Part shown: one piece after another, positions 1 through 64,000 of the stretch | Layout of the letters: the number at the start of each line of letters is the position of its first letter | How positions within the stretch are numbered: the first letter of the stretch is position 1 | Source of the DNA: Lysobacter sp. BMK333-48F3 | GTDB taxonomy: Bacteria; Pseudomonadota; Gammaproteobacteria; Xanthomonadales; Xanthomonadaceae | DNA: 64,000 bases | Assembly (NCBI RefSeq): GCF_019733395.1 | Contig: NZ_JAIHOO010000001.1 | Span: 2,427,001 to 2,491,000 of the forward strand | Direction: 5' to 3' | Position numbers and translations under genes: made by a program | Notes under the pieces: generated by a model | Database searches by the model: none | Told to the model about the DNA's origin: nothing | The model's input: only the letters and a program-made list of their open reading frames with translations

Positions 1-1802
1 GCGATCAGCGGCGCACCCATGCCCATCGCCAGGGCGAACAGCGCCGCGCCGCCGAACAGCGGGTCGCGGGTCTGGCCGATGTACAGCACCGCCGCGGCCA
101 GCGGCGGCGCCACGCAGGGGCCGACGATCAGCGCCGACAGCGCGCCCATCACCGCCACGCCGAGCCAGGAACCGCCGCGCTGGCGGTTGCTGAGCTCGCC
201 CAGGCGGTTGCGCAGCGCGGCCGGCAACTGCAGTTCGTACAGGCCGAAGCTGGACAGGGCCAGGGCCAGGAACAACAGGGCGAACAGCACGATCACCCAC
301 GGCGTCTGGAAGGCGATCTGCAGATTGGCGCCGACCAGCCCGGCGACCACCCCGGCGACGGTGAACACCACCGCATTGGCGAGCACGTAGACCAGCGACA
401 GGGCGAACGCGCGGCGTGCGCCCAGGCCCGGGCCCTGGCCGACGATCAGGCCGGACAGGATCGGCACCATCGGCAGCACGCAGGGGGTGAAGGCCAGCAG
501 CAGGCCGAAGCCGAAGAAGGTCAGCAGCGCCCAGTAGCGGTTCGGGCCTTTCAGCGAAGCGGCGAGCAGGCTGTCTTCGGCCTGCGGCGCGGCGGCGTCG
601 GCGCTTGCCGGTGCGGTTGCGGCGATCGCGGCCGCGGCGGTGGCGGCATCCGTGCCGGCGGCCTGCGGCGCCGCACTCGCGGCCGCATCGTTGGCGTCCG
701 TCGCGGCCGCAGGCGCGGCAGCGGCGCCGGCCGCATCGGCCGCCGAGGTCGGGTTCGGCGCGGTCGGGGTCGCGCCGGCCGGCAACGTCGCCGCGGCTGT
801 CGTCGCGGTGCCGGCGGCCGTCGCGGCGGTCGCGCCGACGTTGCCGCGCGGCAGGTCGACGGCGATCTTGCGGGTCATCGGCGGGTAGCAGATGCCGTCG
901 GTCTGGCAGCCCTGGAAACCGACGGTAAGCGTCAGCCTGGCCGCGTCGGCGGTCTTGCGCAGCAGCGGCAACGGCACGTCGATCTGGTCGAAGAACACCG
1001 TGACCTGGCCGAAGTGCTCGTCGCGATGGGCGACGCCGCGCGGCCATTGCGGCTTGCCGGCGGCGATGTCGGCGCGGTCGGTCTTGAGCGAGGTCTTGTC
1101 GCGATACAGGTAATAGCCGCGCGCCGGGGTGAAGCGCAGCAGCAGGCTGTCGCCGTCGCGGGCGATGGCTTCCACGCCGAAGGCCTGTTCCGGCGGCAGC
1201 GGCAAGGCGTCGGTGGCGCCGGCGGCATTGCTCGGCGCGCCCAGGGCCGGGGCGCCCAGCAGCGGATTGGACGCGGCGCCGCCGCGCACGCCGAAGCCGG
1301 CCAGCGGCGCGGCCGTCGGCACCGGATCGACCGCGGCCTCGGCGGCTGCGGGCAGGGCCACGGCGACGGTGCGGGTCTGCGGCGGGTAGCAGATGCCGGC
1401 GTCGGCGCAGCCCTGGTACTTGATGGTCAGCTTGACGCTGCCGGCCTGGGCCTGGCCGGGCAGGCTGGCCACCACCCGGTCGCGATACGTCTCGACGTCG
1501 CCGAAGAACTCGTCCTTGTAGGCCTTGCCCTTGGGCAGTTGCAGCGCCTGCGCGGCGAAGCCGGCGTCGGCCTTGACCGAAATGCGGTGCTTGTAGAGGT
1601 AATAGCCCTTGGCGATCTTCCAGTCGATGGCGATGCGATCGGCGGAAGCGGCCTGGGCGCCGAGCACGAAGGCCTGGTCGACCGGCAGCAGGTCCTGCTC
1701 GTTCACCGCCAGGGCGGGAGCGCTGCCCAGGGCGGCGACGGCGGCGAACGCGAAGGCCGCGGCGGCGCGCAGGCGACGGCGGCGGAACGGATGGTCGGTC
1801 AT
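1..1802 (-). CDS. dsbD: Thiol:disulfide interchange protein DsbD, C-terminus beyond window
   Basis: Inner-membrane reductant conveyor that passes electrons from cytoplasmic thioredoxin to periplasmic disulfide partners. About 600 residues are visible. A signal peptide ends near residue 32 (APALA). Two successive DsbD N-terminal domains follow, each with a GYYLY motif and a Cys pair: GCADAGICYPP near residue 131 and GCQTDGICYPP about 160 residues later. An Ala-rich linker of roughly 90 residues leads into the membrane domain, which shows the paired-cysteine signatures FTPCVLPMVP and VGPCVAPP. The remaining membrane segments and the C-terminal thioredoxin domain lie outside the window. The start ATG overlaps the cutA stop (ATGA), so translation is probably coupled. 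Most DsbD proteins carry one N-terminal domain; the duplication is the oddity. The family call is firm. Confidence 0.93.
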   Translation of the reverse strand, partial: MTDHPFRRRRLRAAAAFAFAAVAALGSAPALAVNEQDLLPVDQAFVLGAQAASADRIAIDWKIAKGYYLYKHRISVKADAGFAAQALQLPKGKAYKDEFFGDVETYRDRVVASLPGQAQAGSVKLTIKYQGCADAGICYPPQTRTVAVALPAAAEAAVDPVPTAAPLAGFGVRGGAASNPLLGAPALGAPSNAAGATDALPLPPEQAFGVEAIARDGDSLLLRFTPARGYYLYRDKTSLKTDRADIAAGKPQWPRGVAHRDEHFGQVTVFFDQIDVPLPLLRKTADAARLTLTVGFQGCQTDGICYPPMTRKIAVDLPRGNVGATAATAAGTATTAAATLPAGATPTAPNPTSAADAAGAAAAPAAATDANDAAASAAPQAAGTDAATAAAAIAATAPASADAAAPQAEDSLLAASLKGPNRYWALLTFFGFGLLLAFTPCVLPMVPILSGLIVGQGPGLGARRAFALSLVYVLANAVVFTVAGVVAGLVGANLQIAFQTPWVIVLFALLFLALALSSFGLYELQLPAALRNRLGELSNRQRGGSWLGVAVMGALSALIVGPCVAPPLAAAVLYIGQTRDPLFGGAALFALAMGMGAPLI

Positions 1803-2131
1803 CGGTCGGGGGTCTGCTCGTTCACCCATAAGCCGTAGGGTCGGTAGTGGTCGCGCGGTTCGACCACAAGAACCTCCGGCAGTTCATACGGATGCAGTTC
1901 GATCAGGCGTTCGACCAGGGCCGGATAGGTCGCGGCCCCGGTCTTGATCAGCAACTGCACTTCGGTGGCCTGCTCGACTTGGCCCTGCCAGCGGTAGGTC
2001 GAGCGCGCCCCGGGCAGGCGGGTGACGCAGGCGGCCAGCCGTTCCCCGACCAGGGCCTGGGCGATGGCGTCGGCGCTGGCCTCGTCGGGGCAGGTGCTGA
2101 GCACCAGCACGGGCAGGGTGGAAGTCGGCAT
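1799..2131 (-). CDS. cutA: CutA family divalent-cation tolerance protein
   Basis: Small cytoplasmic trimeric protein of the CutA1 family (110 residues, usual length), linked to divalent-cation tolerance. The N-terminal strand (LVLSTCPDEASADAIA), the central RWQGQVEQATEVQLLIKT block and the C-terminal HPYELPEVLVV signature are all present. It lies directly before dsbD and overlaps it by four bases. The cutA-dsbD pairing is widespread in proteobacteria, where this locus was described as affecting both copper tolerance and cytochrome maturation. About 110 bp separate it from the LysR gene upstream on the same strand. Confidence 0.95.
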   Translation of the reverse strand: MPTSTLPVLVLSTCPDEASADAIAQALVGERLAACVTRLPGARSTYRWQGQVEQATEVQLLIKTGAATYPALVERLIELHPYELPEVLVVEPRDHYRPYGLWVNEQTPDR

Positions 2132-2242
2132 CGGCCAAGTGTAAGGCCCCGCGCCGCGGCGCCGCCGGGCGCGGACCGCGACGGCTTTGCCGATTCGGCG
2201 CGGTTGCCGCGCTCGCGCGCGGCCGGGCCTGCCGCTGCGCGC

Positions 2243-3169
2243 TCAGCCTCCGCCGGCGACGACCCGGTCCCAATGCGCCGGCTGGCCGATGGTCTGCTCG
2301 AGGAAATCGATGAAGGCCTCGACCTTGCGCGGCCGGTACTCGCGGCTGGGATACACCGCATAGATGCCGATCGGCAGCAGGCTCCAGTCCGGCAACACCT
2401 CGACCAGGCGGCCGTCGGCCAGTTCGTCGGCGACGGCGAAGGTCGCGGTCTGCAGGATGCCTTCGCCGCGCAGGGCGGCCTCGACCAGGGGCAGGCCGTA
2501 GTTGGCCTTGAGCCGGCCGCGCACCGGCACCCGCAGCGGTTCGCCGTCGCGCTGGAACTCCCAGGTCGGCGCATCGCGGAACAGGGTGTAGTGCAGGCAG
2601 TCGTGTTCGATCAGCGCGCCCGGCGCGGCCGGCGCGCCGCGCCGCTGCAGGTAGGACGGCGCGGCGACCAGGATGCGCCGGGTCTGGGCGATACGCCGCG
2701 CGACCAGCCGCGAATCATCGAGCGCGCCGATCCGGATCGCGGCGTCGAAGCCTTCGCCGATCAGGTCGACGAAGCGGTCGTCGAACTGCAGGTCGAGTTC
2801 GATCTGCGGCCAGCGGCGCAAGAATTCGCCGACGTGGGGGATCACGTAGAGGCGGCCGAAGTTCATCGGCAGCGACACTCGCAACTCGCCGCGCGCCTGC
2901 GCCGACAGGTCGTGCACGCGTTCGCCGGCGGCCAGGATCTGGGCCAGCGCCGGCGCGACCTGGGCGTAGTAGTGGCGGCCGGATTCGGTGAGGCTCAGCC
3001 GGCGGGTCGAACGGTTGAGCAGCTTGGTCCCCAGCCGGGCTTCGAGCGCGGCCAGGCGCCGGGTCACCGCGCCCGGGGTCAGCTCGAGATGGCGCGCCGC
3101 GGCGGTGAAGCTGCCATGGCGGAGGATGGCCTCGAAGGCTTCGAGTTCGGAGTACAGCCCGCCGGACAT
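2243..3169 (-). CDS. LysR-family transcriptional regulator
   Basis: 308-residue LysR-type regulator. The N-terminal winged HTH (residues about 5-60, FTAAARHLELTPGAVTRRLAALEARLGTKLLNRSTRRLSLTESG) is followed by a periplasmic-binding-like effector domain with the FDAAIRIG motif. I place the start at the ATG of MSGGLYSELE, which is where family members begin; a longer open frame upstream would run through the divergent promoter. The neighbour transcribed away from it is an MDR oxidoreductase, the classic arrangement in which a LysR protein controls the divergent gene. A perfect LysR box abuts its start codon, so autoregulation is likely. The inducer is unknown. Confidence 0.92.
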   Translation of the reverse strand: MSGGLYSELEAFEAILRHGSFTAAARHLELTPGAVTRRLAALEARLGTKLLNRSTRRLSLTESGRHYYAQVAPALAQILAAGERVHDLSAQARGELRVSLPMNFGRLYVIPHVGEFLRRWPQIELDLQFDDRFVDLIGEGFDAAIRIGALDDSRLVARRIAQTRRILVAAPSYLQRRGAPAAPGALIEHDCLHYTLFRDAPTWEFQRDGEPLRVPVRGRLKANYGLPLVEAALRGEGILQTATFAVADELADGRLVEVLPDWSLLPIGIYAVYPSREYRPRKVEAFIDFLEQTIGQPAHWDRVVAGGG

Positions 3170-3170
3170 T

Positions 3171-3187
3171 ATTGAGCCGCTCTCAAT
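3171..3187. promoter_or_regulatory. LysR-type operator (T-N11-A box)
   Basis: Perfect palindrome ATTGAG-CCGCT-CTCAAT containing TGAGCCGCTCTCA, the canonical T-N11-A core bound by LysR proteins. It begins one base from the lysR start codon, inside the 115-bp gap shared with the divergent oxidoreductase gene. Binding here would be expected to repress lysR and position an activator site for the rightward gene. Confidence 0.7.
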
Positions 3188-3284
3188 GATGAGTTGTCGC
3201 GACGATCCTATATCGCCGTGTCCGGCAACAATAGCCTGTCCATCCCCGGCGCCACCGCGCGCCGTCCTGTCCCAGGAGCACTCG

Positions 3285-4304
3285 ATGGACGCGTTCCAAC
3301 TGCAAGGCCACGACCTCGCCAGCCTGCGCCGGGTGGCGCTGCCCGAACCCCGGCCCGGCCCCGGCGAAGTGCGGATCCGGGTCGCCGCGGCCTCGGTCAA
3401 TTACCGCGACTACGCCCTGGCCACCGGCCGCTACCAGCCCGAGTTGCCGCGCCCGTTCGTGCCGCTGTCCGACGGCGTCGGCCGGGTCGATGCGGTCGGC
3501 GCCGGCGTCGACGGGATCGCGCTCGGCGAGCGCGTGCTCGGCCACTACACCACGCGCTGGACCGACGGGCCGTTCAACTCCGAGAACCATCTGAGCAAGC
3601 TCGGCGGGCCGCGCGACGGCTGGCTGGCGCAGTGGATCGTGCTGCCGGCCGCGGCGGTGCTGCGCGCGCCGGATTTTCTCGACGATGCCGCCGCTTCGAC
3701 CCTGCCGGTGTCGGGCCTGACCGCCTGGAGCGCGCTGCGCAAGCTCGAACTCGCCCCCGGCGCCAGCGTGCTGGTGCAGGGCAGCGGCAGCGTGTCGCTG
3801 ATGGCCTTGCAACTGGCCGCGGCGCGCGGCCTGGACGTGATCGCCACCACCGGCGACGCGGCCAAGGCCGAACGGCTGCGCGCGCTCGGTGCGCGCGCGG
3901 TGATCGATTACCGCGCCCGGCCCGACCTGGCCGCGGCGGTGCGCGAGGCGACCGGCGGCCGCGGCGTCGACGGCATCGTCGACGTGGTCGGCGGCGCGTC
4001 GTTCGCCGGCCTGCTGCAGGCCGCCGCCGACAACGCCCACATCGCGGTGGTCGGCTTCCTGCAGGGCACGCGCGTGGACGGCGAACTGATCGGGCCGATC
4101 ATGGCCCGCCAGCTCAACATCCACGGCGTCAGCGTCGGCAGCCGGCGCGACTTCGAGGCCTTCCTGGACGAAGTCGAGCGCGCACGCATCCAGCCGGTGG
4201 TCGGCGAACGCTACGGCTTCGCCCAGGGCGCCGAGGCGATCGCCGGCATGGCCGGCGCGCGCGCGTTCGGCAAGCCGGTGGTGCTGTTCGACGGCGCCGC
4301 CTGA
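3285..4304 (+). CDS. Zinc-independent MDR alcohol dehydrogenase / quinone oxidoreductase-like protein
   Basis: 339-residue NAD(P)-dependent oxidoreductase of the medium-chain dehydrogenase superfamily. A GroES-like N-terminal half contains SVNYRDYALATGRY. The Rossmann half starts near residue 150 with VLVQGSGSVSLMALQLAAARG. There is no cysteine anywhere in the protein, so neither the catalytic nor the structural zinc of classical alcohol dehydrogenases can be present; this places it with quinone-oxidoreductase/crotonyl reductase-like members. The ATG at 3285 follows AGGAGCACTCG, a good ribosome site. It is divergent from the LysR regulator, its likely controller. The substrate cannot be told from sequence. 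Confidence 0.88.
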   Translation: MDAFQLQGHDLASLRRVALPEPRPGPGEVRIRVAAASVNYRDYALATGRYQPELPRPFVPLSDGVGRVDAVGAGVDGIALGERVLGHYTTRWTDGPFNSENHLSKLGGPRDGWLAQWIVLPAAAVLRAPDFLDDAAASTLPVSGLTAWSALRKLELAPGASVLVQGSGSVSLMALQLAAARGLDVIATTGDAAKAERLRALGARAVIDYRARPDLAAAVREATGGRGVDGIVDVVGGASFAGLLQAAADNAHIAVVGFLQGTRVDGELIGPIMARQLNIHGVSVGSRRDFEAFLDEVERARIQPVVGERYGFAQGAEAIAGMAGARAFGKPVVLFDGAA

Positions 4305-4311
4305 GCCGGGC

Positions 4312-4722
4312 TCAGGCCGTGGCCGGTTGCTTGGCGGTGTCGACGACGGCAGTGATCGCCTTGGACACCGCTTTGACTTTGCCGGCCTGCAACGCGATCG
4401 TCAGGGCCACCACGGCGCCGGCGATGCGCAGCGCACGTTTGATCTGGGCGATGTCCTGCAGGGCGTCGCGCGCCTCGCCGATCGCGCCGGACAGGTCCGC
4501 CGCCGCCTGCGCGGCGCCCTCGCCCAGCAGCAAGGTGCCGTGCTTGCGGAACAACACCACGAACATGCGCACCTGGTCTTCGTGGCGTTCGAGTTCGCGC
4601 GCCTGCTCGTCGTCCACGTCCGGGGCGGTGATCCGCAACTCCAGAATGCGGTCGGCGATGTCGGAGAAAGTGCGGGCGATGGCGTAGGCCGCTTCGGCCT
4701 GGATCTTGATCGATTCGGACAT
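4312..4722 (-). CDS. Hypothetical small helical protein
   Basis: 136 residues, not recognised. The N-terminal two thirds is charged and predicted helical (SESIKIQAEAAYAIARTFSDIADRILEL, then an ELERHEDQVRMFVVLFRKH stretch). One hydrophobic segment near residues 100-118 (ALRIAGAVVALTIALQAGK) could be a membrane helix or packing helix. There is no signal peptide. It lies 16 bp downstream of the lipoprotein gene on the same strand and is probably co-transcribed with it. It ends 7 bp from the convergent oxidoreductase gene. A GGAGGCTCCC ribosome site precedes the start. Confidence 0.7.
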   Translation of the reverse strand: MSESIKIQAEAAYAIARTFSDIADRILELRITAPDVDDEQARELERHEDQVRMFVVLFRKHGTLLLGEGAAQAAADLSGAIGEARDALQDIAQIKRALRIAGAVVALTIALQAGKVKAVSKAITAVVDTAKQPATA

Positions 4723-4738
4723 GGGAGCCTCCTTCGGC

Positions 4739-5629
4739 TCAGAACGCGTCGCGCAGTTGCTTGCGCAAGGCGTTGACTTCCTTGGCGTAGTCGTTGAGCT
4801 GCTTGGCCAGTTCCGCGTCGTCGAGCCGGTCGATCTTCTCGCGCAGCTTGGCGTGGCTGACCTTCAGCTGGTCGGCCGCCTTGACGAACTGGTCGATCGA
4901 GGCGCGCCGGGCTTCGATCTGGCGCGTTTCGGTCAGCAGCGTGGATTTGGCCGCATTGGCCGCCAGGGGTTCGGTCTTGGCGGCGCGCTCGAGCGACAGC
5001 TGCAGCGGCTTCATCGTGCCCAGTTCGTCGTCCAGGTAGCCCTTGTAGTTGAGCGTGGCATAGCTCTTGAGCGTGTCGACGATGGTGAAGACGGCGGCTT
5101 CGTGGCCGAGCAGTTCGCGGATGTGCTTGCGCTGCTTGTACTGGGTGCCGATGCGGGCCAGGAAGTCGGCCAGCGCGATCACCGAGTCGAGTTCGGCCTT
5201 TTCGAACGTCGGCGTCGTGCCGTCGTCGTCGGTCAGCTTGGCCAGGCTGCCCTTCAGGGCGCCGAAGTCCTCGCTGTAGGACGGAAGCTTCTTGTCGCTG
5301 AGCGCGGCCAGCGTGTCGGCGTACTGCGCCAGCAGGTCGTTGAGGGCGGCGATGGGCTCGTTGGCCTCGACCGCTCCCTTGCAATGCGCCTGCGCTGCGG
5401 TCTGGACCTGGGCCGGATCGAACGAGGTCGAGGTGATCAGCTTGCGCCGCGTGTAATGGTCGACGCAGCTCTGCACCGAGCCGGCCATCATCGGCGCGAA
5501 CGCGGCCGAGAGCTTCTTGGTCTGGTCGGAATACTTCTCCACCGCGGAGAAGTTGGCGCAGGCGCCGGCCGCCAGGCACAGCGCGAGCGCGGCCGGCAGG
5601 CGCAGCCGCGCGGTCAAGGTCCTTCTCAT
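4739..5629 (-). CDS. Putative lipoprotein of unknown function
   Basis: 296 residues, start taken at MRRTLTARLRLPAALALCLAAGACANF. This gives a textbook type II signal peptide with lipobox AAGAC and Asn at +2, so outer-membrane anchoring is likely. An upstream in-frame ATG would put 15 polar residues ahead of the signal and is rejected. The mature protein is mostly helical with heptad-like regions at its C-terminus (KVSHAKLREKIDRLDDAELAKQLNDYAKEVNALRKQLRD). Two cysteines, in SCVDHYTRRK and AHCKGAVEAN, may form a disulfide. No catalytic motif is visible. It is paired with the 136-residue protein downstream. I do not recognise the family. Confidence 0.75.
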   Translation of the reverse strand: MRRTLTARLRLPAALALCLAAGACANFSAVEKYSDQTKKLSAAFAPMMAGSVQSCVDHYTRRKLITSTSFDPAQVQTAAQAHCKGAVEANEPIAALNDLLAQYADTLAALSDKKLPSYSEDFGALKGSLAKLTDDDGTTPTFEKAELDSVIALADFLARIGTQYKQRKHIRELLGHEAAVFTIVDTLKSYATLNYKGYLDDELGTMKPLQLSLERAAKTEPLAANAAKSTLLTETRQIEARRASIDQFVKAADQLKVSHAKLREKIDRLDDAELAKQLNDYAKEVNALRKQLRDAF

Positions 5630-5738
5630 GCATCCCCCTGTGTCCTCGGCGCCGGTTGCGGCCGGGCGGCGCAACGGCCGGCGCCGATTGCCTGGAACAA
5701 CGCGATGGCGCCGCGAAACAGGACAGTGTGCCGACCGG

Positions 5739-5770
5739 AAAAACGAACGCCCGCAACCAGCGGGCGTTCG
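5739..5770 (-). terminator. Intrinsic terminator of the endonuclease gene
   Basis: Perfect 11-bp stem (CGAACGCCCGC / GCGGGCGTTCG, loop of 5) followed on the minus strand by TTTTT. It sits 35 bp past the endonuclease stop codon. Confidence 0.85.
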
Positions 5771-5804
5771 TACTGCGCTGCCTGCGGCAGCCGTGCTGCA
5801 GCGA

Positions 5805-7604
5805 TTACGGAATCAACTGGCAGCTCGCCGGTTTGGTCGAGGTGAACAACGACGCCGTCGCCCATTCCGGATGGTCGATGAAGGGGTTGCGGTTGCCCTG
5901 GAAGCTGTAGATGACTTCGTTGCGGGCCTTTTCCGCCGCGGTCGGCGGATCGGCCTGGTGCCACTGCAGCAGGGTGGTCAGCAGACCCATGTAGGCCGGC
6001 GAGGACGAAGTGATGACGATCTTGCTGCGGTCGTCGGTCAGTTCCAGGTCCGGCTCGGACTGGCCGCTGTTCGGGTCGGTGCCGCCTTCGTAGCGGATCG
6101 CCATGTACAGGATCGCGCGCGCCATGTCGCCCTTGCGCTGGCCCCAGACTTCGAACGAACCGGCGTTGCCGTCCGGGGTCTTGAACCAGTTCGAGTTGCC
6201 CGGGTACACGCCGCTGCCGCCGCCGCTGCCGTTGCTGATCTCGGTGACGCGCTCGCCGCAGCCGCTGGACAGCGAGCAGTTGGCGTAGGGCTTGTTGCCG
6301 CGGTCGGCGTTGTAGCCGGCGTCGGTGAGATACAGCATGTGGGTGTCGGTGTACGGCGCGTTCGGCAGGCCCAGGTTGCCGGTGGTCGAGCCGAAGCCCA
6401 GCGAGTTCGGCCAGGTGTGTTCGCGGTTGTACTTCAGCCCGCTGCCGCTGCCGGCGCGGTCGGTGACCTTGAGGTAGCTGCGGTTGCGGTAGGCGTCGAG
6501 GATGCGGCCGGCGTTGTTCGGGTCTTCGTCGGCGATCTCGAGGATCGACCAGGTGTTGCTGGTGCCGCCGCTGTACGGATAGACGGTGTGGCCCTTGATG
6601 GTCGCGTGCAGCGAGCAGCGCAGCTGGCTGGCGCTGCTGGTGTTGACGTGGGCGTAGTAGCCGCTGGTGCCGCCGCCGCTGGCGACGTTGAAGTTGACCA
6701 CGGTGTTGGCGGCCGGGCTGGCGCCGCCGGCGTCGGTGACCTTGCTGGCCACCACGGTGAAGGTGCAGGCCTCGCCGGCGTACAGGGCGGTGCCGGTCGA
6801 GGCGGAGATCGCGGTGCCGCTGGACGGGTAGGTCAGCGCGACCGCGCCCGAGGTGGCGCACTGCAGGGTCAGCGCGCCCGCGGCCAGGCTGACCGCTTCG
6901 CTGAAGTTGGCGACCAGGTCGCCGGCGGCCGGGAAGTTGCTGGCGCCGTTGGCCGGGGTGGTCGAGGTCACGCTCGGCGGCGTGTTCGGGTTCGAGCCGG
7001 TGAAGCTCTGGCCGTTGTTGCAGGCGCCGAAGGTCTGGTTGGCCGAGCTCTGCCAGGCGAACTGCGAGTACGCGCTGCCGCTGCCGGACAACTGCAGCGA
7101 GGTGCCGGCCGCGGTCGAGCCGGACTCGGACACCGGCAGATTGCTGCTGGTCTTGCCGGCGGCCGGACCGTTGCTGGCGGTGATCGAGCCCTCGTAGCTG
7201 AGGAACTGGACCACGTTGCCGCTGCCGTCGACCAGGGCGAAGCCGTCGTTGGAGCCGTTCTGCAGGCCGTTGGTGGGGTAGCTGAGGGTGGCGATGCGCA
7301 CGCTGCCGCCGCAGCTGACCACGCTGCCGGCCGGCACCAGGTCGTTGTCGTAGGTGGTCGCCGCCGACGGCGAGCTGCCGTTGTACAGGTAGATGCGGTA
7401 GTTGCTGAGCGTCTCGCCGGCCGTGGCCACGACCTCGATGCGCTCGCCGACGTCGCCGGCCGAGGTGGCGTCGTCGTAATGGAATTCGTTGATGAACACC
7501 GCGGCCGGGGCCACGGACGGGATCAGCGCGGCGAGCGCCAGCGCCAGCGGCGCGCGGCGGCGCCAGGGCGAAACAACGGGACAGCCACGAACGGACTTCG
7601 ACAT
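5805..7604 (-). CDS. Secreted modular endonuclease I family nuclease
   Basis: 599 residues. The signal peptide is followed by AAVFINEFHYDD, which begins a lamin-tail-like domain (to about residue 200). An Ig-like/CARDB-type domain comes next (about 205-310, starting TPPSVTSTTPANGASNFPAAGDLVANFSE). The C-terminal endonuclease I catalytic domain has KYNREHTWPNSLG, the EndA-type His active-site motif, and GDMARAILYMAIRYEG. It is expected to be secreted and to degrade extracellular DNA and possibly RNA. The start ATG at 7604 has AAGGAG eight bases upstream; the earlier ATG at 7634 lacks one. Ser/Gly/Ala-rich linkers are typical of exported enzymes. This architecture is shared by secreted nucleases of Lysobacter, Shewanella and relatives. 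Confidence 0.9.
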   Translation of the reverse strand: MSKSVRGCPVVSPWRRRAPLALALAALIPSVAPAAVFINEFHYDDATSAGDVGERIEVVATAGETLSNYRIYLYNGSSPSAATTYDNDLVPAGSVVSCGGSVRIATLSYPTNGLQNGSNDGFALVDGSGNVVQFLSYEGSITASNGPAAGKTSSNLPVSESGSTAAGTSLQLSGSGSAYSQFAWQSSANQTFGACNNGQSFTGSNPNTPPSVTSTTPANGASNFPAAGDLVANFSEAVSLAAGALTLQCATSGAVALTYPSSGTAISASTGTALYAGEACTFTVVASKVTDAGGASPAANTVVNFNVASGGGTSGYYAHVNTSSASQLRCSLHATIKGHTVYPYSGGTSNTWSILEIADEDPNNAGRILDAYRNRSYLKVTDRAGSGSGLKYNREHTWPNSLGFGSTTGNLGLPNAPYTDTHMLYLTDAGYNADRGNKPYANCSLSSGCGERVTEISNGSGGGSGVYPGNSNWFKTPDGNAGSFEVWGQRKGDMARAILYMAIRYEGGTDPNSGQSEPDLELTDDRSKIVITSSSPAYMGLLTTLLQWHQADPPTAAEKARNEVIYSFQGNRNPFIDHPEWATASLFTSTKPASCQLIP

Positions 7605-7766
7605 CGAACGGCTCCTTGTGATGGCGACGCGCACGCATGACGGTGGGCGCAGTCGGAAAGCGCCTCCCCCAGGCGCATCCGGTCGAGTCTAGTCGGGGTT
7701 TGTGACAGCGCCGGCTGCCCTGCGTCACGCTTTGCGAGCGCGGCGCCGGTCACGCTTCGCGCGGGC

Positions 7767-8177
7767 TCAGCCCGATGCGCGCTTGGACACCGCCGAGCGC
7801 GCGCGGCCGGTGCGCAGTTCGGCCAGTTGCTCGGCGACCTCGACCAGCGGCGCGCGGCTGCGGGTCGGCGCCTCGCGGAAGGCCAGGATCAGGCGCAGTT
7901 CCAGCGGGTCGTCGACCAGCAGCGCCTCGGCCGCGGCGACCGAGTCCATCGCGGTGTCGGCCGAGAGGTTCATCTTGCCGCGCCCGGTCGCCAGCCACTC
8001 GAACTGCACGCCGGTCACCAGGGCCAGTTCGCGCAGGTGGGCCATGCTCGGAAACTTGCCCTGCGCCGACTCCCAGTGGCCGACCGCGCTGCGCTGCACG
8101 CCGACGGCGGCGGCCAGCGCGGCCTGCGACAGGCCGGCGTGGCGGCGGGCGAGGCGGATGCGCTGCTGCGGGGTCAT
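7767..8177 (-). CDS. XRE-family (Cro/CI) helix-turn-helix regulator
   Basis: 136 residues. The N-terminal HTH_3 domain occupies residues 5-65 (RIRLARRHAGLSQAALAAAVGVQRSAVGHWESAQG), ending in EWLATGRGKM, a phrase common in phage-repressor-like XRE proteins. The C-terminal part is short and helical, without a protease or dimerisation domain I can name. It faces a 368-bp gene-free stretch carrying several dyads that may be its operators and a plus-strand transcript ending in a strong terminator. That layout suggests control of itself and of that divergent transcript. Confidence in the family is high; the regulon is inference. Confidence 0.9.
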   Translation of the reverse strand: MTPQQRIRLARRHAGLSQAALAAAVGVQRSAVGHWESAQGKFPSMAHLRELALVTGVQFEWLATGRGKMNLSADTAMDSVAAAEALLVDDPLELRLILAFREAPTRSRAPLVEVAEQLAELRTGRARSAVSKRASG

Positions 8178-8220
8178 CGGCGTTGCTCCGGCATCGAGGT
8201 AGGCGCTGAGTGCATTTTGC

Positions 8221-8383
8221 TACCGATTTTCACCTGGTGACCGATAGACGCCATAGCTGGTGCGCTACCGGTCACTTCTGGGAATAGAGTTTATTACGAA
8301 AACAACAAGTTACCTTGGTGTGTGACCGCTGGTGCTACCGATAGTAGCGTCGTTCGCGTCCCTGTCGGCTGGTAACCGTTACC
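8221..8383. promoter_or_regulatory. Cluster of operator-like dyads upstream of the XRE gene
   Basis: Related words recur in 160 bp: GGTGACC (8236-8242), ACCGGT inside GCTACCGGTCAC (8264-8275), GCTAC-CGATA-GTAGC (perfect 5-bp arms, 8334-8348) and GGTAAC-C-GTTACC (perfect 6-bp arms, 8371-8383). CTGGTRACCG occurs twice (8234 and 8369) and GCTACCGAT also recurs. The stretch 8281-8312 is strikingly AT-rich for this genome and probably holds divergent promoters. Binding by the adjacent XRE protein is an inference from position. Confidence 0.5.
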
Positions 8384-8530
8384 CGGACTTCGCAAGATCG
8401 GTTCCACGCCGATAAGGAGTTTGGCGAGACACGAGGTCGGTTCGGGGGAAGGGCGCCGGATAGCGCCATGCAGAGGACAGGCCGTCTCCGTACCAAAGAG
8501 CGCGTTCCACGGGACGCGCTCTTTTCTTTT
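8345..8530 (+). ncRNA. Candidate small RNA divergent from the XRE gene
   Basis: No coding frame with a ribosome site occupies this plus-strand stretch, yet it ends in a strong intrinsic terminator oriented to the right, which nothing else upstream needs. The 5' end is unknown and is placed just after the dyad cluster. A hairpin GGCGC-CGGATA-GCGCC lies about 45 bp before the terminator stem. I do not recognise an RNA family. It could instead be the remnant of a lost gene. Confidence 0.35.
8495..8530 (+). terminator. Rightward intrinsic terminator
   Basis: Perfect 11-bp stem AAAGAGCGCGT / ACGCGCTCTTT with an 8-base loop, followed by TTTTCTTTT on the plus strand. On the minus strand only TTT follows, so it mainly serves a plus-strand transcript, although it also lies just past the leftward cupin gene. 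Confidence 0.8.
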
Positions 8531-8545
8531 GTCCGCTGCGCCCGC

Positions 8546-8917
8546 TCAGGCGAGCGGGCGCAATTGCTCGTCCAGCGAGCGGGTCTTGTCGGTGACCGCG
8601 TCGCCGGTGTGCAGGGTGGTCTTGCGCTCGATCAGCAGCAGGTGGCATTCCTCCTCGGCGATCGGGTTGTGGCGCACGCCCTTGGGCACGACGAACATCT
8701 CGCCCTCGCCCAATTCGATCCGGCGGTCTTCCAGCTCGATCGTCAGCCGCCCCTTGAGCACGTAGAACAGCTCGTCTTCGTCCTGGTGGCTGTGCCAGGC
8801 CAGGGTGCCGTGCACGCGCGCGACCTTGACGTAGGCATCGTCGACCTCGGCGACGATCCGGGGCGACCACAGTTCGGTCAGGGCAGCGGCGATGCGGGCG
8901 GGGGAGGTGGCGGACAT
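8546..8917 (-). CDS. Single-domain cupin protein
   Basis: 123 residues, one cupin barrel with both motifs intact. Motif 1 is GTLAWHSHQDEDELFYVLKG (His-x-His plus Glu), motif 2 GEGEMFVVPKGVRHNP (final His). These give a 3-His-1-Glu metal site. It belongs with the mannose-6-phosphate isomerase-like small cupins, whose substrates are mostly unknown. It stands alone, transcribed leftward toward the terminator. Confidence 0.88.
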   Translation of the reverse strand: MSATSPARIAAALTELWSPRIVAEVDDAYVKVARVHGTLAWHSHQDEDELFYVLKGRLTIELEDRRIELGEGEMFVVPKGVRHNPIAEEECHLLLIERKTTLHTGDAVTDKTRSLDEQLRPLA

Positions 8918-8994
8918 GCGGGTTCCTGGCGACGGGGCTGGGCGCGCGATGGCGGTATCGGCCTTACCTTAGCGCGCGCCCGCGCCGACCGCGC

Positions 8995-9249
8995 TCAGGG
9001 CTGCGCTTCGACCCAGGCGCGCAGCTGCGGATCGCGGATCTGCATCGCCTCGAACAGGCCGATCGCGCGCAGCGCCGGCAAGACCTCGCGGATATGGCGT
9101 TGGGCCTGCGCGCGCGCCGCGGCATCGGCCTGCGGATCGGCCAGGGTGCGGGCGTTGGCGAGAAAGGCGGCGACCGAGCCTTTGCGCACGGTGGCGCCGC
9201 CGAGCACGGTGGTATCGGCGCCGTCGGCAAGAATGTCGTGGGGACGCAT
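8995..9249 (-). CDS. Hypothetical 84-residue protein
   Basis: Small cytoplasmic protein, no signal or membrane segment. It starts MRPHDILADGADTTVLGGATVRKGSVAAFLANARTL with an otherwise helical, Ala/Arg-rich body ending in RDPQLRAWVEAQP. GGAATCCCC precedes the ATG. It is divergent from an AraC regulator with 121 bp between them, the usual arrangement of a small target gene and its regulator. I do not recognise the family. Confidence 0.6.
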   Translation of the reverse strand: MRPHDILADGADTTVLGGATVRKGSVAAFLANARTLADPQADAAARAQAQRHIREVLPALRAIGLFEAMQIRDPQLRAWVEAQP

Positions 9250-9370
9250 GCGGGGATTCCTCGAATGGAGCGGGGTGGAAGCGGGAACGCCAGCTTGGGC
9301 GCCGAGCCCCGGCTCTGCTACGTTGCCGCGGCCGAGTTCCGTCGCGTTCCGGCCAAACCGGAGGCCGCCC

Positions 9371-10240
9371 TTGCCCGATCCTCACTCGCGCGACCTGGCC
9401 CGGCGCGACGCTTCCGCGTCCGCCCAGGCCTGGCTGAGCGCTGCGCAGGCCGACGCCGGCGACGGCCCGGCGGTGATCGCCGTGGTCGGCGATGCCTCCG
9501 GCCCGCGCGCGACCGCGCCGCACCGCCACGCCCGCGGCCAGTTGCTCGGCGCCCGGCGCGGCCTGCTGACCGTCGGCAGCGAGCGCGGCCGCTGGCTGGT
9601 GCCGCCCTCGGACGCGGTGTGGATGCCGCCGCAGGCCGAACATTGCTTGCGTTCGCACGGCCCCGGTTTCGCCGGCTGGAGCCTGTATGTGGCCGCGGAC
9701 GCCTGCGCCGGACTGCCGGCGCAGCCCTGCGCGCTGCGCGTGTCCGGGCTGCTGCGCGAGGTCGTCGCCCGGCTCGGCGATGGCGCCGAGGCCACGCCGG
9801 CGCGGGCCCGGCTGGGTGCGGTGGCGCTGGACGAGATCGCCGCCGCGGGCGGCCGCGACGGCCGCCTCGGCCTGCCGATGCCCGACGACCCGCGCCTGCT
9901 CCGGCTCGCCCAGGCCCTGGTCGAACACCCGGGCGACCCGCGCAGCGCGGCCGAATGGGCGGCCTGGGCGCACCTGTCCGAGCGCAGCCTGCGCCGCCGC
10001 TTCGCCGCCGAGACCGGCTACAGCCTGCTGCAATGGCGCCAGCGCGCCGGGCTAATGGCCGCATTGGAACGGCTGGCCGCCGGCGTCGCGGTGACCACCG
10101 TGGCCTTCGACCTGGGCTATGCCAGCGCCAGCGCCTTCGGTGCGATGTTCCGTCGCCATCTCGGCGCGAGTCCCGGCGCCTATCTCGGCGCGGCCGGGCT
10201 GGGCCCGGCCGGGACCGGGGCGGAGCCGGGCGCGCCCTAG
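9371..10240 (+). CDS. AraC-family transcriptional regulator (TTG start)
   Basis: 289 residues. The N-terminal cupin-like sensing domain (residues 30-130, HRHARGQLLGARRGLLTVGSERGRWLVPPSDAVWMPP) is of the AraC_binding type that detects small molecules. The C-terminal double HTH (about 185-280) has SLRRRFAAETGYSLLQWRQRAGLMAALERLAAG and VAFDLGYASASAFGAMFRRHLGASPGAYL. No ATG lies early in the frame; TTG at 9371 has GGAGG six bases upstream and gives a normal length. Divergent from the 84-residue gene. This subfamily often controls an adjacent transporter or oxidoreductase, absent here. Confidence 0.88.
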   Translation: MPDPHSRDLARRDASASAQAWLSAAQADAGDGPAVIAVVGDASGPRATAPHRHARGQLLGARRGLLTVGSERGRWLVPPSDAVWMPPQAEHCLRSHGPGFAGWSLYVAADACAGLPAQPCALRVSGLLREVVARLGDGAEATPARARLGAVALDEIAAAGGRDGRLGLPMPDDPRLLRLAQALVEHPGDPRSAAEWAAWAHLSERSLRRRFAAETGYSLLQWRQRAGLMAALERLAAGVAVTTVAFDLGYASASAFGAMFRRHLGASPGAYLGAAGLGPAGTGAEPGAP

Positions 10241-10406
10241 CGCCGACGCGAGCGGCGGCCGGGGGCTGGGGTACGGCCTAAGGCACCGCCGAAGCCGGCC
10301 GGCCGGGGCGGCTTTGCGACTTTTTTCGGCCGGGCCCTTGAAAGGCGCCGGCCGCGCCTCATCTAGCGTCCAGTCCCGGCGCGTCCGGGCGCTTTCGTCC
10401 CCGGCG

Positions 10407-10436
10407 TTGGCACTCTCCGGTGGCGACTGCTAAAAT
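10407..10436 (+). promoter_or_regulatory. CIRCE operator overlapping the groESL promoter
   Basis: TTGGCACTC-N9-GACTGCTAA (10407-10433) matches the HrcA-binding CIRCE element (TTAGCACTC-N9-GAGTGCTAA) with two differences. TTGGCA (10407) and TAAAAT (10431), 18 bp apart, form a sigma-70 promoter sharing its bases, so HrcA binding would block RNA polymerase directly. Transcription should begin near 10443, about 38 bases before groES. Confidence 0.85.
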
Positions 10437-10480
10437 TCCGATTCTTTTCCCGCTCATTCAATCACTTACAGAGGGTCGCC

Positions 10481-10768
10481 ATGAATCTCAAGCCGCTTTA
10501 CGACCGCGTTGTGGTCAAGCCGATCGAAGCCGACGAAATCTCGGCCGGCGGCATCATCATCCCCGACGCCGCCAAGGAAAAGTCGACCAAGGGCGAAGTC
10601 GTCGCGGTCGGCGAAGGCAAGGCTCTGGACAACGGCAGCGTGCGCGCGCCGAAGCTCAAGGTCGGCGACAAGGTCATCTACGGCCAGTACGCCGGCAGCA
10701 CCTACAAGCAGGACGGCGTCGAATTCAAGATCCTCAAGGAAGACGACGTCCTCGCGATCGTCGGCTGA
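10481..10768 (+). CDS. groES: Co-chaperonin GroES
   Basis: 95-residue lid of the GroEL folding chamber in the cytoplasm. The sequence is full length and typical: [15 protein letters not shown] at the start, the mobile-loop region [20 protein letters not shown], and [31 protein letters not shown] at the end. AGAGGG precedes the ATG. It is controlled by the CIRCE/sigma-70 promoter upstream and co-transcribed with groEL. The gap to groEL is unusually long (132 bp) because a repeat-derived inverted pair sits in it. Confidence 0.99.
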
Positions 10769-10771
10769 AAG

Positions 10772-12541
<1,770 letters not shown>

Positions 12542-12570
12542 TCCGCACCGTTCGCCGTTCGCGCGAAACG

Positions 12571-12599
12571 AAAAACCCCGCCGCGAGGCGGGGTTTTTT
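12571..12599. terminator. Bidirectional terminator between groEL and the MACPF cassette
   Basis: AAAAACCCCGCC-GCGA-GGCGGGGTTTTT: a 12-bp perfect stem with A-tract and T-tract, so it works in both directions. It lies 30 bp past the groEL stop and 30 bp past the stop of the leftward cassette. Confidence 0.95.
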
Positions 12600-12628
12600 C
12601 GTTCCGGGCCGCGTCGCCGCAGCGGCGG

Positions 12629-14047
12629 CTACATCAGCTCGTCGAGCAGGTCGCGGTTCAAGGGCGTCACGTAGGCGGCCATGTCCAGCACGGTGAAATC
12701 GCCGGTGATCCTGGAGCGGGCGAACTGCTCGATCACGCCGACGCATTGGTTGCGCTGCTTGGGCGGCAGGAAACGCAGGATCGGCACCATGCGGCGATGG
12801 CCGATGGCTTCCCACCGCGCCACCGCATCCAGGCTCGCCATCCACTGCAACTGGTGCTCGTCGGCCATGCCCAGCGCCGCGTGTCCGCCGATGGCGCGCA
12901 CGCGCTGCTCGCGCAGTTGCACGATGTGGCGGTGCCTGGACAGGCGGCTGTCGGAACGGGCGAAGCCGATGTCGCCGCTGGCCGGGCCGTAGCTGGTCGG
13001 CACGTCCTGGGCGGCGGCGCCGAAGCCGAAGCCCGACAGCAGTTGTTCCTGCTCCTGCAGGCTTTCGCTGACGGTGCTGAGCGTGCGCATGCGGCTGCCG
13101 CCGAGCAGGGTCTCGCAGGGGAAGAAGTAGCCGAAGCCGTCGAACACGCGCTCGTGCAGCGCCGCGTACTGCCGTTGCCGGCCGCCGCGGACGGCCAGCG
13201 CGGCGTCGACCGCTTCGATCAGCTCGGGCGAGCCTTCCAGATCGGTGTCCGGGTCCAGCATCAGCACGACCCGCGGCACGATCATCTCCTCGACCAGGTG
13301 GATCTGAGTGACTTCGCTGCGGCGCAAACGCTCCAGGTCGTCGCGGAATCTGGCCGCCAGGGCGAAGCCGTTGACGCCGCCGCCGGCGTTGGCGTTGTGG
13401 ATGCTGCGGGTGTGCAACTCGTGCAGGACCCGGCTGGCGGTGGCGCTGATGTTCCAACTGGCGGTGTAGGGGACCCCGCCCGAATGCGGCGGCCGTTGCG
13501 GATGCCGGTAGATCACCGGCGAGCGCGGCGAGCGCGCGCCGAACAGGTGGTCGTTCGCCTTGGGGCCGAAGCGCAGGCCGCGGTCGAGCCGGCGCGCGCT
13601 GAACAGCGCGGCGATCGTTTCCAGCGGCAGGGCGGTGAATTCGTCCGGGTCGCGCACGTTGGCCGCGGCCATCCGGGTCTGCCATTGCGGCAACAAGTCC
13701 GGAGCGTCGGCCTCGTTTCTCAGCCCCCACAGCGCCTCGCCGGGCCGCGCCTCCGGCGCGGTGACCCGCGGCACGGGGCGCGGTTGCGCGGCCGGCTTGG
13801 CCGGCGCCTGCGCGCGCGGCGCCGGCCGGACCGTGATCGTGCGGTCCTTGTCGATCGCCTCGGCGACCGTGACCTCGCCCTCGATCGACGGGTCCAGGCC
13901 GGCGTTGCCGAAACGGAAACGCTCGGCCGGCAGCATTCCGGCCTCGGCCGCGAGCCGTTCGCGCAGTTGTCGCAGCGTGGTTTCCGGAGTCAGGCGCAGG
14001 ACGGTGTCGCGGTCGGAGGCGCCGGCGAATGCGATGGTGACGAACAT
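12629..14047 (-). CDS. MACPF (perforin-like) domain protein with ubiquitin-like N-terminus
   Basis: 472 residues, no signal peptide. Residues 1-74 (MFVTIAFAGASDRDTVLRL, then TLRQLRERLAAEAGMLPAE) read as a ubiquitin-like beta-grasp domain. A Pro/Ala linker (75-100) follows. Residues about 180-460 fit the membrane-attack-complex/perforin fold. FGYFF-x6-GG at 305-317 matches the Y-G-T-H-F-x6-GG signature in spacing. A Ser/Gln-rich stretch (STVSESLQEQEQLLSGFGFGAA) fits the second membrane-inserting helical cluster. The late block AIGG, WMASLDAVARW and MVPILRFLPP matches the GG...W..S...P..LL ending of the family. The two central signature residues (T, H) are replaced by Y and F. It is last in a three-gene cassette. 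A pore-forming role is inferred; target and export route are unknown. Confidence 0.7.
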   Translation of the reverse strand: MFVTIAFAGASDRDTVLRLTPETTLRQLRERLAAEAGMLPAERFRFGNAGLDPSIEGEVTVAEAIDKDRTITVRPAPRAQAPAKPAAQPRPVPRVTAPEARPGEALWGLRNEADAPDLLPQWQTRMAAANVRDPDEFTALPLETIAALFSARRLDRGLRFGPKANDHLFGARSPRSPVIYRHPQRPPHSGGVPYTASWNISATASRVLHELHTRSIHNANAGGGVNGFALAARFRDDLERLRRSEVTQIHLVEEMIVPRVVLMLDPDTDLEGSPELIEAVDAALAVRGGRQRQYAALHERVFDGFGYFFPCETLLGGSRMRTLSTVSESLQEQEQLLSGFGFGAAAQDVPTSYGPASGDIGFARSDSRLSRHRHIVQLREQRVRAIGGHAALGMADEHQLQWMASLDAVARWEAIGHRRMVPILRFLPPKQRNQCVGVIEQFARSRITGDFTVLDMAAYVTPLNRDLLDELM

Positions 14048-14089
14048 GCGGAAGCCTCGGTTACGCGATGCGTGGAACGGGCGCCGCCG

Positions 14090-14867
14090 CTCAGTCCGGG
14101 TCGACGACGAAGAAGTGCACCTGCAACGCGCCGATGCGCTGGTGTTCGGGATCGTCTTCGGCCTGCACCTGGATGCGTTCGAAGCGCTGTTCGGCGTTGC
14201 CGTCGGCCCAGATCACGCCCGGATTGACCCGCACCTGGCCCTCGGTCGCGGCCTCCAGCGCGTGGCCGCGCCGGGTATCGATGCGTCCGGCTGCGGCCGG
14301 CGCGGTGTCGATGTCCGGCGCGGCCGTCGGCAGGGGCGAGGCGAAGCGCGGGTGGTTCTCGTCGTAGACCCGTCCGGAGACGGGGTCGAGAAACTGGCGC
14401 ACCTTCCAGGTCGAGATTTCGCAGCGCCACAGCCGTTGCAAGGCATCGCGGTCGCGCGCATCGCCGAGCCGCGCGCGCATCGACTCGACCACGATCAAGC
14501 GCCGGTCGTGCTGGAACCGGCGCACGGTGGCGGTGCGGTGGTCCCATTCGTCGGGGCGGTCGACCGCGTAAAGGCGGTCGACCACCGGCCCGGCGTCGGT
14601 GGCGATGCGGAAGCCGAAGCCGAGGGGCGAGGGCGAACGGACCTGGATCGACAGCGCCGCGCCGCGGCTGACCGCGACCAGGTTCGGGAACACGCGACCC
14701 GGTGCGGCCTGCGGCAAGCGCGCGTCGGTGAACATCAGCGCCTGCGCGCCACGATTGCGGCGGCGCGCGTCGGCATCCTCGACGTTGAGGCCGAAGCGCA
14801 CGAACAGGTTGTCCTGGTCGCGCAGCCAGTCGGCGGGTGCGCCGTCGAGGACATGAGACCCAGCCAT
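14090..14867 (-). CDS. Unknown protein of the MACPF cassette
   Basis: 258 residues, not recognised. No signal peptide or membrane helix. The first ~130 residues look beta-rich (NLFVRFGLNVEDADARRRNRGAQ, then LVAVSRGAALSIQVRSPSPLGFGFRIA). A more helical middle (DALQRLWRCEISTWKVRQFLD) leads into a beta-rich tail ending HRIGALQVHFFVVDPD-like (exactly QRIGALQVHFFVVDPD). It lies 11 bp after the 120-residue gene and 42 bp before the MACPF gene, all leftward, so the three are probably one transcription unit. By analogy with two-component perforin-like toxins it might be a partner or regulator of the pore protein; this is conjecture. Confidence 0.6.
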
Positions 14868-14878
14868 GGGCGCGGCCC

Positions 14879-15241
14879 TCAGATGCGGTTGATCGAAAAG
14901 CTGGCGATGGTGCCGCGGACGTTGAAGGTCGCGGTATGGCCATTGGGCGCAAAGGCCACCGAAGGGCCGTTGCGCCGGCCGCCGCCGACTGCGCCCACGC
15001 GGACGCGAACCCGATCGCCCACTTGCAGCTTGCGGCCGTGGAAGAGCAGCGTGGACAAATCGACGCTGCGGGTCTGGCCGAGCGGGAACGCGCCGGCGGC
15101 GAGGGCCTGGCTTACCGCCGTGTCGCCGTCGAGGCGCTGAACGACGAAGCGCATGGAGAACCCGGCGTTGTTGATGCAGGCGATGTGCTGGACGTGCAGT
15201 TCGGGCTGGCCGGATTCTGCGGGATTCGCGGACGGCTGCAT
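14879..15241 (-). CDS. Small beta-rich protein, first gene of the MACPF cassette
   Basis: 120 residues starting MQPSANPAESGQPELHVQHI. The ATG at 15241 has GAGG eight bases upstream; a longer open frame further back is Arg/Pro-rich and unconvincing. The body alternates hydrophobic and polar residues with glycines at turns (INNAGFSMRFVVQRLDG, GDRVRVRVGAVGGG, NGHTATFNVRGTIASF), suggesting a beta-sandwich. The size and position are reminiscent of aegerolysin-like membrane-binding partners of fungal MACPF proteins, but I see no aegerolysin sequence signature, so the family is left open. No signal peptide. Confidence 0.6.
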   Translation of the reverse strand: MQPSANPAESGQPELHVQHIACINNAGFSMRFVVQRLDGDTAVSQALAAGAFPLGQTRSVDLSTLLFHGRKLQVGDRVRVRVGAVGGGRRNGPSVAFAPNGHTATFNVRGTIASFSINRI

Positions 15242-15706
15242 GGCGGGGCCTCGTGCGCGGAGAGAAAACTGTTCGGGTCGATAAGGGGAACGCCGCTGCG
15301 GGAAGAGCGTGAACGCATCCGCGGCCCTGCGGCCGCTGCCGCGGCGCGATAGCCGGTTATGGCCGTCGACGGACGGCCCGGAATGGGTGGGTTGAGGCCA
15401 TCGATACGGCGGCGGCCCGAATCCGCGCGTGGTCGAAGCGGCCGGAGCGGATCGCCGGGACGATCCGGGAGTGCGAACCGGTCGCAAGACTGGAACCCTG
15501 CGCGGGTGTCGGCACGCGGCCCGATTCGCGCAGGCGAAGACCTCGAAGCAACGCTCTCGACCGAAAAGTCGTGTAGACGAATGTGTAGTGGGTAGAACCA
15601 CTTACACCGCTCGTCGGGCCAGCGCGATTATTTCGTTGCACATTCGACATGTCACATTTCTCATGCGCGATAGTGCAGCCGTCGATCGACAAGGACGGGA
15701 TGCGAA
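15242..15706. other. 465-bp divergent intergenic region, MACPF cassette / virB5-like gene
   Basis: It must hold promoters for both flanking units. The half nearest virB5 is less GC-rich. TTGCAC at about 15633 with TCTCAT 17 bp on is a weak rightward promoter candidate. A dyad GTGTAGTGG...CCACTTACAC (about 15578-15604, one-base bulge) resembles an operator. Open frames on both strands here are Arg/Ser-rich and have no ribosome site, so I see no gene. Confidence 0.5.
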
Positions 15707-16459
15707 ATGGAACTTCATTCAGGCAAACAACGAGCGCACAGCCGCCGTGCCAGGCGCTGGTTGTGGCCGCTGCTATTTGTGGCGATGCCGGCGGCCGCGC
15801 AGCAGACGGTGCACGACCCGATCAGCTTCGTCGAGCAATTGCGCCAGGTCGCGTCCGATGCGATCGAGTTCGGCAAGACCGCCAAGCGCTGGGGCGAGAC
15901 CGCCGACCACTACCAGCAGCAGTTGATCCGGGTGCAGCGGCTCAACTTCGGCCAGGCGCAAATGCACGACGACTTTCCGTCGCGGGCGGCCGACCACGGC
16001 ATGGACGACCTCTGCCCGAGCGATGCCGGCCCGCGCGAGCCGGTCGCCGCCGCGCTCAAGCTGGCGCTGCCCAAGCTCGACGGCGACCTCGTCCGCGAGC
16101 AACTGTCGCTGTGCCAGCGCCGGGTCTATGCCGAGAACATGAAGTACAACGAATCGGTACGGATGCTGCGCACCCTGCTGGCGCGCAACCAGGAGTTCCA
16201 GTCGCTCGAGCTGCAACGCGACGCCGCCGGAACCAGCCAGGGCGCGCTGGCCGCCAACGACAACGAAGCCCAGCGTTTCATGCTGCGCACTTCGATGGAG
16301 CTGGACTACTGGCAGGCGCGGATGAAGGCCTACGACGACTACATCGCCGCGCTCAAGGCCGACCAGTCGCGCCTGGCCAAGCGCGCGCTCGACGGCAAGA
16401 AGGGCACGATGATAGGCAACGTGATCCAGGCCGGCGTGCTTGCGGCCGCGCTGCGCTGA
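15707..16459 (+). CDS. VirB5/TrbJ-like type IV secretion protein
   Basis: 250 residues. A signal peptide ends about residue 31 (LLFVAMPAAAQQ). The mature protein is almost entirely helical (DPISFVEQLRQVASDAIEFGKTAKRWGETADHYQQQLIRVQRLNF), with one internal Cys pair (DDLCPSD, LSLCQRR). Length, export signal and helix pattern match VirB5/TrbJ proteins, which sit at the tip of the T4SS pilus or in the periplasm. It is followed 21 bp later by a VirB6-like gene, the usual order. No other T4SS core genes are nearby. The family call rests on pattern and neighbour, not on a strong motif. Confidence 0.7.
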   Translation: MELHSGKQRAHSRRARRWLWPLLFVAMPAAAQQTVHDPISFVEQLRQVASDAIEFGKTAKRWGETADHYQQQLIRVQRLNFGQAQMHDDFPSRAADHGMDDLCPSDAGPREPVAAALKLALPKLDGDLVREQLSLCQRRVYAENMKYNESVRMLRTLLARNQEFQSLELQRDAAGTSQGALAANDNEAQRFMLRTSMELDYWQARMKAYDDYIAALKADQSRLAKRALDGKKGTMIGNVIQAGVLAAALR

Positions 16460-16480
16460 ACGGACGGAGGGCGAAGCGCG

Positions 16481-17626
16481 ATGGACCTGCCGTTCGAAGA
16501 ATTCTCCCGCTGGCTGGCGCCGCAGACCCAGTCCGGCGTCGTCGACTACGCGTTCTACAAACTGATCAACAACTACTTCACCGAGGAGATCAACGCCTTC
16601 GGCTTCGCCCTGATGCGGCGCATGATGAGCTGGGTCGCCAGCGTCGCCTTCACCCTGGCCACGCTGTACTTCCTGGTCATGGGCTACCGCGTCGCCACCG
16701 GGCAGTCGCGCGAGCCGATGATGGGACTGGTCGTGAACGGCATGAAGGTCGCGCTGGTCCTCGGCGTGGCCACCACGATGAGCTTCGGCAGCCTCGACCT
16801 GTACCGCATGCTGACCACCGGCCTGGACCAGGAGATCCACCAGGCCGTCAGCGGCAACCCTGGCCAGACCGCGGCCGAGGCGGTGGACGAGAACCTGGCC
16901 TACATGCAGATCGCGATGAACGCGATCGATGCGGTGCGGATCGTCGACGGCGACGACGAGACCCGCGAGCAGAAATCGCGCGCCCTGCTGATGGCCGGCT
17001 TCGGCACCGCCAGCGTGCCGATGACAGTCGGCGCGCTGATGCTGATGTACAAGTTCGGCATCGCCTTCTTCGTCGGCCTGGCGCCGCTGTTCATTCTGTG
17101 CCTGATGTTCGACCAGACCCGCGACCTGTTCCGCAAATGGCTGATGTCGGGCATCGCCACCTTCTTCTCGATGGCGGCGCTGAGCATGATGTCGGCCATG
17201 GCGCTGAAACTGACCGGCAAGGTCGCGGTCGCGTTCTGGGTCTCCAAGGCCATCGGCGGCATCCGCGGCCTGGAAGCCGAGGGCATGTCCTCGCTGGCGA
17301 TCCAGCAGGGCGGCTTGGGCCTGATCCTCACCGTCGCCCTGGTCACCGTGCCGCCGATGGTGGGGATGTTCTTCCATGGGGCGCTGGGGAACTTCATGCA
17401 GTTCTCGGCGTTTGGGGGGCAGGGTGGGGGTGGTCAAGGCGCGAGCAGTAGCGCTACATCCGGCATGCCGGGTTACACAAACGGCGGCGGTCATTCAAAT
17501 CGTCCCAGCGCCGATCCAGGATCCCAGCGCCGCGAGAGCGTGGGCGATATGTCCGGCCATGGCGCGCGTTACACACTGGGTGAATCGATCGATCGGTCCA
17601 ACGGAAACGAGATCAAAAAGAGATGA
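16481..17626 (+). CDS. VirB6/TrbL-like type IV secretion inner-membrane protein
   Basis: 381 residues. After a short periplasmic N-terminus there are about six membrane segments between residues 55 and 310 (SVAFTLATLYFLVMGYRVA, MKVALVLGVATTMSFG, TVGALMLMYKFGIAFFVGLAPLFILCLMF, ATFFSMAALSMMSAMAL, LGLILTVALVTVPPMVGMFF). The block FVGLAPLFILCLMFDQTRDLFRKWL carries the conserved Trp and Asp/Arg region of VirB6. A Gly/Ser/Asn-rich polar tail (residues 320-381) is presumably disordered. VirB6 forms part of the inner-membrane channel. The stop overlaps the next start (ATGA), linking it to the first DUF4189 gene. Confidence 0.85.
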   Translation: MDLPFEEFSRWLAPQTQSGVVDYAFYKLINNYFTEEINAFGFALMRRMMSWVASVAFTLATLYFLVMGYRVATGQSREPMMGLVVNGMKVALVLGVATTMSFGSLDLYRMLTTGLDQEIHQAVSGNPGQTAAEAVDENLAYMQIAMNAIDAVRIVDGDDETREQKSRALLMAGFGTASVPMTVGALMLMYKFGIAFFVGLAPLFILCLMFDQTRDLFRKWLMSGIATFFSMAALSMMSAMALKLTGKVAVAFWVSKAIGGIRGLEAEGMSSLAIQQGGLGLILTVALVTVPPMVGMFFHGALGNFMQFSAFGGQGGGGQGASSSATSGMPGYTNGGGHSNRPSADPGSQRRESVGDMSGHGARYTLGESIDRSNGNEIKKR

Positions 17627-18114
17627 AACTAAACGTCCTGATATCGCTCACCACAATTGCGCTATGCGTGGGTCAGGTCCGTGCTGAAGGAGGCTGCCCG
17701 GCCGGCATGATTCCGGCCCAAGGAACGAATATTTCCTCGTGCATGCCCATATCCAGTAGCGGGGAAGAAGCTGCGCCATCGTTGGGGCCGCGCTGGGCGC
17801 CCAGTTGGGGAGCGACGGCGCAAGATCCAGAGAGTGGCGTCATGGGAGCTGTAGCCGATAAGCCGAACAAGCGCAGCGCCAAGCAGGGGGCGGTTGCGGA
17901 CTGTCTTTCCAGAGGCGGTGTCAAGTGCAAAGTACAGGGCGTGTACAGCAATCAATGCATCGTGACCGTGCAGGGCGGTGGATTCGAGAACGATGTATAT
18001 GCCGAATCGATCGAGCGCGCGACTCAGCAGGGAATGGATGCCTGCCGGAAGAAAGGCCGTAGTAATTGCCGGGTGTATTACCAAGCTTGCAGCTTGCCGA
18101 TCAAGATTCGCTAG
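17623..18114 (+). CDS. DUF4189-type secreted cysteine-rich protein, copy 1
   Basis: 163 residues. A cleavable signal peptide ends at QVRA, and the mature chain starts EGGCPAGMIPAQGTN. A linker precedes a compact domain (about 85-163): KQGAVADCLSRGGVKCKVQGVYSNQCIVTV ... CRKKGRSNCRVYYQACSLPIKIR. The spacing of its cysteines suggests three or four disulfides, consistent with a periplasmic location. It is translationally coupled to the VirB6-like gene and is followed by a paralogue. DUF4189 proteins often sit near X-T4SS genes; whether they are accessory or immunity factors is not known to me. Confidence 0.8.
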   Translation: MKLNVLISLTTIALCVGQVRAEGGCPAGMIPAQGTNISSCMPISSSGEEAAPSLGPRWAPSWGATAQDPESGVMGAVADKPNKRSAKQGAVADCLSRGGVKCKVQGVYSNQCIVTVQGGGFENDVYAESIERATQQGMDACRKKGRSNCRVYYQACSLPIKIR

Positions 18115-18143
18115 CTATCAAATGGCCGCGCTTGGACGCCGCG

Positions 18144-18629
18144 ATGAAATGGAGAGTCAGGGCGTTGGTGCTATCCGGACTGGCGATTCCCGCTTTCACC
18201 TTCGCCGAAGGCGGCTGCCCCACCGGCATGACTCCCTATCAAGGATCGAACGTCGCCTCATGCGGCCCGATCCCGGTATCGGGCGATACCTGGGCGGCCG
18301 AGCCGCAGTGGGCGGATCGCTGGGGGGCGATTGCCGGCGATGCAGGCCGCGGCGTCGCTGGGGCAGCGGTAGAGCGACCCCGCAAGCACGACGCCGAGAA
18401 GGACGCCATCGCAGCATGCCGGGCGCGTGGCGGCGTCCGTTGCGTCATCGAAGTCACCTACGCCAACCAATGCGTCGTGACGATCCGATGGGCAACCGGA
18501 ACCCAACACGTCAGGGCGGTTTCGATCGATAGCGCCACTGAATCGGGGCTTGCGCTCTGCCGCCAACGCGGCGATCGAGGGTGCCGTGTTCGCTACCAGG
18601 CCTGCAGTTTCCCGGCCCGCATTCGTTGA
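18144..18629 (+). CDS. DUF4189-type secreted cysteine-rich protein, copy 2
   Basis: 161 residues, start taken at MKWRVRALVLSGLAIPAFTFA, which gives a proper signal peptide; an earlier in-frame ATG at 18066 lies inside the previous gene. The mature start EGGCPTGMTPYQGSN and the C-terminal domain (EKDAIAACRARGGVRCVIEVTYANQCVVTI ... CRQRGDRGCRVRYQACSFPARIR) repeat the layout of copy 1 at clearly lower identity, so this is an old tandem duplication. It lies 29 bp downstream of copy 1. The linker between the two blocks is the most divergent part. Confidence 0.8.
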   Translation: MKWRVRALVLSGLAIPAFTFAEGGCPTGMTPYQGSNVASCGPIPVSGDTWAAEPQWADRWGAIAGDAGRGVAGAAVERPRKHDAEKDAIAACRARGGVRCVIEVTYANQCVVTIRWATGTQHVRAVSIDSATESGLALCRQRGDRGCRVRYQACSFPARIR

Positions 18630-18758
18630 ATCTCCGGTTCCGTTGGACCATGCCCGATGGAAGGTCGGAGGGGTTGTCGGAGGCGGTTCGTCATCGGTCG
18701 ATTTACTCCCGCCCCGCCCGCCCCGGACAATAGCCGCACATCCCGTCCGGTATCCGTC

Positions 18759-20735
18759 ATGTCCCGATCCCCCGTTGCCTGGCTCGCGCTCGGCCTCGCC
18801 GTCCTGCTCGGCAACGGCTGCGCCGTGGTCAAGGTCAAGGAGCGCGCTTTCGGCGAGGTCGCGGTCGAGCGCAGTATCGATGCGCTCAGCGGCGACCGGC
18901 TCAGCGCCTCGGCGGCGAGCGTGCTCGGTTCGGCCGGGCTGGATCCGGAGGCCTGCGCGCGCGAGCCGGGGCCGTGCATCGAGCAGTTGCGCCCGCTGGC
19001 GCCGGTCGAGGACTGGCTGGCGGCTTCGGCGGAACTGCAGTTGCTGCGCATGAACGCCTTGCCGGCTTCGGTGAGCCGGGCGGCCGAAAGCGCCGGCCTG
19101 GCGCGCAAGCCGGTCGAACCGCCGGCCGCCGCCGCGCCGGACGTGGCCGACGATGCGCGCACCGCGGCGGCGATCGAGGCTGCGCGTTATGCCTACGCCT
19201 ACCTGTTTCTGACTCCGCGTACGCCGGAGCAGCGGGTGTTCGAGGCGCGGCAGGAGCGGATGCTGCGCTTCTACAACCGCGCCGTCGATGCGGTCGCCCA
19301 GGCCGCGTTCGAGGCCAGCCGCGGCCAGGTCGGCGCCAGCCCGGTGCGGGTCGGCGGCCTGGAGTTGAGCATCGCCCTGCACGGCTACGAATCGTCGGAG
19401 ATCGAGCAGCAACCGGAGGCGTTGCTGGCCTCCGACACCCTGGGCTTCGACAATCTGCGCGCGGTGTACCGCCGCGACGGCTTCGGCACCTCGCTGGTGG
19501 CGGTGTTCCCGCGCCGCGCGGCGACGGGGCAGGGGACGCCGGCCGAGAACGTCCCCTACCGCGACACCCGCTACCTGCCGGTCACCGCGACCCTGCGCTT
19601 CGGCGGCGATTCGCTCGACGCCGTGCTCGCCGATCGCAGCGCGCGCATGGACGTGTACAACCCGTTCCGGATCGAAAGCGAGACCATCGCCGGGCGCAGC
19701 GTGCCGCTGGCGGCGAACTATTCGGCCGCCTACGGCATCTGGCTGGCGCGCTCGGAACTGGCGCGGCTGAGCCTGTCCAGCCTGCTGCGGCCGAAGCAGG
19801 CGCGCGCGTTCTCGCCGCGGGTCTACCTCAACCAGCCCTACGACCCGGACAAGCGGGTGATCGTGCTGGTGCACGGGCTGGCGAGCAGCCCGGAGGCCTG
19901 GGTCAACCTGGCCAACGAACTGCTCGGCGACGAGACCCTGCGCCGCAACTACCAACTGTGGCAGGTGTTCTACCCGACCAACCTGAGCATCCTCGGCAAC
20001 CGCGCGGCGATCGAATCGGCGTTGGCGCGCACCTTCGCCCACTACGATCCGCAGGGCGACGACATCGCCAGCCGCGATGCGGTGCTGGTCGGGCACAGCA
20101 TGGGCGGGGTGATCTCGCGCCTGCTGCTGAGCGACAGCGGCGACAAGGTGCGCGAGGCCAGCCTGAGCGGCTTCGACGCCGCCACCGCGCAGCGCCTGCG
20201 CGAGGATCCGCTGGTGCGCGAGTTGACCGTGTTCCGGCCGATGCCGCAGTTCGGCCGCGCCGTGTTCCTGGCCTCGCCGCACCGCGGCGCGGTGGTCACC
20301 GACGGCTGGCCGCTGCGCATGGTGCGCAAGCTGATCCGGCTGCCGTTCGACGTGTTGCGCGACACCGCCGAACTGATCCAGCGCAGCCAGCTCGATCAGG
20401 ACCAGTTGCAGAAGATCGGCTTCCGCAAGGGCCGACCGCCGACCGGGCCGGACGATCTCAGCCCGAATTCGTTGTTCATGCGCAGCACCGCCGGGCTGAC
20501 CCTGGAGGCCGGCCTGCCGTACCACACCGTGGTCGGCTGGCGCGATCCGAAGCTGCCGCTGGCGCAGTCCAGCGACGGCGTGGTGCCTTACGCCAGCGCC
20601 CACCTGGAGGGCGCGCAATCGGAGAAAGCGATCGTCTCCGGCCACAGCGTGCAAGAGACGCCGCAGGCGATCCAGGAACTGCGCCGTATCCTGCGCATCG
20701 ATCTGGCCGAACACCGCCGCCGCAGCGGCCGCTGA
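18759..20735 (+). CDS. Lipoprotein alpha/beta-hydrolase (putative lipase/esterase)
   Basis: 658 residues, start at MSRSPVAWLALGLAVLLGNGC, giving a lipoprotein signal with lipobox LGNGC. Residues about 30-350 are not recognised and may be a substrate or membrane-binding region. The hydrolase core starts at KRVIVLVHGLASSPEAWVNLAN (oxyanion HG) and has the nucleophile elbow VLVGHSMGGVISRLLLSD near residue 445. The catalytic Asp is probably in the following third, and the His in AIVSGHSVQETP near the C-terminus. It acts in the envelope, likely on a lipid or ester. An upstream gap of 129 bp separates it from the DUF4189 genes. The convergent gene ends 28 bp away. Confidence 0.85.
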   Translation: MSRSPVAWLALGLAVLLGNGCAVVKVKERAFGEVAVERSIDALSGDRLSASAASVLGSAGLDPEACAREPGPCIEQLRPLAPVEDWLAASAELQLLRMNALPASVSRAAESAGLARKPVEPPAAAAPDVADDARTAAAIEAARYAYAYLFLTPRTPEQRVFEARQERMLRFYNRAVDAVAQAAFEASRGQVGASPVRVGGLELSIALHGYESSEIEQQPEALLASDTLGFDNLRAVYRRDGFGTSLVAVFPRRAATGQGTPAENVPYRDTRYLPVTATLRFGGDSLDAVLADRSARMDVYNPFRIESETIAGRSVPLAANYSAAYGIWLARSELARLSLSSLLRPKQARAFSPRVYLNQPYDPDKRVIVLVHGLASSPEAWVNLANELLGDETLRRNYQLWQVFYPTNLSILGNRAAIESALARTFAHYDPQGDDIASRDAVLVGHSMGGVISRLLLSDSGDKVREASLSGFDAATAQRLREDPLVRELTVFRPMPQFGRAVFLASPHRGAVVTDGWPLRMVRKLIRLPFDVLRDTAELIQRSQLDQDQLQKIGFRKGRPPTGPDDLSPNSLFMRSTAGLTLEAGLPYHTVVGWRDPKLPLAQSSDGVVPYASAHLEGAQSEKAIVSGHSVQETPQAIQELRRILRIDLAEHRRRSGR

Positions 20736-20771
20736 GCGCCCGCGCGGCGCGGGACAGCGTCGCTCAGCGGC
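20728..20771. terminator. Inverted repeat spanning both convergent stop codons
   Basis: GCCGCTGAGCG (20728-20738) and CGCTCAGCGGC (20761-20771) are perfect 11-bp arms, each containing a stop codon: that of the hydrolase and that of the WG/Sel1 gene. A nested CCCGC/GCGGG stem lies inside. There is no T-tract, so it is a weak terminator or an mRNA-protecting hairpin. Confidence 0.5.
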
Positions 20772-23769
20772 GCTGGCGCCAGTAAGCGGCGCGCTCGGGG
20801 TCGTGACGTTCGCTGTCCTCGTCGCCGTACAGCGCCAGCAAGTGCTCGATGCTGCCGCGATGGCCGCCCTCGGCGGCGGCCAGCCATAGCCGTTCGGCCT
20901 CGTCGACGTCGCGCTCGACGCCCTCGCCGCGCGCCAGCAGGCCGGCCAGGTCGCTGCCGGCGATGTGCGCGCCGGCGTAGCTGTCGTGTTCGGCGGCGCG
21001 CCGCAGCCAGCGCGCGGCTTCGGCGCAGGCGGCGGCGCGGTCGGCGCCGGCATTCGCGCCCAGGCGCAGCGCGACCAGCCCGGCGCGATGGGCGCCATCG
21101 CCATCGCCGACTTCGGCGGCGCGCCGGTAGTGGTCCAGCGCGCGTTGGTGGTCGATCGCGGTGCCGAGGCCGAACTCATGCGCGTGGCCGAGGTTGTACA
21201 GCGCGTCCGGTTCGGCTTGCGCGGCGGCGCGTTCGAACAGGCGCAACGCGCGCTCGGCATCGGCGTCGCCGCCGACCCCGTTCTGCAGCAGATGGCCGAG
21301 GCGGATCTGCGCCCGCGGATGATCGGGCGCGAGCGTGAGCAGCCGCTCCAGCCAGTCCCGCGCCAGCGCCGGCGCGGCGGGGCCGCCGATGCCGTCGATC
21401 AGCATCGCCGCCAGTTCGTCCATCGCATCGACGCTGGCATCGGCGGCCGCGCCGGCCGGCGTCCAGGCGGCATCGGCGGCGCCGAACAGGCGCGCGAACA
21501 GGCCGGGCCGACGCGCCGACGCGTGCGGCTCGATGCCGGCGGCGCGCGCCATCCACAGCCGCGCCGCGACCGGATCGGCGTCGACGCCGTAGCCGTCGCG
21601 CAGTTCGCGCGCCAGGCGCAGCGCGGCGCCGCGGTCGCCGGCGGAGAACCCGGCGGCCAACCACTCGAGGTGATCGTGGCGACGGCCGTCGCGGCGCAGC
21701 CATTCGAAGCGGTCGTCGTCGCTGCGCACCGCCTCGACCGGCTGGTCCGCGGACCAGGCGCGGTACAGGTGCAGGGCGATCGCCGACAGCTCGCTCCAGT
21801 CCAGCAGGCGGGCCACGCCGATCCAGGCGTAGCCGGCATGCAGCACGGCGCCGTCGGCGCGCAGCACCTGCATGCGCTGGTGGCCGTAGTCGTGGTCTTC
21901 GTGCTCGGGTAGGTCCTCGGCGACCAGGTAGCCGCCCACGACCTCGTCGCCGTCGCGGTACAGCGCGGCGGCGAATACGTGATCGTGCGCGCAGGGCACG
22001 ACTTCGCGGCCGAGCCGCAGATCCCAGGCGCCGCGCCGCTCGCGGCCGCCGACTTCGCGCCGCAGCGCGATCAGGTGCTGCGGCGTGCGCCAGGGCCCGT
22101 CGTGTTCGTCCGCCGATTCGCCGGGCCCGGCTTCGATCCAGGACGCGAACGCCGACAACTCGTCGTAGACCGGCGGAACCAACTCGCGGCCGTCGGCGTC
22201 GATCATGCCCAGGCCGCCGTCGCGGCCGGCGGTGCGCACCAGGTAGCGCAGCGCTTCGCGCCGGGTCGGCTGCGCGCCGTCGACGGTCTCATGATCGAGG
22301 TCCAGGGCGCGGTAGATCGGTGCGACGCATTCGCGCCCCGACCAGTCGAGCAGGCCGTAGCGGCCCTTGCGCCGCACCCGGATCGCCGCGCCGGCGGGCA
22401 TCGCATCGATCTCGTCCCACTCCATCCCGACCCAGGCGCGGCCGTCGGCGTGCAGCCAGCCGCACTGGCGGCCGCGCCGGGCCAGGTAGGCGCCGGCCTG
22501 CTCATGCCATTCCAGCGCGTCGTACTGCGGTTCCAGCACCAGCGCGCCGTGGCGGTCGATCAGGCCGACCCGGCCCTTGCGCCGCACGTCGGCATGGCCG
22601 GCGGCGGTGAACTCGCCGCCGCCATCGAACGCCGGCGCCACGCACCACTGCCCGGCCGGGTCCAGATAGCCGTAGCGTTCGCCGCTGCGCGCGCAGGCGC
22701 GACCGTGGCTGAAACGGCCGATGTCGTGCGCCGGCGGCGAGGCCGCGTCCGGCGAAAGGCGCCAGGCGCCGTCGTCCTGCAACAGGCCGGCACGCTCGCC
22801 GATCCGCACCGCGGCCAGGGCGCAGGGGCCCAGCGCCTGGAACTCGTCGACCTCGTCCAGCACCGGCTCCAGCAACAATTGCAGGCGACCGTCGGCATGG
22901 CGTTCGAGCAGGCCGTAGCGGTCCTCGCGCGCGACCCAGTACAGCTCGCGCGCTCCATGGCCGGCATCGAGAATGTCCTGCCATTGCGCCGGAATCAGCA
23001 CCTCGCCGGCTTGCAGCCGATCGTGTTCGTCGTACTCGCCGCGCCGGCGCAGGCCGCGCAGGCCGCCGGCCTCGAACAGGATCCGGTCGTGGCCGATCTC
23101 GGGCTGGTCGGCGTAGTCGTCGTGCTCGAAGGCTTCGAATGCGATCCGCCGCGGCCGCTCGCGTTGGCCGAAATAGGGGTGGTCGAGTCCGCCGAAGCCG
23201 AACTGCCACAGCCAGGAACTCCATTCGTCGACGTGCCAGGCCGGACCCTCGACTTCGAGCAACTCGGCCACCTGTTCGGCGTGGTCGGCCGAGATCGCTT
23301 CCTGCAGTTCGCGCCAGAACGCGCCGCACTGCGCGGCCATGCGCTCGATGAAACCCTCGCCGTCGCCGTCGAGCCAGGACAACTCGTCGAGGTCGGCGGA
23401 AAACTTCAACGGCGCGCCGGGTCGGTCGGCGCCGGCGCGGACCAGGGCCGACTCCTCGTCGAAGTAGCGGCGGAAGGCTTCGAACTGCAGGCTCAGGCCG
23501 GGAATGCGGTCCAGGCGCGGGTGGCCGACCACGTAGCGCTCCAGGATCGCGAAGCGCTCGCGCGCGGCGGCGGCGTCGCCGATCAGATTGCCGGTGTCGG
23601 TGTCCAGGAAGGCCAGCCGTTGCGCGGCGTTGGACGGCCCCTCGCGGCTGTCGGCGAGCAATAGCTGCCACAGGGTCGGGAAGTGGTTCTTGGCCTCGGC
23701 GAACGGCCGGCCGCCGCCTTGCGCGGCTTCGACTTCCGTACACAGATAGAGGAAGACCCGATTGCCCAT
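20764..23769 (-). CDS. WG-repeat and Sel1-repeat protein
   Basis: 1001 residues. The start is taken at MGNRVFLYLCTE, which has GGGAG in front; an ATG five codons earlier is possible. Residues 1-250 are not recognised. Residues ~250-520 contain WG-type beta repeats: RYGLLERHADGRLQ, RYGYLDPAGQWCVAPAFD, RVGLIDRHGALVLEPQYD, QCGWLHADGRAWVGMEWDE, RYGLLDWSGRECVAPIYR. Residues ~700-1000 contain about five Sel1-like helical repeats, such as ALYNLGHAHEFGLGTAIDHQRALDHYRRAAEVG. Both repeat types mediate protein contacts. No signal peptide, so probably cytoplasmic. It is the next leftward gene after the effector, 198 bp away. Function unknown. Confidence 0.85.
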   Translation of the reverse strand: MGNRVFLYLCTEVEAAQGGGRPFAEAKNHFPTLWQLLLADSREGPSNAAQRLAFLDTDTGNLIGDAAAARERFAILERYVVGHPRLDRIPGLSLQFEAFRRYFDEESALVRAGADRPGAPLKFSADLDELSWLDGDGEGFIERMAAQCGAFWRELQEAISADHAEQVAELLEVEGPAWHVDEWSSWLWQFGFGGLDHPYFGQRERPRRIAFEAFEHDDYADQPEIGHDRILFEAGGLRGLRRRGEYDEHDRLQAGEVLIPAQWQDILDAGHGARELYWVAREDRYGLLERHADGRLQLLLEPVLDEVDEFQALGPCALAAVRIGERAGLLQDDGAWRLSPDAASPPAHDIGRFSHGRACARSGERYGYLDPAGQWCVAPAFDGGGEFTAAGHADVRRKGRVGLIDRHGALVLEPQYDALEWHEQAGAYLARRGRQCGWLHADGRAWVGMEWDEIDAMPAGAAIRVRRKGRYGLLDWSGRECVAPIYRALDLDHETVDGAQPTRREALRYLVRTAGRDGGLGMIDADGRELVPPVYDELSAFASWIEAGPGESADEHDGPWRTPQHLIALRREVGGRERRGAWDLRLGREVVPCAHDHVFAAALYRDGDEVVGGYLVAEDLPEHEDHDYGHQRMQVLRADGAVLHAGYAWIGVARLLDWSELSAIALHLYRAWSADQPVEAVRSDDDRFEWLRRDGRRHDHLEWLAAGFSAGDRGAALRLARELRDGYGVDADPVAARLWMARAAGIEPHASARRPGLFARLFGAADAAWTPAGAAADASVDAMDELAAMLIDGIGGPAAPALARDWLERLLTLAPDHPRAQIRLGHLLQNGVGGDADAERALRLFERAAAQAEPDALYNLGHAHEFGLGTAIDHQRALDHYRRAAEVGDGDGAHRAGLVALRLGANAGADRAAACAEAARWLRRAAEHDSYAGAHIAGSDLAGLLARGEGVERDVDEAERLWLAAAEGGHRGSIEHLLALYGDEDSERHDPERAAYWRQRR

Positions 23770-23907
23770 GGACGCTCCCTGCATGGCGGGGCGAGCAGGG
23801 TAAAGGATCTTCGCGCCGGCGGCCTGGCCGCAATGGGCGAAGCGGCGAAATGACGGGCCGGTCGCAGCCGGCGGCGGCCGTGGTCGAGCATTTGCGGGCG
23901 GCCTGGA

Positions 23908-23954
23908 GGAACGAGTGCGGAGAAACGAGCGACTCGTTCCTGCGCACTCGTTCC
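23908..23954. repeat. Inverted repeat of iterated AACGAG words
   Basis: GGAACGAGTGCGGAGAAACGAG (two AACGAG words, 23908-23929) is mirrored by ACTCGTT...CGCACTCGTT (23932-23954) with a loop of only about two bases. It lies between the effector stop and the WG/Sel1 start and could form a stable mRNA hairpin, but has no T-tract. Confidence 0.7.
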
Positions 23955-23967
23955 CCGCCGATCGCCG

Positions 23968-25422
23968 TTACATCGCGCGGCTGTGCTGCTGCTGTTGCTG
24001 CGTCTGCGATCCCTGTCCCTGCTGCTGGTTCAAGGCGTCGAGCTGGCGGAACGCATCCTCGGTCGGCGGCGCCTGCTGCAGCGACATGCCCACCCGCAGG
24101 TGCGAGGGGCTGCTCGGGTCGCCCTGGACCAGGAACGCGGTCTTGCCGACTTCCTTGGTGGTCGGGTCGACGCTGAGCACCACGTGGTCCGGGCTGGACA
24201 GGTGGTTGCGCTTGCTTTCCAGGGCCAGGCCCGCGGCCAGGCGTTCGGCGTCGCGCTCCGGCAGGGTGCCGCCGAGGCGCGCGTACTCGCCCTGGACCTT
24301 GTCGAGGATGCCGCGGAACAGCCGGTGGTCCGGGTGCTCGGCGCTGCGCGGATCGAGCTTGCCGTGGTCGTGCGCGTGCCCGTCGCCCTGCAGCTCGCGC
24401 AGCGCGTCCAGCGGCGCGTTGCGGATGTTGACGTGGGTGTGGGTGGTCTTGGTGTGGTCGAAATGGCTCTGCTTGGGCGGGTTGCTGCTGGTGTCGTAGT
24501 ACGGCTGGCGCCCGGCCGAGTTGGCGCCCAGGTCGATGCCGTTCTGCTCCATCAGCTTTTCGTTGAGCTTGAGCTCGGTCATGTTGAGGTGCACCTGCGG
24601 CTTGCCGCCGCTGGCGGTCTTGCCGTGGGCGTGCTCGAGCTGGCTGATGTAGCTCATGTACGACGCGCCGTAGTAGTTGGCGTAGTCCGACTTGCCGTCG
24701 TGGCCCAGGCGCGCCTGCGCCGGCGGCATGTCGAAGTAGTACTTGCCCATCGACTTGACGTTGTCGGCGCTCATCTTCATCGACAGGTCGGCTTCGACCG
24801 TCAGCCCGGCCTTCAACGCGTAGTTGAAGTTCGGCGCGGTGCCGGTGCGGTCGATGAAATCGCCGGCGCGGCCGGGCGACTTGGCGTAGACGTCGGCCAG
24901 GGTGGCCTTGGGGTTGGCCTCGCGCACGTTGCCGACCAGCGCGTTCCAGCCGGCGATGTGGGCCTTGGCCTCGTTGTCGCGGTCGGCCTGGATCACCTTG
25001 CCGACCGAAGCGGTGTAGTCGTGCTTGTCGGCGACGGTCTTGGCCAGCGCGGTGGCTTCGGTGGCGAAGGTCTGGATCGCCTTGTCGCGGTCGGTGCGGT
25101 AGAAGCCGTGCTGGACCTCGTGGCCGAGCACGAAGGTCATGTTGCCGGCGTCGTAGGTGCCGGCGGGCGCCTTCTCCAGGCCCTTGATCGGCAACAGCAT
25201 CGCCTGTTCCTTGCCGTTGTAGGCGCCGCCGGCGTGCGGATCGGTCAGCGGCTTGAACGACTTCAGATGACCCTGGGCGATGGCGTCGTCGAGCTGCTTG
25301 GACAGCGCCGGCGAGCCTTCGATGGTGGATTTGAGATTGGCCGAGGCGTCGGCGCTGACGCCGGGCTGCTTGGCGAATTCGTCGAGCAGCTTCTGCAGCT
25401 CGGGACTGATCTTGGCGGGCAT
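23968..25422 (-). CDS. Putative X-T4SS effector (X-Tfe), HExxH metallopeptidase-like with XVIPCD tail
   Basis: 484 residues, no signal peptide. The N-terminal ~340 residues contain HEVQH at 101-105 within FVLGHEVQHGFYRT, a gluzincin-type zinc motif. E150 in NEAKAHIAGWN is a plausible third ligand. The C-terminal ~128 residues match the Xanthomonadales VirD4-interacting domain (XVIPCD): PDHRLFRGILDKVQGEYARLGG, then SPDHVVLSVD, AFLVQGDPSSPSHLRV and a Gln-rich end (NQQQGQ, TQQQQQ). In this family XVIPCD proteins are injected by the X-T4SS into rival bacteria. It lies 15 bp downstream of an immunity-like lipoprotein and has its own AAGGAGG site. A protease activity in the target periplasm is inferred. 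Confidence 0.85.
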   Translation of the reverse strand: MPAKISPELQKLLDEFAKQPGVSADASANLKSTIEGSPALSKQLDDAIAQGHLKSFKPLTDPHAGGAYNGKEQAMLLPIKGLEKAPAGTYDAGNMTFVLGHEVQHGFYRTDRDKAIQTFATEATALAKTVADKHDYTASVGKVIQADRDNEAKAHIAGWNALVGNVREANPKATLADVYAKSPGRAGDFIDRTGTAPNFNYALKAGLTVEADLSMKMSADNVKSMGKYYFDMPPAQARLGHDGKSDYANYYGASYMSYISQLEHAHGKTASGGKPQVHLNMTELKLNEKLMEQNGIDLGANSAGRQPYYDTSSNPPKQSHFDHTKTTHTHVNIRNAPLDALRELQGDGHAHDHGKLDPRSAEHPDHRLFRGILDKVQGEYARLGGTLPERDAERLAAGLALESKRNHLSSPDHVVLSVDPTTKEVGKTAFLVQGDPSSPSHLRVGMSLQQAPPTEDAFRQLDALNQQQGQGSQTQQQQQHSRAM

Positions 25423-25437
25423 GACGGCCTCCTTGCC

Positions 25438-26055
25438 TTATTCGATGGTGAGGGTCTTGACGCAGTGGTGGCCGATCTTGGCCGGCGATTCGCTGGATTC
25501 GCCTTCGACGAAGATCTGCAGCGACAGGCCGGTGCGGCTGAAGTTCCAGTGGTCCAGGCGGCCGTGTTCGGCGTAGCTGGCGTCGCCGTTGAAGCCCATG
25601 CTCTTGAGTTCGCGCGCGTAATGCTCGAAGTCCAGGCCGCAGACCGGGGTCATCGGCGCGCTCTGGTCGCCGGTGCGGGCGAAATCGAAGATCAGCTTGC
25701 TCTTGTGCTCGCCGGCCGGGCGGGTGACGTAGAGGTTGTACGACCAGTCCGGGTCCAGCTGCGCGCCGGTGCCGAAGGAGCCGTCGCCGTTGGCGGCGAG
25801 CTGGACTTCCAGGCCGGTGTGGCGGCGGACGTGGTCGGCGTTGAGGTCGGCGTTGGACGTCAGGCTGCCGATCAGCTTGAGCATGCGGCGGCTGATGTCC
25901 TCGCCGGTGACGTGGGGCGTGCCGCTGGCGGCAGTGCTCATGGGGTCCTCCTTGATGGGCGTCGATGTTGGGGCATGCGCGCAAGCGGCCGAGGCCAGGC
26001 CCAGGGCCAGGACGGCGGCCGCGCGCGCGGTGCGGGGGAAGCGGGAGCGGGGCAT
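25438..26055 (-). CDS. Putative X-T4SS immunity lipoprotein (X-Tfi)
   Basis: 205 residues. The start at [29 protein letters not shown] is set by GGAGGAG seven bases upstream and gives a type II signal peptide with lipobox SAAC. A longer frame to 26271 adds a Arg-rich non-signal segment and is rejected. The mature protein (about 180 residues) is beta-rich with a Cys at [12 protein letters not shown] and another at HHCVKTL that may pair. A lipoprotein encoded immediately before an XVIPCD effector is the standard arrangement for X-Tfi proteins, which protect the periplasm against self and siblings. An internal ATG (MSTAASG) exists after the signal and could yield a cytoplasmic form. Confidence 0.8.
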
Positions 26056-26355
26056 TGGCGTCTCCTCCGTGTAACGCGAATCGCTCCGCGGATTACAGCA
26101 GGCTGCGACACCTGGTGAACGGCGGATGCGCGTGGCTCCGGACAAAGTTGCGACCGCAGACACATTGCGGCCTCGGCCTCGGCGCAGTGCTCGCGCAGTC
26201 TCCCCATTCAGTTTTGCCTCGGTACGGCTCGCGCCCGGCTTGCGCGACGGTGCGGGCGAATCGGCTGTCATCGATAACAGCCCCGCCGCTGCTGGCTTCC
26301 GCGGGACTCCCGTGGGCGTCGGCGGGCGCGTTTCAAATGAACTGGCAAGTTCTGT

Positions 26356-26467
26356 TTTGCACTGCAGCGTGCAAACCCAATAACGCTTCCTTCACGATCG
26401 CCCCGCATCCCGACGTGGGGGAGGGAGCAAGCCCGCAACCGGTTCTACCGGAAGCGGGCTTTTTATT
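26356..26467 (+). ncRNA. Candidate small RNA with upstream dyad
   Basis: A perfect dyad TTTGCAC-TGCAGC-GTGCAAA lies at 26356-26375. Within it, TTGCAC (26357) and AATAAC (26379) are 16 bp apart and could be a promoter, giving a transcript of about 75-80 bases from near 26390 to the terminator at 26467. The body includes CCCCGCATCCCGACGTGGGG, a hairpin-capable stretch. No coding frame fits. RNA family not recognised. Confidence 0.4.
26430..26467 (+). terminator. Rightward intrinsic terminator
   Basis: AGCCCGC-AA-CCGG-TTCTA-CCGG-AA-GCGGGCT followed by TTTTATTT: two perfect stem segments separated by a symmetric A-A internal loop. No gene lies upstream on this strand, which is the main reason for proposing a small RNA. 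Confidence 0.85.
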
Positions 26468-26696
26468 TGTGCGGCTTTTTTTCTGCGGCAGCGCCGGTCG
26501 CCCGGGTCGGGCGCAGCCCGGGCGCGTCTGCTGCGTGGTTGCGCGGCGATCCGGATGCGCTGCGCCGAGCGAGGCTTGGGCCCGGCGACGGCGCCATCGG
26601 CGCCGATCGGCAGCCAAGTCCGGCGATGCGCGGATATCTCGCCTGCCGCGCGCTGCGCGCGAGGCCGCCGCAACGAGCGCATGCGATCATCGGCGC

Positions 26697-29558
26697 ATGC
26701 CTGCATCACAGCCCTCCGCCGCCGCGTCCGATACCGCCGTCATCGATCCGCTCGCCGCTGCGCTCGCCGAGCGCGCGCTGGCGCGTTTGCGCGCCGCGTC
26801 CGCGCAGGCGCGCGATGCGCTCGAGGATCCGGGCCTGGTGGCGCGGGTGGTGCGGGTGGCGGTGGTCAGCGATTTCGCCATCGACACCCTGGTGCGGCAG
26901 CCGGCGCTGCTGCTGGCGCTGGCCGGCGACGACGGTGCCGCCGAGCCGGCGCCGCCGGAACTGCCGCCCGAACACCGCAGCGACTGGGGCACGCGCCTGC
27001 GCCGTTACCGCGCCGCCGGCTCGACCCGGTTGATCTGGCGCGACGCGCTGGGCCTGGATCGGGTCGAGGACACCCTGGCCGGCAGCACGGCCTTGGCCGA
27101 GCGCTGCCTGGACAGCGCCCTGCGCGCGCTGGAGGACGAGTTCGCCCGCCAGCGCGGCAGCGTCCGCACCCGCGACGGCGAGGCGGTACGGTTGGTGGTG
27201 TTCGGCCTGGGCAAGCTCGGCGGCGGCGAACTCAACTTCAGTTCCGACGTCGACCTGGTCTACGCCTACGAGCACGACGGCAGCACCGAGTTCGACGGCC
27301 GCGATCCGGCGCGCGCGCTCGACGCCGAGGCCTATTTCGCCCGGCTCGGCCAGCAACTGGCGCGCTTGCTCGACGAGATCACCGGCGAGGGCTTTTGCCA
27401 CCGCGTCGACCTGCGCTTGCGCCCCTACGGCAACGCCGGCCGGGTGGCATGGTCGTTCACCGCGATGGAGCAGTACTTCCAGCGCGAAGGCCGCGACTGG
27501 GAACGCTACGCCTGGCAGAAGGCGCGGCCGGTGGCCGGCGACATCGAGGCCGGCGAGCGCTTCCTGGCCGCGTTGCGGCCGTTCGTGTACCGGCGTTACC
27601 TGGACTTCGGCGCGCTCGACGGGCTGCGCACGATGAAGGCGGCGATCAGCGCCGAGGTCGCGCGCAAGGAACTGGCCGACGACATCAAGCGCGGGCCGGG
27701 CGGAATCCGCGAGATCGAATTCCTGGTCCAGGCCTTGCAGCTGATCCGCGGCGGCCGCGAGCCTGAACTGCGCGGCCGCCGCTTGCAGCCGGCCTTGCGC
27801 GAGCTGGTCGCGCAACGCCAGATCGGCGAGACCGCCGGCGCCGACCTGGCCGAGGCCTATCGCTTCCTGCGCCGCCTGGAAAACCGCCTGCAGATGCTGC
27901 GCGACGCGCAGACCCATGCGCTGCCCGCGACCGCCGAGGATCGCGCGCGCATCGCCCTGGGCCTGGACTACCCCGATTGGGAGGCGCTGCAGGCGCAGCT
28001 GGCGCATCACCGCGAGCGCGTCACCGCCGAATTCGAAGCCCTGCTCGCGCCGCGCCGGCGCCGCGCCGCGCCCGACGCGCTGACCGCGTACTGGCGCGCG
28101 CTGCCGGAGGCGGGCGAGGCGGCGGTGCTGGACGAGGCCGGCTTCGAGCCGGCCGCCGACGCCGACGCGGCGCTGCGCGATTTCGCCCGCAGCCCCGGCG
28201 TGCGCGGCCTGTCGGATGCGGCGCGGGTACGCCTGGACCGGGTGTTGCCGGCCTTGCTGCACGGCGCGGCCGGGTCGACCCAGCCGATGCTCGCGCTCAA
28301 GCGCCTGCTCGCGCTGCTGCACAACGTGCTGCGCCGCAGCGCCTACCTGGCCCTGCTCGACGAACAGCCGGCGGCGCTGACCCGGTTGGTCGAAGTGGTC
28401 TCGCGCAGTGCCTTGCTGGCCGAGCGCCTGGCCTCGCATCCGCTGCTGCTCGACGAACTGCTCGATGCGCGCGTGGTCGGGCCCTTGCCGGGACGCGAGG
28501 AGTTGCTGGCGGCCTGCGCCGAAGTCGACGGCGGCGACGACGCCGAAGCGACCCTGCAGGCGCTGAACGAAGTGCGCCAGTCGCTGAGCTTCCGCATCGC
28601 CATGGCCCTGCGCGACGGCCGCCAGTCGGCCGAGGACAGCGCGCGCCAGTTGGCCTGGCTGGCCGACGGCGTGGTGGTGCGGATCCTCGCCTTGGCCGAA
28701 AGCGAAGTGGCGTCCGCGCACGGGCGCATCGCCGGCGGCCGCTTCGCCGTGCTCGGCTACGGCAGCCTCGGCGGCGAGGAACTTGGTTTCGGCTCCGACC
28801 TGGATCTGGTGTTCCTGTACGACGCACCCGCGGTCGAGGGCGGCGCCTGGTCGGACGGCGCGCGCTCGCTGGACGCGCCGCGCTGGTTCGCCCGGCTGGC
28901 GCAGAAGGTCGTCGCCCTGCTCGGCGCGGTGACCGCGGCCGGGCGTTTGTTCGACGTCGACGTGCGGTTGCGCCCGGACGGCGCCAAGGGCCTGCTGGTG
29001 TCGTCGCTGGCGAGTTTTTCCGAGTACCAGTTCGAGCGTGCCTGGACCTGGGAACACCAGGCCCTGGTGCGGGCCCGCTTCGTCGCCGGCGACGCCGGCC
29101 TGGGCGAGCGCTTCGAGGCGGTGCGCGCGCAGGCGCTGGCGCGGCCGCGCGACCCGGACAAACTGCGCGAAGAGGTCGCGGCGATGCGCGCGCGGATGCG
29201 CGCCGAGCTCGACCGCAGCGATGCGGCGCACTTCGACCTCAAGCAGGGCGAGGGCGGCCTGGTCGACCTGGAATTCCTGCTCCAGCACCGGGTGCTGGGC
29301 GATTCGGCCCAGGCGCCGGCGCTGCTGCGGCCGCGCGACACGCCGGGGCTGATCGAGGCCGCGCGTGCCGCCGGCCGGCTCGGCGATGCGCAGGCGCAGG
29401 CCCTGGCCGCGGCCCACGGCGTGCTGCTCGCGGCCGGGCTGGAATGCACCCTGGACCGGCGTCCGCGCCGGGTCGCCGAGACCGCGCCGATCCAGGCCGC
29501 GCGTGCGGCGATCGATGCGGCGATGCGCGAGCAGGGCCTGCGCGGCGCCGGATCCTGA
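26697..29558 (+). CDS. glnE: Bifunctional glutamine synthetase adenylyltransferase/deadenylase
   Basis: 953 residues, usual length. It attaches or removes AMP on glutamine synthetase in response to PII and glutamine. Both nucleotidyltransferase domains are intact: [23 protein letters not shown] near residue 175 (deadenylase half) and [23 protein letters not shown] near residue 685 (adenylylase half). Each is followed by a PII-uridylyltransferase-type helical region ([40 protein letters not shown]). The ATG at 26697 ([12 protein letters not shown]) fits family starts; longer frames upstream run through the small-RNA terminator. It is convergent with the ELM1-like gene, 18 bp apart. Confidence 0.97.
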
Positions 29559-29576
29559 TCCGCGGCCGCGCCGCGC

Positions 29577-30560
29577 TCAGTCCGGCAACCGCAGCCGGCG
29601 CCGCACCTCGGCCGCGACCCGCGCGGTCTCGCGCAACGGCGTCACCGGCCAGGCGCGCAGCGAGGCGTCGAACGGCCGTACCCGGCCCAGGCCGAGCAGG
29701 CTGTCGACGAAACGCCGTGGCCGGCCGTCGATGCGCTCGACGCCGTAAGCGAACACCGGCGCATGGGTGGCCGCGGCTTCCGACAGCATGTTGACCGAGT
29801 CGGCGGTGCAGACGATGCGGTCGGCCCAGCCGAGCAGGCCGGGGTAGGGGTTGGCGCCTTCGCCGGGCTCGTACCAGGACACCCGCGGCAGTCGCGCCAG
29901 GCGCTCGCGCAGGCGCGCGCGCACCGGCGCCGGGGTGCGTCGCGAGGTGGTCGCCAGCAGGCTGCCGCCTTCGCGTTCGAGCACCGCCTGCAACTGCCCG
30001 GCGAGGTCGTCGAACGCTTTCTGGTCGAAGTCGGCGTGCGCGCTGGAGCCGCCGAGCAACAGCGCGGTGCGCGGGCCGGGCAGGGCGCCGAAAGCGGGGA
30101 AGGTCTTGCGCGCGCCGGCCAGCCACAGGTCGTCGACCGGGTTCAGGCTGCCGAGCAGGGTCACCACGTTGGCGCCGCGCAAGCCGTCGTGTTCGGGCGC
30201 GACCACCAGATCCCAGAACTGCGGATCCAGTCGCGGATCGAGAATCTGCACCGCCGCGCAATCGGCGCTGCGCAGCAGCCGGGTCGCCAGCGCGGCCTGG
30301 CGGCCGCAGCCGATCGCCAGGCGCGGCCGTGCCGCCAGGGCCTGGGCGAAGGCCGGGCCGAACGCGCCGCGCGCGCCGGGCAGGCGCCGCGGCGCCAGCC
30401 AGCGCCAGGGCGCGCGCGGGCTCAGGGTCCAGTCGGCCGTAGCGCGGCCCAGGGCCAGGGCCAGGGCATTGGCCTGGCGCTGATTGCCGGCACGGCCGTC
30501 GGTCAGGACCCAGGTTGCAGCAGTGGAACTAGTTTTGGCGGGAAAGCCGTTTTGTTGCAC
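29577..30560 (-). CDS. ELM1/DUF1022-like nucleoside-diphosphate-sugar epimerase-type protein
   Basis: About 327 residues from a GTG at 30560 ([37 protein letters not shown]). No strong ribosome site is visible and an ATG at 30656 is an alternative. The LTDGRAGN start, [29 protein letters not shown] and [12 protein letters not shown] blocks are those of bacterial homologues of plant mitochondrial-fission ELM1, which look like GT-B glycosyltransferases. In proteobacteria the gene commonly sits near LPS-core genes, as here (4-8 kb away). The biochemical role is not established. Confidence 0.85.
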
Positions 30561-30666
30561 GAGTGTTGTTAATCCGTTCCGAAGGTGTCGGTTCTGCGGT
30601 CGGATCGAGACTCTACACTTCCCCTCCCGATCACATGCCGAGCCTGGCAGCCTCACGGAGAAAACG

Positions 30667-31254
30667 ATGTCCCGGATCTTGACCGACGACGCGCTCGATC
30701 AGCTGTTCCGCACCGCCCGCACCCACAACGAGATCGGCGGCGAGGTCAGCGACGAGACCCTGCGCCAGCTCTACGATCTGGTGAAGTGGGCGCCGACCAG
30801 CGCCAACGGTTCGCCGGCGCGGTTCGTGTTCGTCAAGTCGGCGCAGGCCAAGGAGAAGCTGCGTCCGGCTCTGTCCGAGGGCAATCTGGCCAAGACCCTG
30901 GCCGCGCCGGTCACGGTCATCGTCGGCCACGACCTGGAGTTCTACGAAAAGCTGCCCTACCTGTTCCCGCACGCCGACGCGCGCAGCTGGTTCGCCGGCA
31001 ACGACGAGTCGATCCGCACCACCGCGTTCCGCAACGGCAGCCTGCAGGGCGCCTACCTGATCCTGGCCGCGCGCGCGCTGGGGCTGGACACCGGCCCGAT
31101 GTCCGGCTTCGACAACGCCAAGGTCGACGAGGCCTTCTTCGCCGGCACCCAGATCAAGTCCAACTTCCTGGTCAACCTCGGCGTCGGCCAGCCGGAAAAG
31201 CTGTTCCCGCGCTCGCCGCGCTTGCCCTTCGACGAAGCCGCGCGCATCGACTGA
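30667..31254 (+). CDS. RutE/HadB-like nitroreductase-family oxidoreductase
   Basis: 195 residues, FMN-dependent nitroreductase fold. It starts [56 protein letters not shown], with the WAPTSAN(G)SPARF flavin-binding stretch, and has [22 protein letters not shown] in the middle and [23 protein letters not shown] at the end. This is the malonic-semialdehyde-reductase/RutE subgroup. No pyrimidine-degradation genes are nearby, so the substrate may differ. GGAGAAAACG precedes the ATG. Upstream it is divergent from the ELM1-like gene; 69 bp downstream begins a YceI gene on the same strand. Confidence 0.93.
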
Positions 31255-31323
31255 GGTTTGGCCGCCGCTTTGCCCGCAGTTCCCCGCAGTTCCTTCCTGT
31301 CCGCCGTTTCGAGGAGATCACCC

Positions 31324-31902
31324 ATGAAGCGCATCCTGCTCGCCGCCGTCATCGGCTTCGCTTTCGCCGGCGCCGCCGTCGCCGCTCCGCTGACCTACAA
31401 GATCGACCCCAACCACACCGACGTCGTCGCCGGCTGGAGCCATTTCGGCTTCTCGCACCCGGTCGCCCACTTCGGCAAGGTCGACGGCAGCATCACCTAC
31501 GATCCGGCCAAGCCGGCCGCGTCCTCGGTGCAGGTGACCATCCCGCTGGACGGTCTGAACTCGCACGTGCCGGACTTCGACGAACACCTCAAGAGCGCCG
31601 ACTTCTTCGACGCCGCCAAGTACCCGACCATCACCTTCAAGAGCACCAAGGTCGAGGCCGCGGGCGAGAAGAAGCTCAAGGTCACCGGCGAGCTGACCGT
31701 GCACGGCGTGACCAAGCCGGCAGTGCTGGACGTCACCATCAACAAGATCGGCGAGCAGCCGATGGCCAAGCGCGCCGCGGCCGGCTTCGACGCCAGCACC
31801 ACGCTCAAGCGCAGCGATTTCGGCCTGGGCAAGTACGCGCCGAACGTCAGCGACGAAGTCAGCATCCGCATCACCACCGAAGCGCTGGTGCCGAAGCAGT
31901 AA
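31324..31902 (+). CDS. YceI-family periplasmic lipid-binding protein
   Basis: 192 residues. A signal peptide ends near AGAAVAAP, and the mature chain is a lipocalin-like barrel: YKIDPNHTDVVAGWSHFGFSHPVAHFGKVDG, DEHLKSADFFDAAKYPTITFKSTKV, GELTVHGVTKPAVLDV, LKRSDFGLGKYAPNVSDEVSI. The family binds polyisoprenoid-like lipids in the periplasm. AGGAGATCACCC precedes the start. The pirin gene follows after 13 bp, so they may be co-transcribed. Confidence 0.95.
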   Translation: MKRILLAAVIGFAFAGAAVAAPLTYKIDPNHTDVVAGWSHFGFSHPVAHFGKVDGSITYDPAKPAASSVQVTIPLDGLNSHVPDFDEHLKSADFFDAAKYPTITFKSTKVEAAGEKKLKVTGELTVHGVTKPAVLDVTINKIGEQPMAKRAAAGFDASTTLKRSDFGLGKYAPNVSDEVSIRITTEALVPKQ

Positions 31903-31915
31903 TAAACTGCGCGGC

Positions 31916-32626
31916 ATGATCATCGAACGTCCATCCGCCGCCCGCGGCCTGCTGCAGGCGGACCAGCGCGAGAGCCGCCACGCGTTTTCCTTCGGCGGCT
32001 ACTACGACCCGGCATGGATGGGCTTCGGTGCCTTGCGAGTGGTGCACGAAGCCCGCGTCGGTCCCGACGCGGGCTTCGAGACGCACCGCTACGCCAACAT
32101 GGACATCCTCAGCGTCGTGCTGAGCGGCGCGCTGGCCCATCCGGAACTGGACGGCGGCGGCGCGGTGCAGGCCGGGCAATGGCAGTGGATCGGCGCCGGC
32201 CACGGCCTGGCCCACGGCGCGCGCAACGCTTCGGCCGAGCAACCGTTGCACTTCCTGCAATTCTGGATCCAGCCCGATCGGCTCAATGCGCGCCCGGCTT
32301 GCGCCCGCGCCGCGCCGGCCGCGGCCGGCGAGGGCGAATGGAGCCTGCTGGCCTCGCGCGACGGCGCCGACGGCGGCCTGCCGGTGCGCCAGGACCTGCG
32401 CCTGTACGCGCTGCGCCTGGGTCGCGACGGCCGTGCCGGCTACCCGCTCGACCCCGGCCGCAGCTACTGGCTGCAGATCCTGCGCGGCGAGGTCGAGGCC
32501 AACGGCCGTCGGCTCCAGGCCGGCGACGCCCTGGGCCTGCACGGCGAAGCCGGCACGCTGGCCCTGAGCGGGCTCGGCGAAGCGCCGGCCGAGCTGGTCT
32601 GGTTCGATCTGCCGCCGCTGGCCTGA
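31916..32626 (+). CDS. Pirin-family protein with altered metal-site residues
   Basis: 236 residues, bicupin fold of the pirin/YhaK family: SFGGYYDPAWMGFGALRVVHEA, FETHRYANMDILSVVLSGALAHPE, GQWQWIGAGHGLAHGARNAS, PLHFLQFWIQP. Family members with quercetinase activity carry an HxH motif where this protein has HRY, and an HSE motif where it has HGA; two of the four usual ligands are therefore missing. It may bind no metal, or act as a structural or redox-sensing protein. The C-terminal half is shorter and more degenerate than in pirin, as in YhaK. It lies 13 bp after the YceI gene. Confidence 0.88.
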   Translation: MIIERPSAARGLLQADQRESRHAFSFGGYYDPAWMGFGALRVVHEARVGPDAGFETHRYANMDILSVVLSGALAHPELDGGGAVQAGQWQWIGAGHGLAHGARNASAEQPLHFLQFWIQPDRLNARPACARAAPAAAGEGEWSLLASRDGADGGLPVRQDLRLYALRLGRDGRAGYPLDPGRSYWLQILRGEVEANGRRLQAGDALGLHGEAGTLALSGLGEAPAELVWFDLPPLA

Positions 32627-32707
32627 GCGGTCCCGGCCGGCCGCGTACAGCGGCGCGGGGCCGCACGCTGGTAAACTGCCCACCCGCGTCGCCACCCGTC
32701 GTTTCCC

Positions 32708-32911
32708 ATGACCACCGCAGCCAACGCCCATCCCACCCAGGCCAACGCCGACCAGCGTTACACCGTCACCCGGGCGGACCTGCCGCTGAGCTGCCCGCTG
32801 CCGTCGATGGCGCTGTGGAACTCGCATCCGCGCGTGTACCTGCCGATCGAGGCCGAGCGCGAGTGCCAGTGCCCGTACTGCGGCGCGCACTACACCCTGG
32901 TCGACGACTGA
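32708..32911 (+). CDS. Small zinc-finger protein (NDUFS6-like CHCC motif)
   Basis: 67 residues. LPLSCPLPSMALWNSHPRVYLPIEAERECQCPYCGAHYTLVDD contains the C..H..C..C pattern of the zf-CHCC family, related to the complex I accessory subunit NDUFS6. Bacterial members are small, widely conserved in proteobacteria and typically precede LPS or glycosyltransferase genes, as here: the next gene starts 10 bp later. Function unknown, likely a zinc-bound protein partner. Confidence 0.9.
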   Translation: MTTAANAHPTQANADQRYTVTRADLPLSCPLPSMALWNSHPRVYLPIEAERECQCPYCGAHYTLVDD

Positions 32912-32921
32912 CCGCCCGCGT

Positions 32922-34064
32922 ATGGCATCGCCGGAGCCGCGCCGGCTGACGGTGGTGCAACTGCTGCCGGCGCTGGAGTCCGGCGGGGTCGAACGCTCCA
33001 CCCTGGAAATCGCCGACGCGCTGGTGCGCGCCGGCCATCGCGCGATCGTGGTTTCGGCCGGCGGCCGGCTGGTGCCGCAACTGCTCGCGCTCGGCGCCGA
33101 GCACGTCGAACTGGCGATCGGGCGCAAGTCGCCGGCGACCCTGCGCCACGTCTTCGCGCTGCGCCGGTTGTGGGCTGCGCAGAACGTGGACCTGGTGCAT
33201 GCGCGCTCGCGCCTGCCGGCCTGGGTCGGCCTGCTGGCCTGGCGCGGCCTGGCCGAAGACGCGCGGCCGCGTTTCGTCACCACCGTGCACGGACTCAATT
33301 CGCCCTCGCGCTACAGCGCGGTGATGGCCCGCGGCGAACGGGTGATCTGCGTGTCCGACACGGTGCGCGAGTATGTCCTGCAGCACTACCCCGACACCGA
33401 TCCGGCGCGGCTGCGGACGATTCCGCGCGGCGTCGATACGGCCGCGTTTCCGCGCGCGCCCTGGCCCGACCCGGACGCGCGCGCCTGGGCCGCGGCGGCG
33501 CATCCGGCGCTGGCCGGCGACGGCCCCTTGTTGTTGCTGCCGGGCCGCGGCACGCGCCTGAAGGGCCATGCCGATGCGCTGGCGCTGTTGGCCGCGCTGC
33601 GCGGCGAGGGCCGCGACGCGCGGCTGTGGCTGCCCGGCGCGCGCGAAGCCGGACGCGAAGCCTATATCGCCGAACTGGAACAGCAGGCGCAGGCGCTGGG
33701 CATCGCCGACGCGGTGGCCTTCGCCGCGCCGACCGATGCGATCGCGCGCGCCTACGCGGCCAGCGACCTGGTCCTGCAGTTGTCGCGCAAGCCCGAGGCC
33801 TTCGGCCGCACCGTGGTCGAGGCCTGGTCCTGCGGCCGCGCGGTGCTCGGCTGGAACCACGGCGGCGTCGGCGAGCTGCTGGCGCGTTCGCAGCCTTCCG
33901 GCGCGGTCGCGCCGTTCGACGCGCAGGCCTTGCATCGGGCCGCTTGCGAATTGCTAACGCAGACGCCGCCGGCTGTGGATACGATGGCGTTTTCCTTGCG
34001 GGCGATGCAGGAGGCCACGCTTGCCGTCTATGCCGAACTCGTCGATGGCGCCGACCGCGGCTGA
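32922..34064 (+). CDS. GT4-family glycosyltransferase
   Basis: 380 residues, GT-B fold. N-terminal acceptor half starts VVQLLPALESGGVERSTLEIADAL (the GG..R loop). The C-terminal donor half has LLLPGRGTRLKGHADALALLAAL and the nucleotide-sugar block SRKPEAFGRTVVEAWSCGRAVLGWNHGGVGELL with the conserved EAFGRT..EA. Its place before an O-antigen ligase and near waaA and lpxL points to LPS-core or capsule sugar transfer in the cytoplasm. The last 44 bases overlap the next gene in another frame. Confidence 0.93.
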   Translation: MASPEPRRLTVVQLLPALESGGVERSTLEIADALVRAGHRAIVVSAGGRLVPQLLALGAEHVELAIGRKSPATLRHVFALRRLWAAQNVDLVHARSRLPAWVGLLAWRGLAEDARPRFVTTVHGLNSPSRYSAVMARGERVICVSDTVREYVLQHYPDTDPARLRTIPRGVDTAAFPRAPWPDPDARAWAAAAHPALAGDGPLLLLPGRGTRLKGHADALALLAALRGEGRDARLWLPGAREAGREAYIAELEQQAQALGIADAVAFAAPTDAIARAYAASDLVLQLSRKPEAFGRTVVEAWSCGRAVLGWNHGGVGELLARSQPSGAVAPFDAQALHRAACELLTQTPPAVDTMAFSLRAMQEATLAVYAELVDGADRG

Positions 34065-35379
34065 GCCCGGCGCGCCCGCGCCGCCCGAGCCGCGCCACGC
34101 GATTGTGGGCTGGCGCTGGGCGCCGGCGTGGATCCTGGCCTACGTCGCGCTGCTGTTCGCGCCCGGCTACGCCGAGGGCGTGCTGACCCTCGGCGCGTTG
34201 ACCGCGCTGGTCAAGCTGGCGCTGGCGCGCTTCAACACCGGCGCGCGCCTGCTCAGCGATCCGGCCTGGGCGCTGACCAGCGTATTGTTCGCCGCCTACT
34301 GGCTGCCCGAACTGGTCTCGGCGATCGATGCGGTCGACCCCGGCCGCGCCTTGCGCGAAGCCGCGGTAGACCTGCGCTATCTGCCGTTCCTGTGGCTGGT
34401 CGCGGCCGCGGTGGCTTCGCCGCAGGGGCGCCGCACCACCTTCGGCGGGCTGGCGATCATCCTCTCGGTCTGGACCGTCGACGCCCTGATCCAGTGGCTG
34501 GCCGGCACCAGCCCGTTGTTCTTCGGCATCGACGCGCTCAAGCAGGCGATCAGCGGCCACGGCATGTGCAGCGCCGCCGAGACCGCCGCCGCCGATCGCC
34601 TCAGCGGCGTGCTCGGCCCGTGCAATCTCAAGCTCGGCCAGGTCATCGCCAGCTTCTCGCCGTTCGTGCTCTACGCCGCCGGGCGCCGCTTCGGCAGCGC
34701 CGGTTGGCTGCTGGCCGCGGCCGCGGTCGGGGTGGTCGTGGTCCTGGCCGGTTCGCGCGCGTCGTGGATCACCTACGGCCTGGTGCTGCTGCTGTCGGGT
34801 TGGCGCCTGCTCGGCTGGAAGCGCCTGCTCGGGGTGTTCGCCGCCGGCGTGCTGATTCTCGGCGTGCTCGACCGCACCTCGCCGCAGGTGCACGAGCGCC
34901 TGGTGCGCACCGCGCACGTGGTCAGCGCCGACGTCGAAGGCGTCGACAACGCGCTGTCCGGCCGCACCCGGATCTGGCGCGCCGCGCTGTGCATGGTCGC
35001 CGAGCATCCGGTCAACGGCGTCGGCGCGCGCGGCTTCCGCGAAGCCTTCCCGGCCTGCGATCCGCAGCCCGGGCGCCTGACCTCCTGGGGCGAGGGCCCG
35101 GCCCTGCATGCGCACCAGTTGCTGCTGGAAGTGCTCAGCGAAACCGGCGCCTTCGGCCTGCTGATGTGGCTGGCCGGCGCCGCTTTGGCCTGGCGCGCCT
35201 GGGCCTTCGCCGACGCCCAGGCGCGCGAAGCCGCGCGACCGGCGATGCTGGCCCTGCTGGTCACCGTGTTCCCGTTCAACACCCACCTGGCGTTCTACTC
35301 GACCTTCTGGGGCGGGCTGACGCTGTTGCTGGCGGCGTTGTATGCGGGGAGCTTGTTGGCCCAGCCCAGGAACGAGTAG
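34021..35379 (+). CDS. O-antigen ligase-like membrane protein (TTG start)
   Basis: 452 residues. The TTG at 34021 has AGGAGG six bases upstream, the best site in the area; ATGs at 34030 and 34045 are weaker options. About ten to twelve membrane segments. The large periplasmic loop (residues ~290-365: VHERLVRTAHVVSADVEGVDNALSGRTRIWRAALCMVAEHPVNGVGARGF ... HAHQLLLEVLSETG) has the R..W..A...........G.G...F and H..ll.. pattern of the Wzy_C/WaaL family. It joins O-antigen or similar glycan to lipid A-core at the periplasmic face. Translationally coupled to the glycosyltransferase through the 44-base overlap. Confidence 0.9.
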   Translation: MPSMPNSSMAPTAAEPGAPAPPEPRHAIVGWRWAPAWILAYVALLFAPGYAEGVLTLGALTALVKLALARFNTGARLLSDPAWALTSVLFAAYWLPELVSAIDAVDPGRALREAAVDLRYLPFLWLVAAAVASPQGRRTTFGGLAIILSVWTVDALIQWLAGTSPLFFGIDALKQAISGHGMCSAAETAAADRLSGVLGPCNLKLGQVIASFSPFVLYAAGRRFGSAGWLLAAAAVGVVVVLAGSRASWITYGLVLLLSGWRLLGWKRLLGVFAAGVLILGVLDRTSPQVHERLVRTAHVVSADVEGVDNALSGRTRIWRAALCMVAEHPVNGVGARGFREAFPACDPQPGRLTSWGEGPALHAHQLLLEVLSETGAFGLLMWLAGAALAWRAWAFADAQAREAARPAMLALLVTVFPFNTHLAFYSTFWGGLTLLLAALYAGSLLAQPRNE

Positions 35380-35455
35380 ATAGCGGGGTAGCGGATAGGA
35401 GATAGCGGAAAGCGGCGACGCGCCTGGCCTGCGCTATCTCCGATCCGCTATCCGC
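35380..35455. repeat. Inverted pair of iterated AGCGGATAG words
   Basis: The left half (35380-35415) is made of GATAGCGG/AGCGGATAG words. The right half (35431-35455) is their complement, CGCTATCTCC then two ATCCGCT words. It fills the space between two convergent genes and its right end touches the stop codon of the acyltransferase gene. It would form a strong hairpin in both transcripts; no T-tract. Confidence 0.8.
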
Positions 35456-36379
35456 TCACTTCTGCTTGTAGGGAGAGATCTCCCCGGCCGGCCGCCGCTT
35501 GAAGCGCCGGTGGATCCACAGGTACTGGCTCGGCGCCTGCCGCACCATGGCCTCGATCTGGGCGTTGACCCGGGCGCTGTCGGTAGTGGCGTCGGCGGAG
35601 GGGAAATCGGCCAGCGGCGCGCCCAGCCGCAGCACGTAGTCGGCGCCCTCGCGGCGATGGAAGAACGGCACCACCGCGCAGCCGCTGAGGCGGGCGAACT
35701 GATGGGTCGCGGTGATGGTCGCCGCCTGCACGCCGAAGAACGGCGCGAACACCGTGTCCTTGCCGCGCATGTCCTGGTCGGGCGCGTACCACAGGAAGCC
35801 GCCCTGCTTGAGGTGGCGCATCGCCGGGCGGATTTCCTCGTTGGTGAACATCGCGCTGGCGTAGCGCAGGCGGCCGCGCTTGACCGCCCACTCCATCACC
35901 GGGTTGCGGTGGCGGCGGTACATGCCGGCCAGCGGCAGGTGCTCGCACATCAGCCGGCCGCACATCTCCAGGGTCATGAAATGGCCCGAGACCATCAGCA
36001 CGCCGCGGCCGGCGGCGCGGACTTCGTCCAGCCGTTCCAGGCCTTCGATCCGCACCGTGCGCCGCATCGGCGCCACCGAGCCCCACCAGGCGCGGGCGAA
36101 TTCGAACAAGCCGATGCCCAGATCGCGGAAACTCTCGCGCAACAGCGCCTCGCGTTCGGCCTCGCTCTTTTCCGGGAAGCACAGCGCCAGGTTGATCCGC
36201 GCCGCGCGCCGGCGAGTGCCGGCCACGCCCAGCGCGAACGCGCCGATCCAGCCGCCGAGCAGGCGCTGCAGGCCCCACGGCAGGCGCGCGCCCAGGCACA
36301 TGCCGGCCAAAGCCAGCCACATCGGCCACAGGCGCGGCGAAAGCAGGGACGGACGCGGGGGCAGGGCAGGTTCGGCCAT
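35456..36379 (-). CDS. lpxL: Lipid A biosynthesis lauroyl-type acyltransferase
   Basis: 307 residues. One N-terminal membrane anchor (LWPMWLALAGMCLGARLPWGL), then the LPLAT core with the catalytic H-x4-E motif in VSGHFMTLEMCGRL near residue 140 and the MYRRHRNPVMEWAVKRGR block near 175. Members transfer a secondary acyl chain to Kdo2-lipid IVA at the inner membrane. LpxL, LpxM and LpxP cannot be separated from sequence alone; LpxL is the most likely. It is divergent from waaA (200-bp gap, promoter region with nothing distinctive seen), whose product makes its substrate. Confidence 0.92.
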   Translation of the reverse strand: MAEPALPPRPSLLSPRLWPMWLALAGMCLGARLPWGLQRLLGGWIGAFALGVAGTRRRAARINLALCFPEKSEAEREALLRESFRDLGIGLFEFARAWWGSVAPMRRTVRIEGLERLDEVRAAGRGVLMVSGHFMTLEMCGRLMCEHLPLAGMYRRHRNPVMEWAVKRGRLRYASAMFTNEEIRPAMRHLKQGGFLWYAPDQDMRGKDTVFAPFFGVQAATITATHQFARLSGCAVVPFFHRREGADYVLRLGAPLADFPSADATTDSARVNAQIEAMVRQAPSQYLWIHRRFKRRPAGEISPYKQK

Positions 36380-36578
36380 GGCGATAGTTTATGCGGTGCG
36401 GGCGTGAATGCCGGCGCGCCGAAGGCGGCGTCGCGCTGCGCGCGCTCCGATTCCGGCGGCCCTCGGGCCGGACAACGCCGCGATCGTATCGGCCGCGCTG
36501 CGCGCGCCGCCCCGTTCCGGCCCGGCGCGGACGCCGCCTGCACGACCGAATCACCTCGCCAGCCTTTATCCTTGGCGG

Positions 36579-37871
36579 ATGCGGAAAGACTTGATCGAGC
36601 GCCTGTTGCGCGGCCTGTATTCGGTCGCGCTGTATCTGTTGGCACCGGTCACGGTCTACCACCTGATCTGGCGCGGCTTTCGCCAGCCGGCGTATTTCCA
36701 GCGCTGGCTGGAGCGCTACGCGGTCTATCGCGGACCGGCCCAGGCCCGCACCCTGTGGCTGCATGCGGTCTCGGTCGGCGAGGTCAACGCGGCGATCCCG
36801 CTGGTGAACGCCCTGCGCCGCGGTCGCCCGGACCTGCGCCTGCTGGTCACCACCATCACCCCGACCGGTTCGGACCGGGCGCGCTCGGCCTGGGGCGATT
36901 CGGTCGAGCACGTCTACCTGCCCTACGATCTGCCCGGCGCGGTCGCGCGGTTCCTGCGCCACCACCAGCCCTGCGCGGCGCTGATCATGGAAACCGAGCT
37001 GTGGCCGAACCTGCTGTTCGGCTGCCGCGACCGCGGCATTCCCGCCTACATCCTCAATGCGCGCCTGTCCGAGCGCTCGCTGCGCGGCTATCGGGTGCTG
37101 GCGCCGCTGGTCGGACGCGCGCTGCGCACCGTGCGCACGGTCGCGGCGCAGTCGCGCGCCGACGGCGAGCGCTTCGTCCAGCTCGGCGCGCGGCCGGAGC
37201 AGGTCACCGAAACCGGCAACCTCAAGTTCGACGTCAACGTGCCCGACGCGCTGGACGAGTTCGCCGCCGAATGCCATCGCCATACCGGCGAGCGGCCGGT
37301 GTGGATCGCCGCCAGCACCCACGAGGACGAGGAAGCGGCGACCATCGCCATGCACCGGCGCCTGCGCGAGCGTTTCCCCGATCTGCTGCTGCTGTGGGCG
37401 CCGCGCCATCCCGAGCGCTTCCGGGTGGTGGCCGAGCAGGCGCGCAGCGCCGGCTGGCAGGTGTCGGCGCGTTCGCGCGCGCGCTGGCCGCAGCCGGGCG
37501 ACGACGTGTTCGTGATCGACACGCTCGGTGAGCTGATGAGCTTCTACGCCTGCGCCGACGTCGCCTTCGTCGGCGGCAGCCTGCAGGCGATCGGCGGCCA
37601 CAACCTGCTCGAACCGGCGGCCACCGGCACGCCGATCGTGACCGGCCCGCACCTGCACAATTTCGTCGAGATCGCCCAGCGCCTGGACGCCGCCGGCGCG
37701 CTGCGCATCGGCGCCGACGCCGATGCGGTCGAGGCCGCGGTCGAGCGCCTGCTCGCCGATCCGCGCGAACGCGCGCAGATGATCGAGGCCGGACGCGCCC
37801 TGGTCGAACTCGGCCGCGGCGCGCTGGCGCGCACCATGGCGCTGCTGCGCCCGGCGTTGCCGCCGGCGTGA
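36579..37871 (+). CDS. waaA: 3-deoxy-D-manno-octulosonic acid transferase
   Basis: 430 residues, usual length. The start ATG (MRKDLIERLLRGLYSVALYLLAPVTVYHLIWRGF) places an N-terminal membrane anchor first. Motifs: LWLHAVSVGEVNAAIPLVNAL with the catalytic Glu, METELWPNLLFGCRDRGIPAYILNARLSERS, and EPAATGTPIVTGPHLHNF. The enzyme adds Kdo to lipid IVA from CMP-Kdo on the cytoplasmic side of the inner membrane. Divergent from lpxL, which uses its product. Confidence 0.96.
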   Translation: MRKDLIERLLRGLYSVALYLLAPVTVYHLIWRGFRQPAYFQRWLERYAVYRGPAQARTLWLHAVSVGEVNAAIPLVNALRRGRPDLRLLVTTITPTGSDRARSAWGDSVEHVYLPYDLPGAVARFLRHHQPCAALIMETELWPNLLFGCRDRGIPAYILNARLSERSLRGYRVLAPLVGRALRTVRTVAAQSRADGERFVQLGARPEQVTETGNLKFDVNVPDALDEFAAECHRHTGERPVWIAASTHEDEEAATIAMHRRLRERFPDLLLLWAPRHPERFRVVAEQARSAGWQVSARSRARWPQPGDDVFVIDTLGELMSFYACADVAFVGGSLQAIGGHNLLEPAATGTPIVTGPHLHNFVEIAQRLDAAGALRIGADADAVEAAVERLLADPRERAQMIEAGRALVELGRGALARTMALLRPALPPA

Positions 37872-37881
37872 TCGCGCGCTT

Positions 37882-38067
37882 GTAGGAGCGGCGTCCCGCG
37901 GGGATTTCCTCCGGTCATAAGCCGCGACAGCCGCAGCGGTCTATTGCCGCGCTGCATCCGAAGCCCGGCCAAACGGCCAAACGTCTTGAGTGCGAACCGC
38001 ACGCTGGCTTCGGCCGCTGCGCTTTCGATCACCGCTGCGGCTGTCGCGGCTTACGCCGCTCCTACAG
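37882..38067. repeat. Inverted REP pair, TGTAGGAGCGGC family
   Basis: The left copy starts TGTAGGAGCGGCGT at 37882 and the right copy ends CGCCGCTCCTACA at 38066. The core 19 bases at 37921-37939 are the exact complement of 38032-38050. The left copy carries 24 extra bases between GGCGT and AAGCCGCGAC, so it is an interrupted copy. This REP family is common between genes of Lysobacter and Xanthomonas. The pair lies between the convergent waaA and tolC genes. Confidence 0.85.
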
Positions 38068-38084
38068 GGGCGAGGTTCGGGCAT

Positions 38085-38115
38085 AAAAAAACCGCCGGTG
38101 GTGCCGGCGGTTTTT
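38085..38115. terminator. Bidirectional terminator, waaA / tolC
   Basis: AAAAAA-ACCGCCGG-TGGTG-CCGGCGGT-TTTT: 8-bp perfect stem with A- and T-tracts on the two sides, between convergent genes. Confidence 0.9.
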
Positions 38116-38139
38116 CGTGTCGCGCTGCGAGCGTGAGGC

Positions 38140-39564
38140 TTACTGCATTCCGCTCGGCGGCGGCGCCAGGCTGGTGGCGGCATCGGCGCTCAGCAGCCGG
38201 TTGATCTCCTGCACGTCGGTCACGTCGAGCGAGCCGGCGGCCTGTTCCAGCAGCAGGCGGTTCTGCAGGTAGTTGTACTTGGCGGTGGCGTAGGCCTGCT
38301 GCGCCTGCAGCAGGGTGCGCTGGTTGTTGAGCACGTCGAGCACGGTGCGGGTACCCACTTCCAGGCCGACCTGCGAGGCGTCGTAGGCGGCCTGCGCCGA
38401 GACCAGGGCCAGGCGGCGCGCTTCGACTTCGCTGATGCCGGCGACCAGGGTCTGGTAGGCGTTGCGGGTGGTGCGCACCAACTGGCGCTTCTGCCGTTCC
38501 AGTTCGTCCTGGGCGGCGTCGCGGCGCGCCAGCGCCTGGCGCACGCCGGACTGGATCCGGCCGCCGGCGTAGATCGGCACCGTCAGTTCGATGCCGATGC
38601 TCGGGCCGTAGCTTGAGTTGCCCGGCGCATTCTGGGTGGCGCCCATGAAGGTGCGGTCGCCCCAGGTGGCGCTGTCGCTGTAGCCGCCGGTCAGGCTCAG
38701 CGTCGGCCAATGGCCGGCGCGCGCGGTTTCCACGCCGATTTCGGCGGCCTGGACCTGCAACTGCTGCGCGTGCAGCGAGGGGTTGTTCTGCACCGCGTTG
38801 TCGACCCAGCTTTCGACGTTGCGCGATTCCGGCAGCGCCGGCTTGAAGTCGGCCGGCAGCGCCTTGAGCGTGCGCACCGGCTGGCCGGTGATCTGGCTCA
38901 GCGCCTGGTAGGCGTCCTCGACCGCGTTGCGCGCGGTGATGGTGCCGGCGCGCGCGCTGTCGTACTGGGCGCGCGCTTCGTGCACGTCGGTGATCGGCGC
39001 CAGGCCCACGTCCAGGCGCTTGGAGGCGTAGTCGAACTGCTTCTGCAGCGCGGTTTCGGCGGCTTCGGCGGCGGCCAGGTTCTCGAGCTTGACCAGCACG
39101 TCGAAGTAGGCCGCCGAAGTGCGGGTGATCAGTTCCTGGTTGGCCGATTCCAGGGTGAAGTCGCTGGCCTCGCTGAGCACGTTCTGACCCTGGTAGGTCT
39201 TGATGCTGGCGCGGTTGTAGAGCATCTGGCTGGCCGACAGGCCGGACCGGCGGCTGGTGCTGTCGGACTTGAACATCGCGCCGGCCGGCAGGTCGCTGCC
39301 GTCGCCGCTGCCGCTGTTGCCCTGGCTGGTGGTGCGGCCGCGGTTCAAGCTCACGTTGCCCGACAGCGACGGAAGCAGCGCGGCGCGGGCCTGGATGCGG
39401 TCTTCCTTGGTCGCCAGGCGGTTGGCTTCGGCCGCCGACAACTGCGGGTCGCCCTGGCGCGCCAGTTCGTAGGTCTGCAGCAAGTCCTCGGCCGACGCCA
39501 GCGTCGGCAACAGGCTCAGGGCCAGGGCGAGAACGAGCGGACGGCGGATCGTGCGGCTTCCCAT
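38140..39564 (-). CDS. tolC: TolC-family outer-membrane efflux channel
   Basis: 474 residues. The start is at MGSRTIRRPLVLALALSLLPTLASAEDLLQ, with AAGGAAG upstream and a good signal peptide; a frame to 39765 only adds a non-signal segment. Two OEP repeats are visible: QTYELARQGDPQLSAAEANRLATKEDRIQARAALLPSLSGNVSLN and, in the second half, PSLHAQQLQVQAAEIGVETARAGHWPTLSLTGGYS. GLEVGTRTVLDVLNNQRTLLQAQQAYATAKYNYL is the classic C-terminal block. It forms the trimeric outer-membrane exit duct for RND pumps and type I secretion. The RND operon 2 kb away has no channel gene and could use it. Confidence 0.95.
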   Translation of the reverse strand: MGSRTIRRPLVLALALSLLPTLASAEDLLQTYELARQGDPQLSAAEANRLATKEDRIQARAALLPSLSGNVSLNRGRTTSQGNSGSGDGSDLPAGAMFKSDSTSRRSGLSASQMLYNRASIKTYQGQNVLSEASDFTLESANQELITRTSAAYFDVLVKLENLAAAEAAETALQKQFDYASKRLDVGLAPITDVHEARAQYDSARAGTITARNAVEDAYQALSQITGQPVRTLKALPADFKPALPESRNVESWVDNAVQNNPSLHAQQLQVQAAEIGVETARAGHWPTLSLTGGYSDSATWGDRTFMGATQNAPGNSSYGPSIGIELTVPIYAGGRIQSGVRQALARRDAAQDELERQKRQLVRTTRNAYQTLVAGISEVEARRLALVSAQAAYDASQVGLEVGTRTVLDVLNNQRTLLQAQQAYATAKYNYLQNRLLLEQAAGSLDVTDVQEINRLLSADAATSLAPPPSGMQ

Positions 39565-39652
39565 GCGGCTTCCTTGAGCTTGCTTGTTTTTGGGAACCCG
39601 CATGCTGGCACGCGGGTTCTTACGGGGGACTGACGTTGAGCTGACAGGACGG

Positions 39653-40321
39653 TCAGAACTCGAAGGCGGGCGCGGGCGCCGCGCCGACGAGATACGGCAA
39701 ATCGGTTTCGAACAACGATTGGATGCGCGAAGCGTTGACTTCGTTGCGCTCGCCGGCGGTGACACGGATCGCTTCCATTGCCGGCGAGCGGCCGCGGACC
39801 ACGAACAGGCGGCCGCCCGGCTGCAGCCACTGCAGCCACTGCGCCGGCAGCTCGGCGACCGCGCCGGTCACGCAGATGGCGTTGAAGCGGCGGTCGGTGC
39901 GGTAGGAGAACGCGTCCGCGTCGACCACCTGCACGTTGAGGATCGACTGCGCAGCCAGGCGCTCGCGCGCGGTCGCGGCCAGGTCGGCATGACGCTCCAG
40001 ACTGACCACTTCGCGGGTCAGGCGGCCCAGGCAGGCGCTCAGGAAACCGCTGCCGGTGCCGATTTCCAGCACGTCGTCGGTCGGGTCGAGCTCCAGCGCC
40101 TGCAGGGCGCGGCCTTCGAGCACCGGCTTGAGCATGAATTCGCCGTGCGCCATCGGCAGGGCGAGGTCGGTGTAGGCCAGGTTGCGGTGCGCTTCGGCGA
40201 CAAAGGCCTCACGCGGCAAATTCGCCAGCACATCGAGCACGCGCGGGTCGAGCACGTCCCACGGCCGAACCTGTTGTTCGACCATCAGTTCACGAGCCTT
40301 GGCGTAATCGAGCGTAGTCAT
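39653..40321 (-). CDS. Protein-L-isoaspartate methyltransferase-family protein
   Basis: 222 residues from the ATG at 40321 (MTTLDYAKARELMVEQQVRPWDVLDPRVLDVLANLPREAFV); an ATG five codons earlier is equally possible and neither has a strong ribosome site. The SAM-binding motif DDVLEIGTGSGFLSACLGRL lies near residue 88. The PCMT fold is complete, but the C-terminal half diverges from E. coli Pcm. In Xanthomonadaceae this gene regularly precedes tolC (gap 88 bp, containing GAACCCGC...GCGGGTTC, a hairpin without T-tract). True PCMT activity is unproven. Confidence 0.88.
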   Translation of the reverse strand: MTTLDYAKARELMVEQQVRPWDVLDPRVLDVLANLPREAFVAEAHRNLAYTDLALPMAHGEFMLKPVLEGRALQALELDPTDDVLEIGTGSGFLSACLGRLTREVVSLERHADLAATARERLAAQSILNVQVVDADAFSYRTDRRFNAICVTGAVAELPAQWLQWLQPGGRLFVVRGRSPAMEAIRVTAGERNEVNASRIQSLFETDLPYLVGAAPAPAFEF

Positions 40322-40470
40322 GGGAGCGTTCTTCATGTAGCGCGGGGAATCGCGAATTCTACCGGGACCGCGCGGCCCCCGGCGGAAAAAGAATTAACCA
40401 CGCCCCTGCTGGGGCTTAGTGCCGAAAGTCACCAGAACTCACGGCACCGTATGGCCTGCACGGCGGCCCG

Positions 40471-41130
40471 CTAGCGCCGGCCATACGCGCGCAGGAACAG
40501 GGTCACGGTCGCCTCCAGGTGGGCCCGCACCTCGTCCGGCCCCGGCGCGCCGCAGCCGAACATCAGCAGGGCGTGCGGCTCGCCCTTGGCCAGGCAGAAG
40601 AACTGCGGCGCGGCCCGCGCCACGTCGTCGATCTCCAGTTCCCCGGCCTCGACCCGGCGCTGCAGCAGGGCGCCGAATTCGTCGTGCAGGCGCTGCGGGC
40701 CGGCCTCCCAGAACATCTTCGACAGCGGCGATTGCGCCACCTGCGGCGAGCACAGCAGGCGGTGGATCTGGATCGCCTCGGGCGAGCTGATCATCTCGTA
40801 GAAGGCCGTGGCGATCGCCAGCAGGCGCTCGCGCAGCGGCGCGGCCGGGTCCGGAGCGAACATCGGCGAGGGCAGGTGCTGCTGGCAATAGGCCTGCACC
40901 GCGGCCGCGAACAGGCTGTCTTTGTCGCCGAAATGGCTGTAGACGGTCAGTTTCGAGACCCCGGCCTCGGCGGCGATCTGGTCCATGCTCACGCCGTCGA
41001 AGCCCTGGCCGAGGAACAGCCGCTTGGCCGCCTCCAGGATCGCGTTGCGCTTGCTCAGGTCCTTCGGGCGGCCGGGGCCGGCCGGCTTGGCCGGTTCGGG
41101 GGCGGGGCTGGAGGGGCGGGGCGACATCAT
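40471..41130 (-). CDS. TetR-family repressor of the adjacent RND operon
   Basis: 219 residues. After a Pro-rich start, the HTH (residues ~30-75) reads ILEAAKRLFLGQGFDGVSMDQIAAEAGVSKLTVYSHFGDKDSLFAAAV. The ligand domain resembles TetR_C of efflux regulators (QQHLPSPMFAPD, then helical). It is divergent from the RND efflux operon with a perfect dyad in between, the standard plan of an efflux repressor released by a pump substrate. Confidence 0.93.
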   Translation of the reverse strand: MMSPRPSSPAPEPAKPAGPGRPKDLSKRNAILEAAKRLFLGQGFDGVSMDQIAAEAGVSKLTVYSHFGDKDSLFAAAVQAYCQQHLPSPMFAPDPAAPLRERLLAIATAFYEMISSPEAIQIHRLLCSPQVAQSPLSKMFWEAGPQRLHDEFGALLQRRVEAGELEIDDVARAAPQFFCLAKGEPHALLMFGCGAPGPDEVRAHLEATVTLFLRAYGRR

Positions 41131-41167
41131 GGTTGAATACTGGACTATCGGGTTCGTTATTTATACA

Positions 41168-41181
41168 GTACTGGCTAGTAC
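41168..41181. promoter_or_regulatory. Probable TetR operator of the RND operon
   Basis: GTACT-GGCT-AGTAC, perfect 5-bp arms, in the AT-rich 77-bp gap between the divergent tetR and efflux genes. ATACTGGACTAT (from 41138) nearby is a related, imperfect word. Confidence 0.6.
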
Positions 41182-41207
41182 ATTAATTCCCGATGAGGCT
41201 CACCGCA

Positions 41208-42326
41208 ATGCGCCACCGGATTTTTTCCGCCGCGCCCGCCGTTCCGGCGCTGCTCGGCGCGGCCCTGGCCGCGACGCTGTCGCTGACTGCCTGCAGTAAA
41301 GCCGAGCCGCAGGCCGAAGCCGCGCGGCCGGTACTGGTGACCCGCCCGGGCGCCGCCGCCAGCGCCGTGTCGGCCTTCGCCGGCGAGGTGCGGGCGCGCG
41401 AGGAAAGCCCGCTGTCGTTCCGGGTCGGCGGCAAGCTGATCGAACGCAAGGTCGATGTCGGCGCCCACGTCGCCGCCGGCCAGGTGCTGGCGGTGCTCGA
41501 CGCCGGCGACCTGGACGCCCAGGCGCGCGCCGCCCAGGCCCAACTGACCGCGGCCGAGGCCGATTACGGCCGCGCCCGCGCCGACCAGGTGCGCTACGCC
41601 CAACTGGCCAAGGACCAACTGGTCAGCCGTTCGACCATGGACGCCCAGGACGCAGCGGCCAAGGCCGCGCAGGGCCAGGTCAACGCCGCCCGGGCCAACC
41701 TCGACGTCGCCCGCAACCAGTCCGCCTACACCCATCTGCGCGCGCCCAGCGCCGGGGTGATCGCCTCGCGCAGCGCCGAGGCCGGCCAGGTCGTGGCCGC
41801 CGGCCAGCAGGTGTTCGCGCTCGCCGCCGACGGCGTGCGCGAAGTCGCCTTCGCGGTGCCGGAAGGCGCGATCGCCACCTTCAAGCCCGGCCAGGAGGTT
41901 CTGGTCGAACTGTGGTCGCAGCCCGGCAAGCGTTGGCCGGCGCGGGTGCGCGAAGTCGCGCCGGCGGCCGATCCGGCCTCGCGCACCTACGCCGCACGGG
42001 TCAGCGTCGACGCGCCCGCCGGCACCCTGGAACTCGGCCAGAGCGCGCGCATCTACCTGCCCGGCGCGGCTACGCTCGGCCTCAGCGTGCCGCTGTCGGC
42101 GCTGCAGCGCACCGCCGCCGGCGGCAGCGCGGTGTTCGTCGCCGACCCGCGCAGCGGCACGGTCAAGTTGAAGCCGATCCACACCGGGCCCTACGGCGCG
42201 CAGAGCGTGCCGGTGCTGTCGGGCCTGGGCGCACAGGACTGGGTCGTCAGCGCCGGCGGCCATCTGCTGCGCGACGGCCAGAAAGTGCAGCCGGTCGACC
42301 GCGACAACCACCCGGTCGCGCGCTGA
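41208..42326 (+). CDS. RND efflux periplasmic adaptor (membrane fusion protein)
   Basis: 372 residues from the second ATG (MRHRIFSAAPAVPALLGAALAATLSLTAC), which has GAGG nine bases upstream; the ATG at 41193 adds five residues. The lipobox LTAC predicts a lipoprotein. Biotinyl-lipoyl halves flank a helical hairpin: VGGKLIERKVDVGAHVAAGQVLAVLDAGDL and YTHLRAPSAGVIASRSAEAGQVVAAGQQVF. Beta-barrel and membrane-proximal domains follow. It bridges the pump to an outer-membrane channel. No channel gene is in the operon. Confidence 0.95.
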   Translation: MRHRIFSAAPAVPALLGAALAATLSLTACSKAEPQAEAARPVLVTRPGAAASAVSAFAGEVRAREESPLSFRVGGKLIERKVDVGAHVAAGQVLAVLDAGDLDAQARAAQAQLTAAEADYGRARADQVRYAQLAKDQLVSRSTMDAQDAAAKAAQGQVNAARANLDVARNQSAYTHLRAPSAGVIASRSAEAGQVVAAGQQVFALAADGVREVAFAVPEGAIATFKPGQEVLVELWSQPGKRWPARVREVAPAADPASRTYAARVSVDAPAGTLELGQSARIYLPGAATLGLSVPLSALQRTAAGGSAVFVADPRSGTVKLKPIHTGPYGAQSVPVLSGLGAQDWVVSAGGHLLRDGQKVQPVDRDNHPVAR

Positions 42327-42454
42327 GCGGGTCGCGGCGCGCGCAGCGCCGCGATCGCGACCGCGCGACCGTCTCGCGCGCCGGCGCCGCCGGCGCACCC
42401 CAGATCCCGCTGCCGCGCCCGCGCGGCGGCCGTTGAACGAAGCGAGCCCAGCGT

Positions 42455-45400
42455 ATGCGTTTCAACCTCTCCGAGTGGGCGCTGCGCCATCGCAGCCTGA
42501 TCATCTACGCGATGCTGGTGCTGGCCGTCGCCGGCGCCATGTCCTACCTGCGCCTGGGGCGCAGCGAGGACCCGGCCTTCACCTTCAAGGTCATGGTGGT
42601 GCGCACCTTGTGGCCCGGCGCCACCGCCGAGGAGGTCTCGCGCCAGGTCACCGAGCGGATCGAGAAGAAGCTGATGGAGACCGGCCAGTACGAGTACATC
42701 CGCTCGTACTCGCGCGCCGGCGAATCGCAGGTGATGTTCGTCGCCGGCGACGCGATGCGCTCCAAGGACATCCCGCCGCTGTGGTACCAGGTGCGCAAGA
42801 AGATCGGCGACATCCGCCCGACCTTGCCCAGCGACGCGATCGGCCCGTTCTTCAACGACGAATTCGGCGACACCTTCGGCAACATCTACGCCCTGACCGG
42901 GCCCGGCTTCGACTACGCGGTGCTCAAGGACTACGCCGAGCGCGTGCAGTTGGCGCTGCAGAGCCAGACCGACGTCGGCAAGATCGAACTGTTCGGGGTC
43001 CAGGACGAGAAGATCTGGGTCGAGCTGTCGAACGTGAAGCTGTCGACCCTGGGCGTGCCCGCGCAGGCGGTGCAGGACGCGCTGAACCAGCAGAACGCGC
43101 TGGTCTCGGCCGGCTTCTTCGAAACCCCGACCAGCCGGGTGCCGATCCGGGTCGGCGGCCAGTTCACCTCGGTCGAGCAGATCCGCGACTTCCCGATCCG
43201 GGTCGGCGACCGCACCTTCCGTCTGGCCGACGTCGCCGAAGTGCGGCGCGGCTTCTCCGATCCGCCGCAGCCGCGCATGCGCTTCATGGGCGAGGACGCG
43301 ATCGGCATCGGCGTGTCGATGAAGCAGGGCGGCGACATCCTCAAGCTCGGCAAGACCCTGGAGGGCGAGTTCGCGCGCCTGCAGAAGACCCTGCCGGCGG
43401 GCATGCAACTGCGCAAAGTCGCCGACCAGCCGGCCGCGGTCGAGGAATCGGTCGGCGAATTCGTGCGCGTGCTCGCCGAGGCGGTCGCGATCGTGCTGCT
43501 GGTGAGCTTCTTCTCGCTCGGCCTGCGCACCGGCCTGGTGGTCGCGCTGTCGATCCCGCTGGTGCTGGCGATGACCTTCGCGGTGATGGACTTCTTCGGC
43601 GTCGGCCTGCACAAGATCTCGCTCGGCGCGCTGGTGCTGGCGCTGGGTCTGCTGGTCGACGACGCGATCATCGCGGTGGAGATGATGGCGATCAAGATGG
43701 AGCAGGGCTTCGACCGCCTGCGCGCGGCGGCCTTCGCCTGGGACAGCACCGCCTTCCCGATGCTGACCGGCACCCTGATCACCGCCGCCGGCTTCCTGCC
43801 GATCGCCACCGCCGCCTCGAGCACCGGCGAATACACCCGCTCGCTGTTCCAGGTGGTGACCATCGCCCTGCTGGTGTCGTGGATCGCCGCGGTGGCCTTC
43901 ATTCCCTTCCTCGGCGACAAGCTGCTGCCGGACTACGGCCACGCCGCGGCGCCGCCGAAGCCGGGTTCGCCGGCCGCGCGCTGGCGCGACGCGCGCAGCG
44001 CGCTGGCCCGGCGCCTGCCGATGTTCGCCAGCGTGCTGGCGCCCAAGCCGCCGATCGACGGCCACGTCCACGACCCGTACGAATCCAAGTTCTACGTCGG
44101 CTTCCGCCGCTGGGTGACCTGGTGCGTGCGCCGGCGCTGGCTGGTCATCGCGATCACCATCGCCGCCTTCGTCGGTTCGATCTTCATGTTCCGCTTCGTG
44201 CCGCAGCAGTTCTTCCCCGACTCGGTGCGTCCGGAGCTGATGGTCGACATGGAACTGGCCGAAGGCAGCTCGCTGCGCCAGACCTCCGCCCAGGCCCAGC
44301 GCCTGGAAGCGATGCTCAAGCAGCGCAAGGACCTGGCCAACTACGTCGCCTACGTCGGCACCGGTTCGCCGCGCTTCTACCTGCCGCTGGACCAGCAGCT
44401 GCCGGCGGCCAACTTCGCCCAGTTCGTGCTGATGCCCAAGGACCTGGAAGCGCGCGAAACCCTGCGTCGCTGGGTCATCGAAGAGGTGGCGCCGCGCTTC
44501 CCCGAACTGCAGCTGCGCGTGACCCGGTTGGAGAACGGCCCGCCGGTCGGCTATCCGGTGCAGTTCCGCGTCTCCGGCGAGCACATCGACCAAGTGCGCA
44601 AGATCGCCTACCAGGTGCGCGAGAAGATCCGCGCCAACCCGCACGTGGCCAACGTCAACCTGGACTGGGACGAGCCGAACAAGGTGGTACGCCTGCAGGT
44701 CGACCAGGAGCGCGCGCGCGCCCTCGGCATCAGCTCGGCACAGCTGTCGCAGTTCCTGTCCAGTTCGCTGTCGGGCTCGCACATCAGCACCTACCGCGAG
44801 AGCAACGAGCTGATCGAGATGCTGCTGCGCGGCCCGGAACAGGAGCGCCTGCAGCTGGACATGCTCGGCAGCCTGATGGTGCCGACCGGCAACGGCCGCA
44901 GCGTGCCGCTGACCCAGATCGCCACCCTCGACTACGGTTTCGAGGAAGGCATCATCTGGCACCGCGACCGCCTGCCGACCATGACCGTGCGCGCCGACAT
45001 CTACGACGGCACCCAGCCGTCCAGCGCGATGGCGCAGATCTCGCCGACCCTGGACGGGCTGCGCGCGCAGCTGCCGTACGGCTATTCGATCGACATCGGC
45101 GGCAGCGTCGAGGACTCGGCGCGCGGGCAGAAGTCGATCAACGCCGGCATGCCGTTGTTCCTGTTCGCGGTGTTCACCCTGCTGATGTTGCAGCTGCGCA
45201 GCTTCTCGCGCAGCTTCATGGTGCTGCTGACCGCGCCGCTGGGCCTGATCGGGGTGACCTTGTTCCTGCTGGTGTTCCGGGTGCCGTTCGGCTTCGTCGC
45301 CATGCTCGGCACGATCGCCCTGGCCGGCATGATCATGCGCAACTCGGTGATCCTGGTCGACCAGATCGAGCAGGACCGCAGCGAGGGCCACGAGCCGTGG

Positions 45401-45619
45401 AAGGCGATAGTGGACGCGACCGTGCGCCGCTTCCGGCCGATCGTGCTGACCGCGCTGGCGGCGATCCTGGCGATGATTCCGCTGTCGCGCAGCGCCTTCT
45501 TCGGGCCGATGGCGGTGGCGATCATGGGCGGACTGCTGGTCGCGACCGCGCTGACCCTGCTGTTCCTGCCGGCGCTGTACGCAGCCTGGTTCAAGGTCAA
45601 GGTGCCGGCGGAGGCCTGA
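42455..45619 (+). CDS. RND efflux transporter permease (HAE1-like)
   Basis: 1054 residues, full length. Twelve membrane helices in two halves with large periplasmic loops. The TM4 block LGALVLALGLLVDDAIIAVEMM contains the Asp pair of the proton relay. The N-terminal region (RLGRSEDPAFTFKVMVVRTLWPGATAEEVSRQVTERIEKKL) is typical of the TriC/MdtB-like branch. It exports drugs or other toxic compounds by proton antiport. It lies 128 bp after the adaptor gene, a gap with nothing distinctive, and is followed by a terminator. It is controlled by the divergent TetR. Confidence 0.95.
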   Translation: MRFNLSEWALRHRSLIIYAMLVLAVAGAMSYLRLGRSEDPAFTFKVMVVRTLWPGATAEEVSRQVTERIEKKLMETGQYEYIRSYSRAGESQVMFVAGDAMRSKDIPPLWYQVRKKIGDIRPTLPSDAIGPFFNDEFGDTFGNIYALTGPGFDYAVLKDYAERVQLALQSQTDVGKIELFGVQDEKIWVELSNVKLSTLGVPAQAVQDALNQQNALVSAGFFETPTSRVPIRVGGQFTSVEQIRDFPIRVGDRTFRLADVAEVRRGFSDPPQPRMRFMGEDAIGIGVSMKQGGDILKLGKTLEGEFARLQKTLPAGMQLRKVADQPAAVEESVGEFVRVLAEAVAIVLLVSFFSLGLRTGLVVALSIPLVLAMTFAVMDFFGVGLHKISLGALVLALGLLVDDAIIAVEMMAIKMEQGFDRLRAAAFAWDSTAFPMLTGTLITAAGFLPIATAASSTGEYTRSLFQVVTIALLVSWIAAVAFIPFLGDKLLPDYGHAAAPPKPGSPAARWRDARSALARRLPMFASVLAPKPPIDGHVHDPYESKFYVGFRRWVTWCVRRRWLVIAITIAAFVGSIFMFRFVPQQFFPDSVRPELMVDMELAEGSSLRQTSAQAQRLEAMLKQRKDLANYVAYVGTGSPRFYLPLDQQLPAANFAQFVLMPKDLEARETLRRWVIEEVAPRFPELQLRVTRLENGPPVGYPVQFRVSGEHIDQVRKIAYQVREKIRANPHVANVNLDWDEPNKVVRLQVDQERARALGISSAQLSQFLSSSLSGSHISTYRESNELIEMLLRGPEQERLQLDMLGSLMVPTGNGRSVPLTQIATLDYGFEEGIIWHRDRLPTMTVRADIYDGTQPSSAMAQISPTLDGLRAQLPYGYSIDIGGSVEDSARGQKSINAGMPLFLFAVFTLLMLQLRSFSRSFMVLLTAPLGLIGVTLFLLVFRVPFGFVAMLGTIALAGMIMRNSVILVDQIEQDRSEGHEPWKAIVDATVRRFRPIVLTALAAILAMIPLSRSAFFGPMAVAIMGGLLVATALTLLFLPALYAAWFKVKVPAEA

Positions 45620-45656
45620 GCCGCGCCGGCACGATTTCGGGGTCTCTCGCCCCAGC

Positions 45657-45686
45657 CCCCTTCCACGTACGGGAGGGGCGTTTTTC
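45657..45686 (+). terminator. Terminator of the RND operon
   Basis: CCCCTTCC-ACGTAC-GGGAGGGG (8 bp with one G-U) then CGTTTTTCTT. Further right, CCCCTCTC...GAGAGGG (about 45738-45790) is a second inverted repeat of the kind widespread in Xanthomonadaceae. Confidence 0.75.
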
Positions 45687-45805
45687 TTCGCCGGGGCAGG
45701 CTTGCCTGCCCTCGCCAACCTTTCGGCTCTGCAGCCTTTAGCCCCTCTCCCGCGTGCGGCGACCGGAGGAAGCGCGGAGCTGAGAGGGCGTGAGGGGCTC
45801 GAGCC

Positions 45806-47486
<1,681 letters not shown>

Positions 47487-47490
47487 CCTC

Positions 47491-48210
47491 TCACCCATAC
47501 ACAGCCTGGAACGCGAACGCCCCCAGCACCGCACCGGCGATCGGCGCGACCACCGGGACCCAGGCGTAGCCCCAGTCCGAGCCGCCCTTGCCGGCGATCG
47601 GCAGCAGCGCATGGGCCAGACGCGGGCCGAGGTCGCGTGCGGGGTTGATCGCATAGCCGGTGGGGCCGCCGAGCGACATGCCGATCACCACCACCAGCAG
47701 GCCGACGCCGAACGGTCCCAGGCCGGGAGACAGCGTGTTGGCGCCGATCGCGAGCGCAGCGAAGGTCAGCACGAAAGTGCCGATGGCCTCGGTGAGCAGG
47801 TTGGCGCGGGTGTCCCGCACCGCCGGCGCGGTGCAGAAGATCGCCAGCTTGGCGGCCGGGTCGTCGCTGAGCCGCCAGTGGGCGAGATAGCTGAGCCAGA
47901 CCAGCACCGCGCCGGCGAACGCGCCGGCGAGCTGGGCGGCGACGAAGCCCGGCACCAGCGACCAGGACAGCTTGCCGATCGCCGCCAGGGCCAGGGTCAG
48001 GGCGGGATTCATGATCGCGCCGCTGGTCGGGCCGGCGATGAAGATGCCGATCAGCACCGCCAGGCCCCAGGCCGCGGTGATCACGCCCCAGCCGGCGCCC
48101 TGGGCCTTGGATCGATTGAGCAGCGCGCCGGCGACCACGCCGTTGCCGAGCAGGATCAGGATGCCGGTGGCGACGAACTCGCTGAGGTATTGCGACATCG
48201 GGGTGGGCAT
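47491..48210 (-). CDS. glpF: Glycerol uptake facilitator (aquaglyceroporin)
   Basis: 239 residues with six membrane helices. Two NPA-type half-helices: SGAIMNPALTLALAAIG near residue 70 (NPA) and GYAINPARDLGPRLAHALLP near residue 195 (NPARD, the Asp typical of glycerol channels). Allows glycerol to diffuse across the inner membrane to GlpK. AGGAG precedes the start. The 48211-48587 gap upstream contains a REP. Confidence 0.96.
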   Translation of the reverse strand: MPTPMSQYLSEFVATGILILLGNGVVAGALLNRSKAQGAGWGVITAAWGLAVLIGIFIAGPTSGAIMNPALTLALAAIGKLSWSLVPGFVAAQLAGAFAGAVLVWLSYLAHWRLSDDPAAKLAIFCTAPAVRDTRANLLTEAIGTFVLTFAALAIGANTLSPGLGPFGVGLLVVVIGMSLGGPTGYAINPARDLGPRLAHALLPIAGKGGSDWGYAWVPVVAPIAGAVLGAFAFQAVYG

Positions 48211-48350
48211 TGCGGTGGCTCTCCTGGGCGATGCGGCGGTTCGGGCGTACGAGGCTGGGCGGGATGTCGAAAGACTCGAGAGGCTAGGCGCGGTCCGGCA
48301 AGGTTGCGCGCGATCTGGCGCGGTCTGCTACCCGTTGCGAAACACTCTCC

Positions 48351-48440
48351 TGTCGTCATCAACGCGAAAGCGGGGATCCAGGGCTACACCGCGAGATGGC
48401 TCCGAAGTCTCTGCATTCCCGCCTTCGCGGGAACGACGGC
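48351..48440. repeat. REP element of the AAAGCGGGGATCCAGGG family
   Basis: Left end TGTCGTCAT...ACGCGAAAGCGGGGATCC, right end GCATTCCCGCCTTCGCGGGAACGACGG: an imperfect inverted pair typical of Xanthomonadaceae genomes. The left arm has a damaged centre (ATCAACGCG instead of ATTCCCGCG). The rest of the 377-bp glpF-glpD gap (48211-48350 and 48441-48587) shows a few CCCGGCCG words but no gene. Confidence 0.75.
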
Positions 48441-48587
48441 AGCAACGAGCGCCGAAGCCCGGCCGGGGACGATGGCAAGCGGGAGCGCCGCTGGAGCCCG
48501 GCCGAGCATGACGGACGGCAGTCCTTCGGCGACCGGATCCGGCCAAGCCGCCCGCGCAGACATCCCGCCCTGCGGATGCGCGGCGAC

Positions 48588-50129
48588 TCATGCCAACCCC
48601 ACTTCGGCCTGCGCATCCGCCCGGCTAGCCATGCGCCGCGCCACATAGTCCTGCAGGCGTTCGACCCCGGCGGCGTCGATGCGCAGGCCGAGCTTGGAGC
48701 GTCGCCACAGGATGTCTTCGGCGGTGCGCGCCCATTCGCAGTCGACCAGGTAATCGACTTCGACCGCGTACAAGTCGGCGCCGAAGCAGGCGCCCAGGTC
48801 GTCCATGCGCGCGCAGCTCTCGAGCATGCGCAAGGCGCGGCTGCCGTAGCTGCGGCACAGGCGCAGCGCCAGCGCATCCGGCAACCACGGCCGGCGCAGA
48901 CTGAAATCCTCGTGGAAGGCGTCGAAGTCGGCGCCGGGCAGGTCGCCGCCGGGCAGCGGCGCATCGCCGGTCCAGGCCGGCCGGGGCTCGCCGAGCTCCG
49001 CGGCGAGGCGGTCGCAGGCCTCTTCGGCCAGCTTGCGCGCGGTGGTCAGCTTGCCGCCGAACACGTTCAGCAGCGGCGCGCCGTCGCGGTCCAGGTCGAG
49101 CTGGTAGTCGCGGGTGATCTGCGAGGCCTGGTCGTTGTCGTCGTCGAGCAGCGGGCGCACGCCGCTGTAGCTCCAGACCACGTCGTGCGGCCGGATCGGC
49201 CGCTTGAAGTAGCGCGAGGCGGCGGCGCACAGATAGGCGGTCTCGGCCTCGTCGATGCGCGGCGCGGCCGGGTCGCCGCGATAGTCGACGTCGGTGGTGC
49301 CGATCAGGGTGTAGGCCTGCTCGTAGGGGATCGCGAACACGATGCGCCGGTCGGGCTGCTGGAAGATATACGCATGGTCGTGCTCGAACAGCCGCGGCAC
49401 GACGATATGGCTGCCCTTGATCAGGCGCAGATGGCGCACGTGCGGCAGCCGCGCGACTTCGTCCAGGAAACGCGCCGCCCACGGCCCGGCGGCATTGACC
49501 AGCACACGCGCGCGCGCCTCGCGGACCCTGCCGCCGGGGCCGCGCAGGCGCACCCGCCAGCCGTCGCCCTCGCGCTGCGCGGCGACGCAGGCGGTGCGGG
49601 TCAGCACGCCGGCGCCGCGCTCGGCGGCGTCCATCGCGTTGAGCACGACCAGGCGCGCGTCCATCACCCAAGCGTCGGAGTAGACGAAACCGCGTACGAA
49701 CTCGTCCTGCAGCGGACGCCCGGCGATGTGCTTGCGCAGGTTGACCGAGCGCGAACCGGGCAGGCCGCGGCCGCGGCGTCCGCCGAGGCGGTCGTACAGG
49801 AACAGGCCCAGGCGGATCAGCCAGGCCGGGCGCAGATGCGGCTGGTGCGGCAGGACGAAGCGCAGCGGCCAGATGATGTGCGGGGCCATGCGCAGCAGGC
49901 GCTTGCGCTCGGCCAGGGCCTTGCCGACCAGGGCGAACTCGTACTGCTCCAGATAGCGCAGGCCGCCGTGGATGAGCTTGGTGCTGGCGCTGGAGGTGTG
50001 CGCGGCGAGGTCGTCGCGCTCGCACAGCAGCACCGACCAACCGCGGCCGGCGGCATCGCGCGCGATCGCGGCACCGTTGATGCCGCCGCCGACCACCAGC
50101 AGGTCGACCTTGAGATCCGTTTCGGTCAT
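48588..50129 (-). CDS. glpD: Aerobic glycerol-3-phosphate dehydrogenase
   Basis: 513 residues, peripheral inner-membrane FAD enzyme that oxidises glycerol 3-phosphate to DHAP and passes electrons to quinone. The N-terminal FAD motif is VDLLVVGGGINGAAIARDAAGRGWSVLLCERDDLAAHTSSASTKLIHGGLRYLEQYEF; LIGTTDVDYRGDP and YSGVRPLLDD are further family blocks. The 326-bp gap upstream (50130-50455) holds the leu terminator and presumably the glpD promoter; no GlpR gene or obvious operator was found. Confidence 0.97.
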   Translation of the reverse strand: MTETDLKVDLLVVGGGINGAAIARDAAGRGWSVLLCERDDLAAHTSSASTKLIHGGLRYLEQYEFALVGKALAERKRLLRMAPHIIWPLRFVLPHQPHLRPAWLIRLGLFLYDRLGGRRGRGLPGSRSVNLRKHIAGRPLQDEFVRGFVYSDAWVMDARLVVLNAMDAAERGAGVLTRTACVAAQREGDGWRVRLRGPGGRVREARARVLVNAAGPWAARFLDEVARLPHVRHLRLIKGSHIVVPRLFEHDHAYIFQQPDRRIVFAIPYEQAYTLIGTTDVDYRGDPAAPRIDEAETAYLCAAASRYFKRPIRPHDVVWSYSGVRPLLDDDNDQASQITRDYQLDLDRDGAPLLNVFGGKLTTARKLAEEACDRLAAELGEPRPAWTGDAPLPGGDLPGADFDAFHEDFSLRRPWLPDALALRLCRSYGSRALRMLESCARMDDLGACFGADLYAVEVDYLVDCEWARTAEDILWRRSKLGLRIDAAGVERLQDYVARRMASRADAQAEVGLA

Positions 50130-50271
50130 GCGTTCCCGCGACTGGCTGCAGGTCGCACGTGGCCGACCCAGGTTGCGTCAGGATGATGGCACAGGCTCGT
50201 GGCGCGATTGTTGCCTGGGTTCACATCAACGGCGGGTGAGGGTTGCGCGATCGCGCGGCTGTGACGCGGGC

Positions 50272-50301
50272 AAAAAAATCCCGAAGCCGCCCGGCTTCGG
50301 G
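50272..50301 (-). terminator. Terminator of the ilv-leu operon
   Basis: CCCGAAGCC-GCCC-GGCTTCGGG (perfect 9-bp stem) followed on the minus strand by ATTTTTTTG. It lies 155 bp past the leuB stop and marks the end of the branched-chain supercluster. Confidence 0.85.
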
Positions 50302-50455
50302 AAGGGGGTTACAGACGGGCCGGAGAGACCTCTTTGTAATGCGCGGTAGTCCCTGAAGCCTGCGGCTGCGCGGCGCGCGCCCCGCGGCGATTCGATGCAG
50401 CGTATTCAGCGAAGCGAGGCGGATCGCGTTTCCGCTCGCTTGCGGCCAATCCCGG

Positions 50456-51544
50456 TCAATCGCGCAACTCGGCCACCTGGCACGGCAGCTCAAGTTGGGC
50501 CAGCACCGCCGCGGTGACCTCGGCGGTGGTCGCGGCGCGGCCGGCCGGGGCCAGGTCGGCGGTCAGCGTGCCGGCCTCCAGCACCGCAGCGACCGCACGC
50601 TCGACGCATTCGGCCTCGGCCTCCAGGCCCAGCGAATGGCGCAGCAGCAGCGCGGCGCTGAGGATGGTGCCGCAGGGGTTGGCGATGCCGCGGCCGGCGA
50701 TGTCCGGCGCCGAGCCGTGGATCGGCTCGTACAGGCCGACCTTGCCCTCGCCGAGCGAAGCCGACGGCAGCAGGCCCAGCGAGCCGGCCAGCATCGAGGC
50801 TTCGTCGGTGAGGATGTCGCCGAACATGTTCTCGGTGACGATCACGTCGAAAGCGCGCGGCTTGGCGATCAGGTGCATCGCCATCGAATCGACCAACTGG
50901 TGTTCCAGGGTGACGTCGGGGAACTCCTCGCGCGCCACCTTCGCGGCGACCTCGCGCCACAGCCGCGAGGTCTCCAGCACGTTGGCCTTGTCGACCGAGA
51001 CCACGTGCTTGCGACGGCCGCGGGCCAGTTCGCAGGCGCGGCGCACGACCCGTTCGATCTCGGCCACGCTGTACTCGCACAGGTCGCTGGCGGCGTCGGC
51101 GCTGCGTTGCTTCTGGCCGAAATAGATGCCGCCGGTGAGTTCGCGCACCACCATCAGGTCGACCCCGGCCAGCAGGTGCGGCTTGATCGGCGAGGCGCCC
51201 AGGGTGGCCGCGTGCGGCTGCACCGGACGCAGGTTGGCGTACAGCCCCAGGCCCTTGCGCAGCGCCAGCAGGCCTTGTTCGGGGCGGACCTTGGCCTGCG
51301 GGTCGGACCACTTCGGACCGCCGACCGCGCCCAGCAGCACCGCGTCGGCGCGCTGGCAGGCCTGCAAGGTCGCCGCCGGCAGCGGTTCGCCGCTGGCGTC
51401 GATCGCGGCGCCGCCGATGGCGTGCTCGTGCAGTTGGAATTGATGGCCGTAGCGGGCGGCGACCGCGCGCAGCACTTCGACCGCGGCGGCGGTGACTTCC
51501 GGACCGATGCCGTCGCCGGGCAGAACGACGATGTCAGCGCGCAT
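50456..51544 (-). CDS. leuB: 3-isopropylmalate dehydrogenase
   Basis: 362 residues. Converts 3-isopropylmalate to 2-oxoisocaproate (NAD). [20 protein letters not shown] at the start, [24 protein letters not shown], and the metal/substrate block [25 protein letters not shown], then [18 protein letters not shown]. Starts within leuD (11-base overlap) with AGGAG seven bases upstream. Last gene of the supercluster. Confidence 0.98.
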
Positions 51545-52178
51545 GGGAGGACTCCTGGGTTTGGGACTGCGCCGCGGCGCGGCGCTGTTCGTAGTGATTG
51601 ATCGCCTGCTGCTGGCGCAGCAGATAGCCGAGCTGGTCGACGCCTTCGATCAGGCAGGTCTGGGCGAAGGCGTCGAGCGGGAACTCGACCGAACGCCCGT
51701 CGGGCAAGTGCAGGCGGCGTTCGCGCACGTCGATGCGCAGTTCGATGCCGGGCTGGGCCAGCAATTCGTCGAGCAGGGCCTGCTCGATCACCACCGGCAA
51801 CAGGCCGTTCTTGAGCGAATTGCTGCGGAAGATGTCGGCGATCTCGCTGCTGATCACCGCGCGCAGGCCGAGGTCGGTCAGCGCCCACGGCGCGTGTTCG
51901 CGCGAGGAGCCGCAGCCGAAATTGCGCCCGGCGACCAGGATCGCGGCGCCGGCGTTTTCGGGCTTGTTGAACTCGAAGGCCGGATTGGGCGAGCCGTCGG
52001 CCAGGTAGCGCCAGTCGTTGAAGGCGAACTTGCCCAGACCCTTGCGTTCGGTGGTGGTCAGAAAACGCGCCGGGATGATCTGGTCGGTGTCGATGTTGCG
52101 CTCGCGCAGCACCACGGTGCGCGAGACCAGTTCGACGAAGCCGGCGCCGGCATCGGTAGAGGCGATGGAAGCGGACAT
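51534..52178 (-). CDS. leuD: 3-isopropylmalate dehydratase, small subunit
   Basis: 214 residues. Swivel domain of isopropylmalate isomerase. [23 protein letters not shown] and [17 protein letters not shown] are diagnostic. It starts on the last bases of leuC (ATGA) and overlaps leuB by 11 bases. Confidence 0.98.
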
Positions 52179-53617
52179 CACGCGACCTCCCGGGCGGCGG
52201 AAGTTTGGGCGGCAGGGTTCAGGTAATCGCGCGGGTCGACCACCCGGCCGGCGACGGCGCAGGCCGCCGCGGTCAGCGGCGAGGCCAGCAGGGTGCGCGC
52301 GCCCTTGCCTTGGCGGCCTTCGAAGTTGCGGTTGCTGGTCGATACCGCCAACTGACCGGCGCCGACCAGGTCGCCGTTCATGGCGATGCACATCGAGCAA
52401 CCCGGTTCGCGCCATTCGGCGCCGGCGGCGCGGATCACCGCGTCCAGGCCCTCGGCCTCGGCATCGCGCTTGACCTGCTCGGAACCGGGCACGACCAGCA
52501 TGCGCACGCGCGGATGCACGTGGCGGCCGCGCAGCACGTCGGCGGCCTGGCGCAGGTCGGACAGGCGCGAATTGGTGCAGCTGCCGACGAACACCACGTC
52601 GACCGGACGCCCGGCCAGCGCGGCGCCGCCTTCGAAGCCCATGTAGGCCAGGGCCTTGGCCTCGTCGGCGTCGCTGGCCTGCGGCAGGGTCGCATCGACC
52701 GCGGCGACCTGGCCCGGGTGCGTGCCCCAGGTCAGGGTCGGTTTGATCGCGGCGGCGTCGATATGCACCTCGCGGTCGAAGCGCGCGCCGGCGTCGGTCT
52801 TGAACTCGCTCCAGCGCGCCAGCGCCTGGTCCCAATCGCTGCCGCGCGGCGCGCGCGGGGTCTTGGCCAGATAATCGTAGGTCACCTGGTCGGGCGCGAT
52901 CAGACCGGCGCGGGCGCCGGCCTCGATCGACATGTTGCAGACCGTCATGCGCTCGTCCATCGACAGCGCGCGCACGGTCGAACCGCGGTACTCGATGACG
53001 TGGCCGGTGCCGCCGTTGACGCCGATCTCGCCGATCACGTGCAGGATCAGGTCCTTGGCGCCGACGCCCGGGGCCAGTTCGCCTTCGATGTTGATCGCCA
53101 GGGTCTTGGGCTTGCGCTGCAGCAGGCACTGGGTGGTCAGCACGTGGCCGACTTCGCTGGTGCCGATGCCGAAGGCCAGCGCGCCGAAGGCGCCGTGGGT
53201 GGCGGTGTGGCTGTCGCCGCAGACGATGGTCTGGCCGGGCTGGGTCAGGCCCAGCTCCGGGCCGATCACGTGGACGATGCCGCGATGGGCGCTGTCGAAA
53301 TCGAACAGTTCGATGCCGTGGCGCGCGCAGTTGCGGCGCAGGGTATCGACCTGGTGCTCGGCCTCGGCGGTGTAGTACGGCAGGCGGCCGTCGGCGCCGG
53401 CGGGCAGGGTCGGGGTGGAGTGGTCGAGCGTGCCCTTGGTCAGGTCGGTGCGGCGCGGCTTGAGACCGCGCGCGTCGAGTTCGGCGAAGGCCTGCGGCGA
53501 GGTGACCTCGTGGATCAGATGCAGGTCGACGTACAGCACCGCCGGCGCGGCCTCGGATTCGGGCGCGACCAGGTGGGCGTCCCACAGTTTGTCGAACAGG
53601 GTGGTGGGTGTGATCAT
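52178..53617 (-). CDS. leuC: 3-isopropylmalate dehydratase, large subunit
   Basis: 479 residues, [4Fe-4S] aconitase-family enzyme. [12 protein letters not shown] at the start; [24 protein letters not shown]; cluster Cys ligands in [14 protein letters not shown] and [11 protein letters not shown]. Works with LeuD to isomerise 2- to 3-isopropylmalate. A 148-bp gap separates it from leuA, containing CGCTCGG-N7-CCGAGCG (53661-53681), a hairpin without a T-tract; a separate promoter there cannot be excluded. Confidence 0.98.
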
Positions 53618-53765
53618 GGATAGGTGATGGCGTTGGCTGTCATGGCTAAGGCGGCGTACCGCTCGGGTTCTATCCGAGCGACGCGCTGCGCTGCGTTCGC
53701 TGCGGTTCCGGAAGCTGCGCGGTCTCGACCGTCGAGGCGTTGCGGCGAATGGTGCGTTGCGCGGT

Positions 53766-55370
53766 TCATGCGGTGGCGGCGACCTTGTGCGGCTGCGCTT
53801 GCGGTTGCGGCTGCTGGCGCGTGCGCACCACCCGGTTGGCCAACTCCAGCCAGGCCAGCGCGCTGGCCTCGATGATGTCGGTACTGGTGCCCGAGCCGGT
53901 CAGCTCGACCCCGTCCACGCGCGCGGTCACGCTGGCCTGGCCCTGGGCGTCGTCGCCGGTGGTCACGCTGGAGACGTTGTAGCTGTCGATGCGCAGGGCG
54001 ATGCCGGTGGCGCGGGCCAGGGCGGCGAACAAGGCGTGCACCGGGCCGTCGCCGACCGCGGCCTCGCTGATCGTGGCGCCGTCGGGCTCGACCAGTTGCA
54101 CGCTCGCGGTCGGCAGGCTGCCGTCGGCGACGCCGGTGCTGACGTGGGCGCGTACCAGCCGGTAGCCGCGCGCGGCCTTGGCGTCGGCGCCGAGCACCAG
54201 CGCTTCCAGATCGGCGTCGAACACTTCGCGCTTCTTTTCGGCCAGGGCCTTGAAGCTGGCGAACACCGCGTTCAAACGCGCCTCGTCCAGGCTGAAGCCC
54301 AGCGCCTGCAGGCGGTCGCTCAGCGCGGCGCGGCCGCTGTGCCGGCCCATGACCATCTGCGATTGCGCCCAGCCGACGGTTTCCGGATGCATGATCTCGT
54401 AGGTGCCGCGGTGCTTGAGCATGCCGTGCTGGTGGATGCCCGATTCGTGCGCGAACGCGTTCTGGCCGACGATGGCCTTGTTGCGCTGGACCACCATGCC
54501 GGTGATGCGCGACAGCAGGCGCGAGGTCGGCACCAGGCGGCGGGTGTCGATCCGGGTGCCGACGTTGTAGTAGGCGTTGCGCACCCGCAGCGCCATCACC
54601 AGCTCTTCCAGCGCGCAGTTGCCGGCGCGTTCGCCGATGCCGTTGATGGTGCACTCGACCTGGCGCGCGCCGCCTTCGATCGCCGCCAGGCTGTTGGCCA
54701 CGGCCAGGCCCAGGTCGTTGTGGCAGTGGGCGCTGAACACCGCCTGGTCGGTGCCGCGCACGTTGGCGCGCAGGTATTCGAACAGGGCGCGGATCTCGCT
54801 CGGGGTGGTGTAGCCGACGGTGTCGGGAATGTTCAGCGTGCGCGCGCCGGCGGCGACCGCGGCGCTGCAGATTTCGACCAGGTAGTCGTGCTCGGTGCGC
54901 AGCGCGTCTTCGCAGGAGAACTCGACGTCGTCGACATAGCGGCGCGCCTGCTCGACCGCGGCGATCGCGCGCTCGGTCACCTGTTGCTTGTCCAGGTTGA
55001 GCTTGTGCTGGCGATGCAGCGGGCTGGTGGAGATGAACACGTGGATGCGCGGCTTGGCCGCGCCTTCCAAGGCGCGCGCGCAGGCTTCGATGTCGCCGGG
55101 GTGGCAGCGGGCCAGGGTGGCCAGGGTCGAGCCGCGCACTTCGCGCACGATCGCCCGGGTGCCTTCCAGGTCGGCCTCGGAACTGGCGGGGAAGCCGGCC
55201 TCGATCACGTCGACGCCGAGCTCGGACAAGGCGTGGGCGAAGCGCAGTTTCTGGCTGGCGGTCATGCTGCAGCCCGGCGACTGTTCGCCGTCGCGCAGGC
55301 TGGTGTCGAAAATGGTGACCTGTTGCTGCGGCGCGTCGGTCGGTACTACCGGTCCTGACGTGTCGTTCAT
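53766..55370 (-). CDS. leuA: 2-isopropylmalate synthase
   Basis: 534 residues. First committed step to leucine. HMGL-like catalytic barrel starting [19 protein letters not shown], with the metal-binding [40 protein letters not shown]. The C-terminal regulatory (leucine-binding) domain, residues ~390-510, includes [17 protein letters not shown]. Its ATG overlaps the ilvA stop (ATGA). Confidence 0.97.
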
Positions 55371-56539
55371 GGGAATCGATCCTCTAATACGGCGTAACGC
55401 GGGTTGGAAGTCGGGGCATCGTCGGTGGGGCGGGAGTCGGGGCCGCTGCGGCCCCGACTAAGTCGCATCGCGGGATCGAGATTGGCGAGCTTGTAAATGT
55501 CCGCCTCGACGGTGGCGGCCTCGCGACCGAGGCCCTCGCGGTTGCGCCGGCGCGGTCGCCGCGGCGGCTGCGGCCGCACCTCCGACAACAACTGCGCCAG
55601 CACCCCGGCATCCAGATTGCCGCCCGACACCACCGCGCATTTGCGCTTGCCGACGATGCGGCGGCCGGCCGCCAGGGCCAGGGCGCCGGCGCCCTCGGCG
55701 ATGATGTGTTCCTCCAGCGCCAGCCGGACCAGGGTTTCGCGCAGTTCGGCCTCGCGCACGATCACCACGTCGTCGAGCAGTTCGGCCAGCACGCGCTCGG
55801 TCAGCCGGCCGGGGTCCTTGACCCGCACGCCGTCGGCCAGGGTCGCGGCCGGTTCGACCAGTCGGCGGTCGCCGCGCAGGGCGCGCGCCATCGAATCCAC
55901 GCCTTCGACCTGGGCGCCGATCACCCGCACCCTGCGTCCGGCGGCGCCGGCCGCGAGCAGTTGCGACTTCAGCGCCATCGCCACGCCGGCGGCCAGGCCG
56001 CCGCCGCCGATCGGCACCAGCACCACGTCGGGCAGGAACCCGGCCAGCTCCAGGCCGACCGTGCCCTGGCCGGCGATCACGTCCGGATCGTCGAAGGCCG
56101 ACAGCAAACGGTAGCCGTGCTGTTCGGCCAGCTCCTTGGCGAAGGCCTTGGCCTCGTCGTAGCTGTCGCCGTGCAGGCGCACGGTGGCACCCCAATGGGC
56201 GACGCCGGCGACCTTGGTCTGCGGCGCGCAGCTCGGCATCACCGTGATCGCATTGACGCCCAGGCGATATGCGGCCCAGGCCAGGCCTTGGGCATGGTTG
56301 CCGGCCGAGGCGGCGATCACCGGACGCTGATCGCCGCGTTCGCGCCCGGCCAGCAGCGCGTTGAGCGCGCCGCGTACCTTGTAGGAACCGGTGCGCTGCA
56401 GGTTCTCCAGCTTCAGCCAGCAGCCGAAGCGCTCGGCGTGGTGCAGCGGCGTCGGTTCCAGATAACGGCGCAGCCGCACCTGCGCCGCCAACAGGTCGGC
56501 GGCGCCGAGCGAGGCCAGACTGGCTACGTCGCAGTCCAT
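55367..56539 (-). CDS. ilvA: Threonine dehydratase (short, ACT-less form)
   Basis: 390 residues. PLP-dependent deamination of threonine to 2-oxobutanoate for isoleucine. PLP lysine in [33 protein letters not shown], and the Gly loop [13 protein letters not shown]. The catalytic part ends near residue 320 ([18 protein letters not shown]). Instead of the two ACT-like domains of biosynthetic IlvA, about 70 low-complexity Arg/Pro-rich residues follow ([20 protein letters not shown] ...). It is 4 bp after ilvE and overlaps leuA. Isoleucine feedback through an ACT domain is therefore not possible here. Confidence 0.93.
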
Positions 56540-56543
56540 GGCC

Positions 56544-57593
56544 TCAGACCGCGGTCAGCCAGGCGGCGTAGCGCGGCTCTTGGCCGCGCACGACGCGTGC
56601 GTACAGGGCGGCCAGCTCGCGCGTGACCGGGTTGTCGCCGAACTCGCGCCGGTCCAGCACGCAGATCGCGGTCGCCTCGGCGGCGGTGCCGCAGACGAAG
56701 ACTTCGTCGGCGTCGAGCAGCTCGTGCAGGGTGACTTCGCGCGATTGCGCGCCGGACAGCTCGATCATGGTGTCGCGGGTGATGCCGGGCAGGGCGTCGC
56801 GGTGATCGACCGAGGTGACCACGCCGTTCTTGACCATGAACACGTTGGCGCCGGTGCACTCGACCACATAGCCCTTGTCGTCGGTGAACAAGGCCTCGTC
56901 GAAGCCGCGCTGCTTGGCTTCGCGCTTGGCCAGGATCGAATTGACGTAGGCGCCGCTGAGCTTCAGCGCCGGCAGCGAGGTGGCCGGGTTGCGCTTCCAC
57001 GGCGACACGGTCAGGCGGGTGCCCGCGCCGCCCAGGTGCACCAGCTTAGGCAGGGTCGCGATCATCAGGTGCTGGGTCAGCGGATCGACGTCCAGGCCGA
57101 TGCTGCCGGTGCCCATCCAGGTCAGCGGGCGGATGTAGGCGTCGCGGTGGCCGTTGGCGCGCAGGGTGGCCAGGGTGGCCTGGCTGGCGCGTTCGACGTC
57201 GAAGTCGATGCCGAACATGTCGGCGCCCTTGCGCATGCGCTCCATGTGCTCGGGCAGGCGGAACACCGCCGCGCCGCCGTCGGCGGTGGCGTAGCTGCGG
57301 ATGCCCTCGAACACCGCGGTGCCGTAGTGCATGGCGTGGGTGGTCAGCGGCGCTTCCGGCGCATCGCCGGGGATGAACTGGCCGTCGAACCAAATGAGAG
57401 GCATTCGCTGGGAAGTCGGGACTTCGCTGCGAGCGCGGGACTCAGAACTACGAGCCGCGGCCGACGGCTCGATTTCAGCGGTCGTGGCCTCGCTGCGCGC
57501 CGGCGCATACGCGCGCTCGCGCACCGCGGCTTGCGCCGGCGTTTGGTTCTCGGCGGCGGCCGGACGTTCCAGGGTTTCGGCGGTCAGGTGCAT
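56544..57593 (-). CDS. ilvE: Branched-chain amino-acid aminotransferase with N-terminal extension
   Basis: 349 residues. Final transamination to Ile, Leu and Val. The PLP class IV core begins at MPLIWFDGQFIPGDAPEAPLTTHAMHYGTAVFEGIR (residue 64). The catalytic Lys is in LKLSGAYVNSILAKREAKQRGFDEALF. The first 63 residues are a low-complexity segment (ETLERPAAAENQTPAQAAVRER ...). It is probably translated: the ATG at 57593 has GAGG eight bases upstream and overlaps the ilvM stop, while the internal MPLIW ATG has no ribosome site. Confidence 0.93.
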   Translation of the reverse strand: MHLTAETLERPAAAENQTPAQAAVRERAYAPARSEATTAEIEPSAAARSSESRARSEVPTSQRMPLIWFDGQFIPGDAPEAPLTTHAMHYGTAVFEGIRSYATADGGAAVFRLPEHMERMRKGADMFGIDFDVERASQATLATLRANGHRDAYIRPLTWMGTGSIGLDVDPLTQHLMIATLPKLVHLGGAGTRLTVSPWKRNPATSLPALKLSGAYVNSILAKREAKQRGFDEALFTDDKGYVVECTGANVFMVKNGVVTSVDHRDALPGITRDTMIELSGAQSREVTLHELLDADEVFVCGTAAEATAICVLDRREFGDNPVTRELAALYARVVRGQEPRYAAWLTAV

Positions 57594-57820
57594 GGGGAAA
57601 CCTCAACGGCAAGACAGTCGTAGAGCTTGGCGAGCTGGGTCTGCAGCGCGGTGTCGGCGCGTTCGCCCTCCACCGTCATGCGCAGGTGCCAGCGATCGCC
57701 GTCGGGTTGCGCTTCGCCGTCCACCGACAGGGGACGGAAGCCGCGGCGTTCGGCGGCGCCCAGTACGCGAGCCAGCGCGCCTTCGGCCTGGCGCAGGGTC
57801 AAATCAAGCTGGTATCGCAT
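57584..57820 (-). CDS. ilvM: Acetolactate synthase small (regulatory) subunit, IlvM type
   Basis: 78 residues, one ACT domain: MRYQLDLTLRQAEGALARVLGAAERRGFRPLSVDGEA. The ATG at 57820 has AGGAGG six bases upstream; the one at 57826 sits directly against it and is rejected. Overlaps ilvG by 17 bases and ilvE by 10. Supports activity of the IlvG subunit and sets its valine response. Confidence 0.93.
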   Translation of the reverse strand: MRYQLDLTLRQAEGALARVLGAAERRGFRPLSVDGEAQPDGDRWHLRMTVEGERADTALQTQLAKLYDCLAVEVSPCT

Positions 57821-59558
57821 GGGCATCCTCCTTCGCGTTGGGAGTGGCGGGGGTCAGGCTGACGATCGCGTCGGCGTCGCCGGCCTCGGGGTCGAGCATC
57901 TGTGCGTTGTTGTGGTTCGGCGGCACCAGCGGCCAGACGTTGGCGGCCTGGTCGATGGCGACGTGCAGCAGCACCGGGCCCGGGGTTTCCAACATGTAGG
58001 CCAGGGCTTCGTCGACCGAATCGGCGCGGTCGAGATACATCGCCTTGACTCCGAACGCGGCGGCCAGGGCGCAGAAGTCCGGGTTGTCGGACAGGTCGAT
58101 CTCGGAGTAGCGGCGTTCGAAGAACAGCTCCTGCCACTGCCGCACCATGCCCAGGGCCTGGTTGTCGAGCAGCACGATCTTCACCGGCAGGCGGTAGCGG
58201 GCGATGGTCGCCAGCTCCTGCACGTTCATCAGGAACGAGCCGTCGCCGCTGACGCAGATCACCCGCGCGTCAGGATTCTCCAGTTGCGCGCCCATCGCCG
58301 CCGGCACGCCGAAGCCCATCGCGCCCAGGCCGCCGCTGGTCAGGTGCTTGCGCGGATCGTCGAAGCGCCAATGCTGGGCGACCCACATCTGGTGCTGGCC
58401 GACGTCGCAGGCGACCACCGCGTCGGGCGCCAGTTGCGACAGGCGCTGCAGCAGGGCCGGCGCGTACACGGTTTCGCCGGGCGCGTCGTAGCGCGGCGCG
58501 CAATCGCGCTTGCGCTGCAGGCAGGTATCGCGCCAGGCGCGGCGGGCGCCGCCGTTGCGGCCCTGCAGCTGAGCGGTGACCGGCGGGGTCAGCGCGTCCA
58601 GCGAGCGGCGCAGGTCGCCCTGCACCGCGGCGTCGGCGTAGCGCAGCTTGCCGATCTCGCAGGCGTCCAGGTCCATGTGAACGACCCGCGCGTTGGGCGC
58701 GAACTCGGCCAGCTTGCCGGTGGCGCGGTCGTCGAAGCGCGCGCCGACCACGATCAGCAGATCGCATTCCTGCACCGACAGATTGGCGGCGCGGTTGCCG
58801 TGCATGCCGAGCATGCCCAGGTTCAGCGCGTGCTCGGCCGGCAGCGCGCCCAGGCCTTTCAGGGTCAGCACCGCCGGAATCTGGCTGCCCTCGACGAAGG
58901 CGCGGAACGAGGCCGTGGCTTCGGCCAGGGCGATGCCGCCGCCGCCGTAGATCAGCGGTTTGCGCGCATGCGCGATCAGCGCCGCGGCCTCGTGATAGGC
59001 CGCGTCCGGCGCGTGCGGCGTCGAATCGACCGGCAGCGGCGCGTGCGCGGCCAAATGCGAGGCGTCGGCGTTCTGCACGTCCTTGGGCAGATCGATCAGC
59101 ACCGGGCCGGGCCGGCCGGAACGGGCCAGGCGGAACGCCTCGGCGACCATCCGCGGCAGCTCGTCGACGCTGCGCACCAGGAAACTGTGCTTGACGATCG
59201 GCAGGGTCATGCCGAACACGTCCAGTTCCTGGAACGCGTCGGTGCCCATCAGGGTGGTCGCGACCTGGCCGGTGATGGCGACCATCGGCACCGAGTCCAG
59301 CATCGCGTCGGCGATGCCGGTGACCAGGTTGGACGCGCCCGGACCGGAGGTGGCTACGCAAACGCCGACTCGCCCGCTGGCACGGGCATAGCCGTTGGCC
59401 GCGAAAGCCGCGCCTTGCTCGTGGCGGACCAGGACGTGCTTGAGGTCCGACCCGTGCAGGGCGTCGTAGAAAGGCATGATGGTGCCGCCCGGATAACCGA
59501 ACAGCGTGTCCACGCCTTCTGCGGCCAGTGCTTGCACCAGCCAGCGGGCACCGTTCAT
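57804..59558 (-). CDS. ilvG: Acetolactate synthase large subunit
   Basis: 584 residues, ThDP enzyme condensing two pyruvates, or pyruvate with 2-oxobutanoate. [34 protein letters not shown] at the start, with the catalytic Glu in VLVRHEQGAAFAANGYARASG and the ThDP/Mg block VSGDGSFLMNVQELATIARYRLPVKIVLLDNQALGMV. The ATG is shared with the ilvC stop (ATGA). IlvG rather than IlvB/IlvI because it is next to ilvM. Confidence 0.97.
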   Translation of the reverse strand: MNGARWLVQALAAEGVDTLFGYPGGTIMPFYDALHGSDLKHVLVRHEQGAAFAANGYARASGRVGVCVATSGPGASNLVTGIADAMLDSVPMVAITGQVATTLMGTDAFQELDVFGMTLPIVKHSFLVRSVDELPRMVAEAFRLARSGRPGPVLIDLPKDVQNADASHLAAHAPLPVDSTPHAPDAAYHEAAALIAHARKPLIYGGGGIALAEATASFRAFVEGSQIPAVLTLKGLGALPAEHALNLGMLGMHGNRAANLSVQECDLLIVVGARFDDRATGKLAEFAPNARVVHMDLDACEIGKLRYADAAVQGDLRRSLDALTPPVTAQLQGRNGGARRAWRDTCLQRKRDCAPRYDAPGETVYAPALLQRLSQLAPDAVVACDVGQHQMWVAQHWRFDDPRKHLTSGGLGAMGFGVPAAMGAQLENPDARVICVSGDGSFLMNVQELATIARYRLPVKIVLLDNQALGMVRQWQELFFERRYSEIDLSDNPDFCALAAAFGVKAMYLDRADSVDEALAYMLETPGPVLLHVAIDQAANVWPLVPPNHNNAQMLDPEAGDADAIVSLTPATPNAKEDAHAIPA

Positions 59559-60586
59559 CAGGCGGCCTCTTCCTGTCGTTCGCCGCGGGTCGCGGCGGGA
59601 GCGGCGGGCTGCGCCTTGGGCGCGGTGTCCAGCCACTTCATGTTGGCGCGCAGCTTCTTGCCGACCGCTTCGATCGGATGCTCCAGGTCGCCCTGCTTGA
59701 GCGCTTTGTAATTGGCGTTGCCGGAGGCGTACTCGGCGATCCACTGCTTGGCGAAGGTGCCGTCCTGGATCTCGGTCAGGACCTTGCGCATCTGCGCCTT
59801 GGTGTTGTCGTCGACCACGTAAGGGCCGCGGGTCAGCGCGCCGTACTGAGCGGTCTCGCTGATGAACTCGTGCATGCGGGTCACGCCGCCTTCGTAGAAC
59901 AGGTCGACGATCAGCTTCAGTTCGTGCAGGCACTCGTAGTAGGCGACTTCCGGCTGGTAGCCGGCTTCGACCAGGGTTTCCCAGCCGGCCTGGACCAGCT
60001 TGGTCGCGCCGCCGCACAGCACCGCCTGCTCGCCGAACAGATCGGTCTCGGTCTCTTCCTTGAAGGTGGTCTTGATCGCGTTCTGGCGCGCGCCGCCGAT
60101 GCCGGCGCAGTAGGTCAGGGCGAACTCCTCGGCGCGGCCGCTCTTGTCCTGGTGCACGGCGTAGACGCTGGGCACGCCGCGGCCGATTTCGTACTCGCGG
60201 CGCACCAGCGCGCCCGGGCCCTTGGGCGCGACCAGGACCACGTCCAGGTCGGCGCGCGGCGCGATCTGGCCGTAGTGGACGTTGAAGCCGTGCGCGAACA
60301 GCAGGCAGGCGCCCTGGGCGATGTTGGGTTCGATCACCTCGCGGTAGAGCTGCGCCTGCACCATGTCCGGGGTCAGCACGGCGACGAGTTCGGCGCCGGC
60401 GACGGCTTCGGCCGGCGACTTGACCGCGAAGCCGTCGGCCTTGGCCTTGATCTCGGTCGGGCCGCCCGGGCGCAGGCCTACGGTGACGTCGAAGCCGGAG
60501 TCGCGCAGGTTCAGCGCATGGGCGCGGCCCTGGCTGCCGTAGCCGACGATGGCGATCTTGGGGCGGGAGGCGGTGCTGGTGGTCAT
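59558..60586 (-). CDS. ilvC: Ketol-acid reductoisomerase (class I)
   Basis: 342 residues, the short class I form. NADPH fold: [32 protein letters not shown]; then [31 protein letters not shown] and [44 protein letters not shown], with acidic metal ligands and [13 protein letters not shown] ([19 protein letters not shown]) end. It ends with about 20 Ala/Pro/Arg-rich residues. 54 bp downstream of ilvD. Confidence 0.98.
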
Positions 60587-60640
60587 GGTGGTCTCGGGAG
60601 GAGTGAGTGGAGAAGAGCGAGGGGAGAGGAACGAGTTGCG

Positions 60641-62380
60641 TCAGGCGGGTTCGGGAACGGCGCTGTCGATCAGCGCCGCGTCGATCTTTCTGGGCGCCGG
60701 CGACTGCAGCGGGCCGGGCGCGGTGACCGCGCCGCGCGAGGCCGAGCCGACCAGGCGCGCGTACTTGGCCAGCACGCCGGTGGTCACGCGCGGCGCCATC
60801 CGCGCCGGTTCGCGCGCAGCCAGGTCGGCGTCGACGTTGAGGGTGCGGGTCTTGACGTCGATGCCGACGATGTCGCCTTCGCGCAGGCGCGCGATCGGGC
60901 CGCCGTGCGCGGCTTCGGGCGAGATGTGGCCGACCATGAAGCCGTGGGTCGCGCCGCTGAAGCGGCCGTCGGTGATCAGGGCGACGTCGTTGCTCAGTCC
61001 CTGACCGACCAGGGCCGCGGTGACCGCCAGCATCTCGCGCATGCCCGGGCCGCCGGTCGGGCCTTCGAAGCGGATCACCACCACGTCGCCGGCGCGGATC
61101 TGCCGCGCCTGCACCGCGGCGAACGCGGCCTCTTCGGAGTCGAACACCCGCGCCGGGCCGGCGAAATGCTCGCGGCCGTGGCCGGCCAGCTTGAGGATGC
61201 AGCCGTCCGGCGCCAGGTTGCCGTAGATGATCGAGTAGCCGCCGCGCGGCTTGATCGGATCGGCGACCGGACGCACCACGTCCTGGGCGTCGCTCATCGC
61301 GGCATCGGCCAGTTCCTGGAAAAAGGAACGGCCGGTGACCGTGGGAATGTCCTCGATCAGGCCGGCCGTCTTGAGCTCGCGCGCCACCAGTGCCGCGCCG
61401 CCGAATTCGAACATCTCCGCGGCGGTGTAGCGGCCGCCCGGTTTCAGGTCGGCGATCACCGGCGTGTGCGCGGCGGCTTCGAATTCTTCCAGGTCGAAGG
61501 CGACGCCGGCTTCGTGGGCGATCGCCAGCAGATGCAGGGCGGCGTTGGTCGAGCCGGCGGTGGCCGAGACCGCGCGCGCGGCGTTGCGCAGAGCCTGGGG
61601 AGAGAGCAGTTCGCGCGGTCCCGGCCCGCCGTCGCGCAGGCGTCGCATCACCATTTCGCCGCAGGCGCGCGCGGCTTCGGGCTTGTCGGCGTGGATCGCC
61701 GGGATATCGTTCAGGCCCAGCGGCGACAGGCCGAGGAAGGTCAGCACCATGGCCATGGTGTTGGCGGTGAACTGGCCGCCGCAGGCGCCGGCGCCGGGGC
61801 AGGCGTGGGTTTCGATGCGCTGCAGTTCGGCGTCGTCGATGCGCCCGGCCGAGTGCGCGCCGACCGCTTCGAACACGTCCTGCACGGTCAGCGGCTTGTC
61901 CTCGCCGGTGCCGCGCTTGGACGGGCAATGGCCCGGCATGATCGTGCCGCCGTAGAGGATCACGGTCGGGATATCCAGACGCGCGGCGGCCATCGCCGCG
62001 GCCGGGATGGTCTTGTCGCAACCGACCAGCAGCACCATCGCGTCCAGGCAATGGCCGGACACCGCCAGTTCGATCGAGTCGGCGATGGTTTCGCGCGAGG
62101 CCAGCGAGGCGCGCATGCCGTCGCTGCCCATGGCGATGCCGTCGGTGACGGCGATGGTGTTGAACTCGATCGGCGTGCCGCCGCCGTCGTGCACGCCGCG
62201 GCGCACGTGCTGGGCCAGATCGCGCAGGGTGATGTTGCACGGCGACACGTCGGACCAGGTGTGGACCACGGCGACCAGCGGTCTGGCGATGGCCGCGTCG
62301 TCCAGCCCGGTGGCGCGCAGCATCGCGCGCGCCGGGGCTCGGGCCGGGCCTTGCTTGATGGCGTTGCTTCTCACGTACAA
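60641..62380 (-). CDS. ilvD: Dihydroxy-acid dehydratase (non-ATG start)
   Basis: 579 residues. [Fe-S] enzyme forming branched-chain 2-oxoacids. Cluster ligands in [14 protein letters not shown] and [45 protein letters not shown] is the conserved N-terminal block. No ATG starts the frame. TTG at 62380 (AGGAA four bases upstream) or GTG at 62374 (nine bases) are the candidates; both are weak-initiating codons, which fits a gene whose transcript is already limited by attenuation. First structural gene of the ilv-leu unit. Confidence 0.96.
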
Positions 62381-62451
62381 CGGTTCCTGTGTTGCGCGTC
62401 CGTGGCGCGAATCCGCACGTCCGCGTGCGGTGCTGCAGGAACCCAGGGCCG

Positions 62452-62488
62452 TAAAACGAAAAACCCCGCGCCTTTGGGGCGCGGGGTT
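62452..62488 (-). terminator. ilv attenuator terminator with competing antiterminator
   Basis: On the minus strand, AACCCCGCGCC-CCAAA-GGCGCGGGGTT (11-bp perfect stem) then TTTCGTTTT, 72 bases before ilvD. The competing 7-mer CGAACCC at its 5' edge (62490-62484) is the exact complement of GGGTTCG at 62534-62528, inside the end of the ilvL coding region. That pairing would break the terminator stem. Confidence 0.9.
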
Positions 62489-62522
62489 CGAGGTTCTTTC
62501 GACCTTGGGTTGTGTGGTTTTG

Positions 62523-62687
62523 CTACACGAACCCGACTCCCGCGCTGGTAAGCGAGGTAATAAGTACGAGGACGAGAATAATCGTGGCGATCGCGGGTGC
62601 GAGCTTGAGCGCGGCGCGCGCGGCGTCGTTCGAGGCCTTGGCGGCCTGGAGCGAAGTCGTCTGCGTGCGAGTGTTGCGCTGCGTCAT
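62523..62687 (-). CDS. ilvL: ilv operon leader peptide
   Basis: 54 residues: [19 protein letters not shown] at the start and the control region [19 protein letters not shown] near the end. Thirteen of residues 35-47 region codons call for Ile, Leu, Val or Thr, the end products of the operon. Several of these use codons ending in A or T (ATT three times, GTA, CTT twice), which are rare in this GC-rich genome and would sharpen stalling. Stalling here would free GGGTTCG to form the antiterminator; smooth translation to the stop would cover it and allow termination. No ribosome site is visible, so initiation may be leaderless or nearly so. The peptide itself need have no function. Confidence 0.88.
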
Positions 62688-62697
62688 GCGGACGAGA

Positions 62698-62724
62698 AGA
62701 ACATGCCCGTTTGCGGCTTGTCAA
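62698..62724 (-). promoter_or_regulatory. Candidate ilv promoter
   Basis: Consensus -35 TTGACA at 62724-62719. The best -10 is poor (TGTTCT, 15 bp spacer). If correct, transcription starts within a few bases of the ilvL ATG at 62687. The TTGACA is convincing by position; the -10 is not. Confidence 0.5.
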
Positions 62725-62928
62725 TAGTTTCTTGGAAAACCATCGCGGGGCGTGCGAGCAGTCACAGCCGTAGAACACGTGCGATCGATCATCCGAATTA
62801 GTGTGCTTCGAAGCGAAATTACGATCGGCATCAGCCGGCGCTTGCGTCCATGCGTCGCAGCATCGCTTGCGTTCAGTGCGTTCAGCCGCGCCACGCGTTT
62901 GTGCCGAATTGGCCCAGCCATCGCGAAA

Positions 62929-62971
62929 GGGACGGAGGGGGTTAAGCCACAGGCTTAACCCCCTCCGTCCC
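62929..62971. repeat. Perfect 20-bp inverted repeat past thrC
   Basis: Arms 62929-62948 and 62952-62971 are perfectly complementary around an ACA loop; the centre reads GGTTAAGCC-ACA-GGCTTAACC. No T-tract on either side. It would be a very stable hairpin at the 3' end of the thrC transcript, and may be a mobile REP-like unit. Confidence 0.85.
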
Positions 62972-62995
62972 TGAGGCGCTCACCTGAGGCGCTCA
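62972..62995. repeat. 11-bp direct repeat including the thrC stop codon
   Basis: TGAGGCGCTCA at 62972-62982 and again at 62985-62995, two bases apart. The second copy contains the thrC stop (TCA = TGA on the minus strand). It lies right next to the 20-bp hairpin. Confidence 0.8.
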
Positions 62996-64000
62996 GGCCC
63001 AGGCGGTCGCCAGCAGGCGATCGCGCAAAGCGGCGTAGTCGGCCGCCAGCGGCTCGGCCGAGGCCGGCCGCGCCAGCGACTCGGCCAGGGCCGGCGGCGG
63101 TTCCACCGCATGCCCGACCAGCGGCTCGACGATGCCGTCGAACTTGGCCGGATGGGCGGTCGCGACCACCGCCCACGGCCGCTCGTCGCCCTGCGCGCGC
63201 AAGGTCTCGAGCAGGTGCAGGCCGGTCGCGGTGTGCGGACAGGGCACCACGCCGTGTCGTTGCGGCGCTGCGGCGATGGTGGCGCGGATGGTGGCGTCGT
63301 CGACGCCGACCGCGCGCACCGCCGCGCGCAGCTCGGCGTCGTCGCGATGCCAGTGGCGCAGGCGTTCGAAATTGCTCGGCGCGCCGACGTCCATCGCGTT
63401 GGCCAGGGTGGCGCGGGTCGGCTGGGCGGCGTAGTCGGCGCCGGCGAAGTAGCGCGGCAGGGTGTCGTTGGCGTTGGTGGCCAGGGCGATCTCGCCGATC
63501 GGCAGGCCCATGCGGCGGGCGACGAAGGCGGCGCAGGCGTTGCCGAGATTGCCGGTGGGGACGATGAAGTTGAGCGGTTCGCCGCGCTGCGCGTAATGCC
63601 GGCTGGCGGCATGGGCGTAGTAGGCGGCCTGCGGCAACAGCCGGCCCAGGCTGATGCTGTTGGCCGAGCTCAACGGCAGACGCGCGCGCAAGGCCTCGTC
63701 GGCCAGGGCCTGCTTGGCCAGGCGCTGGCAGGCGTCGAAATCGCCGTCCACGCGCAGCGCGCGCACGTTGTCGCCCCAGCAGCCCAGGCCGTGGGCCTGG
63801 CGCGGCGAGACCCGGCCGTCGGGATACAGGATCGCCACTTCGAAACCGGGCCGGCGATGGAAGGCGGCGGCGACCGCGGCGCCGGTATCGCCCGAGGTCG
63901 CAACCAGGATCGTGGTCGGCGCGTCGTCGGCGCGGCGCAGGCCGGCCAGGGCGCCGGCGAGGAAACGCGCGGCATAGTCCTTGAACGCGGCGGTCGGGCC
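62993..64000 (-). CDS. thrC: Threonine synthase, N-terminal part beyond window
   Basis: The last 335 codons of a PLP enzyme that makes threonine from O-phosphohomoserine. The PLP lysine is visible at the window edge (PTAAFKDYAARFLAGAL), followed by LVATSGDTGAAVAAAFH, LYPDGRVSPRQ, SANSISLGRLLPQAAYY, PTGNLGNACAAFVARRMGLP and ALATNANDTLPRYF. This is the long (yeast/proteobacterial) ThrC class. Its product feeds ilvA. Transcribed leftward toward the ilv promoter region, with about 240 bp of gene-free sequence between the hairpin and ilvL. Confidence 0.96.
   Translation of the reverse strand, partial: GPTAAFKDYAARFLAGALAGLRRADDAPTTILVATSGDTGAAVAAAFHRRPGFEVAILYPDGRVSPRQAHGLGCWGDNVRALRVDGDFDACQRLAKQALADEALRARLPLSSANSISLGRLLPQAAYYAHAASRHYAQRGEPLNFIVPTGNLGNACAAFVARRMGLPIGEIALATNANDTLPRYFAGADYAAQPTRATLANAMDVGAPSNFERLRHWHRDDAELRAAVRAVGVDDATIRATIAAAPQRHGVVPCPHTATGLHLLETLRAQGDERPWAVVATAHPAKFDGIVEPLVGHAVEPPPALAESLARPASAEPLAADYAALRDRLLATAWA

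Follow-up and report, generated by a model that had tools for sequence, protein, structure and literature searches.

Three genes in the order A, B and M, on the minus strand at positions 12629-15241 of the analyzed window, a stretch of 64,000 nucleotides from Lysobacter sp. BMK333-48F3, have an even chance of forming a MACPF-type pore-forming system split over several components, in which A would be the binder, M the pore former and B a protein of assembly or restraint. Gene A (14879..15241) encodes 120 residues and, from its AlphaFold2 model and its homologues, a predicted β-sandwich that is a candidate membrane- or receptor-binding subunit. Gene B (14091..14867) encodes a 258-residue protein of unknown family, characterized by its co-occurrence with M or a divergent counterpart, M', in a survey of family genomes. 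Gene M (12629..14047) encodes 472 residues comprising a ubiquitin-like domain, a Pro-rich linker and a MACPF domain. The three genes, and the features within M given below, all lie on the minus strand, with intergenic gaps of 11 bases between A and B and 43 bases between B and M. The earlier note had described a three-gene cassette with two unrecognized partners, and both points are confirmed, since the same-strand A-B-M arrangement is conserved in relatives and A and B match nothing in Pfam or NCBIfam at E ≤ 1. Gene labels around the cassette were assigned by eye. On one side groEL (10901-12541, plus strand) converges with M, with 87 bases between their ends, and on the other flank a T4SS-like gene pair starts at 15707 on the plus strand. 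The segment 15707-18629, between A and an alpha/beta hydrolase-like gene, encodes a VirB5-like and a TrbL/VirB6-like protein together with two small proteins similar to each other. None of these has a match at 18 other loci, although at two of them a 3 kb gap lay outside the comparison. A scan for promoters and terminators returned a single promoter-like site, upstream of A at 15627-15655, where 0.3 were expected, and two terminator-like sites against an expectation of 2.0. By eye, none of the cassette proteins has an evident signal peptide. The source genome (5.2 Mb, 99.99% complete) contains a single match to M.

By its sequence, M is a well-supported member of the MACPF superfamily, as the earlier note had claimed. 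The Pfam family MACPF_1 (PF22693) matches M residues 243-434 (12746..13321; profile positions 81-264 of 265), so that the start of the domain, roughly residues 105-242, falls outside the match. For the window protein this match (3.1e-6, 27.5 bits) stands exactly at the cut-off, whereas two distant orthologs score above it, at 40.9 and 52.2 bits. MACPF_1 matches the ortholog of Marilutibacter (Lysobacter) chinensis at 9.4e-14 and that of Luteimonas endophytica at 2.6e-10, and the latter also matches the classical MACPF family PF01823 with 28.3 bits (cut-off 21.5). All 10 M orthologs searched at E ≤ 1 match MACPF_1, the best at 2.5e-9, and a Chitinimonas homologue of M (P0019) gives MACPF matches of 5.2e-9 and 3.2e-8. 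Precomputed annotation places PF22693 in only 8 of the first 11 M homologues, and of 20 genus genomes searched in six frames with MACPF_1 only 5 pass, one of them through a different gene. The MACPF signature is aromatic-G-x-aromatic-x6-GG. The candidate signature that had been pointed out in M, FGYFF-x6-GG at residues 305-317 (13097..13135), is invariant in 14 of 14 rows of alignment A4, and FGY[FY]F-x6-GG is found in 19 of 19 M homologues. From its position, the segment following the signature glycines, about residues 318-375 (12923..13096), is a candidate second membrane-inserting region. The AlphaFold2 model of M, built with 10 orthologs, has a mean pLDDT of 40.1. M stops 38 residues past its MACPF match and M' stops 50 past, leaving no room for a C-terminal membrane-binding domain in either protein. 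In the PDB, the M profile found pleurotolysin B only weakly (E 0.015) and no CDCL chain was listed; in Pfam, neither M nor A matched a CDC family. Matches to the NCBIfam BSAP5a pore-forming toxin family for M' (0.01) and the Chitinimonas protein (0.0054) fell far under the cut-off and were rejected. The NCBI name of P0012, P0013 and P0019 is 'MAC/perforin domain-containing protein' and the UniRef name of P0002 is 'Ubiquitin-like domain-con...', so the domain assignment is not new. P0011 (277 residues, from a Streptomyces contig, 74% identical and taken as Lysobacter contamination) was left out of alignments A1 and A4, and P0004, a near copy of P0003, was omitted from A4.

The ubiquitin-like N terminus suggested for M in the earlier note was recovered as a predicted β-grasp domain at residues 1-76 (13820..14047) from the predicted model and structure comparison. 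It is followed by a Pro/Ala-rich linker, about residues 77-104 (13736..13819), whose length varies among the orthologs in A4. No Gly-Gly occurs at the end of the domain, within residues 67-90, in 19 of 19 M homologues, a count that includes P0011, which has no ubiquitin-like domain, and P0012, which is numbered from an earlier start. Conjugated ubiquitin was considered and rejected, as the domain continues into the Pro-rich linker and the MACPF domain without a processed C-terminal GG. The module is also present on a divergent B. For M' it is suggested solely by profile comparison, since a PDB search with the M' N terminus found no ubiquitin and returned other proteins (best E 0.78). The Chitinimonas homologue P0019 has a second ubiquitin-like copy ahead of its MACPF domain.

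The AlphaFold2 model of A, built from 40 sequences, has a mean pLDDT of 90.1, a pTM of 0.80 and eight strands, with residues 1-11 below 50; A has 40 homologues besides itself. Foldseek gave two matches below 0.001, both to pneumolysin (6.7e-4 and 7.1e-4), and by title 31 of the best 50 matches listed are CDC-family cytolysins, the other 19 including PUD-1, transthyretin and relatives, allantoin synthase and PepT1; TM-scores by query were 0.29-0.51. With VIA-align the top match was PepT2 (9.6), with listeriolysin O (9.2), perfringolysin O (9.0), 6nal ('Gram Negative Toxin', 9.0), HGSNAT (8.6), AlgF (8.5), the isolated pneumolysin membrane-binding domain (8.0) and transthyretin (7.9) below it, and 83-92 residues aligned at an rmsd of 2.8-3.8. 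The predicted fold of A thus falls in a group of β-sandwiches to which CDC domain 4 belongs, with domain 4 tied with unrelated members and not singled out. Sequence searches of Pfam and the PDB do not single it out for A either. CDC domain 4 has a Trp-rich loop motif; window A contains zero tryptophan residues and therefore has no such motif. Several sequence matches were taken as chance, namely Pfam CDC48_2 (0.011), TOBE_3 (0.021) and one more, each in 2 of 19 A members, and a tubulin chaperone that was the sole profile match in the PDB (E 1.0-1.5). P0058, an 81-residue fragment, was left out of alignment A5. Among viral models the closest to A, and the sole match below 0.001 in the viral library, is p59 of Myxococcus phage Mx8 (Foldseek 1.9e-4, 21% identity); a phage search for an A-like protein gave no match. 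Conjugative plasmids from Nitrosomonas stercoris and Cupriavidus taiwanensis carry single A-like genes (L127, L128, L129), and these three have no annotated MACPF neighbor within 3 kb. In G040 (L118:4810-7508) a divergent A-like protein has as its neighbor an FAD-binding, sugar-lactone-oxidase-like protein that carries a fused A-like domain at its front.

All 15 intact loci examined, from three genera, keep the order A-B-M, and 14 of these lie directly beside groEL. Full-length M was found in 12 of 20 genomes of the genus, each with A-B-M beside groEL. One genome (G004) has A and a 3' remnant of M, five (G008, G010, G011, G012 and G015) keep only A, in two copies in G010 and G015 and with a second, broken copy in G012, and two (G006 and G013) have no match to A, B or M. 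At three loci in two other genera the order is kept as well, with groEL adjacent at L121 and L123. At the third (L122:2-454 and 4482-4577) a 32-residue copy of the groEL C terminus adjoins the cassette, the groEL end lying 4 kb off, which is a possible trace of insertion or duplication. In 297 genomes of the family, M was found in 14 (13 intact plus the G004 remnant), B in 14 (13 of the 13 with intact M, plus G518 with M') and A in 21 (13 with M, six without intact M and two weak, G040 and G699). The A-like match in G699, and that at a second place in G601, were dropped because they lie inside what by eye looks like a fimbrial usher protein. A weak B-like match in G017 (4.7e-5) is broken by stops. 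Window M alone, searched against 100 relatives, matched 13, its own genome and the remnant included, all within the genus; the named records with M at such a locus are five from Lysobacter and one from Luteimonas. MACPF_1 proteins appear to be sparse in this phylum: a match at E ≤ 0.01 was found in 2 of 398 sampled genomes, the source genome included, a lower bound given the borderline sensitivity of the profile for M. Two other proteins with MACPF matches were encountered in the surveys, one of 849 residues (PF01823, 6.9e-10) in G010, a genome without M (L067:889-3435), and one of 657 residues with a sub-threshold MACPF_1 match in G214, from another family of the phylum (L070:1381-3351).

B is the constant companion of M in these surveys. 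Its profile has no PDB match at E ≤ 5 and by profile comparison it is unrelated to A or M; a Pfam DUF1402 match (0.1) in 2 of 12 B members was taken as chance, and plasmid searches with B and its divergent counterpart B' gave no match. It is possible, if rather doubtful, that M is a real MACPF protein acting by itself and that A and B are neighbors with other jobs, for example A binding a ligand independently and B serving as a cytoplasmic chaperone or as an inhibitor of M. Such a reading would accommodate the six of 20 genus genomes that have A and no intact M, and the generic nature of the A sandwich, but the invariant gene order across three genera and the confinement of B to the company of M or M' among the 297 genomes argue against it.

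The divergent pair B' and M' comes from G518, a member of the same family in the Luteimonas clade, in which M' (L119:3944-5191) comes immediately after B' (L119:5262-6380). In a scan of the frames of nine loci, the B profile matched B' at 2.7e-6 and the M profile matched M' at 1.7e-7. G518 had been missed by the search of the family genomes with M, and M' came from scanning the B' locus; a profile search of the examined G518 region revealed no A-like gene. Searches with M' gave pleurotolysin B structures (7.6e-13) and a match to MACPF_1 along almost the full profile length (1.1e-14), and by its sequence M' is a clear homologue of pleurotolysin B. This homology is what speaks for a pleurotolysin-type pair, in which A would be an aegerolysin that has diverged strongly and M would correspond to pleurotolysin B, as does the small β-sandwich predicted for A, which it would share with the aegerolysins, described as small β-sandwich proteins (PMC9505663). 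We nevertheless regard the pair as unlikely, as none of 19 A sequences matches the Pfam aegerolysin family at E ≤ 1, M is too short at its C terminus for a region comparable to the one in pleurotolysin B, and aegerolysins are absent among the 50 structure matches listed for A, an absence that leaves an aegerolysin fold possible.

A, B and M are constrained, yet they are evolving faster than their neighbors. Median pN/pS values are 0.65 for A, 0.60 for B and 0.57 for M (28 pairs from 8 genomes), compared with 0.18 for groEL (28 pairs) and 0.43 for the flanking hydrolase-like gene (21 pairs from 7 genomes, using partial genes), and none of the 24 cassette gene sequences, eight per gene drawn from the 12 genus cassette loci, contains a stop codon. 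Some MACPF proteins are non-lytic and act in development, adhesion or envelope biology. That M serves in such a way is improbable: the lack of an evident signal peptide and the chromosomal location at one fixed place in carriers would suit it, but the patchy presence and decay among the 20 genus genomes (one M remnant, seven without M) and the faster protein change fit antagonism better, without proving it.

Under the split-system reading, we infer pore formation, the roles of A and B and of the ubiquitin-like tag, the route of release and the target from homology and linkage. M would be the pore-forming subunit, a MACPF domain behind a ubiquitin-like module and without a C-terminal binding domain of its own. 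M would then need help to reach the membrane, which makes A the natural candidate binder, in the manner of the CDCL platform or of the aegerolysin in the aegerolysin/pleurotolysin B pair; A may be a stand-alone membrane- or receptor-binding subunit that stands in for CDC domain 4 or an aegerolysin. B, the constant partner of M, could aid assembly of M on A or hold M inactive until then, and the ubiquitin-like module may be a non-conjugated docking or sorting tag. Release would take place through lysis or by a contact-dependent system, with no classical signal involved; in the source genome a type VI sheath gene lies 1.5 Mb from the cassette, a sign only that such a system may exist. Lysobacter has a predatory and antifungal life, and the membranes of prey or competitors would thus be the likely targets. 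We put forward more tentatively, as something possible rather than probable, that the cassette is a split perforin/CDC machine, with A as a free-standing domain 4-like binder, M as a bare MACPF protein and the β-grasp module, carried by M, by divergent B and twice by the Chitinimonas M, as a docking code for loading, export or ordered assembly. If so, bacteria would be using ubiquitin-like folds, unconjugated, as tags that guide the assembly of a pore-forming weapon. A cassette that places binding and pore formation on separate proteins would offer a simple system for studying how MACPF and CDC proteins acquired or shed their binding domains. The module would also raise a new question, that of how such proteins are sorted without signal peptides.

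Among 5.39 million open-access PMC papers, no paper combined Lysobacter with MACPF, and none of the four with MACPF and 'ubiquitin-like domain' was, by titles and abstract openings, about such a protein; no description of the cassette was found and it looks undescribed. On plasmids of Pantoea ananatis and Kosakonia cowanii, tblastn with M found four records with 24-30% identity over the MACPF region (best 1e-10), two of them annotated as MAC/perforin. The M family profile matches the two viewed regions (L077 and L078) at 8.7e-21 and 5.7e-14; these plasmid proteins differ from M in having about 1000 residues and are followed by an HNH endonuclease gene, and the regions have no match to A, B or the ubiquitin-like module. 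Two β-sandwich or Ig-like proteins are annotated upstream of the MAC/perforin gene in the Pantoea region. Another parallel is pleurotolysin A/B of Pleurotus, an aegerolysin and a MACPF protein, of which the aegerolysin is described as recruiting pleurotolysin B. There, as here, a MACPF protein is encoded with a small separate β-sandwich partner, but A falls outside the aegerolysin family, M has no C-terminal domain, and the ubiquitin-like N terminus and gene B are additional. AfIP-1A/AfIP-1B of Alcaligenes faecalis, as presented in PMC9505663, likewise combines a small binding protein with a larger partner in the same orientation; AfIP-1A is an aegerolysin, unlike A, and the MACPF domain of AfIP-1B is reported there as insignificant. 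The MACPF and CDC pore folds are considered related (PMC11169675), and the A model resembles domain 4 of CDCs such as perfringolysin O and pneumolysin, as it does unrelated β-sandwiches, although CDCs are single chains and neither A nor M has a CDC match in Pfam. In the CDCL-L/CDCL-S toxins of Bacteroidota a platform is described as recruiting a pore-forming subunit without domain 4 (PMC11169675, PMC11952106). Membership of the cassette among these toxins, which comprise two related pore proteins, was rejected, as M is its sole MACPF match, A and B as well as B and M are dissimilar, and the genome holds one M match. The cassette would nonetheless share with them a division of labor in which one protein serves as the membrane platform and another, lacking domain 4, forms the pore; the CDCL platform itself resembles a four-domain CDC, whereas the candidate platform here is a lone 120-residue β-sandwich.
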